From NCBI GenBank assembly GCA_017451735.1, contig JAFTNU010000018.1, forward strand, positions 1 to 35,232: DNA of 35,232 nucleotides, read 5' to 3'. Within the stretch, counting starts at the first letter, position 1. Each line of letters starts with the position of its first letter. Positions 1 through 35,232 of this stretch are shown here, one piece after another. Below the pieces are notes generated by a model that ran no database searches, was not told the origin of the DNA, and worked only from the letters and a program-made list of their open reading frames with translations. The stretch is from Clostridia bacterium. GTDB taxonomy: Bacteria > Bacillota > Clostridia > Oscillospirales > CAG-272. Made by a program: the position numbers and the translations under genes.

Positions 1-51
1 TGCAGTAATGCATGTAGCTGATCGATACTAATAGACCGAGGGCTTGAACTT
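1..51 (+). rRNA. 23S ribosomal RNA, 3' end only
   Basis: The first ~50 bases read as the terminal part of a bacterial 23S rRNA: the conserved GATACTAATAGACCGAGGGC stretch at 25-42 followed by TTGAAC matches the universal 3' end that pairs with the 5' end of the molecule (helix 1). The rest of the gene lies upstream of the window. The exact mature end cannot be read from sequence and is placed around 49-52. No 5S gene follows before the terminator at 147-172. Confidence 0.9.
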
Positions 52-146
52 TTTGAACATCTAACCGATGTTCCTGGTTCATCCAATTTCTTGAGTTTCG
101 CTCTACTCAACATAAGCTTTGTTCGGTTTCTAATGAGCACAACAGA

Positions 147-172
147 AAAACGCACCTTCGGGTGCGTTTTTT
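147..172 (+). terminator. Intrinsic terminator of the rRNA operon
   Basis: A 10-bp stem AAAACGCACC/GGTGCGTTTT closes a TTCG tetraloop and runs into a T-rich tract. It lies about 95 bases after the 23S end, so it is the likely end of the rRNA transcript. Confidence 0.88.
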
Positions 173-203
173 GCATTAAAGTGAGTGTAGCAATTACGTA
201 AGT

Positions 204-238
204 CAAGAGGAGTACGAGTAAACCTCGTGCTCCTCTTG
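204..238. repeat. 15-bp-stem hairpin sharing sequence with the terminator at 25648-25682
   Basis: Arms 204-218 and 224-238 pair over 15 bp with one G-T wobble around a TAAAC loop. The core AGGAGTACGAG recurs in the terminator at 25648-25682. No T-run follows on either strand, so its role as a terminator is doubtful. It lies just past the stop codon of the AraC remnant. Confidence 0.6.
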
Positions 239-260
239 CATTCTTGCGAGTGGATTTTTG

Positions 261-392
261 TCAGAGCGAATAGGTGCTTTTGCGCACCTCGGACGGCGTT
301 TTGCCGGTCTGCTATTTGAAAATTTTTCTGAAATATGCGGCGCTGCCAAAGCCAAGCCTTGCGCTGATCTCCTATACGGATAGATTGGTGAA
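261..392 (-). pseudogene. Decayed C-terminal end of an AraC-family regulator
   Basis: On the minus strand one frame reads FTNLSV, stop, EISARLGFGSAAYFRKIFK, stop, QTGKTPSEVRKSTYSL, stop. This is the second helix-turn-helix of an AraC/XylS protein: the EIA-x-x-x-GF-x-S-x-x-YF-x-R-x-F pattern followed by G-x-TP-x-x-x-R. Two in-frame TAG codons (372-374 and 312-314) interrupt it, and nothing upstream of about 392 resembles the rest of the gene because a perfect palindrome and the DeoR gene begin there. It is a remnant, possibly of a regulator that once faced a neighbouring sugar gene. Open frames called on this stretch in other frames are artefacts. Confidence 0.8.
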
Positions 393-395
393 AGG

Positions 396-423
396 AAACG
401 GCCAACCGATCGGTTGGCCGTTT
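396..423. terminator. Perfect 28-bp palindrome, terminator after the DeoR gene
   Basis: Arms 396-409 and 410-423 are exact complements, with A- and T-rich flanks on both sides. It begins one base past the minus-strand stop of the DeoR-family gene and can act in both directions. Confidence 0.75.
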
Positions 424-424
424 T

Positions 425-1177
425 TCATTCTTTCACGTAAATAAATTCGGTATTCGGAAAGGCCCTTCGGGTTTCCTCGGGGAAGTCAAAATCCGAGATC
501 ACCCCCGTCAGAGCTCCGAAATCGCAAAGGGATTCCTTGATGCGCTCGGTTAGCTTGCTCTGATTGGTCAGCAGATAAGCCTTTTGCGACTGCTTCAGCA
601 TCACGCGGTAAAGCGAGAGATAACAGCCGCCAGTGCTGACGTATCCGTCGTGGGTGATAGGATCCACCGAAAAAAACATTTTGTCTGGGTGAAAACGCAG
701 AGCGTTTTCCAGCGTCACGCTTCCGCCCAGCATGTGCGGGCGCTCTGTGATCGTGCCCCCCAGACAAATGATCTCCATATCGTATTCCGCAAGCTCAATA
801 GCAAGGTGCATATTGTTGGTAATGACCCGCAGATCCTTCTTGTCTGCCAAAAACGGTGCGATATACTGCACCGTGGTGCTGGCATCCAGATACACCGTGT
901 CCCCGTTTTGGATCAGCTCCGCCGCCGCGTGGGCGTTGCGCCGCTTTTCCTTTTTCATATAATTCTGCCGCAGAGGGAGGGGGAGATAGCGGTTCCTGTC
1001 CACCGCCTCCACACCGCCGTAGCTGCGCTTGACAAGCCCCGCCATTTGCATGGCATTCAGGTCGCGGTTGACGGTGGCTGAGCTGTAGTGCAGCGCCTCG
1101 GTCAGATACCGTACGGTGCAATAACCGCGCTGGGAGAGAATATGCAGGATCTGCTCCTGCCGTAGCTTTTGTGACAT
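425..1177 (-). CDS. DeoR/GlpR-family transcriptional repressor
   Basis: A 250-residue protein of the usual DeoR length. Residues 1-57 form the winged helix-turn-helix (MSQKLRQEQILHILSQRG..., then TVNRDLNAMQMAGLVKRSYGGV). Residues ~75-235 form the sugar-phosphate-sensing ISOCOT-like domain with the family landmarks DTVYLDASTT, ITNN, GGT and a final SDFDF stretch. The start at 1177 is supported by GGAGG seven bases upstream on the minus strand. Such repressors usually release DNA when they bind a phosphorylated sugar. It is divergent from the MATE exporter, and two copies of GTTTGAGAAA in the shared gap are the likely operators. The ligand cannot be read from sequence. The usual acidic DxSKFG-like loop is replaced by NQSKLTE, so the ligand pocket may differ from well-studied members. 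Confidence 0.9.
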   Translation of the reverse strand: MSQKLRQEQILHILSQRGYCTVRYLTEALHYSSATVNRDLNAMQMAGLVKRSYGGVEAVDRNRYLPLPLRQNYMKKEKRRNAHAAAELIQNGDTVYLDASTTVQYIAPFLADKKDLRVITNNMHLAIELAEYDMEIICLGGTITERPHMLGGSVTLENALRFHPDKMFFSVDPITHDGYVSTGGCYLSLYRVMLKQSQKAYLLTNQSKLTERIKESLCDFGALTGVISDFDFPEETRRAFPNTEFIYVKE

Positions 1178-1190
1178 ACTGCCTCCGTGA

Positions 1191-1254
1191 GAAAGTTTGA
1201 GAAACTTTCAATAATTTATACCTTCTTGAAACGGTTTGAGAAAGTTGCTATACT
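1191..1254 (+). promoter_or_regulatory. DeoR operators and MATE promoter
   Basis: A palindrome GAAAGTTT-GAG-AAACTTTC sits at 1191-1209, and the core GTTTGAGAAA (1195-1204) recurs at 1234-1243. The second copy lies inside the spacer of a promoter TTGAAA (1226-1231), 17 bp, TATACT (1249-1254) that faces the MATE gene. This placement suggests that the DeoR protein represses the exporter and itself. Confidence 0.7.
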
Positions 1255-1296
1255 GATTATAGCGCAGAGCAGTCGTTCTGTCAAGGAGGTGTTGCA

Positions 1297-2664
1297 ATGA
1301 AGGTCACAAAGGATCTGACACAAGGAAATATTTATAAAAATTTCCTGCTGTACACCCTGCCGCTGATTTTTTCCGCCCTGCTTTCCAGTGCGTATAGCAC
1401 GGTGGATGCCGTGATTGCGGGAAAATTCATCAGCGAGCACGCTTTGGGCGCCATCAACGCCACTGGCTCGTATGACACGGTGTTTTATACCCTTTTCAGC
1501 GGCTTCGGCACTGGATTTTCCGTTTACGTGTCGCTACTCTTCGGCAAAAAGGACTTTGCCTGTATGAAGCGGGATATCGTGCAGATGCTGACCTTTCTGA
1601 CCGGGGTGATCCTGCTGGTCAGCGCAGGGTCTATTGCGTTGTGCGAGCCGATTCTGGACTATCTGCGGGTAGACCCCGTCCTGCGCGCGGATGCCAAGAC
1701 CTATTTTATCATTTATACGTCCGGCTACGTGCTCACGTATCTCAATCTGGTTCTGATGCAGATCTTGCAGGCGCTGGGCGTAACCTCCTTCTCGCTTTAT
1801 GTATCCACGGCATCTGCCGTGCTGAATATCGGCGGCAATCTGCTCACCGTCATTGCCTTTGGCTGGGGCGTGGCAGGGCTTGCCGTTTCCACGCTCCTTT
1901 CCACGGCGGGGGCAACGGTATTTTATCTGGTGATGCTGTGCCGCGCCTTCCGTGAGCTGCCCTGCGAGAAGGTATCCTATCGCTTCCGCTTTTCCTGTGT
2001 CACGCGCTCCCTGCGCTATACGCTCCCTGCCGCGGTACAGCAGGTGGCGTATCACGGCATTGGTCTCTTGATCGCCCCCGCCATCAATGGTCTGGGTGCC
2101 AATGCCACTACGGGTAACACGGTGGCCACTCGCCTGAATAATATGTGCTCGCAGAGCTTCTGGTGCGCCACACGGGCGCTCAGCTGCTACACCGCCCAGT
2201 GTGTAGGGGCAGGGAAGGAAAAAAGGATCCGCAAGGGCCTTTGGGCGGATCTGTGGGTGTGCGTAGGATTTTTGCTCCCCTTTTTGCTGGTATTTGTCGG
2301 CTTCGCAGAGCCGATCTCCTCGCTGTTTTTTCCTGCAGGGTACACGGGCGAGGCTTACCAATATGCGGTGCGCTTTGCCACCTTCTACCTGCCTTTTTTG
2401 CTTGTCAATATGCTGGGGCATCTGATCCATGCCTATCTGCGCGGGCTGGGCTCTATGCGGGTTGTGTTCTGGCTTTCGGTGCTTGGCAGTGCGGTCCGCT
2501 ACGTATGCACGCTCCTGCTGGTGCCCACGATGCACATGGAGGGCGTGTTCCTTGCCATGATCGTCGGTTGGTGTGCGGATACGCTGGCATCCAGCATTAT
2601 CTATTTGCTGTTCTATCGCACCAACGACCATATTTTGCGTGCTATACAGCGCGCAATGAAATAG
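1297..2664 (+). CDS. MATE-family efflux transporter
   Basis: A 455-residue integral membrane protein of the normal MATE length, with about twelve hydrophobic segments in two halves. The N-terminus has the family pattern NIYKNFLLYTLPLIFSALLSSAYSTVDAVIAGKF, and the second half begins with SLRYTLPAAVQQVAYHGIGLLIAPAINGLG, the matching internal repeat. MATE proteins export cationic compounds, drugs or metabolites against Na+ or H+. The start has an AAGGAGG ribosome site at 1284-1290. It is transcribed away from the DeoR gene, whose putative operators overlap its promoter, so it may export a compound made or encountered during sugar metabolism. A hairpin follows the stop. The substrate is unknown. 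Confidence 0.93.
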   Translation: MKVTKDLTQGNIYKNFLLYTLPLIFSALLSSAYSTVDAVIAGKFISEHALGAINATGSYDTVFYTLFSGFGTGFSVYVSLLFGKKDFACMKRDIVQMLTFLTGVILLVSAGSIALCEPILDYLRVDPVLRADAKTYFIIYTSGYVLTYLNLVLMQILQALGVTSFSLYVSTASAVLNIGGNLLTVIAFGWGVAGLAVSTLLSTAGATVFYLVMLCRAFRELPCEKVSYRFRFSCVTRSLRYTLPAAVQQVAYHGIGLLIAPAINGLGANATTGNTVATRLNNMCSQSFWCATRALSCYTAQCVGAGKEKRIRKGLWADLWVCVGFLLPFLLVFVGFAEPISSLFFPAGYTGEAYQYAVRFATFYLPFLLVNMLGHLIHAYLRGLGSMRVVFWLSVLGSAVRYVCTLLLVPTMHMEGVFLAMIVGWCADTLASSIIYLLFYRTNDHILRAIQRAMK

Positions 2665-2669
2665 CAAAA

Positions 2670-2697
2670 GCGCTTTCCGCCATTCGGCAGAAAGCGC
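2670..2697. terminator. Convergent terminator between MATE and propeller genes
   Basis: Stem GCGCTTTC (2670-2677)/GAAAGCGC (2690-2697) with an inner GCC/GGC pair and an ATTC loop, placed between two convergent stop codons. Confidence 0.65.
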
Positions 2698-2703
2698 ATC
2701 CGT

Positions 2704-3822
2704 TTATTGAATTTTCGCCTCGTAGCGCGTGATGTCTGTGCCGTTGCCGTTAGTCAGGATCACCACGTCATCTCCCTTGATGATATAGGTCTGTCCTTCG
2801 GTGCCGCCCCCGTAAAAGCCAATGTAGTGGCCGCCAAACAGCTCACCCTTGCGGGTCAGCTGTACAGGCTCGCTCCAATGGATCATGTCGTCACTTTCCC
2901 GCACCTCCATAATGGGGTTTACCATGCCTCCGTTTGGCTTAAGGCGGGCAAGAGAAGAGGACATCAAAAATTTTTGGTGCTTTTCAAGATACACGACCTT
3001 GGCGTGCCAGCCCGCAAGCGCGATAGGAGATTCCTTGCCCAGATTTCCCGCCTCGCAAAAGGTGCCGTTATAGTATTTTACAAAATCGCCCATCACGCCG
3101 TCACAACGCTTGCGAGTACGCGCCACGTAAATATCGCAATCGGTCCAATGTCGCAGGTTTGTATCTGCCTTGATGATGTTATAGTAAAGATAAATGTACT
3201 CACCCTCGGGTTCTACAAAAATGGAAAAATCCCCACTGCCAAAGGAGATGGGACCCATTGGTTGTCCTTTTTTGCCGTCCCCCTCCGGGTTGAAGCCTTC
3301 GGTAAAGCAGACCTGCTCGGCGGTCAGTACCCAGCGATCAAAGATCCAGCTTTTCCCCTCGTCATCGGAGTGCATCAGACCAACGTGGCGAAAATCCGAA
3401 TCAAAGGCGGGCTTGTCGCAGTAACCAAAGGCGTCATAGCCGGTGCCGCGTCCTCGCCAAGCCGTTTCGTTATGAAAAAAGCAGAAAAAGCGATGTGTTC
3501 CGGGGCAGATATAAAGTCCAAAGGGCCAGATGGCTCCGCGCGGCTTGATCCCCTCCGGGTACCGAATACCCGAAAACGCGTAGTCCGCGTGTCCGTCACC
3601 AAAATTCAGTGAAATGGGCCAGACTTCGACAAGATCGTCGATGCAGGTGCCGCAAAACATGCCGATATGTCCAGAATTGGTGTGACCTACCATGGCCCAT
3701 AGCTTACCGTCTATATCCCGATATGTGGCAAGTGTACCGTCAGAACGGATGCCCTGGCAACGCTTGAACTGCGTTTCGCTCACCGCACCCACCGTGATGG
3801 TATGCATTTGTAAAAAATTCAT
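2704..3822 (-). CDS. Beta-propeller glycosidase-like protein (sialidase/GH43 superfamily fold)
   Basis: A 372-residue cytoplasmic-looking protein with no signal peptide. It has the repeated strand pattern of five- or six-bladed propeller hydrolases and an Asp-box-like turn SDDEGKSW at about residues 152-159. Aromatic-rich segments such as AIWPFGLYICPGTHRFFCFFHNET (about 97-120) and a closing GGGTEGQTYIIKGDDVVILTNGNGTD resemble sialidase or GH43-type folds, but I do not see a clear catalytic triad for a named family. The start at 3822 is chosen because GGGAGG lies upstream, whereas the open frame extends further without a ribosome site. Its own consensus promoter (3856-3884) and its setting suggest glycan hydrolysis. 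The substrate is unknown. Confidence 0.6.
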   Translation of the reverse strand: MNFLQMHTITVGAVSETQFKRCQGIRSDGTLATYRDIDGKLWAMVGHTNSGHIGMFCGTCIDDLVEVWPISLNFGDGHADYAFSGIRYPEGIKPRGAIWPFGLYICPGTHRFFCFFHNETAWRGRGTGYDAFGYCDKPAFDSDFRHVGLMHSDDEGKSWIFDRWVLTAEQVCFTEGFNPEGDGKKGQPMGPISFGSGDFSIFVEPEGEYIYLYYNIIKADTNLRHWTDCDIYVARTRKRCDGVMGDFVKYYNGTFCEAGNLGKESPIALAGWHAKVVYLEKHQKFLMSSSLARLKPNGGMVNPIMEVRESDDMIHWSEPVQLTRKGELFGGHYIGFYGGGTEGQTYIIKGDDVVILTNGNGTDITRYEAKIQ

Positions 3823-3855
3823 ATGAGGCCTCCCTGTACATTCTGCATTTAGTAT

Positions 3856-3884
3856 AGTATAGTATAGTCCAATTCCGTTGTCAA
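3856..3884 (-). promoter_or_regulatory. Sigma-A promoter of the propeller gene with a 5-bp tandem repeat
   Basis: On the minus strand TTGACA (3884-3879) is followed after exactly 17 bp by TATACT (3861-3856). The -10 lies inside a run of AGTAT repeats (3851-3868), so further TATACT copies follow at 5-bp steps. Confidence 0.75.
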
Positions 3885-3974
3885 GAGAAAAGGAAAATTT
3901 TCTCCTTTTGATGGGAGGGCAGGGCTTGAATTTTTTGAACACACCGTTCATCAGATAAAATCACGGTGAGGATA

Positions 3975-4003
3975 TTGTGCAAACCGTAGATCTATGCTAT
4001 AAT
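3975..4003 (+). promoter_or_regulatory. Promoter of the small membrane protein gene
   Basis: TTGTGC (3975-3980), 17-bp spacer, TATAAT (3998-4003), 22 bases ahead of the ATG at 4026. Confidence 0.65.
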
Positions 4004-4025
4004 AGCAGTGCAGGGAGGTGACATC

Positions 4026-4652
4026 ATGGGCTGGGGAGAAGAAGAAAAGGACAAAATACAAATGTTATCCCGCGAGAGGCTGACATATCAATGCCGCAAG
4101 GAGCTGATGGACTTCCTGCCGCCATGGCTGTTTGCTCAGGGTTTGGTTTTGCTTGCGACCGTAGCAATCGTCGCGCTGCTGATTGCGGCATTCTCGGACT
4201 TCTTGGGGGATTTCGCCGATGGCGCTTTTGTATATATCGTAAAATTATTCATGGTGATTTTTTGCGTTGCCGGTTGTTGCTTGCCCTTTGCGGTCAGCGT
4301 GTTGTCTGCACTGGACATGATGATCGAATACCGTAAGATCCGACAGGGGAGGTATATCGTAGTGGATGACGTCTTATCGGCCAGCTCATCCAGTGAGGTA
4401 TATCCCCCAAGCTTGTGGGAGCGCTTGCAAGGCATGGGCGGGAGTCGGTATGAAACACCGCACTATGCCACCTTTTACTTCTCAAGGTCGGGACGACATC
4501 CGGTGAGCGAGAGAATGTATGAGAACGGCAAAAAGGGGGACCGCTATTATATTTTAATATTGGATGGTAAAAAACAAAAAATTTATGGCATTTACAGTCA
4601 AAAATTATATCGCTGGGAGGGCGAGCCTGTGCCGATAAAAGCAAAAGAATAG
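4026..4652 (+). CDS. Two-segment membrane protein of unknown function
   Basis: A 208-residue protein with a charged N-terminus, two hydrophobic segments (about residues 34-56 and 66-92) and a hydrophilic C-terminal domain of about 115 residues. The tail has short strand-rich motifs (RQGRYIVVDDVL near the second membrane segment; YYILILDGKKQKIYGIYSQKLYRW near the end). The start at 4026 is set by GGGAGGTG at 4013-4020; an in-frame GTG at 4008 overlaps that site and is unlikely. It has its own promoter and no operon partner. Clostridial genomes carry proteins of this general layout, but I do not recognise a named family. Confidence 0.75.
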   Translation: MGWGEEEKDKIQMLSRERLTYQCRKELMDFLPPWLFAQGLVLLATVAIVALLIAAFSDFLGDFADGAFVYIVKLFMVIFCVAGCCLPFAVSVLSALDMMIEYRKIRQGRYIVVDDVLSASSSSEVYPPSLWERLQGMGGSRYETPHYATFYFSRSGRHPVSERMYENGKKGDRYYILILDGKKQKIYGIYSQKLYRWEGEPVPIKAKE

Positions 4653-4737
4653 CCGGAAGGTGTTCCATACGCCATGTGTGGGACTGCTTGTCAAGTTCCT
4701 TCTTGTTAAAACAGAAAAATTTTCTCTCTTTGAGACA

Positions 4738-4766
4738 TTGACAAAAGGGTAACTGCCTTTTATAAT
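4738..4766 (+). promoter_or_regulatory. Perfect consensus promoter of the GH39 gene with an internal inverted repeat
   Basis: TTGACA (4738-4743), 17-bp spacer, TATAAT (4761-4766): a perfect match in both boxes. The spacer holds an inverted repeat AAAAGG (4743-4748)/CCTTTT (4756-4761), a plausible repressor site. Confidence 0.85.
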
Positions 4767-4802
4767 GAAATAAAGTCATTTTTATGGGAGGGGGAGCCCT
4801 AA

Positions 4803-6155
4803 ATGGTCAATATTTCTGTCAATTTCAATGAAAAGGTGGGCAAGATCAAGCCCATGCACGCTGTCAACAACGGGCCGGTTTGCAAGGTGGGAGAGCAGTT
4901 TCAGGGCTGGAACGATTCCTCCAATCTCGGCGCCTATGCCGCCGCGGGTATTCCGTATGCCCGAACTCACGACGCCGCCTTTTATGATATGTACGGCGGT
5001 GAGCATACTGTAGATGTGGGGGCCATTTTCACCGATTTTGACGCTGACCCGGAGGATCCCGCCTCCTACGATTTTGTATGTACCGACAACTACATGCAGA
5101 TGATCGAGATGGCAGGTACCAAGGTTTTTTACCGTCTCGGTAATAAAATCGAGCATACGGTCAAGAAATTCGGTACACTTCCACCCAAAGATTTCAAAAA
5201 ATGGGCGGTGATCTGCGAGCATATCATCCGCCATTATACCGAGGGTTGGGGCAACGGCTTCCATATGGATATTCAGTATTGGGAGATCTGGAACGAGCCT
5301 GATCTGGATCCCGACGATTCCGACAACAAGCGCACTTGGGGAGGCACCAAGGCAGAGTTTTTCGAGCTTTATCACATCGCCGCCACCCACTTAAAGGAGA
5401 AATTTCCCCATTTGAAGATCGGCGGCCCTGCCATTGCCGGTAAGATGGATTGGGCCGAGGACTTTCTCGCACAGCTAAAGGCCCCCTTGGACTTTTTCTC
5501 CTGGCATATTTACGCCCACGAGGCAGAGAAGGTGGCAAGCAAGGGGCAAAAGGTGCGTCAGCTTTTGGATAAATACGGCTTTACCGCAACCGAGAGCATC
5601 CTGAACGAATGGAATTACGTGCTGGGCTGGGATAAGACCAATCTGCGCTATAGCCAACGGATGCAGCAGGGCTTGAAGGGCGCGGCCTTTAATCTGGCCA
5701 CGATGTCCCTCTGTCAGCACGGTACGGTGGATATGCTGATGTATTACGACGCCCGTCCCTCCACCTGGAACGGTTTATTTGACCACATCGACGTTTCCAT
5801 GCGTCTGAAGGCCTACTATTCGCTTTTCATATTCAACGAGTTGTACAAGCTGAAGAACGCCGCTCGCGTGCAGACTGTGGGGGAAAACGGCTACGCCGTG
5901 GCCGCCGTCAATGCAAACGAGGCCGCCGTGACCCTTTGTCATTATGATGACAATGACGATGCCGCCTCCAAAACCTTTGCCATTGACCTTTCCGGCTTTG
6001 CGGGCGAGCATGGGACAGAGCTGGAGATCTACCTGCTGGACGATACCCACGACCTGGCTCTTGTGGACACATTCACCTTCTTTGGGGACCGTCTTCTTTG
6101 GGAAAAAGAGCTCCCCGTGAATACCTGCTATCTCTTAAAGCTCAAAAAGAAATAA
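4803..6155 (+). CDS. GH39-family glycoside hydrolase (beta-xylosidase-like)
   Basis: A 450-residue (beta/alpha)8-barrel glycosidase. The acid/base motif WEIWNEPD gives Glu165 as the likely proton donor, and NEWN gives Glu269 as the likely nucleophile, at the spacing expected for clan GH-A retaining enzymes. Other family marks are WNDSSNLGAYAAAGIPYARTHDA near the N-terminus and SWHIYAH at about 233-239. Residues ~360-450 form the small C-terminal beta-sandwich. There is no signal peptide, so it acts on imported oligosaccharides such as short xylosides; the exact sugar is an inference from family. It is preceded by GGGAGGGGGAG and a perfect consensus promoter, and followed by a strong hairpin shared with the convergent hydrolase gene. 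Confidence 0.87.
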   Translation: MVNISVNFNEKVGKIKPMHAVNNGPVCKVGEQFQGWNDSSNLGAYAAAGIPYARTHDAAFYDMYGGEHTVDVGAIFTDFDADPEDPASYDFVCTDNYMQMIEMAGTKVFYRLGNKIEHTVKKFGTLPPKDFKKWAVICEHIIRHYTEGWGNGFHMDIQYWEIWNEPDLDPDDSDNKRTWGGTKAEFFELYHIAATHLKEKFPHLKIGGPAIAGKMDWAEDFLAQLKAPLDFFSWHIYAHEAEKVASKGQKVRQLLDKYGFTATESILNEWNYVLGWDKTNLRYSQRMQQGLKGAAFNLATMSLCQHGTVDMLMYYDARPSTWNGLFDHIDVSMRLKAYYSLFIFNELYKLKNAARVQTVGENGYAVAAVNANEAAVTLCHYDDNDDAASKTFAIDLSGFAGEHGTELEIYLLDDTHDLALVDTFTFFGDRLLWEKELPVNTCYLLKLKKK

Positions 6156-6159
6156 GCAA

Positions 6160-6188
6160 AAGGCTCCTGCGCATTGCGCAGGAGCCTT
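6160..6188. terminator. Bidirectional terminator between GH39 and hydrolase genes
   Basis: A 13-bp perfect stem (6160-6172 with 6176-6188) with an ATT loop, between convergent stops. Confidence 0.85.
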
Positions 6189-6190
6189 CT

Positions 6191-6946
6191 TTATACCTTT
6201 TGAATAAACGCAAAAACCATTTTACCCAGCACCGAATCGCCCTTTTCGTCCACTGCACTGTTATAGGAGCAGTGCTTGCCGTGCATGAGCTGATGATAGA
6301 TCTTGCTCTCGTCGTATTCAAAGTGGCGCAGGGTAGAGAGCACCAGCTGCGTCTGCTCAAATCGGTTTTTCATGTCATCGTCCGCCACCACAAACATCAT
6401 GGGGGGATAGTCGGGGCTGGTGCCGATATGGTAAAGCGGCGCGGAATCATCGATCATCACGCGTCTTGTGTCAATACCGCGCTCCCGCAGGACGTTAAAG
6501 TGGCAGGTGGGTTGCCCCGCATTGTGGAAATATCCTGCCACGGGTATGGGAAACTCACCGCACTCGGCATACCAACGCCGATCAAAGCAGAGCATCATGG
6601 AAAGATAGCCGCCTGCCGAGCTGCCGCCCACGAAAACACGGTTGCATTTTCCGTATTGGCCGATATGATTGGAGACCCAATGCACGGCCGCCGCCGCGTC
6701 ACGCACAAAATCGGGATATTTGGCATTGGGATACATACGGTAGTTGCAGGAGGCTAAGGCCACCTTGTGCTTGGTCAGATAGGCTCCCATCAGCTTGGTG
6801 GTTTCGGTGCCTTTATCGCCCCGCTCCAACCCGCCGCCGTGGAAATAAACAAACACGTCAAAGGCGTCGGCCTCGGGGAGGTAAAGATCAAGAAAAAGCT
6901 CCTCGCTTTCACGCTCGATGTAGCAAATATTTGCAACCGTTTTCAT
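6191..6946 (-). CDS. Alpha/beta hydrolase, carboxylesterase-like
   Basis: A 251-residue serine hydrolase of the hormone-sensitive-lipase/BD-FAE type. The HGGG oxyanion-hole motif is at residues 36-39, the nucleophile elbow GGSSAGG places Ser110, an acidic cluster ADDD at 188-191 supplies the Asp, and HGKHC gives His225. There is no signal peptide, so it is intracellular. Enzymes of this kind often remove acetyl or feruloyl groups from imported sugars, which would suit the neighbouring GH39 gene, but that link is inference. It starts 12 bases after the stop of the AEC permease gene, with an AAGGAG ribosome site, so the two form an operon under the divergent LysR regulator. Confidence 0.85.
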   Translation of the reverse strand: MKTVANICYIERESEELFLDLYLPEADAFDVFVYFHGGGLERGDKGTETTKLMGAYLTKHKVALASCNYRMYPNAKYPDFVRDAAAAVHWVSNHIGQYGKCNRVFVGGSSAGGYLSMMLCFDRRWYAECGEFPIPVAGYFHNAGQPTCHFNVLRERGIDTRRVMIDDSAPLYHIGTSPDYPPMMFVVADDDMKNRFEQTQLVLSTLRHFEYDESKIYHQLMHGKHCSYNSAVDEKGDSVLGKMVFAFIQKV

Positions 6947-6958
6947 ATTTTTTACTCC

Positions 6959-7921
6959 TTACAAGCACAAATTCAATAGCCAATACAGGGTGGGGATCGT
7001 GATGATGGAAAGCAGAGTGGTACCCAGCGTAAGGGCTACTGCGTTTTCGGTATCGCCTTCAAATCCGTCTGCAAAGGTCGAGGCAAGCCCGGCGGTGGGC
7101 ATGGCAAATGCAACAAAGACACCGAGAATCAGATCGGCATTGACAACTCCGTTGGGGAACAACGCCTTGGTGGCAAAGAGCGCACCCACAATGACAAGGG
7201 GAAAGACCAGTAGCTTTAAGGCCGAAACATAGAAGGTCTTGGGGGATCGGAATAGGGAAGAGAGCTTGACCGCTCCCATTTTCATGCCGAGGATGGTCAT
7301 GGAGATCGGTGTGACGAGGTTGCTGAAATGGGTAGAATAGGTAGCGACCTCGGGCAAATAGGCCTTCACATTCAGCAGATTGAGCACGATGCCGATCACA
7401 AAAGAGATCAGAACGGGGTTGAGAAATGCCTTTTTGAGGCTGATGCGGCTCTTATCCCCCGAGACAAGATAGATGCCGAGGGTATACATCAGAATATTGG
7501 TGATGATGTTCAGAATGATCAAAACAGTCAATACGGGAGAGTTCGCTCCGAACACGGCCATGGCCAGAGGGATTCCCAGAAAGCCGTTGTTAGAGAAAAC
7601 CGCGCAAAATCGCAGCATCCCCCGCGTTTTTGCGTCTTTTTCCGTCCCTGTCAGCGGTTTTGAGGCAAAAAACATGACAAATGTATAGAGGATGCCGATC
7701 AGGGCGACCACGGCGACGGTGATGAGTAGTTCTTTATTAAAGGATAGGTTGTTGATGGTGCCGGAAAGGATCAGAAAGGGCATTCCCACATACATCAACA
7801 GCTTGGAAAGCGCCCCCGACTGCTCTTGCTTGAGCTGTCCTGCCTTGACGAGCAGAAATCCGGGGAGGGCCAAAGCCACAAACAAAATAACATTGCGCAG
7901 CATGATGAGTAAGGCGTCCAT
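6959..7921 (-). CDS. AEC-family (auxin efflux carrier type) permease
   Basis: A 320-residue membrane protein with about ten hydrophobic segments in two five-helix halves. Each half ends in a broken helix: FSNNGFLGIPLAMAVFG and VAFAMPTAGLASTFADGF. The proline/glycine-rich crossover segments are the hallmark of this family, whose bacterial members move small organic acids such as malate or malonate. The start at 7921 has an AAGGA ribosome site. It is the first gene of a two-gene unit with the downstream hydrolase and is divergent from a LysR gene, the usual arrangement for substrate-induced transport. The substrate is unknown. Confidence 0.9.
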   Translation of the reverse strand: MDALLIMLRNVILFVALALPGFLLVKAGQLKQEQSGALSKLLMYVGMPFLILSGTINNLSFNKELLITVAVVALIGILYTFVMFFASKPLTGTEKDAKTRGMLRFCAVFSNNGFLGIPLAMAVFGANSPVLTVLIILNIITNILMYTLGIYLVSGDKSRISLKKAFLNPVLISFVIGIVLNLLNVKAYLPEVATYSTHFSNLVTPISMTILGMKMGAVKLSSLFRSPKTFYVSALKLLVFPLVIVGALFATKALFPNGVVNADLILGVFVAFAMPTAGLASTFADGFEGDTENAVALTLGTTLLSIITIPTLYWLLNLCL

Positions 7922-7951
7922 AAAAAGTTCCTTTTCATTGATTTCTCATTC

Positions 7952-8036
7952 ATTTTAACACAGATGAGCTACATTGTAAATAATAGCATAATTTATACTG
8001 CTATAACTTGAAAGTGACGCTGAAATGTGCTAAAAT
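7952..8036. promoter_or_regulatory. Divergent promoters and LysR operator
   Basis: Leftward: TTTACA (7980-7975), 17 bp, TAAAAT (7957-7952). Rightward: TTGAAA (8008-8013), 17 bp, TAAAAT (8031-8036). Between them an inverted repeat ATAGCA (7983-7988)-N10-TGCTAT (7999-8004) is a good LysR-type binding site. Confidence 0.75.
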
Positions 8037-8056
8037 AGAGAAAAAGGAGGGGAAAT

Positions 8057-8914
8057 ATGGAACTGTTGCAGCTGCGTTATTTTTGCGATGCCGCCGAAAA
8101 CGAGAATTTTTCTATGACGGCAAAAAAATTTTATGTTCCGCCCTCGGCCGTGTCACAAAGCATCAAGCGGCTGGAGAGCGAGCTGTCTGTGGCCCTTTTT
8201 GTGCGTCAGGCCAACCGTATCCAACTGAATGAGAGCGGTAGAATCTTTTACGAAAAAGTCAAAAAAGCACTCTCTCTGCTGGACGACGCCGGAGAGCAGG
8301 TGCGGGATGATGGCTCCGGGGGAAAGATCAGACTGTCTATCTTTATCAATCGCCGCATCGTCATGCAGGCGGTGGAAAAATTCAGCAGGCTTTACCCGCA
8401 AGTGGATATCGTCACCAAATACAGTGTGCCCCCCACCGCGGAGGATTTTGATCTGATCATTACCGATGAGCAATTGAGCGGGGCATACGAAAAGCAGGAA
8501 TTGTTGCATGAGGAGATCCTGCTTGCCATGCATGAGGACAACCCGCTGGCCGGGAAAGAGACCATCACGGTTACGGATATCATGCAAGAGCCCTTCATCA
8601 CCACCAATCAAGGGAGCAGCTTGCACAATATCACCCGGGACGTGTGCGGAAAACTGGGATTTTCCCCTCGTATCGTCATCTGCAGTGACGACCCCTATTA
8701 TATCCGTAAATGTATCGAGCTGGGTTTGGGCGTTTCCTTCATTCCCGCCCGATCCTGGCAGGGGCAGTTTTCCGAACGGATCGTGCTGAAAAAGATCAGC
8801 CATTGCGTGCGCACCACCTACGCTTGGCACAATACGGGGAAATATACCCCCAAATGTGTCGGGAAATTTGCGGAAATGCTTCTGGCCGAGTGCGCCGCGG
8901 AGCAGGACGTATAG
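8057..8914 (+). CDS. LysR-family transcriptional regulator
   Basis: A 285-residue regulator of typical LysR length. Residues 1-60 are the winged helix-turn-helix: MELLQLRYFCDAAENENFSMTAKKFYVPPSAVSQSIKRLESELSVALFVR. Residues ~88-280 are the periplasmic-binding-protein-like effector domain, which is slightly short and ends in the AWHNTGKYTPKCVGKFAEMLL region. The start has AAGGAGG at 8044-8050. It probably activates the divergent AEC permease/hydrolase operon in response to a small organic molecule, and may regulate itself. A T-rich terminator follows. The inducer is not predictable from sequence. Confidence 0.92.
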   Translation: MELLQLRYFCDAAENENFSMTAKKFYVPPSAVSQSIKRLESELSVALFVRQANRIQLNESGRIFYEKVKKALSLLDDAGEQVRDDGSGGKIRLSIFINRRIVMQAVEKFSRLYPQVDIVTKYSVPPTAEDFDLIITDEQLSGAYEKQELLHEEILLAMHEDNPLAGKETITVTDIMQEPFITTNQGSSLHNITRDVCGKLGFSPRIVICSDDPYYIRKCIELGLGVSFIPARSWQGQFSERIVLKKISHCVRTTYAWHNTGKYTPKCVGKFAEMLLAECAAEQDV

Positions 8915-8943
8915 CAAGAGCCCTGCACCCCATACAAGCAGAA

Positions 8944-8975
8944 AGAGCAAACACAAGTTGTGTCTGCTCTTTTTC
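8944..8975 (+). terminator. Terminator of the LysR gene
   Basis: Stem AGAGCA/TGCTCT (8944-8949 with 8965-8970), inner ACACAA/TTGTGT, then a T-rich tail. Confidence 0.75.
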
Positions 8976-9020
8976 TGTTTGTGAAGCCTTCGCTAAAGCG
9001 GAAGTGAAGTGGCATTTTTA

Positions 9021-10895
9021 TCAATAAGCCCGGACCTCAAAAATCACGGCGTTTTCGTGTCCGTTTGTGGCATGTACGATAATTTCTGCACAATCGCACA
9101 GCGTTGCTTCAAATTTCAGAACATTGAGACGCTGATAGTTGTCCCGAACCTCTATTTCCCGTACGAGTTGTCCCTTGTACATCAAACGAACGGTATAGTC
9201 CTTGATCAGCTCTGCAGGAACACCGATCCGCTGCTGCTTCTGGCGGTTGGGCGCCATGGTCACGCGGATGGGATACTTGAAGTCCGACCAGAAGGTCAGG
9301 CGCAGCTCGGAGAGCTCCTGCGCACGCTCCAATGTCATCGTCAGCGTTTCTCCGTTTTGGGAGAGACCGTCCGATACCCAGCCGTTCCAGCTGTTGCCCA
9401 TCTTGCGCGAAAGCCCGCGATTTACCTGTGACGGATCGCCGCCCTCTTTTGCGGAGGAGGCGGTGAATCGTGCGGCTCGTGCATGATCCTTGGGATCCTC
9501 GTTGAAGATGTGCGGGAAATAGCCGTCCTCCTTGAGAATCGCTTGCTGTAGCTCCTTGATGTGGGCAGGCGCCAGCTCGCGGGGCAAGCAACCGTATTTG
9601 GCGCAAAGAGCCGCCGCGATGCCCACGGCCTGGCCGCCGTTGGCACAGCAGGCAATGATGCGGGTACTGCACATGGCCATTTTGGTGGCGGAGATATCCC
9701 GCCCCGCCATAAAGAGATTCTTGATATTTTTGGAGTAATAGGAGCGGTAGGGAATGGTATAGACGCCCTCAAAGTAACTGCAATCCGATGGGAGTCGGTG
9801 AAAATCCAGCAGGCCATGAGGGGCGTGCAGATCCACGCACCAGCCGCCATAGCAGATAGCATCCTCAAATTCTCGGTGCTCCAGAATATCGTTTTCGGTC
9901 AGCATATAATCGCCGACCAGACGGCGGCTCTCACGGGTGCCCGGCAGATTTCCCACCCATTCCAGCGTGTAGTTCTCGGAGTGATGGTCGTGAATGCCCT
10001 CGTTACCGTTTTTCAGATGATCCCACAGACCGTAGGTGTACGCCATCAGGTCGTCGCGGATCTCCTCGTATTCGGTGATGATATCATCGGATTTGCCCAT
10101 CAGCTCCATCCAGAAGTAGCCGTAATCGCAGTTGGTTGCGGAGGTCATGCCCAGGCGGCGGTATTCCTCGGGATCGGGGGATTCACTGCAGTCGATGGTC
10201 TGCTTCATCACCTCACAGTGAATGCGCTTTTCCAGCTGCTTTTCGGTCAGCGGCTTGGCAAAGGAGGGGGGATAGTAGGTCACGGGGCTTCCCGTATCTC
10301 TGCCGCGCATGAGAATGGTGTTGCCCATGCGCTCGTTGTTAGCTTCTTTCGGTGCCCGAGGCTCGTGAAATTCATCATGAGACTCACTGCCCATGTGGAA
10401 CTCCGCTCCCGCATAGTAGCCCAGGGTCCCGTTGCCCGTGCTGTCCACAAAAAGAGGGGCGGAGAGACGGAAGCGCATCTCGGTGGTCTCCTGCACGCAG
10501 TAGATGCCTTTGACGGTGTCGTCCTCCACCTCCGCGTCGTACATGACGGTATTGTAATAGACTGTCAGATTCTTTTCCTTCCGCGCGGCATCGTAAAGGA
10601 CGGTGTCCCAGATGGTGTAGCAGAAGTGATCGTTGCAATGCTTGTTTTCCAGCATCAGCTCATAGAGCAAGCCGGCTTCGGCGTAATCGGGCTGCTTCAG
10701 GCTTTGATCGGCACCCGAAATGTGAATGCGGATCTCGCTGGATGCGTTGCCGCCCGGCATGGGGCGGGCGTGGACCAGGGCGACCTTAGCCCCTTGACGT
10801 GCCGCGGAAATGGCAGCGCACAAGCCTGCCATACCACCGCCCACAATAATAATATCATAGCTTTTTTCTGCATAACGCTCTGTCTTGCGTCTCAT
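9021..10895 (-). CDS. FAD-dependent oxidoreductase with a C-terminal beta-sandwich-like domain
   Basis: A 624-residue flavoprotein. The N-terminal dinucleotide-binding motif is DIIIVGGGMAGLCAAISAARQGAKVALV (residues ~14-41), followed by PGGNASSEIRIHISGA. The second FAD-contact region is FLSAPLFVDSTGNGTLGYYAGAEF-like, and a later GRDISATKMAMCSTRIIACCANGGQAVGIAAALCA closes the FAD domain at about 385-435. These are marks of the FAD_oxidored family. Residues ~490-624 are extra relative to the 449-residue relative at 25711 and look like a discoidin/F5-8C-type beta-sandwich (WNGWVSD..., ETLTMTLERAQELSELRLTFWSDF). No signal peptide is seen. The start has AAGGAG upstream. It is divergent from an AraC regulator. 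The substrate, possibly a sugar or sugar acid, is unknown. Confidence 0.85.
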   Translation of the reverse strand: MRRKTERYAEKSYDIIIVGGGMAGLCAAISAARQGAKVALVHARPMPGGNASSEIRIHISGADQSLKQPDYAEAGLLYELMLENKHCNDHFCYTIWDTVLYDAARKEKNLTVYYNTVMYDAEVEDDTVKGIYCVQETTEMRFRLSAPLFVDSTGNGTLGYYAGAEFHMGSESHDEFHEPRAPKEANNERMGNTILMRGRDTGSPVTYYPPSFAKPLTEKQLEKRIHCEVMKQTIDCSESPDPEEYRRLGMTSATNCDYGYFWMELMGKSDDIITEYEEIRDDLMAYTYGLWDHLKNGNEGIHDHHSENYTLEWVGNLPGTRESRRLVGDYMLTENDILEHREFEDAICYGGWCVDLHAPHGLLDFHRLPSDCSYFEGVYTIPYRSYYSKNIKNLFMAGRDISATKMAMCSTRIIACCANGGQAVGIAAALCAKYGCLPRELAPAHIKELQQAILKEDGYFPHIFNEDPKDHARAARFTASSAKEGGDPSQVNRGLSRKMGNSWNGWVSDGLSQNGETLTMTLERAQELSELRLTFWSDFKYPIRVTMAPNRQKQQRIGVPAELIKDYTVRLMYKGQLVREIEVRDNYQRLNVLKFEATLCDCAEIIVHATNGHENAVIFEVRAY

Positions 10896-10990
10896 TTGTT
10901 TTCTCCTTATCCGATCATGGACGATGGATCCTGCCTCACCGTCCTTGACCTCATTTTATCATGGATCACGGTGAAAATCTTCCCGTTCTG

Positions 10991-11020
10991 TTGCAAATTG
11001 TTCCACGATTGTGCTATAAT
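10991..11020 (+). promoter_or_regulatory. Promoter of the AraC gene at 11050
   Basis: TTGCAA (10991-10996), 18-bp spacer, TATAAT (11015-11020), 29 bases before the ATG. Confidence 0.65.
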
Positions 11021-11049
11021 GAGAAAAAATCGGAAGAGCGGAGACGGAT

Positions 11050-11907
11050 ATGGAGCTGGAAACCACATTTTTCTTTGAGATCGAGCATGACGATTGCGCT
11101 TTTTGCTACAAAACCAGCCGTCTTTACCCGGGATATGCCGATGATGCACGTTCTCACGATGAGCTGAAGCTGGTTCACATTATGCAGGGCGAGGGGCTTT
11201 GGCAGATCGGGGGAAGGGAGTACACCGTTGCCAAGGATGATATCATTATGCTCAGCAGTGTGGATGAGCGGCGCATGGCGGCCATTACCTCAAGGGAGCC
11301 CCTGGTCATGGAGCAGGTGAAGTTTTTGCCCATGACGATCTACCCCATGCAGGGCTGTGCCGATATCTTTTTTGAACGCCGAGAGGGCTTTCGGAATGTT
11401 CTGGCGCGGGAATCCGCCGACCATGCGTATCTGCTGCGGTGCTTTGCAGACCTGCGCACCGAGTTGAGCGAGAAGCGCCCCTATCAAAGGGAGTATATCG
11501 TCCATACCTTGATGGGCATGGTGATTGCCGCGGCGCGGCTATGCTCGGTCTTGCAGACGGGGGAGTCGCTTCGGAATGACGGTCGCTACAGTATCGTTTG
11601 CCGCACGATGGTCTATATCAAAAAACACCTGAGCGAGGATCTGTCGCGTGAAGTCCTTGCCAGAAAGCACGGCGTGCACCCCTCTTATCTCTCCAGATTA
11701 TTCAAGGAGTACAGCGGTATTTGTCTGCAGGATTATATTGTGCGGTGTCGGGTGCAAAACGTCATCTTCCTGATGAAGACCAAGCAATGCGGCGTTCTGA
11801 CGGCGGCACTGGACAGTGGATTTACCAGTTCCTCCGGATTTTACCGTGCTTTTCATAAGGTGACGGGGCAAAGGCCCAAGGATGTGCTGAAAAAGGAGGA
11901 AAAATGA
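11050..11907 (+). CDS. AraC-family transcriptional regulator
   Basis: A 285-residue regulator with an N-terminal cupin-like sensing domain (LVHIMQGEGLWQIGGREYTVAKDDIIMLSS, about residues 39-68) and a C-terminal double helix-turn-helix (about 190-280) that includes LAREVLARKHGVHPSYLSRLFKEYSGI-like sequence and GFTSSSGFYRAFHKVTGQRPKDVLK. It is divergent from the large FAD oxidoreductase gene and most likely controls it. The ribosome site is weak (GGAGA at 11040-11044). The gene ends two bases into a palindromic terminator shared with a convergent AraC gene. The effector is unknown. Confidence 0.92.
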   Translation: MELETTFFFEIEHDDCAFCYKTSRLYPGYADDARSHDELKLVHIMQGEGLWQIGGREYTVAKDDIIMLSSVDERRMAAITSREPLVMEQVKFLPMTIYPMQGCADIFFERREGFRNVLARESADHAYLLRCFADLRTELSEKRPYQREYIVHTLMGMVIAAARLCSVLQTGESLRNDGRYSIVCRTMVYIKKHLSEDLSREVLARKHGVHPSYLSRLFKEYSGICLQDYIVRCRVQNVIFLMKTKQCGVLTAALDSGFTSSSGFYRAFHKVTGQRPKDVLKKEEK

Positions 11908-11939
11908 ACCAAAAGCCGCACACGTGTGCGGCTTTTGGT
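11908..11939. terminator. Perfect 32-bp palindromic bidirectional terminator
   Basis: Arms 11908-11923 and 11924-11939 are exact complements. It fills the gap between two convergent AraC-family genes, beginning directly after one stop codon and ending two bases before the other. Confidence 0.85.
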
Positions 11940-11941
11940 GC

Positions 11942-12733
11942 TTAAAGAGGAGTTTCCTCTGTGATCGGGTCACGGTCATCCTCGGGGACGGGGGAGGAGG
12001 CTTCAACATGGCGGAGATATTCGCGGGGAGAAAGACCGGTGCTTTTTTTAAAGACACGGGAAAAATAACTGATGTCAGAAAAGCCTGCCATGCTTCCGAT
12101 CAGAGCGATCGTGTAATGCAGATGATGGTTTTCGTGCATCAGCCTTTTGGCGTGATTGACGCGCAAGGCCGTCAGATATTCCAGGGGAGATTTACCGAAT
12201 TCGCGTCGGAAAAGACGGCGCAGATGGTCCTCGCAATAGCCGCTTGTCTGTATGCTTGCCATTATGGAAAAGTCGGGATCTGTAAAGTTTTCTATGGCAA
12301 GATCGGCAATGCGCGAGACCCGAGGGTCGGGACTGTGCGCATGGAGCTTGCCGATCAATATCTGCACCAGCGCATAGGCAAGCTGCCCGGTGATTTCTTT
12401 ATAATGATATTCCTGCTTATGGTAGATGCCGTGTATCATGGTCATCAGCTGCTCCACCCGATGATCCTCGTCCGGAAAGCATAAAAGGCCATCCGTCGGC
12501 AAGGAAAGCACGGGATAATGAATATAAATGTCGCGAAAACCCTGCTTTGCCTCCTTGGCGTGAACGGTTTTGGGTGGGATGCAGATCACCGAGCCCGCGG
12601 TAATGGCAAGCGTCTGCTCGCCGATCCGTGCCGTACCGTCACCCTCCAGATTGAGCACGATCTCCCATTCTCCGTGAACATGTGCACGGGACCGATAAAG
12701 TAATGTGGATTTGCCGATTGTCGCAAAATACAT
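11942..12733 (-). CDS. AraC-family transcriptional regulator
   Basis: A 263-residue regulator. The N-terminal cupin domain is recognisable from HVHGEWEIVLNLEGDGTARIGEQTLAITAGSVICIPPKTVHAKE (about residues 18-61), the typical sugar-binding arm. The C-terminal DNA-binding part (about 155-250) has YCEDHLRRLFRREFGKSPLEYLTALRVNHAKRLM and GFSDISYFSRVFKKSTGLSPREYLRH. An acidic tail of about 15 residues follows. It is divergent from the dehydrogenase-kinase-isomerase operon and is its likely activator. No clear AGGAGG precedes the ATG; GGGGGTGACTTG lies upstream. Confidence 0.92.
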   Translation of the reverse strand: MYFATIGKSTLLYRSRAHVHGEWEIVLNLEGDGTARIGEQTLAITAGSVICIPPKTVHAKEAKQGFRDIYIHYPVLSLPTDGLLCFPDEDHRVEQLMTMIHGIYHKQEYHYKEITGQLAYALVQILIGKLHAHSPDPRVSRIADLAIENFTDPDFSIMASIQTSGYCEDHLRRLFRREFGKSPLEYLTALRVNHAKRLMHENHHLHYTIALIGSMAGFSDISYFSRVFKKSTGLSPREYLRHVEASSPVPEDDRDPITEETPL

Positions 12734-12812
12734 TGCAAGTCACCCCCAAGCGGATCTGCAATGATTATAACACAAAATGTCGTTTTTGTCCATATATATG
12801 CCGAAATCGTCC

Positions 12813-12842
12813 TTGCCTTGCGGGCGGCGTGGGACTTATAAT
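12813..12842 (+). promoter_or_regulatory. Promoter of the dehydrogenase-kinase-isomerase operon
   Basis: TTGCCT (12813-12818), 18-bp spacer, TATAAT (12837-12842), in the gap shared with the divergent AraC gene. Confidence 0.65.
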
Positions 12843-12884
12843 GGTGTCACAGGCATTTGAAAGGCCTGAAGGGAGGAAATTCAA

Positions 12885-13868
12885 ATGGAAAATAAGCGTA
12901 TTGCAACACTGAGCGCGGGACACAGCATTGTCGAGGATGTCCCCATGCCCGAAATGAACGACAATCTGGTGCTGATCCGACAGACCTTTGTGGGTGTTTG
13001 CATGTCCGAGCATTACAGGTGGGCCAATGCCACAGAGCGGAGCTGCTTTGGTCATGAGCCGGTGGGCGTTGTGGAGGCGGTCGGAAAAAATGTAACGGGC
13101 TGGCAGGTCGGTGATCGCGTCGGAGGTCTTTGGGGCAATCCTCTGCCCGGTGGCGGCGGCATGGTGCGCTACACGGCGGTGGATCCCACTAAGCGCTGTC
13201 TGATCCACCTGCCCGACGGTATTCGTGACGAGGATCTTTTGGTCGAGCCCCTGGCCTGCCTTGTCAGCGCGGTGAGCAAGGCGCGGGTCAATATACCCGG
13301 CATGGAGGTTTGCGTGGTGGGAGCAGGCTATATGGGCTGCGGCGCCATCTCGTTATTGAAGCTGCGGGGGGCGTTTGTCACGGCTGTGGATATTCGTCCC
13401 GAGTGCTTACGGGATGCCCAAAAATACGGTGCCGATACGGTACTGTCGGTCGAGCAGGCCGAGCAGATGATACAGGATGGCTTCAAGGGCTTTGATGTGG
13501 TCATGGAGTGGGGAGAAACGAGTGAATCCCTGGATCTGGCGGCAAGGCTCACGGCGCAGTGCGGACAGCTTTGCATCGGTGCCTATCACACGGGTGAGCC
13601 GCGCAGTGTGAATATGCAGCTGCTGAATGTGCGCGCCATCGACTGCCTGAGCACCCACCCCCGTGAGAAGGCGCTGAATCACATCTCGGCGCGCAATGCC
13701 GTCAAGCTTCTGGAGCGCGGCCGCTGGAATTTCAAAAATATCCCCACCAAGGTCTATCCGATGTGTCAGTTTGACCGGGCACAGGCCGAGCTGGAGACCA
13801 AATACGGGAAGTATATGAAGGCCGTGATCGATATGAGCCGATTGGATGGGGAGCCCTATGTCATCTGA
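12885..13868 (+). CDS. Zinc-dependent medium-chain dehydrogenase (polyol/alcohol type)
   Basis: A 327-residue MDR-superfamily dehydrogenase. Cys39 in GVCMSEHYR, His57-Glu58 in GHEPVG and Glu121 in VEPLAC are the catalytic zinc ligands. The NAD(P)-binding Rossmann motif VVGAGYMG is at about 144-151. The four-cysteine structural zinc loop of classical alcohol dehydrogenases is missing (NPLPGGGGMVRYTA replaces it), so the protein is shorter than typical members of about 340-360 residues. It is the first gene of a three-gene operon, overlapping the ROK kinase gene by 11 bases, with GGGAGG upstream. It probably oxidises a polyol or sugar hydroxyl before phosphorylation by the next enzyme. The substrate is inference. 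Confidence 0.85.
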   Translation: MENKRIATLSAGHSIVEDVPMPEMNDNLVLIRQTFVGVCMSEHYRWANATERSCFGHEPVGVVEAVGKNVTGWQVGDRVGGLWGNPLPGGGGMVRYTAVDPTKRCLIHLPDGIRDEDLLVEPLACLVSAVSKARVNIPGMEVCVVGAGYMGCGAISLLKLRGAFVTAVDIRPECLRDAQKYGADTVLSVEQAEQMIQDGFKGFDVVMEWGETSESLDLAARLTAQCGQLCIGAYHTGEPRSVNMQLLNVRAIDCLSTHPREKALNHISARNAVKLLERGRWNFKNIPTKVYPMCQFDRAQAELETKYGKYMKAVIDMSRLDGEPYVI

Positions 13869-14766
13869 ATTCTATACGCTGGGCATCGATATCGGTGGTA
13901 CGCATTTCCGCATGGGATTGGTCGGCAAAGAGGGACAAGTGCTTGCATACGAGAAGCACCCGACGGCGGTGCTGATGGGTGAGGATCCCGCGGCATTGCT
14001 GGGGGATGCGATCTCGGAGTATTGCTTGCGGCACGGTGCTCGGGATCATGTGGTCGCGGCTTGCATCGGACTCCCCGCAACGGTGGATAAGGCGCGGGAG
14101 AGGGTGCTCAATGCGCCCAATGTGCGGGGCTTTGACGGTGTTCCTCTGGGGCGGATTCTCAGAAAGCGGCTCGGTGTGCCGGTTTTGATCGAACGGGATG
14201 TAAATGTTCAGCTGCTTGCAGACATGCGTCGGCTGGATATTCAAAGTGGAGATGTGCTCGCGTGCTATGTGGGTACAGGCATCGGAAATGCCATACTGCT
14301 TGGCGGAGCCCTGCTGACGGGGCACCACGGTGTTGCGGGGGAGCTGGGGCATATCCCCTTTGGAGACAGTCAGCAGCCTTGCGGTTGCGGAAACACGGGC
14401 TGTGCTGAGGGGTTGGCGGGCGGTCTGTATCTGGCGGCCCTTGCCCGCGACGTTTTTTGCCGCACACCGATAGAGGAACTGTTCGTCCGCCACGGCGAAG
14501 CCGCAGAATTGAGAGAATACATAGAGCGCTTGGGGCGGGTGATCGCCACCGAGATCAACATCCTGGATCCCGAGGTGTTGCTTTTGGGGGGCGGAGTGAT
14601 CGGAATGGCAGGCTTCCCAAAGGCCATGCTGGAGAAGAGCATTCGTGCCCATACCAGAAAGCCGTTACCGCACGATGGCTTGCGGATCCTGTATTCTGCG
14701 GGAAACGACGGTAAAGGCGGCGTGCTGGGCGCGGGAATTTTTGCATGGAGGAGTATAACGGAATGA
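13858..14766 (+). CDS. ROK-family sugar kinase
   Basis: A 302-residue ROK kinase. The ATP phosphate-binding motif DIGGTHFRMG is at residues 11-20, the catalytic Asp is in ERDVN (Asp114), and GELGHI (161-166) with CGCGNTGCAE (175-184) supplies the His and three Cys of the structural zinc site. All key residues are intact. The start at 13858 is preferred to an in-frame ATG at 13846 because GGGGAG (13848-13853) sits just ahead of it. It overlaps the dehydrogenase gene upstream and shares an ATGA overlap with rpiB downstream, so all three are translationally coupled. The pairing with an RpiB-type isomerase recalls D-allose kinase AlsK, but hexose specificity cannot be told from sequence. Confidence 0.9.
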   Translation: MSSEFYTLGIDIGGTHFRMGLVGKEGQVLAYEKHPTAVLMGEDPAALLGDAISEYCLRHGARDHVVAACIGLPATVDKARERVLNAPNVRGFDGVPLGRILRKRLGVPVLIERDVNVQLLADMRRLDIQSGDVLACYVGTGIGNAILLGGALLTGHHGVAGELGHIPFGDSQQPCGCGNTGCAEGLAGGLYLAALARDVFCRTPIEELFVRHGEAAELREYIERLGRVIATEINILDPEVLLLGGGVIGMAGFPKAMLEKSIRAHTRKPLPHDGLRILYSAGNDGKGGVLGAGIFAWRSITE

Positions 14767-15197
14767 AAATTGCAATCGGAAACGATCATACGGCAGTGGA
14801 AATGAAGCGGGAGATCGTAGCATATCTCAAGGATATGGGACATGAGGTGATCAATCTGGGTACCGACAGTACACAGCGGTGCGATTATCCCGTTTACGGC
14901 GAAAGGGTGGCGCGCGAGGTCGTGGCAGGACGTGCGGATCGCGGTATTACCATCTGCGGTACGGGTGTTGGTATCTCCCTGGCGGCAAATCGGGTGCCGG
15001 GGGTGCGGGCTGTGGTCTGCAGTGAGCCCTATTCGGCGGTGCTCTCACGGCAGCACAACAACACCAATGTGCTTTCCTTCGGTTCCCGTGTTGTGGGGAC
15101 AGAGGTGGCAAAGCTGATCGTGAAAAGCTGGCTGGATGCCGAGTTTGAGGGAGGAAGGCACGCGGAGCGCGTGAGAATGCTGGACGATATCCACTAA
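14763..15197 (+). CDS. rpiB: RpiB/LacAB-family sugar-phosphate isomerase
   Basis: A 144-residue protein that aligns along its whole length with E. coli RpiB. It has the N-terminal GNDH motif, the catalytic cysteine in ITICGTGVGISLAANR (about residue 65), and VCSEPYSAVLSRQHNNTNVLSFGSRVVG with the phosphate-binding His and Arg residues. It ends in the EGGRHAERV motif. Family members interconvert ribose-5-P and ribulose-5-P, or act on allose-6-P, erythrulose-4-P or galactose-6-P. Coupling to a kinase and a dehydrogenase argues for a dedicated catabolic role rather than the housekeeping pentose step. The start at 14763 follows GGAGGAG (14747-14753) and overlaps the kinase stop. Confidence 0.9.
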   Translation: MKIAIGNDHTAVEMKREIVAYLKDMGHEVINLGTDSTQRCDYPVYGERVAREVVAGRADRGITICGTGVGISLAANRVPGVRAVVCSEPYSAVLSRQHNNTNVLSFGSRVVGTEVAKLIVKSWLDAEFEGGRHAERVRMLDDIH

Positions 15198-15227
15198 AGA
15201 ACACCTTCACCGCAGGCAAAATGATGA

Positions 15228-15268
15228 AAAACAGAACCGGGAGCCAAAGCGGCTCCCGGTTCTGTTTT
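15228..15268. terminator. Bidirectional terminator after rpiB
   Basis: An 18-bp perfect stem (15228-15245 with 15251-15268) with an AAAGC loop and A/T-rich ends, between convergent genes. Confidence 0.9.
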
Positions 15269-15276
15269 GCGGTATG

Positions 15277-16545
15277 TTACTCGATATCCGAAAATATACG
15301 GGTGTCGGGATCCACGCAGACCTTATCCAGGCAATATTTGCCCTCCACGATGGGCTCGCGGCTTTTCCATTTACCACCCGTAAAATCGGGCACGTCTACG
15401 GGGATATTGCCGTTTTGGATTGACTTTTCCGACAAGGGGGCAATGCACATCCACAGCACCGTGTCATAGGCGTCAATGGGGGTGTTGGTGCCGTTCTTTA
15501 CGCTTTCCACAAAGGCACGGCAGACCAGCCAATCCATGCCGCCGTGCCCGCCGCGGGTGCCCAGCTCCTCATACTCGCGGTGCAGGGGATGATCGTATTT
15601 TTCAAAGAATTCCTTTTCATTGTTTTCAACGGGCTCGGCCATACCCTTGAGATAACCCACCTTGCGCTCCTCGGAATAAAGCCCCTTGGTGCCGCGTACG
15701 GTAAAGTTACGGCTGTAATAAGCGCGGGGCAGGGTGGTGTCCAGCGTCAGCAGAATGGTCTCGCCCCCCTCACAGGTGATCATGGTGTTGATGATATCAC
15801 CGTGCTTATAATCCAGCTTGGCATATTCGCTGTCGGGGCCGAACCGCTCGACGGCATAGGCCTTCAATCCCACGCTCTTGGTGGCAAAGGAGGCCAATTT
15901 CAGCATACGGTTGCCGCGATTCAGGTTCAGCACCTTGGAGATCGGACCTAACGCGTGGGTGGGATAATGCTCGCAGTTGCGGGTGAGATAATGGGGGAAG
16001 CGATAGTGAGGGGGATCCTCCTTGCCAATGTTTTTAAAGGTGTCCTCATCGTTGATATAGTGTCCATAAGCACCGTCACAATGCACGATCTCGCCGAACA
16101 GGCCAAGCTCCTTCATGTTCAGCGCCATCATTTCACGGCGACCGTAGCAGCAGTTTTCCAGCATCATCAACGGTACCTTGGTCGTTTCATAGGTCTCAAT
16201 CAGATCAAAGCATTCCTCCAGCCGAATGGCACAGCCCACCTCGATACCGGTGTATTTACCTGCCAGCATGGCCTCCTTGGCCATCTGAGGGCGTCCGTCC
16301 CAGCCGGTCATCAGCATTACCGCGTCAACGGTGGGATCCTTCAGAATATCCTCGTATTCACGGGTCAGAACAGCGGGCGCCTTGCCCCGATCCAGCAGAT
16401 ATTGCTGTCCCTTTTCCAGCCGCTCCTCGGACAGATCGCAAAGATAGGCGATCTCCACATCCGCCATTTGAGAAAAGCAGTTTTTCAGTACGTTCCGCCC
16501 GCGGCAGCCAAGGCCCACATAACCGATTTTTATGCTTTCTTTCAT
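15277..16545 (-). CDS. Gfo/Idh/MocA-family oxidoreductase, GH109-like
   Basis: A 422-residue protein with an N-terminal Rossmann motif GYVGLGCRG (8-16). The middle region has LENCCYGRREMMALNMKELGLFGEIVHCDGAYGHY (about 129-163), and ENCEHYPTHALGP-like sequence lies at about 190-201. The YPTH[GA]LGP signature and the late HGGMDW motif are those of CAZy family GH109, whose members hydrolyse alpha-N-acetylgalactosamine bonds through a tightly bound NAD and an oxidation-elimination mechanism. A plain sugar dehydrogenase is the alternative. No signal peptide is present. AAGGAG lies upstream of the ATG, and a promoter TTTACA-N16-TATAAT sits at 16619-16592 on the same strand. It lies downstream of another Gfo/Idh/MocA gene in the same direction but has its own promoter. 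Confidence 0.75.
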   Translation of the reverse strand: MKESIKIGYVGLGCRGRNVLKNCFSQMADVEIAYLCDLSEERLEKGQQYLLDRGKAPAVLTREYEDILKDPTVDAVMLMTGWDGRPQMAKEAMLAGKYTGIEVGCAIRLEECFDLIETYETTKVPLMMLENCCYGRREMMALNMKELGLFGEIVHCDGAYGHYINDEDTFKNIGKEDPPHYRFPHYLTRNCEHYPTHALGPISKVLNLNRGNRMLKLASFATKSVGLKAYAVERFGPDSEYAKLDYKHGDIINTMITCEGGETILLTLDTTLPRAYYSRNFTVRGTKGLYSEERKVGYLKGMAEPVENNEKEFFEKYDHPLHREYEELGTRGGHGGMDWLVCRAFVESVKNGTNTPIDAYDTVLWMCIAPLSEKSIQNGNIPVDVPDFTGGKWKSREPIVEGKYCLDKVCVDPDTRIFSDIE

Positions 16546-16591
16546 GCTCCATATCTCCTTTTTTCAAAGAAAAATAACGGTTTATGCCTTC

Positions 16592-16619
16592 ATTATAGCA
16601 CGAGGAATTTTAATGTAAA
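16592..16619 (-). promoter_or_regulatory. Promoter of the GH109-like gene
   Basis: Minus strand TTTACA (16619-16614), 16-bp spacer, TATAAT (16597-16592). Confidence 0.6.
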
Positions 16620-16654
16620 GCCACAAACGGACAAATTATCTTTGATTTTGGAGA

Positions 16655-17758
16655 TTATTCGGTGCAAAGCATACCCTTGGGGCAATCACGCTTCAAGGGA
16701 ATTGCGGGCGAGGGCGCGCTCTCGATCGCAATCTCCCGCTTTTCTTTTCCGCTGCGAATCAGCCCCTCCATGATCTCAAGCACATGTAGCCCCAGTGCGC
16801 CGGAGGCGTTGTTGCAGCGCTTCTCCTCCATAGCAAGGGCAGTGTCGCTGACGCCAATGCCTCTGGAGTTCTCCTTGTAAGGATTGATGAGCGGGATCTC
16901 ACGGAATTCCTTGTCGTTGCTGGTGGCGCAGAGTACAGGGCCGCCGAAGGTGTTGGGATCGGGGACCTTCAAGCTACCCAAGGTGCCGTAGACCTCGATG
17001 CAGGGCATACCGTGCTTCCAGACATCAAAGCTGGTGACCAGCGTGGCGATGGCACCGCTCTCAAAGCGGATCAACCCCGAAATATGTGTATCTACCTTCA
17101 CGGGCATTTTTTGCCCAAACAAGGGCTGACTGCCGATGGTGCGCTCCTCATAGGCGCGGGAGGTCATGGCGCTGACAGCGACCGCGCGCCCCAGCATACG
17201 GACAAGCGCTGTGATATAGTAGGGGCCCATATCAAAAAGGGGGCCGCCGCCGATGTCATAGTAAAAAGCGGGGGCGGGGTGCCAGCCCTCATGCCCGTGG
17301 CACATCATAAAGGCGGATGCCGCAACAGGTGCGCCGATCATACCGTCGCCGATCAGCTTGCAGGAGGTCTGAACGCCCGCACCCATAAAGGTGTCGGGGG
17401 CACAGCCCAGATACAGGCCTTTTTGTTGGGCAAGGGTAACCAATTCCTTGCCCTCGGCATAGGTCAGAGCAAGGGGCTTTTCCACATAGACGCTCTTGCC
17501 GGCCTCCAGACATCTTTTATTGATGGGATAGTGCGCCACCGGAGTAGTCAGATTCAGAACCAGATCGATCTCGGGACAGGAAAGCATATCGTCCACGGTC
17601 AGAATTTTTTCGATTTTCCATTCCTCCGCCGCTTTTTTTGCCTTTTCCGTGTCCAGATCGGCACATGCCAATACCCTGACATTGCCGAAAAGTGTGGTCA
17701 GATTTTTAAAGTAGATGCCGCTGATATTGCCGCATCCCACAACGCCGATATTTAGCAT
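16655..17758 (-). CDS. Gfo/Idh/MocA-family NAD(P)-dependent oxidoreductase
   Basis: A 367-residue sugar dehydrogenase-like protein. The Rossmann motif VVGCGNISGIYF (about residues 5-16) is followed by ACADLDTEKA, and the catalytic EKP motif appears in YVEKPLALTYAEG (about 93-105). The C-terminal alpha/beta domain includes GGGPLFDMGPYYITALVRMLG, where an aspartate and nearby residues act in hydride transfer. It is the second gene of a two-gene operon, starting 12 bases after the ThuA stop with a perfect AAGGAGG site. Pairing with ThuA is common in Gram-negative and Gram-positive sugar loci. The substrate is unknown; a disaccharide or inositol-like sugar is possible. Confidence 0.88.
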   Translation of the reverse strand: MLNIGVVGCGNISGIYFKNLTTLFGNVRVLACADLDTEKAKKAAEEWKIEKILTVDDMLSCPEIDLVLNLTTPVAHYPINKRCLEAGKSVYVEKPLALTYAEGKELVTLAQQKGLYLGCAPDTFMGAGVQTSCKLIGDGMIGAPVAASAFMMCHGHEGWHPAPAFYYDIGGGPLFDMGPYYITALVRMLGRAVAVSAMTSRAYEERTIGSQPLFGQKMPVKVDTHISGLIRFESGAIATLVTSFDVWKHGMPCIEVYGTLGSLKVPDPNTFGGPVLCATSNDKEFREIPLINPYKENSRGIGVSDTALAMEEKRCNNASGALGLHVLEIMEGLIRSGKEKREIAIESAPSPAIPLKRDCPKGMLCTE

Positions 17759-17770
17759 ACATGATCCTCC

Positions 17771-18421
17771 TTATCTTGCCGCGTACAGGAATCCGCGGCG
17801 CATAAGCTCCTTTGCCTCCGGAATATCATCAAAGATCTTACTTGTGTGCCCCAGGCTGTTATAAAAAACGCGGCCCTTACCCCACATTTTGGTGTAGACC
17901 ACGGGGATATCCACCCGACCGTTGGGCGAATGGTGGCCCTCGGCCACAGGGAAGGAGGTGGTGGCAAGCACCCTGACGGCAGGGTCCACATGGATGTAAT
18001 ACTGCTCGCTGGTGACCTCAAAATCCTTGATGCCGCGGGTGATCTCCGAGTCGGTGTCACAGATAAAGACCCGATAGGTCACGCCGTCGTTGCCGGGATG
18101 CGCCACCCATTGCGCGCCGGTCATGAACTGCCAGTCGGTGCTGTTGCGAAAGGCGTCACACATGCCGCCGTGACAGCCCGCCAGCCCCGTGCCTGCGGCC
18201 ACCGCCGCGCAAACATTTTTTTCGGCCTCCCGCTCCAGCTTGCCCATAGTCCAGACGGGGACGATCAGATCATAGACCGTCAGATCGCCAAGAAAGCTGT
18301 CAAGGGTATCCGAAACCGTTACCTCAAAATTTTCGCTTTTCAGAATTTCTTCAAAAACGGTTGCAACGCCGTCGGGGTCGTGCCCCTGCCAGCCGCCGTA
18401 TACGATCAATGCTTTTTTCAT
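17771..18421 (-). CDS. ThuA-domain protein (trehalose-utilisation family)
   Basis: A 216-residue protein with the class I glutamine-amidotransferase-like fold of ThuA. The N-terminus KKALIVYGGWQGHDPDGV is the family hallmark, GTGLAGCHGGMCDAFRNSTDWQFMTGAQWVAHPG (about 78-111) is the conserved core, and HHSPNGRVDIPVVYTKMWGKGRVFYNSLGHT (about 165-195) closes the fold. ThuA of Sinorhizobium is needed for trehalose and related disaccharide use with ThuB, a Gfo/Idh/MocA dehydrogenase, the same partner family as here. The start at 18421 is set by AAGGAG. A promoter TTGAAA-N17-TACAAT (18487-18459) drives it, divergent from an AraC gene. Confidence 0.85.
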   Translation of the reverse strand: MKKALIVYGGWQGHDPDGVATVFEEILKSENFEVTVSDTLDSFLGDLTVYDLIVPVWTMGKLEREAEKNVCAAVAAGTGLAGCHGGMCDAFRNSTDWQFMTGAQWVAHPGNDGVTYRVFICDTDSEITRGIKDFEVTSEQYYIHVDPAVRVLATTSFPVAEGHHSPNGRVDIPVVYTKMWGKGRVFYNSLGHTSKIFDDIPEAKELMRRGFLYAAR

Positions 18422-18458
18422 AAGGGTGTCTCCTTTCTGTGGCGTATCGCCCGATTTC

Positions 18459-18505
18459 ATTGTAAGAGAAACAGGCTTGCATTTCAATACCATCCGTAGT
18501 ATAAT
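18459..18505. promoter_or_regulatory. Overlapping divergent promoters, ThuA operon versus AraC gene
   Basis: Leftward: TTGAAA (18487-18482), 17 bp, TACAAT (18464-18459). Rightward: TTGCAT (18477-18482), 17 bp, TATAAT (18500-18505). The two -35 boxes share a base and interleave, so one polymerase would exclude the other. Confidence 0.7.
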
Positions 18506-18540
18506 AGTAGACAGAATTAGTCTTTTTGAAGGAGGCCGCC

Positions 18541-19323
18541 ATGTTTTTTGAAAGCGCTCATTCCTTGCAAAAGCAGGAATTTCGATGCACCCGCGGAAAA
18601 AACTTGAAATTCCCGTTGCATTTGCACCGCTCCTTTGAGTTTTGCCTGTGTCGGCGGGGGCAAATGACCGTCACGGTAGGGGAAAGACAGTATTTGATCG
18701 GCGAAGGGGAGGCGGTGCTGGTCTTTCCGTTTCAGATCCACGCCTATCATACCGAGATCGAGGCGCATTTTACCCTTTGTATTTTTTCGCCCGACATGGT
18801 GCCCGACTTTTATCGCAAAACCGAGCATTGCCTGCCTGTGGACAATCTTTTTTCTTGCCCCGAGGATATAGAGGGCGAGTGGGGGAATGTTTTTCTGCAG
18901 CGGGCACTGACCTATCGCATTTGCGGCCTTTTTGATCGGGGGGCGGTCTATCGCGCCGCGGAGAAAAAGGGGAGCGCGGATATCTTGACCCGCTTGCTGC
19001 TCTATGCAGACCGACATTTCCTCGGGGAGTGCCTTTTGCGTGACGCGGCGGCGGAGCTTGGCTATGATTACGCCTATCTTTCTAAATTTTTCAAGCGCAA
19101 AACGGGTTTTTCCTTTCGGGCTTATGTGAATTTGTTGCGCTTGAACGAGAGTGTAGCGCTGTTGACCTCAAGCGATCTGAGTATTGCGGAGATCGCGGCG
19201 CGGTGCGGCTTTGGCTGTATGCGAAGCTTTGACAGGGAATTTCGCCAAGAGCTTGTCGTGACCCCTGCCGAATACCGCAAACAGCACCGTAGCGGCGGTT
19301 TTGCGAAAAATTTTTTGCCGTAG
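18541..19323 (+). CDS. AraC-family transcriptional regulator
   Basis: A 260-residue regulator. The N-terminal cupin is visible as KFPLHLHRSFEFCLCRRGQMTVTVGERQYLIGEGEAVLVFPFQIHAYHTE (about residues 23-72). The C-terminal DNA-binding domain (about 160-250) has LRDAAAELGYDYAYLSKFFKRKTGFSFRAYVNLLRLNES and GFGCMRSFDREFRQELVVTPAEYRKQ. The start at 18541 rather than the longer frame at 18526 is supported by AAGGAGG at 18529-18535. It is divergent from the ThuA/oxidoreductase operon and is its likely regulator. Confidence 0.92.
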   Translation: MFFESAHSLQKQEFRCTRGKNLKFPLHLHRSFEFCLCRRGQMTVTVGERQYLIGEGEAVLVFPFQIHAYHTEIEAHFTLCIFSPDMVPDFYRKTEHCLPVDNLFSCPEDIEGEWGNVFLQRALTYRICGLFDRGAVYRAAEKKGSADILTRLLLYADRHFLGECLLRDAAAELGYDYAYLSKFFKRKTGFSFRAYVNLLRLNESVALLTSSDLSIAEIAARCGFGCMRSFDREFRQELVVTPAEYRKQHRSGGFAKNFLP

Positions 19324-19334
19324 AGGAAAATCGC

Positions 19335-19363
19335 TTGCCAAACGCAAAAATGTATGTTATACT
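19335..19363 (+). promoter_or_regulatory. Promoter of metY
   Basis: TTGCCA (19335-19340), 17-bp spacer, TATACT (19358-19363). The leader to the start codon is only about 30 bases, so there is no room for an S-box or T-box riboswitch. Confidence 0.7.
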
Positions 19364-19400
19364 AATAGATAATTCAAATCCTTAAAAACGAGGTGTTATG

Positions 19401-20684
19401 ATGTCTAACTACAAGATGGAAACAAAATGCGTACAAGGCGGCTATACTCCCGGCAACGGCGAGCCTCGTCAGATCCCGATCGTGCAGAGCACCACGTTCA
19501 AATATTCCACCAGTGAGGATATGGGCAAGCTCTTTGACCTGGAGGCCTCCGGCTATTTCTATACCAGATTGCAAAATCCCACCAATGATAGCGTTGCGGC
19601 CAAGATCTGTGAGCTGGAGGGGGGAACTGCCGCTATGCTGACCTCCTCGGGCCAGGCAGCTAACTTTTACGCCGTATTTAACATCGCCTCCTGCGGTGAC
19701 CACGTGGTAGCCTCCTCCACCATCTACGGTGGCACCTTCAATCTGTTCTCGGTCACCATGAAGCGCATGGGCATTGAGTTTACCTTCGTGGCTCCCGATT
19801 GCTCTGACGAGGAGCTGAACGCCGCCTTCCGTCCCAACACCAAGGCAGTGTTCGGCGAGACCATCGCCAACCCCGCCCTGACGGTGCTGGATATCGAGCG
19901 GTTTGCCAACGCCGCCCACGCTCACGGCGTGCCGCTGATCATCGACAATACTTTTGCCACTCCCATCAACTGCCGTCCCTTTGAGTGGGGTGCTGACATC
20001 GTGACCCACTCCACCACCAAGTACATGGACGGTCACGGTGCCGCCGTGGGCGGCTGTATCGTGGATTCGGGCAAGTTCGATTGGACGAAATATCCCGAAA
20101 AATTCCCGGGGCTCTGTACCCCCGACGCCAGCTATCACGGCGTGACCTATACCGAGCGCTTCGGGCTTGGCGGTGCGTTCATCACCAAGGCGACCGCCCA
20201 GCTCATGCGTGATTTTGGCTCGATCCAATCCCCTCAGAACGCCTTTATTCTCAACCTCGGCTTGGAGAGCCTCCATGTGCGCGTGCCTCGCCACTGCGAG
20301 AATGCCTTGGCTGTTGCCAAGTTCCTCAAGTCCGATGACCGTATCGCCTGGGTCACCTATCCCGGCCTGGAAGGGGATAAGTACTACGAGATCGCCAAAA
20401 AGTATATGCCCAACGGTACCTGCGGCGTGGTCAGCTTTGGCGTCAAGGGCGGCAGAGCCGCGGCCGAGAAATTCATGAAGGGCTTGAAGATCGCCGCCAT
20501 CGAGACCCACGTTGCCGATGCTCGCAGCTGCTGCCTGCATCCCGCCAGCGCCACACACAGACAGATGAACGACGAGGAGCTGCTTGCCGCAGGTGTTTCC
20601 GCTGACCTTGTCAGACTTTCCTGCGGTATCGAGAACAGCGACGACTTGATCGCCGACATCAAGCAGGCGCTTGACGCGATTTAA
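19401..20684 (+). CDS. metY: O-acetylhomoserine sulfhydrylase
   Basis: A 427-residue PLP enzyme of the Cys/Met metabolism family. The pyridoxal-binding lysine is in HSTTKYMDGHG (about Lys207), SSGQAANFYA and IIDNTFATP are cofactor contacts, and the length of about 430 residues (longer than the ~380 of MetB/MetC) is that of MetY. It makes homocysteine from O-acetylhomoserine and sulfide. Two adjacent ATG codons occur at 19398 and 19401; GAGG at 19390-19393 fits the second better. It is followed by a palindromic repeat and then metA, which makes its substrate. The acyl specificity agrees with Glu111 in MetA. Confidence 0.92.
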   Translation: MSNYKMETKCVQGGYTPGNGEPRQIPIVQSTTFKYSTSEDMGKLFDLEASGYFYTRLQNPTNDSVAAKICELEGGTAAMLTSSGQAANFYAVFNIASCGDHVVASSTIYGGTFNLFSVTMKRMGIEFTFVAPDCSDEELNAAFRPNTKAVFGETIANPALTVLDIERFANAAHAHGVPLIIDNTFATPINCRPFEWGADIVTHSTTKYMDGHGAAVGGCIVDSGKFDWTKYPEKFPGLCTPDASYHGVTYTERFGLGGAFITKATAQLMRDFGSIQSPQNAFILNLGLESLHVRVPRHCENALAVAKFLKSDDRIAWVTYPGLEGDKYYEIAKKYMPNGTCGVVSFGVKGGRAAAEKFMKGLKIAAIETHVADARSCCLHPASATHRQMNDEELLAAGVSADLVRLSCGIENSDDLIADIKQALDAI

Positions 20685-20720
20685 TTAAAAATGCGCTCTA
20701 TACATTACGGTTTGCTTTCA

Positions 20721-20839
20721 GGCTCCCTTGTGTAAAGGGAGCTGGCGGCGTAGCCGACTGAGGGATTGTCTTATCCGAAAAGAGATCACGGTCAATCCCT
20801 CACCCGCTCACGCGGGAGCTCCCTTTACACAAGGGAGCC
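20721..20839. repeat. 119-bp inverted-repeat element (MITE-like)
   Basis: Arms 20721-20768 and 20793-20839 are near-complements, with outer GGCTCCCTTGTGTAAAGGG and inner GAGGGATTG, each arm also containing its own small hairpin. Elements of this style are scattered between genes in many Clostridia. It fills most of the metY-metA gap and could act as a terminator or mRNA stabiliser. No target-site duplication is evident. Confidence 0.8.
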
Positions 20840-20898
20840 CTTGAATAAGCCGTGCATCATACATAAGAGTCGCGGCACCCTTGAAGCGAGGTTTTATT

Positions 20899-21816
20899 AT
20901 GCCCATTAAAATACCGAATCTTTTGCCCGCAACGCAAACCCTGCATGAGGAGAATATCTTTGTCATCACCGAAAATCGCGCCATGACCCAGGATATCCGC
21001 CCTCTGCGTATTGTCATGCTCAATCTCATGCCGCAAAAGATCGTTACCGAGACCCAGATCGCACGCTTGATCGGCAATACACCCTTGCAGGTGGAGCTGG
21101 AGCTGCTGCAGACCGCCACTCACAAATCCACCCATACCTCCGCCGAGCACATGCTCTCCTTCTATAAGGTCTTTGACGATATCAAGGATCAGAATTTCGA
21201 CGGCATGATCATCACAGGAGCTCCCGTAGAGCACTTGAAGTTCGAGGAGGTGGAGTACTGGGAGGAGCTCTGCCGCATCATGGAGTGGAGCAAGACCCAT
21301 GTGACCAGCACACTGCACATCTGTTGGGGTGCCCAGGCGGGTCTTTACTACCATTACGGTATTGACAAGGTACAGCTGCCCGAAAAGCTGTTCGGTGTGT
21401 TCGAGCACCATCTGGATTATAAGCGCTCCATCCTGTTCCGGGGCTTTGATGATACCTTCCTGGTGCCTCATTCCCGCCATACGGCAAACCGCCGCGAGGA
21501 TATCGAAAGTGTGGATGCTCTGCGCATTCTTGCCAGCTCGGACGAGGCGGGAGTCTTTGTGGTCTCCACCGAGCGGGGCAGACAGATCTTTGTCACGGGA
21601 CATTCGGAGTACGATGCCGATACCCTGAAAAAGGAATACCTGCGTGATAAGAGCAAGGGACTTGACATTGCCATTCCCAAGAACTATTTCCCGGGTAATG
21701 ACGATACCAAGGAGCCCGTCGTCCGCTGGCGTAGCTGTGCCAATCTCTTTTATTCCAACTGGCTCAATTACTTTGTCTATCAGGCGACCCCTTACGATAT
21801 TACCAAGATTCAATAA
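20899..21816 (+). CDS. metA: Homoserine O-acetyltransferase (MetA type)
   Basis: A 305-residue acyltransferase matching MetA end to end. The catalytic Cys142 (HICWGAQAG), His235 and Glu237 (FVTGHSEYD) fall at exactly the family positions. Residue 111 is Glu (GAPVEHLKF); Gly at this position in E. coli gives succinyl-CoA use, whereas Glu as in Bacillus gives acetyl-CoA use, so this should be an acetyltransferase despite the common name homoserine O-succinyltransferase. The start at 20899 follows GCGAGG. Together with metY it turns homoserine into homocysteine. A terminator at 21842-21892 follows. Confidence 0.93.
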
Positions 21817-21841
21817 CGAAACGGCCGACATCAGCGTAAAG

Positions 21842-21892
21842 AGAGCAAGAGTACAAGGAGAAAATCCTTATATTCTTGCTCTGTTTGTTTTA
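21842..21892 (+). terminator. Terminator of metA
   Basis: AGAGCAAGA (21842-21850) pairs with TCTTGCTCT (21874-21882), with an inner AAGGA/TCCTT stem, then a T-rich tail. Confidence 0.75.
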
Positions 21893-21894
21893 TT

Positions 21895-22098
21895 GATGAA
21901 TTGATGCTGACGCATCATGAATTGGCTTCGCCATGATTTGCTCGCAGAATTGCTATGCAATTCATCGTTCACATGAATTGAATTGCAACCAATGTGCCAA
22001 GGCACAATTCATGCCGCAGGCAATTCATGAAAGCGAGAGCTTTCAATTCACGCAACCGCAAGGTTGCAATTCATTGTGCGTTCTCCGTTAAGGAGAAC
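21895..22098. repeat. Array of short variable hairpins joined by a constant AATTCATG-type linker
   Basis: About 200 bases hold eight small hairpins with different stems: TGATGC/GCATCA, TGGC/GCCA, GAATTGC/GCAATTC, TGTGCC/GGCACA, GCC/GGC, GAAAGC/GCTTTC, GCAACC/GGTTGC and GTTCTCC/GGAGAAC. They are separated by TGAATTG in the left part and CAATTCA in the right part (for example 22005-22013, 22021-22029, 22044-22052, 22067-22075). Two loops are GNRA tetraloops (GAGA 22035-22038, GCAA 22058-22061). No open frame of note is present. The block is bounded by a 12-bp inverted repeat, GAAACGGCCGAC (21818-21829) and its complement (22106-22117). This is the whole content of the 400-base gap between metA and the sigma factor gene. 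Confidence 0.75.
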
Positions 22099-22218
22099 AC
22101 GCATCGTCGGCCGTTTCTTTATGAATGATGGAATAAAAATTTTAAAGATCCTTCCACATTTTGCAAAAAACGCGGTCTTATATAGAGAAGGACCTTCAAC
22201 GATCGCAAAGGAGGAAAA

Positions 22219-22812
22219 ATGACGCATCAAAAACCACAAGAAGATCTGTTGACAGATGACCGTATCATAGATCTGTATTGGGATAGGAACGAAACCGCCA
22301 TCAGGGAGACCGATCTCAAATACGGCCGATTTCTTTACAGCATCGCGTATCACATCCTACACGATAAATGCGATTGCGAGGAATGCTGCAACGATACCTA
22401 TCTGCGGGTCTGGAATGCAGTTCCGCCCGAGCGGCCCACGGTGCTCCGTTTGTTTTTGGCAAAGATCATCCGCGGCATTGCCTTTAACCGTCTTACCGCC
22501 AAAAATCGCCAAAAGCGCGTACCCGCGCACCTGATCGATGATATGGATGATGTGGAATATTTCCTGCAAGGCGATCGGTCGGTAGAGGAAGAGGTGGCGG
22601 TAAAGGAGCTTGCCAAAAATATCAATGATTACATAAAGACCCTGACACAGATACAGCAGCATATATTTGTCGGTCGGTATTATTTTTCGGAATCGGTGGA
22701 GGAGATTGCCAAGACTGTGCAGATGACAAGATCCAATATCTATAAACAATTGAATCAGATCAAACAAGGCCTGAAAATATATTTGGAAGAAAGAGGTGAG
22801 AAGATTGACTGA
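22219..22812 (+). CDS. ECF-type RNA polymerase sigma factor
   Basis: A 197-residue sigma-70 family protein. Region 2 is at about residues 20-90 (YGRFLYSIAYHILHDKCDCEECCNDTYLRVWNAVPP), and region 4 is at about 135-190 (YIKTLTQIQQHIFVGRYYFSESVEEIAKTVQMTRSNIYKQLNQIKQGLKIYL). Region 3 is absent, as in group 4 (ECF) factors. The start has AAAGGAGG at 22206-22213. It overlaps the next gene, a single-pass membrane protein that is probably its anti-sigma factor. The regulon may include the adjacent protease. The inducing signal is unknown. Confidence 0.9.
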   Translation: MTHQKPQEDLLTDDRIIDLYWDRNETAIRETDLKYGRFLYSIAYHILHDKCDCEECCNDTYLRVWNAVPPERPTVLRLFLAKIIRGIAFNRLTAKNRQKRVPAHLIDDMDDVEYFLQGDRSVEEEVAVKELAKNINDYIKTLTQIQQHIFVGRYYFSESVEEIAKTVQMTRSNIYKQLNQIKQGLKIYLEERGEKID

Positions 22813-23392
22813 AGAAACGTTTTTAAACGCCGTCGGATTGCTCGACGATTGCTACATCGAGGCATATCTGCAAGCAAAAGAGAACGCCGCCAAGCGGGCA
22901 AGGAGCGTGACGCTCAAAAGATGGTCTCTGGTCGCCGCTTGTCTTGCCTTGGTCATCCTTGCCTCCTATGCCGTGTCCTATATCCCGGTGGAGTATGATA
23001 CGGGGGATATGATAGAAAATTCCCATCTGCACAGTGCTCAGCTAAAGTCCAATGTTTGGATCTATTATGTCAGCGACAGGGGATGGATCCGCCGGGAACG
23101 CGTTAAAATGTATGCGAGCACCGAGAATCGGTTTGATGTTTGGAAGGAATTGAATCATATCGGGGAAGATGTTAAACTTTTATCCTCAACAGTAACGGGA
23201 TATCATTATGTTTATGACGAAAACGGCGAGGTCTTTGCCGTATCGTTTGAAGATGATCCGGAGCTTACCGTTCATTTGACCGTTTCGGCAAATATCTGTA
23301 GTTATGATCATTATGAGAAAATGCTGAAATGCCTCAAACGGACTTTGGTGAATCATTCTTCTTATGACCAATGTGAGATCAATTTGGTATAA
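22805..23392 (+). CDS. Single-pass membrane protein, probable anti-sigma factor
   Basis: A 195-residue protein with a short cytoplasmic N-terminus (TEETFLNAVGLLDDCYIEAYLQAKENAAK), one hydrophobic segment at about residues 43-62 and an external domain of about 130 residues. The E-x-x-x-x-x-A-x-x-x-x-DD-x-YI-x-A pattern at the N-terminus is common in Clostridial proteins encoded right after ECF sigma genes. I prefer a TTG start at 22805 over the GTG at 22796, because AGAGGTG (22792-22798) then lies at the right distance and the protein begins with the usual M-T-E-E. It overlaps the sigma stop by eight bases, so the pair is translationally coupled. The external domain has no recognised family. 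Confidence 0.72.
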   Translation: MTEETFLNAVGLLDDCYIEAYLQAKENAAKRARSVTLKRWSLVAACLALVILASYAVSYIPVEYDTGDMIENSHLHSAQLKSNVWIYYVSDRGWIRRERVKMYASTENRFDVWKELNHIGEDVKLLSSTVTGYHYVYDENGEVFAVSFEDDPELTVHLTVSANICSYDHYEKMLKCLKRTLVNHSSYDQCEINLV

Positions 23393-23417
23393 AAATGAAT
23401 AAAAGGGAGGGATACCA

Positions 23418-23444
23418 ATGGCTTGTCTAAGCGATAACAGCTAG
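23418..23444 (+). other. Possible 8-codon leader ORF
   Basis: An ATG at 23418 preceded by GGGAGG (23405-23410) opens an eight-codon frame, MACLSDNS, ending at TAG 23442-23444. It sits between the anti-sigma-like gene and the protease gene. It may be a small peptide, a translational coupling device or a decayed gene start; nothing else supports it. Confidence 0.3.
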
Positions 23445-23478
23445 CAATATAAAATAATAAAAGTAAAGGAGATTCATT

Positions 23479-24415
23479 ATGAAAAAAATTTTTGAGCGTG
23501 TTTTTATGTTGTGTCATGATTTGTGCTTTGGTGGTTCCGGTTGGTGCTATTATTTCCGGAGATGGTATGGTATCACAGGATGAGTTCTCTATTGCTACAA
23601 TGACAAAAAATGTGGATACCGGAGAAGTGACATATTCCACACACGATTATAGAGAAGAAATTGCGGTATCTCAAGTTATATCAAAATTAAAGGATATGGG
23701 TAGCGTTTCTCTTCTTGAAGATCTTCATGCGCTCGCTTCTGTCGCTTTGGATGGAAGTATCATCGGAGGCTCCGATGAACGCACGAAAGTTACTAATACC
23801 AAGGCGATTCCTTACTCTGCCATTTGCTACGTTGAAGGAGAACTGGATGGAAATGCGTTTACTTGTACTGCTTTTATGATCAGTAAAAATGTTGCAGTCA
23901 CAGCAGGTCATTGTGTTTATGAAAATTATAAATGGGCTACTGATGTTAAGGTGTGGCCCGGAAAAAATGGGTACGGATTGTGGAACAATCCGTATGGAAC
24001 CGCCAAATTTTTAACAGTGGCGGCTCCTACGTATGATGATGCCGAAGATGCTAATTGCGATTGGGGAATCATTGTTTTGAATGAACATATTGGAAACGAT
24101 TGTGGTTGGCTTGGATTCACTTATGATCACGGTTCTACTTTTCCTGCCTATTTTACGATGACCGGTTATCCCACTGAATATCAATACTACCAATACACAT
24201 CAACTGATTACGTTACAAGCATTGAGGGTGCCTACTTTTATCATCGCATTGACGCCAGTGATGGCCAGAGTGGTTCACCGATTTATGATTCTAATAATAT
24301 AGTACATGGTATACATGTGGGGAATATTAACGCAACGCGAAATGTCGGAATTCAAATCACGCAGGTTATATATAATTATTTTAATGATTATATAGCAGCC
24401 TATGCTGATTCGTAA
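23479..24415 (+). CDS. Secreted V8/glutamyl-endopeptidase-like serine protease, frameshifted in the signal peptide
   Basis: The ATG at 23479 has an AAGGAG site seven bases ahead, but the A7T5 tract at 23482-23493 throws translation out of frame. Removing one base gives MKKFLSVFLCCVMICALVVPVGA, an ideal signal peptide that runs on into the 307-codon frame ending at 24415. After a propeptide of about 85 residues ending near DERTKVTNTKAIPYSA comes an S1B chymotrypsin-like domain: TAGHC (catalytic His), NCDWGIIVLN (Asp) and DGQSGSPIY (Ser). Family members such as glutamyl endopeptidases are secreted and cut after acidic residues; specificity here is not readable. The gene is clearly more AT-rich than its flanks. 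The frameshift may be a sequencing error, a slippage switch or a true mutation. Confidence 0.82.
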
Positions 24416-24431
24416 CAGTTTTGTTCTATAA

Positions 24432-24464
24432 ACAAGGGCCACAATTTTTATCCGTGGCCCTTGT
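24432..24464 (+). terminator. Hairpin after the protease gene
   Basis: An 11-bp perfect stem, ACAAGGGCCAC (24432-24442) with GTGGCCCTTGT (24454-24464), and an 11-base loop. It lacks a clear T-tract, so termination is probable rather than certain. Confidence 0.6.
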
Positions 24465-24560
24465 CAAAAGAGAAAATTTATGATATCATAAAGATGATCC
24501 CAAATGGTTTTCAATAATACACTAAAAGATATATTGCTAAAGTCATAAAGGGGGATTTTT

Positions 24561-25073
24561 ATGAAAAAACAAGTTATTGCAATTACCGCAATCGCCGCAG
24601 TGCTGTTGTTGGTCATTGGTGTAGGTATCTTTCTTTCGGTTTGTAAGGGGGAAATATATGTGAATGACGGCCTGCATCAAAACTCTCGCGTGTATATGAA
24701 AGACATCTGTTATGAAGAGGGCACGCTTTATTACACCGTAGTCAATGATACATTCCGTAAGGTTTCCTCTAATGATGTGCCGTATATGGAGCGCAAGGAG
24801 AACGGCGTGTGGAAGCTACATCATCTATGGCAGGCGGATTCCGATCGCGGCGAACCCGATTTTGGTGCTTTTAGCCAAAAGCAAATGAATTTTAAAATAG
24901 CCGAAGGATTGACCGCCGCAGATATTATGGGCGAATATCGGCTGATTTTTGGCAATGTCAGCATTGACGGTATCAACCAACAGACCGGGGAGGGTGAGCC
25001 CTACTACTCCTTTTCGGATGATGCCACTTATATCGTCGGTTACTTTACCATCACCGAGGATATGTTAGACTAA
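24561..25073 (+). CDS. Membrane-anchored Ig-like domain protein, paralogue A
   Basis: A 170-residue protein with an N-terminal hydrophobic segment (about residues 5-29) that anchors or exports a strand-rich domain. That domain reads NSRVYMKDICYEEGTLYYTVVNDTF..., then MERKENGVWKLHHLW, then GEYRLIFG and YIVGYFTITEDML. The order of strands and the GxYRL motif recall bacterial Ig-like domains of the Big_14 type, in which a cell-surface domain describes an extended beta-sandwich; this is inference from pattern. No lipobox cysteine is placed as a lipoprotein would need. GGGGGA lies upstream of the ATG. It is a tandem paralogue of the next gene. Confidence 0.65.
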   Translation: MKKQVIAITAIAAVLLLVIGVGIFLSVCKGEIYVNDGLHQNSRVYMKDICYEEGTLYYTVVNDTFRKVSSNDVPYMERKENGVWKLHHLWQADSDRGEPDFGAFSQKQMNFKIAEGLTAADIMGEYRLIFGNVSIDGINQQTGEGEPYYSFSDDATYIVGYFTITEDMLD

Positions 25074-25079
25074 CCCCCG

Positions 25080-25110
25080 CCCCACGGCAGATCGGCGATC
25101 TGCCGTGGGG
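25080..25110. terminator. Terminator of paralogue A
   Basis: A 14-bp perfect stem (25080-25093 with 25097-25110) around a GGC loop, then a T-rich tract. Confidence 0.8.
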
Positions 25111-25112
25111 TA

Positions 25113-25141
25113 TTGTGCTTTATATATTTTTGTGTTATAAT
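25113..25141 (+). promoter_or_regulatory. Promoter of paralogue B
   Basis: TTGTGC (25113-25118), 17-bp spacer, TATAAT (25136-25141), directly after the terminator of paralogue A. Confidence 0.65.
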
Positions 25142-25174
25142 GAGGATGAAGATGGAATCAAGGGAGGGTAAGCC

Positions 25175-25633
25175 ATGAAAAAGCGAAAAATATGCATTCT
25201 GCTCATTCTTCTTGTTGCCGTTTTGCTATTGGGTACCGGCATTTTCTTCCTGATCACCAAGGGAGTGGCAGAGGAAAAGGACGGCTTGCTCCAAAATTCG
25301 CGTATTTACATGACCGATGTATATTACGAAAACGGTGAAGTCCATTATACCATAGTCAATGATACTTATCTGAAGTTCTACAGGACGGAGTTTTGGCCCG
25401 ATGTACAGAAGAAAAGCGGTGATTCTTGGGTGGATGTTCAATTTCACGGAACCGGTTTTGAAATTCGTACTACCGTATATCCGTTTTCTGAAGATGGGGG
25501 CCGTTTTGGTGTAATAAATGAGTTCGACAAAGAAGAACTGATCGGTGAATATCGTTTGGTTCACGGGATCGTCGACCCAAACGATATTCATATCGTCGGC
25601 TACTTTACCATCACCGAGGATATGTTAGAATGA
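25175..25633 (+). CDS. Membrane-anchored Ig-like domain protein, paralogue B
   Basis: A 152-residue relative of the preceding gene, sharing the N-terminal hydrophobic segment, the NSR[VI]YM-D-[IV]-YE-G...YT[IV]VNDT block, the GEYRL motif and the last dozen residues VGYFTITEDML[DE]. The bases that encode the last eleven shared residues differ at only one site, so the pair arose by recent duplication or exchanges sequence. The middle parts differ strongly, including a region that is shorter here. GGGAGG precedes the ATG, with its own promoter and terminator. The function is unknown. Confidence 0.65.
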   Translation: MKKRKICILLILLVAVLLLGTGIFFLITKGVAEEKDGLLQNSRIYMTDVYYENGEVHYTIVNDTYLKFYRTEFWPDVQKKSGDSWVDVQFHGTGFEIRTTVYPFSEDGGRFGVINEFDKEELIGEYRLVHGIVDPNDIHIVGYFTITEDMLE

Positions 25634-25647
25634 TTCTCAACCGCAAC

Positions 25648-25682
25648 AAAAGGAGTACGAGCGTTTTGCTCGTACTCCTTTT
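25648..25682. terminator. Terminator of paralogue B
   Basis: A 15-bp perfect stem (25648-25662 with 25668-25682) with a GTTTT loop and A/T-rich ends. The core AGGAGTACGAG recurs at 209-218. A smaller stem TTGCCCC/GGGGCAA (25686-25701) follows and may serve the convergent oxidoreductase gene. Confidence 0.85.
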
Positions 25683-25710
25683 CACTTGCCCCAAGGGGCA
25701 AACCTCGTGA

Positions 25711-27060
25711 TTACTCCAGGTACCCGCCGTGGGCAAGGATCTTTTCCTGTACCTCGGTTACGGGGACCTCCCATACGGTGGCGTTCTTTTTGACGGCCAG
25801 CGCGGCAGTGATGCCTGCCGCCTCGCCCATGGCAAAGCAGGGGGGCATCACGCGGATGGCCGCATGCGCGTACTTGTCGGCAGAAAGACACTTTCCCGCT
25901 GCAAGGAGATTGTTTATATCCTTGGAAACAAGTGCAGAGAGGGGAATGTAGTAATTCTGATCGGCGGTGTAAGCGACATAGTCCACGCCCACCGCCTGAT
26001 GGATGTCGATAGAGTTGGCACAGACCGCGATCCGCTCGTCATAATAGCGGCTGTTGGCCACATCCTCGCCCGTCAGCAATGTCTTGCCTCTCATGCGGCG
26101 GCTCTCCCGCACGCCCAGATCGGCGGCACTTTCCACAAAGCGGATGTCACGTAGCGGGGGCAGATTGCTTTTGAGAAAATGGAAGATCTGCATGACCTGT
26201 GCACGCTGATCGATCTCGGCGCAGGTCAGCGCTTCGGTATCCAGCTCGTTTACGCCCTTGTCGGTCTGAGCCATATTCACCACCCAACTGCCGTCCGGCC
26301 GCTCATAAATGCGCAGCTTCTGCGTGCCGCAGGGGAAGGTGCCGTTCTTACGCCCATCCTCGATGATATCCATGTAAAAGCGCCCGCGCATATCGGGGTG
26401 GGCCTTCATATAGGCGTCCAGCTCGTCCTTGTGTACGCCGTCAATGACAAAAAAGAGGGAGGCGGTTTGCAAAAAGCCGTTCTCGTCCCCACGGAAGGTC
26501 TCGGCCCCCGCCTTGTGGGCAAGGGAAGCACTGCCGCTGGCATCGATAAAGACCTTGGCCGTTACCGCGTCGATCCCTTCCTGGGTGGCAAGATACGCCT
26601 GCCCGATTCTGCCGTCTGCGGTATCACAGCCAATCAGCATGCTGTGGTACAGGAGCTTGACGCCCGCCTCCAGACACATGGATTCCGCAACCCGCTTCAG
26701 AGTCTCGGGCAGAAAGGGCGTCACGCCGATGTGTCCTTTGTGGCGGTAGCCCGCACGGCTGTCGCTGCCTGGGCATTCCCGATAGGAGATGGCGCCGCCC
26801 TCTTTGATCATGCGCTCCACAAGCTCCTCAAAAAAGCCGCGGATGATCTGTGTTTTTCCTGCTTTGTCATAGCAGGTCATAAAGGGACCGACCAGACCCT
26901 TGGTGGCCGTGCCGCCCAGGCACCCGCCGCTCTCGCAAAGGATCACGCGGGCACCCTCCCGCGCCGCATTGACCGCCGCGGAAATGCCCGCAACGCCGCC
27001 GCCCACCACCAGCACGTCGCAATCGTATGTTTTTCTGACGGAAAGTGTGATCTGCTCCAT
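25711..27060 (-). CDS. FAD-dependent oxidoreductase (FAD_oxidored family)
   Basis: A 449-residue flavoprotein. The FAD motif DVLVVGGGVAGISAAVNAAREGARVILCES is at about residues 15-44, followed by GGCLGGTATKGLVGPFMTC. The second contact is KVFIDASGSASLAHKAGAE, and the closing FAD segment is NLLAAGKCLSADKYAHAAIRVMPPCFAMGEAAGITAALAV (about 386-425). Family members include oxidoreductases of unknown substrate encoded beside sugar regulators. It is a relative of the 624-residue protein at 9021 but lacks the C-terminal extra domain. It is divergent from an AraC gene with overlapping promoters. GGGAGG precedes the ATG. Confidence 0.88.
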   Translation of the reverse strand: MEQITLSVRKTYDCDVLVVGGGVAGISAAVNAAREGARVILCESGGCLGGTATKGLVGPFMTCYDKAGKTQIIRGFFEELVERMIKEGGAISYRECPGSDSRAGYRHKGHIGVTPFLPETLKRVAESMCLEAGVKLLYHSMLIGCDTADGRIGQAYLATQEGIDAVTAKVFIDASGSASLAHKAGAETFRGDENGFLQTASLFFVIDGVHKDELDAYMKAHPDMRGRFYMDIIEDGRKNGTFPCGTQKLRIYERPDGSWVVNMAQTDKGVNELDTEALTCAEIDQRAQVMQIFHFLKSNLPPLRDIRFVESAADLGVRESRRMRGKTLLTGEDVANSRYYDERIAVCANSIDIHQAVGVDYVAYTADQNYYIPLSALVSKDINNLLAAGKCLSADKYAHAAIRVMPPCFAMGEAAGITAALAVKKNATVWEVPVTEVQEKILAHGGYLE

Positions 27061-27089
27061 AAAAAAGCCTCCCGATGTTTTTTTCTTTT

Positions 27090-27134
27090 ATTGTAGCAGA
27101 CCCCCTTGCGCTTTTCCATGCAATATGGTAAAAT
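27090..27134. promoter_or_regulatory. Overlapping divergent promoters, FAD oxidoreductase versus AraC gene
   Basis: Rightward: TTGCGC (27106-27111), 17 bp, TAAAAT (27129-27134). Leftward: TGGAAA (27118-27113), 17 bp, TACAAT (27095-27090). The two promoters interleave. Confidence 0.6.
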
Positions 27135-27172
27135 GTTTTTTATAAAATCCGGCAATATCCGAGGTAAATTTT

Positions 27173-27967
27173 ATGGAAAAGCCCTTTCGATTTATAGAAT
27201 ACAAGCTTGCCCACCGCGATGAATTCGAAGTAACCGAGGGGCGTCAGCCCACATGGGCGCTGTTCTATTTAAAGGAGGGACGCTTTCGCCTGGCGATCGG
27301 GGAGAGCGAGCAGATCATCGGAGCGGGGGACTGTGCGGTCTTTCCCGACGATGTGGATTTTACCCGTTCGGTGCTGGAGCCCATCTCCTTTCTTTACCTC
27401 AAATTCCGCGTCAATCCCAGGTGCCCCTTCACATTGCCCCTGCCTGTCGGCAAGATCGCTTTTCGGGATCGGGCACGGTTTCTTTCCGATATCGAGACCT
27501 ACGAGGCGCTTTGCGAGGCCGAGGATTCCCGTTCGCTCTATCAGCGGGAGCATGCCCTGGAGGACATTCTCCTGCTGATCTCCGCCGAGCATGCGGGGGG
27601 CTCGGCCGGGGCGGGAGGTGATGCGCGCCTGCGGGATTGCCATGACAGCCTGGTGCTGGAAGGGGCGCGCTGTATCCGTTCGGAGATCGACCGGAAGTGG
27701 ACCGTAGACGATCTTTGTCGGGCGCTTTCCACCAATCCCTCCACACTGAATTTCCGCTTCCGCCGTGCGCTGGGATGCTCCGTGGGGGCGTTTCTGACCG
27801 ACGAGCGGATGCGTGCGGCCCGCCGTTTTCTTGAAAATACCACCTTTCCCGTAGGGGAGGTTGCCCGTCGTTGCGGATTTGAAAATATCTACTATTTCAG
27901 CACCGCCTTTCGTAAGAATCACGGAATTTCACCCTCGGAATATCGAAAAAGGTGCCGCGGTGAATGA
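27173..27967 (+). CDS. AraC-family transcriptional regulator
   Basis: A 264-residue regulator. An N-terminal beta-rich sensing domain (WALFYLKEGRFRLAIGESEQIIGAGDCAVFPDDVDFTRSV, about residues 28-67) is followed by the C-terminal double helix-turn-helix (about 165-260): WTVDDLCRALSTNPSTLNFRFRRALGCSVGAFLTDERMRAARRFL, then GFENIYYFSTAFRKNHGISPSEYRKR. GAGG precedes the ATG. It is divergent from the second FAD oxidoreductase and is its likely regulator; the same pairing occurs at 9021/11050. Confidence 0.92.
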   Translation: MEKPFRFIEYKLAHRDEFEVTEGRQPTWALFYLKEGRFRLAIGESEQIIGAGDCAVFPDDVDFTRSVLEPISFLYLKFRVNPRCPFTLPLPVGKIAFRDRARFLSDIETYEALCEAEDSRSLYQREHALEDILLLISAEHAGGSAGAGGDARLRDCHDSLVLEGARCIRSEIDRKWTVDDLCRALSTNPSTLNFRFRRALGCSVGAFLTDERMRAARRFLENTTFPVGEVARRCGFENIYYFSTAFRKNHGISPSEYRKRCRGE

Positions 27968-27994
27968 ATTTTTTCTCTTTTTTCGGCACGCCAC

Positions 27995-28023
27995 TTGTAA
28001 AAACCTGTTCCATATGCTAAAAT
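27995..28023 (+). promoter_or_regulatory. Promoter of the membrane protein-metG unit
   Basis: TTGTAA (27995-28000), 17-bp spacer, TAAAAT (28018-28023). Confidence 0.6.
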
Positions 28024-28053
28024 AATAATATTATGACAAAAGGAGGTCGGTTT

Positions 28054-28902
28054 ATGGATACTGCCGCCGATCGTTATACGCCCGATACCGAGCGTTCCCG
28101 CGTGACTGTGAGCCGCGCCATGACCGAAGCCTCGGGGATCTTAAAAAAGCGGGGCAATCTTGCCTTGCTTGTCACGACCTTCCTGTTTTGCCTGCTTGTG
28201 ACCTTCGCCTGGTACACCGTGATTCAACTGCTCTCCATTCTGTTTGCCATCTTCACCTTAGGCGGGGTGTCGACAACGGTATCGCTGCTTTTGAACGTAT
28301 TGTACTATGTGCTCTCCGCACTCCTGTTTTTCATCGGCGTCATGCCCGCGTGGCTGGGGCGCCTGCGCCTGGCCGGGCGAATGTGCCTGGGTGATACTCC
28401 CATGGCAAGGGAGGTGCTTTACTATTACACCTCGTTTCGCCGTGCCGTTCGTGCCATCCTGACCGGACTTTTGCTTGCCTTTCAGGTCTTACTGCCCGCA
28501 GTGCTGATCCTGGGCGCCTTTGTGGGCGTATTCGCGCTGTATGATCATGTGCTTTGGGCATATCTTGACGATGGCCCCGCCATCCTGCTCACGGTTATCG
28601 GCTGTATACTGGCGGCCGCCGTTGCGGTGGCGATCCTGATGCTCACCGGCTTTTATCAGCTGACCACCGCCATCGCGGTGGGGGATGAATCCCGCCCTGT
28701 GTGGAGCGCCTTTGCCGATGCCTTCCGTTACGGCAGAAGGAACCCGGGGGCTATCTTCCTGTTCTCGTTGAAGTCCCTTTGGCATCTGATCTTATCCTTG
28801 TGCACATTCGGCGTACTCTTTTTGTTTTGGTATGCCCATCATTATATTTTATCTTATCTGCGCCTGTCCATGGCGCTTTGTAAAGGAGACGACCCATCAT
28901 GA
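28054..28902 (+). CDS. Polytopic membrane protein of unknown function
   Basis: A 282-residue protein with about six hydrophobic segments: roughly residues 38-70, 76-104, 137-168, 175-206 and 240-270, some of them double. A charged loop between the second and third (PAWLGRLRLAGRMCLGDTPMAREVLYYY) is conserved-looking. I do not recognise a specific family; it resembles DUF975-like integral membrane proteins in general layout. The start at 28054 is fixed by AAGGAGG (28040-28046), excluding the upstream in-frame ATG at 28033. The stop overlaps the metG start as ATGA, so it is translationally coupled to an essential gene, which suggests co-expression but not a shared function. Confidence 0.75.
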   Translation: MDTAADRYTPDTERSRVTVSRAMTEASGILKKRGNLALLVTTFLFCLLVTFAWYTVIQLLSILFAIFTLGGVSTTVSLLLNVLYYVLSALLFFIGVMPAWLGRLRLAGRMCLGDTPMAREVLYYYTSFRRAVRAILTGLLLAFQVLLPAVLILGAFVGVFALYDHVLWAYLDDGPAILLTVIGCILAAAVAVAILMLTGFYQLTTAIAVGDESRPVWSAFADAFRYGRRNPGAIFLFSLKSLWHLILSLCTFGVLFLFWYAHHYILSYLRLSMALCKGDDPS

Positions 28903-30881
28903 AAGAAAAATTTTATCTGACCACCGCCATTGCCTATGCCTCCCGTAAGCCTCATTTCGGCAACACCTACGAGGTCATCATGGCGGATGCGGTGGCACGC
29001 TATAAGAGATTGCGCGGCTATGATGTGTTCTTCTGTACCGGTACCGACGAGCACGGGCAGAAGATCGAGAACCTTGCCAACGAGGCGGGGATCACTCCCC
29101 AGAAGTACGTGGACGGCGTGGCAGGGGAGATCAAGAGTATCTGGGATAAGATGAATTCCAGCTATGACTATTTTATCCGTACCACCGACGAGCCCCACGT
29201 GAAGACCGTGCAGAAGATCTTCAAGAAGTTTTACGATCAGGGCGATATCTATAAAGGACATTACGAGGGCTGGTACTGCACTCCCTGCGAGTCCTTCTTT
29301 ACCGAGACCCAGGTGGTGGACGGTAAATGCCCCGACTGCGGCAGACCCGTTCAGCAGGCAAAGGAGGAGGCGTACTTCTTTAAAATGAGTAAGTACGTGG
29401 ACAGACTCCTTGCCCATATCGATGCCAACCCCGATTTCATTCAGCCCGAGAGCCGCAAGAAGGAAATGATCAACAACTTCCTGCGGGTGGAGGGGGGCTT
29501 GCAGGATCTTTGCGTCTCCCGTACCTCCTTCAAGTGGGGCATTCCCGTGGATTTTGACGACCGTCACGTGACCTATGTGTGGCTGGACGCGCTGACCAAC
29601 TATATCACCGCCCTTGGCTACGATCCCGACAAATCCTTTGAGGAGCAGTCCGAGCACTTCAAAAAGTACTGGCCCTGCGACGTGCACATCATCGGCAAGG
29701 ACATTTTGCGCTTCCATACCATCTATTGGCCCATCTTCCTCATGGCTCTTGGATTGCCCCTGCCCAAAAAGGTGTTCGGTCACCCCTGGTTCAACGCCGC
29801 CGAGGAGAAAAAGGGCGGCGAGGGCGCCGAGATCAAGATGTCCAAGTCCCGCGGTAACGTGATCTATGCCGACGAGCTTGCCGAGACCTTCGGTGTGGAC
29901 GGTGTCCGTCACTTTGCACTTTCCGAGATGCCCTACGATCAGGACGGGCGTATCTGCTATACCAACGTGTTGACCCGCTATAATACCGACCTTGCCAATA
30001 ACCTTGGCAATCTGGTCAGCCGCACCCACGCCATGACCAAGAAGTATTTTGACGGTATTGTACCCGCTCCCGCCGGGGAGGAGGGAACCGACGGCGAGCT
30101 GAAGGCTGCCTTCGCCGCCGCCAAAGCCGCCTTTGAGTCCAATATGGACAACTATCACGTGGCTGATGCCGTGGATGCCATCTTTAACGCACTGCGCCGC
30201 GCCAATAAATATATCGACGAGACCATGCCCTGGGCGCTTGCCAAGGACGAGAGCAAAAAAGAGCGTCTCGGTACCGTGCTTTACAACCTGCTGGAGTGCA
30301 TTCGCACCGCCGCTGTGATGCTGCAGGCGTTCCTGCCCGCAACTGCCGCGTCGATCTTTGCTCAGCTGAACACCGATCGGACCGCCTACGAGACCGTGGA
30401 GACCTTCGGCGCGCTGGAATCGGGTAAGCCCTTGGGTGAAGCCGCCATGCTCTTTGCCCGCGTGGACGAGAAGGTGGTGGACGAGATCATCAAGAAGCGT
30501 GAGGAAGCCGCCCTTGTCGCCGAGAAAGCCGCCGCCCCTGTGGAAAAGCCCGAGGGCTGTGCTTTGATCGGTATTGAGGACTTCATGAACGTGGAGCTCC
30601 GCACCGCCAGGGTCATCGCCTGCGAGAAGGTACCCAAGGCAAAGAAGCTGCTCAAATTGCAGCTTGACCTCGGCTACGAGCAGCGTCAGGTGGTCTCGGG
30701 CATCGCCAAGTTCTATGAGCCCGAAGCATTGATCGGCAAAAAGATCATCGTGGTCGCCAATCTCAAGCCCGCAACCCTCTGCGGCATCGAGTCAAACGGT
30801 ATGATCCTTGCCAGCGGCGAGGAGCAGGTCCGCGTGGTGTTCCTGGATCCCGAAACGCCTTTGGGAGAACGAGTAAGATAA
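28899..30881 (+). CDS. metG: Methionyl-tRNA synthetase
   Basis: A 660-residue class I aminoacyl-tRNA synthetase that charges tRNA-Met. The HIGH signature is PHFGNTY (about 18-24), KMSKS is at 313-317, and a zinc knuckle uses Cys127, Cys130, Cys144 and Cys147. Residues ~560-660 form the appended tRNA-binding (EMAP-II/Trbp111-like) domain, with VELRTARVIACEKVPKAKKLLKLQLDLG and NLKPATLCGIESNGMILA. The length is normal for the Bacillus/Clostridium type. It overlaps the preceding gene (ATGA) and is followed by a strong terminator and an inverted-repeat element before tatD. A T-box leader is not visible, since the promoter lies before the membrane protein gene. Confidence 0.96.
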   Translation: MKEKFYLTTAIAYASRKPHFGNTYEVIMADAVARYKRLRGYDVFFCTGTDEHGQKIENLANEAGITPQKYVDGVAGEIKSIWDKMNSSYDYFIRTTDEPHVKTVQKIFKKFYDQGDIYKGHYEGWYCTPCESFFTETQVVDGKCPDCGRPVQQAKEEAYFFKMSKYVDRLLAHIDANPDFIQPESRKKEMINNFLRVEGGLQDLCVSRTSFKWGIPVDFDDRHVTYVWLDALTNYITALGYDPDKSFEEQSEHFKKYWPCDVHIIGKDILRFHTIYWPIFLMALGLPLPKKVFGHPWFNAAEEKKGGEGAEIKMSKSRGNVIYADELAETFGVDGVRHFALSEMPYDQDGRICYTNVLTRYNTDLANNLGNLVSRTHAMTKKYFDGIVPAPAGEEGTDGELKAAFAAAKAAFESNMDNYHVADAVDAIFNALRRANKYIDETMPWALAKDESKKERLGTVLYNLLECIRTAAVMLQAFLPATAASIFAQLNTDRTAYETVETFGALESGKPLGEAAMLFARVDEKVVDEIIKKREEAALVAEKAAAPVEKPEGCALIGIEDFMNVELRTARVIACEKVPKAKKLLKLQLDLGYEQRQVVSGIAKFYEPEALIGKKIIVVANLKPATLCGIESNGMILASGEEQVRVVFLDPETPLGERVR

Positions 30882-30915
30882 TGAACGCAGGGCGGGGTTT
30901 GCTCCCGTCGCAAGA

Positions 30916-30950
30916 ACGCCGCCGCACCCGCGGCGGCGTAATGTTTCTTT
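30916..30950 (+). terminator. Terminator of metG
   Basis: A 10-bp GC-rich stem ACGCCGCCGC/GCGGCGGCGT with an ACCC loop and a T-rich tail. Confidence 0.85.
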
Positions 30951-30962
30951 TGTCACGTGACG

Positions 30963-31150
30963 ACTCATCCATCACTCCTTGCGTCGTGACACCTTCCCTC
31001 ACAAGGAAAGGCTGCCGTAACCGTTGCTTTTTTTCGATAGACGGAAAACCTTTTTTAAAACTTATATTGCACATTCCGTCCGTTGAAGATCTGTGGACAC
31101 TGTTAGCCTTCCCTTGTGAGGGAAGGTGGCGCCGAAGGCGACGGATGAGT
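30963..31150. repeat. 188-bp inverted-repeat element (MITE-like)
   Basis: Arms 30963-31013 and 31105-31150 are complementary, with outer ACTCATCC and inner CCTTCCCTCACAAGG-type sequence. The arm order is the reverse of the element at 20721: here the GATGAG ends face outward. The 91-base centre (31014-31104) has no open frame of note. With the palindrome at 31222 it makes up the gap between metG and tatD. Confidence 0.75.
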
Positions 31151-31221
31151 AGTATCCGCGATTTGTTTCAATCGACGCACTTTGCTCGCACCCAAACCAT
31201 TTTTTAGATTTTTGAAAGGGG

Positions 31222-31255
31222 TGCGGGGGAAACTTTTGCAAAAGTTTCCCCCGCA
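31222..31255. repeat. Perfect 34-bp palindrome just upstream of tatD
   Basis: Arms 31222-31238 and 31239-31255 are exact complements. It ends eight bases before the tatD ATG, where a ribosome site is expected, and no AGGAGG is present there. It could hide or replace the ribosome site, or terminate upstream transcription. Confidence 0.8.
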
Positions 31256-31263
31256 TAATACAT

Positions 31264-32061
31264 ATGGAAAAACTATTCGATTCCCACGCCCACTATTACG
31301 ATACCCGCTTCAAGCGGGAGGGGGAGGGCGCCGACGCCCTGCTGACCGCCCTTTTTGCCGACTCCGTGGGCGCGATCGTCAATATCGGCACCGATATTGA
31401 AAATTCAAAAATTTGCATCGCCCAGGCGGCAAAATACCCCAATATGTACTGCACCGTAGGGATCCATCCCTCCGACGGGCAGGGGTACGCCGACCCCGAC
31501 GCGGCGCTTGCCGACCTGGAGCAGATGCTCGGCACGCCCGACACGCGAAAGGCGCAAAAGATCGTCGCCCTTGGCGAGATCGGTCTGGATTATCACTATG
31601 ACGATACCGATAAAGCCCGCCAGGCGTATATGTTTGAGGAGCAGCTGAAAATGGCACAGCGCCACGGTCTCCCTGTGGTCATTCATGACAGAGAGGCGCA
31701 TGGTGACTGCTTTGACGCGATCTTGCGCCATCCCAACGTGGGCGGCGTGTTCCACAGCTATAGCGGCAGCGCCGAAATGGCAAAGGAGCTTGTCCGTCGC
31801 GGCTGGTATATTTCCTTTTCGGGGGTTGCCACCTTTAAAAACGCGCCCAAGGTGCGGGAAGCCATCGCTGTGGTACCCAACGACCGCATTCTGATCGAGA
31901 CCGACGCGCCGTACCTTGCCCCCGTTCCCCATCGGGGCAAAATGAATCATTCGGGGCTGATGTATTATACCGCCGAGGCAGTCGCCGCGGTGAAGGGAAT
32001 TGACACAGACGCCGCCATCCGCCTCACCGCCGACAACGCAAAGCGCCTGTTTGGTATTTGA
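31264..32061 (+). CDS. tatD: TatD-family metal-dependent hydrolase/DNase
   Basis: A 265-residue TIM-barrel hydrolase. The metal-binding HAH motif (FDSHAHYYD, residues 5-13), a glutamate in ALGEIGLDYHYD (about 103-114), VVIHDREAHGD and GGVFHSYSG histidines, and the final Asp in LIETDAPYLAP (about 208-218) are all present. TatD proteins are 3'-5' DNA exonucleases or DNA-repair nucleases. The position next to metG is the normal Firmicute arrangement. The start codon has no clear ribosome site because a perfect palindrome occupies the leader. Confidence 0.93.
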   Translation: MEKLFDSHAHYYDTRFKREGEGADALLTALFADSVGAIVNIGTDIENSKICIAQAAKYPNMYCTVGIHPSDGQGYADPDAALADLEQMLGTPDTRKAQKIVALGEIGLDYHYDDTDKARQAYMFEEQLKMAQRHGLPVVIHDREAHGDCFDAILRHPNVGGVFHSYSGSAEMAKELVRRGWYISFSGVATFKNAPKVREAIAVVPNDRILIETDAPYLAPVPHRGKMNHSGLMYYTAEAVAAVKGIDTDAAIRLTADNAKRLFGI

Positions 32062-32115
32062 TCCGCTCGCGGCACTTCCACGCGGCTTGACGCTTCGCAC
32101 TAACCCGCATCTTTG

Positions 32116-32251
32116 CCTTCCCCAGCGGGGTTCCACCTCGGCTACGCCGAGCTGCCAAACCGGATGAGGGAGCCGGTAAGTAGAGAACAAAAGGTGTCCT
32201 TCTCATCCGTTTCGGTGCTCGCGAAGCGAGGACATACTCCGCCGGAAAAGG
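32116..32251. repeat. Degraded inverted-repeat element (MITE-like)
   Basis: A left arm (32116-32169) with CCTTCCCC and GGATGAGG ends pairs imperfectly with the right arm (32203-32251). The two ends match the arm sequences of the element at 30963 but in the other order. The remaining sequence up to 32614 contains a terminator, a promoter and no convincing gene. Confidence 0.6.
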
Positions 32252-32377
32252 CTCGGGCGCGGGTGAGTACGAACATAGTGCGCCATCCGTGACCGACGCG
32301 TCATGGTATGATGACGGAGGGTTTACACAAGCATCACGGCTACGTACCCTCAGTAGGCCCCATATATCCGCAAAGCG

Positions 32378-32405
32378 CCCGCCAAGCGAATTTTCGCTTG
32401 GCGGG
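32378..32405 (+). terminator. Intrinsic terminator in the tatD-EF-G gap
   Basis: A 13-bp perfect stem (32378-32390 with 32393-32405) followed by GCTTCCTTTTT. Confidence 0.8.
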
Positions 32406-32503
32406 GCTTCCTTTTTCCTCTTTTTGCCTCGAAAATTGTGCATCGTTACCAAATTAATAGCCAAAAATTTTACATCCGATGTGAAAAATATCTCAAAATC
32501 CTC

Positions 32504-32532
32504 TTGCCAAAGTTTGGATTATTCGCTATAAT
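32504..32532 (+). promoter_or_regulatory. Promoter of the EF-G-like gene
   Basis: TTGCCA (32504-32509), 17-bp spacer, TATAAT (32527-32532), 82 bases ahead of the ATG. Confidence 0.75.
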
Positions 32533-32614
32533 AAAAGTAATGTATCGAATCCAGCCATTCCATACAGCAATATCTATACCCGCGTGAAGCGGAAGAGACA
32601 GGAGGAAACGAACC

Positions 32615-34669
32615 ATGGCTACTTTTTTTGACACAAAGGCGATCCGCAATCTGGCACTGCTGGGACACGGCGAGTGCGGCAAGACCTCACTGGCTGAGGC
32701 AATGCTGTATCTGTCGGGAAAGATCGACCGCCGCGGCAAGATCGCCGACGGCAACACCGTTTGTGACTTTGATCCCGAAGAGCAGAAGCGCGGGCTTTCG
32801 ATTTCCGCCGCCCTGGCACACGTGGAATGGAAGGATATCAAGATCAATATCATCGATACCCCCGGTGACCCCGATTTCGTGGGCGAGGTGGGGCAGGCAC
32901 TCCGCGTGGCGGGCAGTGCCGTGATCGTTGTGGACGGCAAGAGCGGCATCGAGGTGGGCACCGAGCTGGCGTATAACGCCGCCGTGGACGCAGGCGTGCC
33001 CCGCGTGTTCTTCATCAATAAATGTGACGATCCCGAGTATCAGTTTGCCAAATCCTTTTATGAGCTGCACGATAAGTTCGGCAACACCCTTTGCCCCGTG
33101 TTCATCCCTTGTCAGGTGGGCAAGGAGATCGCCATGATCGACCTCATTTCCGGCAAGGCTTACACCTATGATAAGGAAAGTGGCAAAAGAAGCGAGGTGG
33201 AGTTCACCGACGAGATGAAGGAGATGGTGAACCAGTATAAGGACGCCTTCTACGAGGCGATCGCCGCCACCAGCGACGAGCTGATGGAGAAATACTTCGC
33301 AGGCGAGGAGATCACCCGCGAGGAGGCGACGCTGGCACTGCACGAGGGCATCATTGCCGGTACCATCACCCCCGTTTACTGCGGCTCCGCCACCAAGATG
33401 TGGGGTGTGATCGCCATGATGGATGCCATTGCCGAGTCCTTCCCGCGCTTTACCGCCAAGAAGGTGGAGAAGTATGAGAACGGCGATACGGTGGATATCG
33501 ACGTCAACGGCGAGCCTGCCATCTTCGTTTATAAGACCGTTGCCGACCCCTTCGTGGGGCAGATGTCCTTCTTCAAGGTCATGAGCGGCACCGTCAAGCG
33601 GGATATGACCCTGAAAAATGCCACCAACGGCGTGGCAGAAAAGCTGGCGCATTTTTACGTCATGACCGGTAAAAAGCAGACCGAGGTGGAGGAGCTTGCC
33701 TGCGGCGATATCGGCATGATCGCCAAGCTCTCCGATACCAAGACCAACGACACGCTCTCCCTTTCGGGCAAAGTATCCTATAGTAAGATCACCTATCCCA
33801 CGCCCTATATGACCAAGGCGATCATTCCGTTGACCGCCAAGGACGAGAGCAAGATGTCCCAGAGCATTGCCAAGATGCTGGAGGAGGATAAGACCCTGCG
33901 CTACGAAAACAACAAGGAGACTGCGCAGGTCCTGATCTCCGGCATGGGCGACACCCATCTGTCGGTGTTGGTGGCACGTCTGGAGAGCCGCTTCGGCGTT
34001 AAGGTGGTGCTGGATGATCCCAAGATCGCTTACCGTGAGCGCATCACCAAGCCTGCCGATATCGAGGCCAAGTATAAGAAGCAGAACGGCGGCTCGGGTC
34101 AGTACGGTCATGTCAAGATCCGCTTCAGACCCGCCGAGGAGCAGGGGCTGACCTTTACGGTCTCCGTCGTGGGCGGCACCGTGCCCAAGAACTTCTATCC
34201 CGCCGTGGAGAAGGGCTTGCAGGATGCCATGGCCAAGGGCGCCTTGGGCTATCCCTTGGTGCAGCTTGCCGCCGATCTTTACGACGGCTCTTACCATGAT
34301 GTGGACTCCGACGAGCTTTCCTTCCGTACCGCCGCCCAGATGGCGTACAAGGATTGCCTGACCAAGGCGGCCCCCGTACTGCTGGAGCCTGTGGGTGACC
34401 TGGATATCACCGTGCCCGAATCTCTGGTGGGTACCGTCATGGGCGATCTGAACAAGCGCCGCGGCAGCGTGATGGGCATGGACCACACCGATTGTCGCAA
34501 GGGCTATACCGTGGTGCACGCCGTCGTGCCCAAGGCCGAGATCGCCGATTATCCCATTGCGCTTCGCGCCATGACCAAGGGCTTTGGCTCCTTTGAGTTT
34601 AATGTCACCGGCTATGAGGTCGTCCCGCCCAACATCACCGCCAAGGTGGCCGCAGCGGGGAAGAACTGA
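32615..34669 (+). CDS. EF-G-like translational GTPase (second EF-G type)
   Basis: A 684-residue protein with the five-domain layout of elongation factor G. G1 is GHGECGKTS (17-25), G3 is DTPGDPDF (81-88), and G4 is NKCD (135-138). Domain IV carries the NGGSGQYGHVKIRF and SYHDVDSDELSFR-like motifs, and the tail ends in MGMDHTDCRKGYTVVHAVVPKAE and MTKGFGSFEF. The catalytic histidine of the usual DTPGHVDF is replaced by Asp (DTPGDPDF), and G1 and G2 differ from canonical EF-G, as in the EF-G-like (FusA2-type) family widespread in Clostridia. Its role, in ribosome rescue, biogenesis or stress, is not settled. AGGAGG precedes the ATG. The real fusA is expected in the str operon that begins with rpsL. 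Confidence 0.9.
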   Translation: MATFFDTKAIRNLALLGHGECGKTSLAEAMLYLSGKIDRRGKIADGNTVCDFDPEEQKRGLSISAALAHVEWKDIKINIIDTPGDPDFVGEVGQALRVAGSAVIVVDGKSGIEVGTELAYNAAVDAGVPRVFFINKCDDPEYQFAKSFYELHDKFGNTLCPVFIPCQVGKEIAMIDLISGKAYTYDKESGKRSEVEFTDEMKEMVNQYKDAFYEAIAATSDELMEKYFAGEEITREEATLALHEGIIAGTITPVYCGSATKMWGVIAMMDAIAESFPRFTAKKVEKYENGDTVDIDVNGEPAIFVYKTVADPFVGQMSFFKVMSGTVKRDMTLKNATNGVAEKLAHFYVMTGKKQTEVEELACGDIGMIAKLSDTKTNDTLSLSGKVSYSKITYPTPYMTKAIIPLTAKDESKMSQSIAKMLEEDKTLRYENNKETAQVLISGMGDTHLSVLVARLESRFGVKVVLDDPKIAYRERITKPADIEAKYKKQNGGSGQYGHVKIRFRPAEEQGLTFTVSVVGGTVPKNFYPAVEKGLQDAMAKGALGYPLVQLAADLYDGSYHDVDSDELSFRTAAQMAYKDCLTKAAPVLLEPVGDLDITVPESLVGTVMGDLNKRRGSVMGMDHTDCRKGYTVVHAVVPKAEIADYPIALRAMTKGFGSFEFNVTGYEVVPPNITAKVAAAGKN

Positions 34670-34691
34670 CAGCATCAACTCATCATTCAAC

Positions 34692-34722
34692 AAAGCCGCC
34701 GCGGGAAACCGCGGCGGCTTTT
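34692..34722 (+). terminator. Terminator of the EF-G-like gene
   Basis: A 13-bp stem (34692-34704 with 34709-34721) closes a GAAA tetraloop, then T-rich sequence. The rest of the 331-base gap to rpsL (34723-34899) shows nothing recognisable. Confidence 0.88.
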
Positions 34723-34899
34723 CCGCCTTGTCGTCCGCGACCGACAAGGAAATAACGCACCAACCCGTATGGGAACACCCGCCTCCGCCCAAACGCCTCG
34801 TTACCTTGCATAAATCCCCCCGTTTTGGTATAAAATACCGCTTGTCGGTGCAATTTTTGAAGGTCCGAAAAGAAATTTTCACAAGAACAAAAAAATCTC

Positions 34900-34928
34900 T
34901 TGACAGAAAAGACCAATCATGTTATAAT
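34900..34928 (+). promoter_or_regulatory. Perfect consensus promoter of the rpsL (str) operon
   Basis: TTGACA (34900-34905), 17-bp spacer, TATAAT (34923-34928). A leader of about 65 bases precedes rpsL. Confidence 0.9.
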
Positions 34929-35000
34929 GTATCGTGTCCGCTTTGGGATAACTATGCCCATTTCGGATACGTTTAAAATATTAAAGAAGGAGGAAGAAAA

Positions 35001-35232
35001 ATGCCAACTTTCAATCAGCTTGTCAGACAGGGCCGTTGTGATAAGGTTTACAAGTCCAAGTCCCCCGTATTGCAGAAGGGCTTTAACTCCCTGAACAACG
35101 AACAGACCGACCAGCGCGCACCTCAGAGAAGAGGCGTGTGCACCAAGGTGTCCACCACAAGCCCCAAGAAGCCTAACTCTGCACTTCGTAAGATCGCAAG
35201 AGTTCGTCTTACCAACGGTCTTGAGGCAACCA
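35001..35232 (+). CDS. rpsL: 30S ribosomal protein S12, N-terminal part (runs off the window)
   Basis: Translation from ATG 35001 gives [77 protein letters not shown], the conserved N-terminal half of S12, including the decoding-site [13 protein letters not shown] segment where streptomycin-resistance changes occur (Lys in PKKPNSA is wild type). AAGGAGGA lies at 34987-34994. Position 2-3 of the decoding loop is intact. The gene is expected to be followed by rpsG, fusA and tufA beyond the window. Confidence 0.96.

What the first reader, a model, noticed from the sequence alone, without database searches (positions are those of the whole stretch)
21895..22098. Hairpin array with variable stems and a constant AATTCATG-type linker
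Seen: eight different short stem-loops in about 200 bases, separated by TGAATTG on the left and CAATTCA on the right. Stems differ but stay self-complementary, two loops are GNRA tetraloops (GAGA, GCAA), and a 12-bp inverted repeat (21818-21829, 22106-22117) encloses the block. Random drift would not keep paired arms in every unit. It could be a structured non-coding RNA, a mobile repeat made of modular hairpins, or a protein-binding DNA array, and I know no named family with this plan.
Basis: partly seen in the sequence, partly recalled or inferred. Interest (0 to 1): 0.75.

Follow-up and report, generated by a model that had tools for sequence, protein, structure and literature searches.

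The report
Hairpin arrays jumping into terminators
A gut Clostridia genome carries several copies of a small, apparently mobile DNA element made of ever-changing hairpins joined by a fixed short word, this copy sitting inside what looks like the stop signal of a methionine gene, and an unexplained "RNA family" from human gut (Gut-1) turns out to match a piece of the same thing.

Summary
Window 21842-22102 holds a dyad array of seven linker-flanked hairpins plus a hairpin at each side. The linker-pair pattern recurs in the own genome (27 matches, control 0) and in 37 of 146 family genomes, 14 with four or more matches. In 395 distinct short inter-linker segments 89% of cells are Watson-Crick, against 52% when 3' halves are re-dealt. 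Within the genus the same skeleton uses eight linker words, on both strands in 39 of 39 arrays scored, and the first hairpin arm matches the array centre. Genus copies share ends; flanks of 19 of 42 pair over 10 nt or more, as terminators do, against 17 of 1722 crossed pairs. Three genus arrays pass Rfam's Gut-1 threshold. G-T is not commoner than A-C in stems (19:16, tRNA control 9:0), which leans towards DNA pairing. Best reading: a non-autonomous mobile element that folds as DNA and enters terminator loops. Mobiliser and function are not shown; RAYT is not associated.

The parts
21815..21829 (+). 5' half of the probable metA terminator stem, split by the insertion
   Evidence: 17-nt inverted repeat with 22106-22122; relatives L232 and L233 carry the related stem GCCGACAGCTGTCGGC directly after metA
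21830..21841 (.). junction; the 5' end hairpin and tail present in other genus copies are missing here
   Evidence: comparison with L064, L250-L252, L254, L260, L261; loss inferred
21842..21882 (.). hairpin A (AGAGCAAG..CTTGCTCT), outer module on one side of the array
   Evidence: recurs beside arrays in genus copies and without an array at C22 and C34
21896..22074 (-). linker-hairpin array, linker word ATGAATTG, read from hairpin B towards hairpin A on the - strand
21903..21916 (.). hairpin 7
21924..21932 (.). hairpin 6
21940..21972 (.). hairpin 5 (long, imperfect, central)
21974..21992 (.). core: doubled linker plus copy of a hairpin-1 arm; 21979-21990 pairs 12/12 with 22062-22073
   Evidence: (I10)
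21994..22005 (.). hairpin 4
22013..22021 (.). hairpin 3
22029..22044 (.). hairpin 2
22052..22067 (.). hairpin 1, whose arm recurs in the core
22001..22076 (-). stretch matching Rfam Gut-1 RNA at 29.9 bits (threshold 50)
22078..22102 (.). hairpin B, element end, carrying the terminal motif CTCCGTTAAGGA
22106..22120 (+). 3' half of the probable metA terminator stem with T-rich tract
20899..21816 (+). metA, homoserine O-succinyltransferase (start codon taken as ATG)
   Evidence: Pfam PF04204 E 2.5e-141
22219..22812 (+). sigma-70-like factor gene
   Evidence: PF04542 E 2.6e-10

Best explanation
It is one copy of a dispersed, non-autonomous mobile DNA element. Shown here: its interior is a dyad of variable hairpins separated by a constant linker word; in this genus copies share ends and often lie inside palindromes with the look of intrinsic terminators; this copy splits the probable metA terminator. 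Inferred: the element moves in trans as folded DNA, is recognised by its end hairpins, and enters the loop of another extruded hairpin. The array is a folding scaffold (separate hairpins, or in symmetric copies a ladder of four-way junctions closed by linker-linker pairing). Because it folds on itself, the two halves of the interrupted terminator can still meet, so the insertion costs the host little. Stems drift freely because only pairing is kept, by selection or by hairpin-templated repair; linker words change in concert.
For: Multi-copy: second full copy at C36 (78%); 27 linker pairs in the own genome against 0 in the control; 37 of 146 family genomes. Presence/absence: 18 of 18 genus relatives with metA have no array within 300 nt. 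Shared ends: terminal motif, up to 3 mismatches, in 19 of 21 genus genomes, reversed control 0 in each row. Target: outer flanks complementary over 7 nt or more in 27 of 42 against 350 of 1722 crossed pairs, over 10 nt or more in 19 of 42 against 17 of 1722; A-run upstream 32 of 42, T-run downstream 29 of 42. Pairing: 1639 of 1840 cells Watson-Crick against 52% in shuffles. Eight linker words; 39 of 39 arrays with 2 or more copies on each strand, one mismatch allowed. First-hairpin/core match: genus mean 10.1 nt (n 39) against 4.7 across words (largest 11, n 1274); loci without the genus skeleton 16 of 24 first units against 3 of 69 other units. DNA rather than RNA pairing: G-T 19, A-C 16, other 28 in 230 hairpins with 1413 Watson-Crick pairs against G-T 9, A-C 0 in 19 tRNA acceptor stems (Fisher p 0.016). 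The DNA minimum-energy fold of a symmetric copy (L392) pairs all four left linkers with the four right ones in nested order, z -11.8.
Against: No mobiliser found; RAYT and Y1 transposase genes are not associated with array-rich genomes. No target duplication could be defined. The empty metA sites are from other species, not strains, and in 4 of the 18 only stems of 4-5 bp were found in the first 70 nt. 15 of 42 genus copies have flank matches under 7 nt. The window copy lacks the 5' end hairpin and tail. Outside the genus skeleton the terminator target is not general: matches of 11 nt or more in 9 of 67 arrays against 103 of 4422 crossed, and by eye only three of them look like terminators (L400, L401, L403). 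G-T/A-C counts are small and relatedness of sequences is uncorrected throughout. The ladder is not the minimum-energy RNA fold of L389 nor a fold of the window copy. C18 arrays lie between prophage genes, not visibly in terminators.
Confidence: 0.6

Rival explanations
1. It is a functional non-coding RNA (Gut-1), expressed from 3' UTRs, in which the constant linkers or the hairpin-1/core switch bind a partner; dispersal is secondary.
For: Three genus arrays reach the Gut-1 gathering score (57.2, 55.7, 54.5); Weinberg et al. 2010 (PMC2864571, passages seen) mark Gut-1 as certainly a biological RNA and group it with noncoding RNAs; copies inside terminators would be transcribed; two mutually exclusive pairings of hairpin 1 are conserved.
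Against: No excess of G-U over A-C in stems; in two arrays Gut-1 also matches the other half on the opposite strand, as a DNA dyad would (L285; L023); several linker words in one genome; no transcript data either way.
Confidence: 0.2
2. An ordinary MITE moved by a DDE transposase with a terminator preference; the hairpin array is passive cargo kept palindromic by template switching during replication.
For: Related terminal inverted motifs at both ends; same-ended elements carry other contents, such as DUF559 and NUDIX genes; G-T is no commoner than A-C in stems, as copying of one arm from the other would also give.
Against: No DDE gene recognised, though only open frames of 20 regions were listed and five frames run against Pfam; passive cargo does not explain the conserved blueprint across eight words and the first-hairpin/core match.
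Confidence: 0.25
3. A duplex-DNA array of inverted binding sites for an unknown protein, the linker being the site and the hairpins spacers.
For: Linkers nearly invariant within an array and inverted between halves.
Against: Spacers need not be self-complementary, yet the segments of 22 nt or less that were counted pair; several words per genome would need several proteins; the first linker's variants match the core, as base pairing predicts.
Confidence: 0.08
4. REP/BIME-type repeats mobilised by RAYT transposase.
For: Modular hairpins in both orientations; a partial gene that by eye resembles RAYT sits beside the same end motif in L350.
Against: RAYT in 8 of 14 array-rich genomes and 61 of 132 others (Fisher p 0.58); the two richest, G003 and G014, and also the own genome and G027 have none, while G129 has one; Y1_Tnp in 5 of 14 and 49 of 132; no GT[AG]G foot in the linkers.
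Confidence: 0.07

Closest known systems
Gut-1 RNA (Rfam RF01706)
   Same: Three hairpins joined by a constant linker (GUGAAAU in the model); matches hairpins 1-3 of these arrays; three genus arrays above the curated threshold
   Different: The model is 77 nt and was listed as noncoding RNA, human gut only (PMC2864571, passages); here the match is only part of a dispersed element with ends, a second inverted half, other linker words and, in the genus, a terminator target; arrays of the plan also come from herbivore-gut Clostridia
REP/BIME/REPIN repeats with RAYT (PMC6006769, passages seen)
   Same: Modular palindromic units in both orientations, intergenic, many copies
   Different: REPs carry a GT[AG]G foot; here stems vary within an array, linkers are constant, and RAYT is not associated
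MITEs; BOX and SPRITE of pneumococcus (PMC10969869, passages seen)
   Same: Short, no transposase gene, folded, intergenic; SPRITE is terminator-like
   Different: No target duplication defined; insertion inside terminator stems; modular array with swappable linker words
Integron attC sites (recalled, no call)
   Same: Variable stems kept complementary because the folded single strand is recognised
   Different: No integrase or attC boxes were sought; array of seven hairpins instead of one
Double-hairpin elements of fungal mitochondria (recalled; none of the 8 papers listed holds that phrase)
   Same: Mobile hairpins with compensated stems
   Different: Two hairpins, no linker-word array, organelle

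Membership tests
Gut-1 RNA RF01706 | Covariance-model score at or above 50 bits | tested here: not met
   Window copy 29.9 bits, E 4.4e-4; met by relatives L316, L307, L285, below it in other arrays
Gut-1 RNA RF01706 | Expressed as RNA | not testable with these tools
   No transcript data
REP/BIME | GT[AG]G tetranucleotide at hairpin foot | tested here: not met
   The eight linker words read lack it; the end hairpins were not scanned systematically
REP/BIME | Association with RAYT genes | tested here: not met
   8 of 14 array-rich against 61 of 132 other genomes, p 0.58
MITE | Terminal inverted repeats | tested here: met
   Shared CTTARCGGAGAA motif at both ends in genus copies; window copy retains one end only
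MITE | Target-site duplication | tested here: inconclusive
   Ends fall inside palindromes; no duplication could be assigned
MITE | Related autonomous element with transposase | tested here: inconclusive
   Open frames listed for 20 regions, five run against Pfam: cargo genes, one partial RAYT-like gene, no complete transposase recognised
CRISPR array | Direct repeats with unrelated, non-palindromic spacers | tested here: not met
   Spacers are self-complementary and the repeat inverts at the centre
Group IIC intron (terminator-targeting, recalled) | Group II intron RNA core | tested here: not met
   No Rfam group II match in 4 loci at E up to 1 or 20 loci at E up to 0.001

The most novel reading that the evidence does not exclude
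A new kind of mobile element that transposes as a folded single strand shaped as a ladder of four-way junctions, finds its targets by hairpin shape (terminator loops), and uses interchangeable linker words so that each lineage pairs only with itself; the 'Gut-1 RNA' is its DNA fold seen through an RNA model.
Probability: 0.3. Interest if true: 0.9.

Novelty: new variant of a known kind. Interest (0 to 1): 0.72.

Why it matters
It would turn an unexplained Rfam family into part of a mobile element, provide a natural case in which structure is kept while both stems and linker words turn over, and give many terminator insertions in gut bacteria for testing how folded DNA is mobilised and how terminators survive interruption. 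It also warns that paired covariation alone does not prove an RNA.

Tried and rejected
Rfam at curated thresholds on the window: nothing. Letter searches of papers for the linker and for 'gut-1 RNA' gave nothing relevant in the listings; a combined search found Gut-1 with its accession or source title only in PMC2864571. Searches for terminator-targeting elements, RAYT in Firmicutes and REP in Oscillospiraceae named no such element in the rows listed; a large study of structured RNAs in human microbiomes (PMC8040213, passages) does not mention Gut-1 in its main text. No blastn match of the window element in phage or plasmid records. A first end-motif pattern was mis-spaced and found only chance hits; corrected. 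RAYT and Y1 as required mobiliser rejected (one genome, G140, had a weak Y1 match and none). Terminator insertion outside the genus: no excess with 110-nt flanks (1 of 27 against 2 of 308), modest with 250-nt flanks (9 of 72; 9 of 67 after dropping genus-like loci). One search's '31 arrays outside the genus' held at least two same-genus loci and others with the genus skeleton; the recount without them is (24 arrays, 7 dropped). In a mixed-strand count G-T and A-C mismatches were 35 and 44, other 122. Three of 11 viral stretches (L220, L223, L228) and at least two genome hits (Microcystis L123, Granulosicoccaceae L129) are direct tandem repeats, not arrays. Six of 45 printed arrays were set aside before the word count (L275, L289, L291, L294, L311, L315: truncated, interrupted or wrongly cut by my pattern).

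Full report
What is there. The block between metA and a sigma-70-like gene (PF04204, PF04542) is an array of seven hairpins separated by the word ATGAATT on one half and its reverse complement on the other, with a longer hairpin at each outer side. Read on the - strand the order is: hairpin B, linker, hairpin 1, linker, 2, linker, 3, linker, 4, core (copy of a hairpin-1 arm plus doubled linker), hairpin 5, linker, 6, linker, 7, linker, hairpin A. The folds are far more stable than shuffles (z -12.7 and -10.4 as RNA for 21813-22122; -5.5 and -5.2 as DNA for the array alone).

It is one of many. A second full copy lies at C36 (78% identity), and the pattern of two linkers 4-30 nt apart occurs 27 times in the own genome, never in the reversed control. 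Of 146 genomes of the family 37 match, from 27 of 71 genera; some single matches there look like chance, and 14 genomes have four or more. Eleven viral stretches match; three are unrelated tandem repeats, the rest arrays or half arrays. Three arrays in the own genome lie between prophage head genes (terminase, portal, major head protein, virion structural protein).

Stems vary, pairing stays. From loci L056 upward, 395 distinct inter-linker segments of at most 22 nt gave 1639 Watson-Crick of 1840 cells (89%), against 52% (largest of 200 shuffles 55%) when 3' halves were exchanged among segments of equal length; 288 of 395 are perfect to the loop. Over all 465 distinct segments there are 233 different 5' arms. 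The set includes some chance hits.

Linker words. In the genus, copies that share the outer modules use eight words: ATGAATTG, GCGATAT, TCGATAT, GTGAAGTT, AGTGATGTT, AGTGATATT, GTTATGA and ATGAAATC. All 39 arrays scored have at least two copies on each strand, one mismatch allowed (6 of 45 printed arrays set aside). Several words coexist in one genome; the own genome has four (L064, L067, L260, L303). The first linker often differs from the others, and the core differs with it: TCGAGAT with ATCTC in the TCGATAT arrays, TCAAATC with GATTTGA in the ATGAAATC arrays. The complementary run between linker 1/hairpin 1 and the core averages 10.1 nt within arrays (minimum 6, n = 39) and 4.7 nt across words (largest 11, n = 1274). 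In 24 ATGAATTG arrays without the genus skeleton, the arm of the first left unit matches the core by 4 nt or more in 16, against 3 of 69 other left units (22 of 31 and 3 of 89 before seven genus-like arrays were dropped). Relatedness is not corrected. Hairpin 1 therefore has two mutually exclusive partners.

Target. In 42 genus copies with both ends, the sequences just outside tend to be complementary to each other: mean run 9.7 nt against 5.5 in crossed pairs; 10 nt or more in 19 of 42 against 17 of 1722. An A-run precedes in 32 and a T-run follows in 29. These look like intrinsic terminators with the element inside; 15 of 42 show runs under 7 nt. The window copy sits in the probable metA terminator: AACGAAACGGCCGAC before, GTCGGCCGTTTCTTT after. 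Of 21 genus genomes 19 gave a match; all 18 relatives with metA lack the array within 300 nt, and L232/L233 carry an intact terminator with the related stem GCCGACAGCTGTCGGC at that place. Outside the genus skeleton this target is not general.

Ends and relatives. Full genus copies have a hairpin containing CTTAGCGGAGAAT-like letters at one end and hairpin B, with the same motif inverted, at the other; the motif (up to 3 mismatches) occurs in 19 of 21 genus genomes, reversed control 0 in every row. Elements with this end and other contents also lie in terminator-like palindromes: a DUF559 gene (L341, E 7.5e-28) and a NUDIX gene (L343, E 6.5e-9); L342 has a small gene plus an array; a partial gene that by eye resembles RAYT lies beside the motif at a contig end (L350). 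I recognised no complete transposase with these ends, in a limited look. RAYT proteins (three tested match NF047646 below its cutoff) occur in 69 of 146 family genomes, with no link to arrays: 8 of 14 array-rich, 61 of 132 others (p 0.58).

RNA or DNA. Rfam's Gut-1 RNA matches hairpins 1-3: 57.2, 55.7 and 54.5 bits in L316, L307 and L285 (threshold 50), 43.7 and 42.1 in L014 and L023, 29.9 in the window. Weinberg et al. 2010 (PMC2864571; passages seen) list Gut-1 as certainly RNA, noncoding, human gut only. Yet in 230 distinct hairpins I count 19 G-T, 16 A-C and 28 other mismatches, where 19 tRNA acceptor stems from the fetched loci give 9, 0 and 0. RNA selection should favour G-U on one strand. 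In two arrays Gut-1 also matches the other half on the opposite strand (L285; L023), as expected of a DNA dyad. The numbers are small, but they lean towards DNA-level pairing. In a symmetric copy from another genus (L392) the DNA minimum-energy fold pairs the four left linkers with the four right ones in nested order, a ladder of junctions (z -11.8); the RNA fold of a sister copy (L389) prefers another pairing.

Most likely working. Shown: dispersal, shared ends, terminator-like surroundings in the genus, kept pairing, linker words. Inferred: mobilisation in trans as folded DNA, entry into a hairpin loop, and tolerance because the folded insert lets terminator halves meet. What the array does for the element is open. 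Confidence in a dispersed, mobile-type element to which Gut-1 belongs: about 0.85; in the folded-DNA mechanism: about 0.5. The checking changed counts, not odds.

Noticed in passing
L341 (979-2484), L343 (953-1906), L342 (966-2026), L350 (from 1055): Elements with the same end motif carry cargo (DUF559, NUDIX, a small unknown gene, a partial RAYT-like gene); in L341, L342 and L350 a TATAAT-like promoter precedes the gene, by eye.
   Followed up: partly
L056 3353-3509, 5700-5867, 8640-8764: Three arrays in the same orientation between prophage head genes, sharing hairpin sequences with one another.
   Followed up: partly
L058 2330-2700 and 3400-3720: The 3' end of a gene that by eye looks like serine dehydratase is duplicated; one copy has an array between stop codon and terminator palindrome, the other has none.
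   Followed up: partly
L017 around 1500: Solitary hairpin B without an array or hairpin A nearby.
   Followed up: no
L311, L324, L344: Another dispersed repeat (GCAAGAGGGAGTGATC..GAACCCGCCC-type) lies inside or beside these elements.
   Followed up: no
L342, L346: A further dispersed hairpin repeat (GGCTCCCTCCGGGAGGGAGC-type) occurs inside same-ended elements.
   Followed up: no
L366, L367, L370: RAYT genes sit at one conserved place, upstream of a GTPase-like gene (MAKPIVAIVGRPNVGKS by eye).
   Followed up: no
L389-L393 (G003): Arrays with about four linkers on each side and a different centre (ATTAAGG..CCTTAAT type), suggesting a distinct subfamily.
   Followed up: partly
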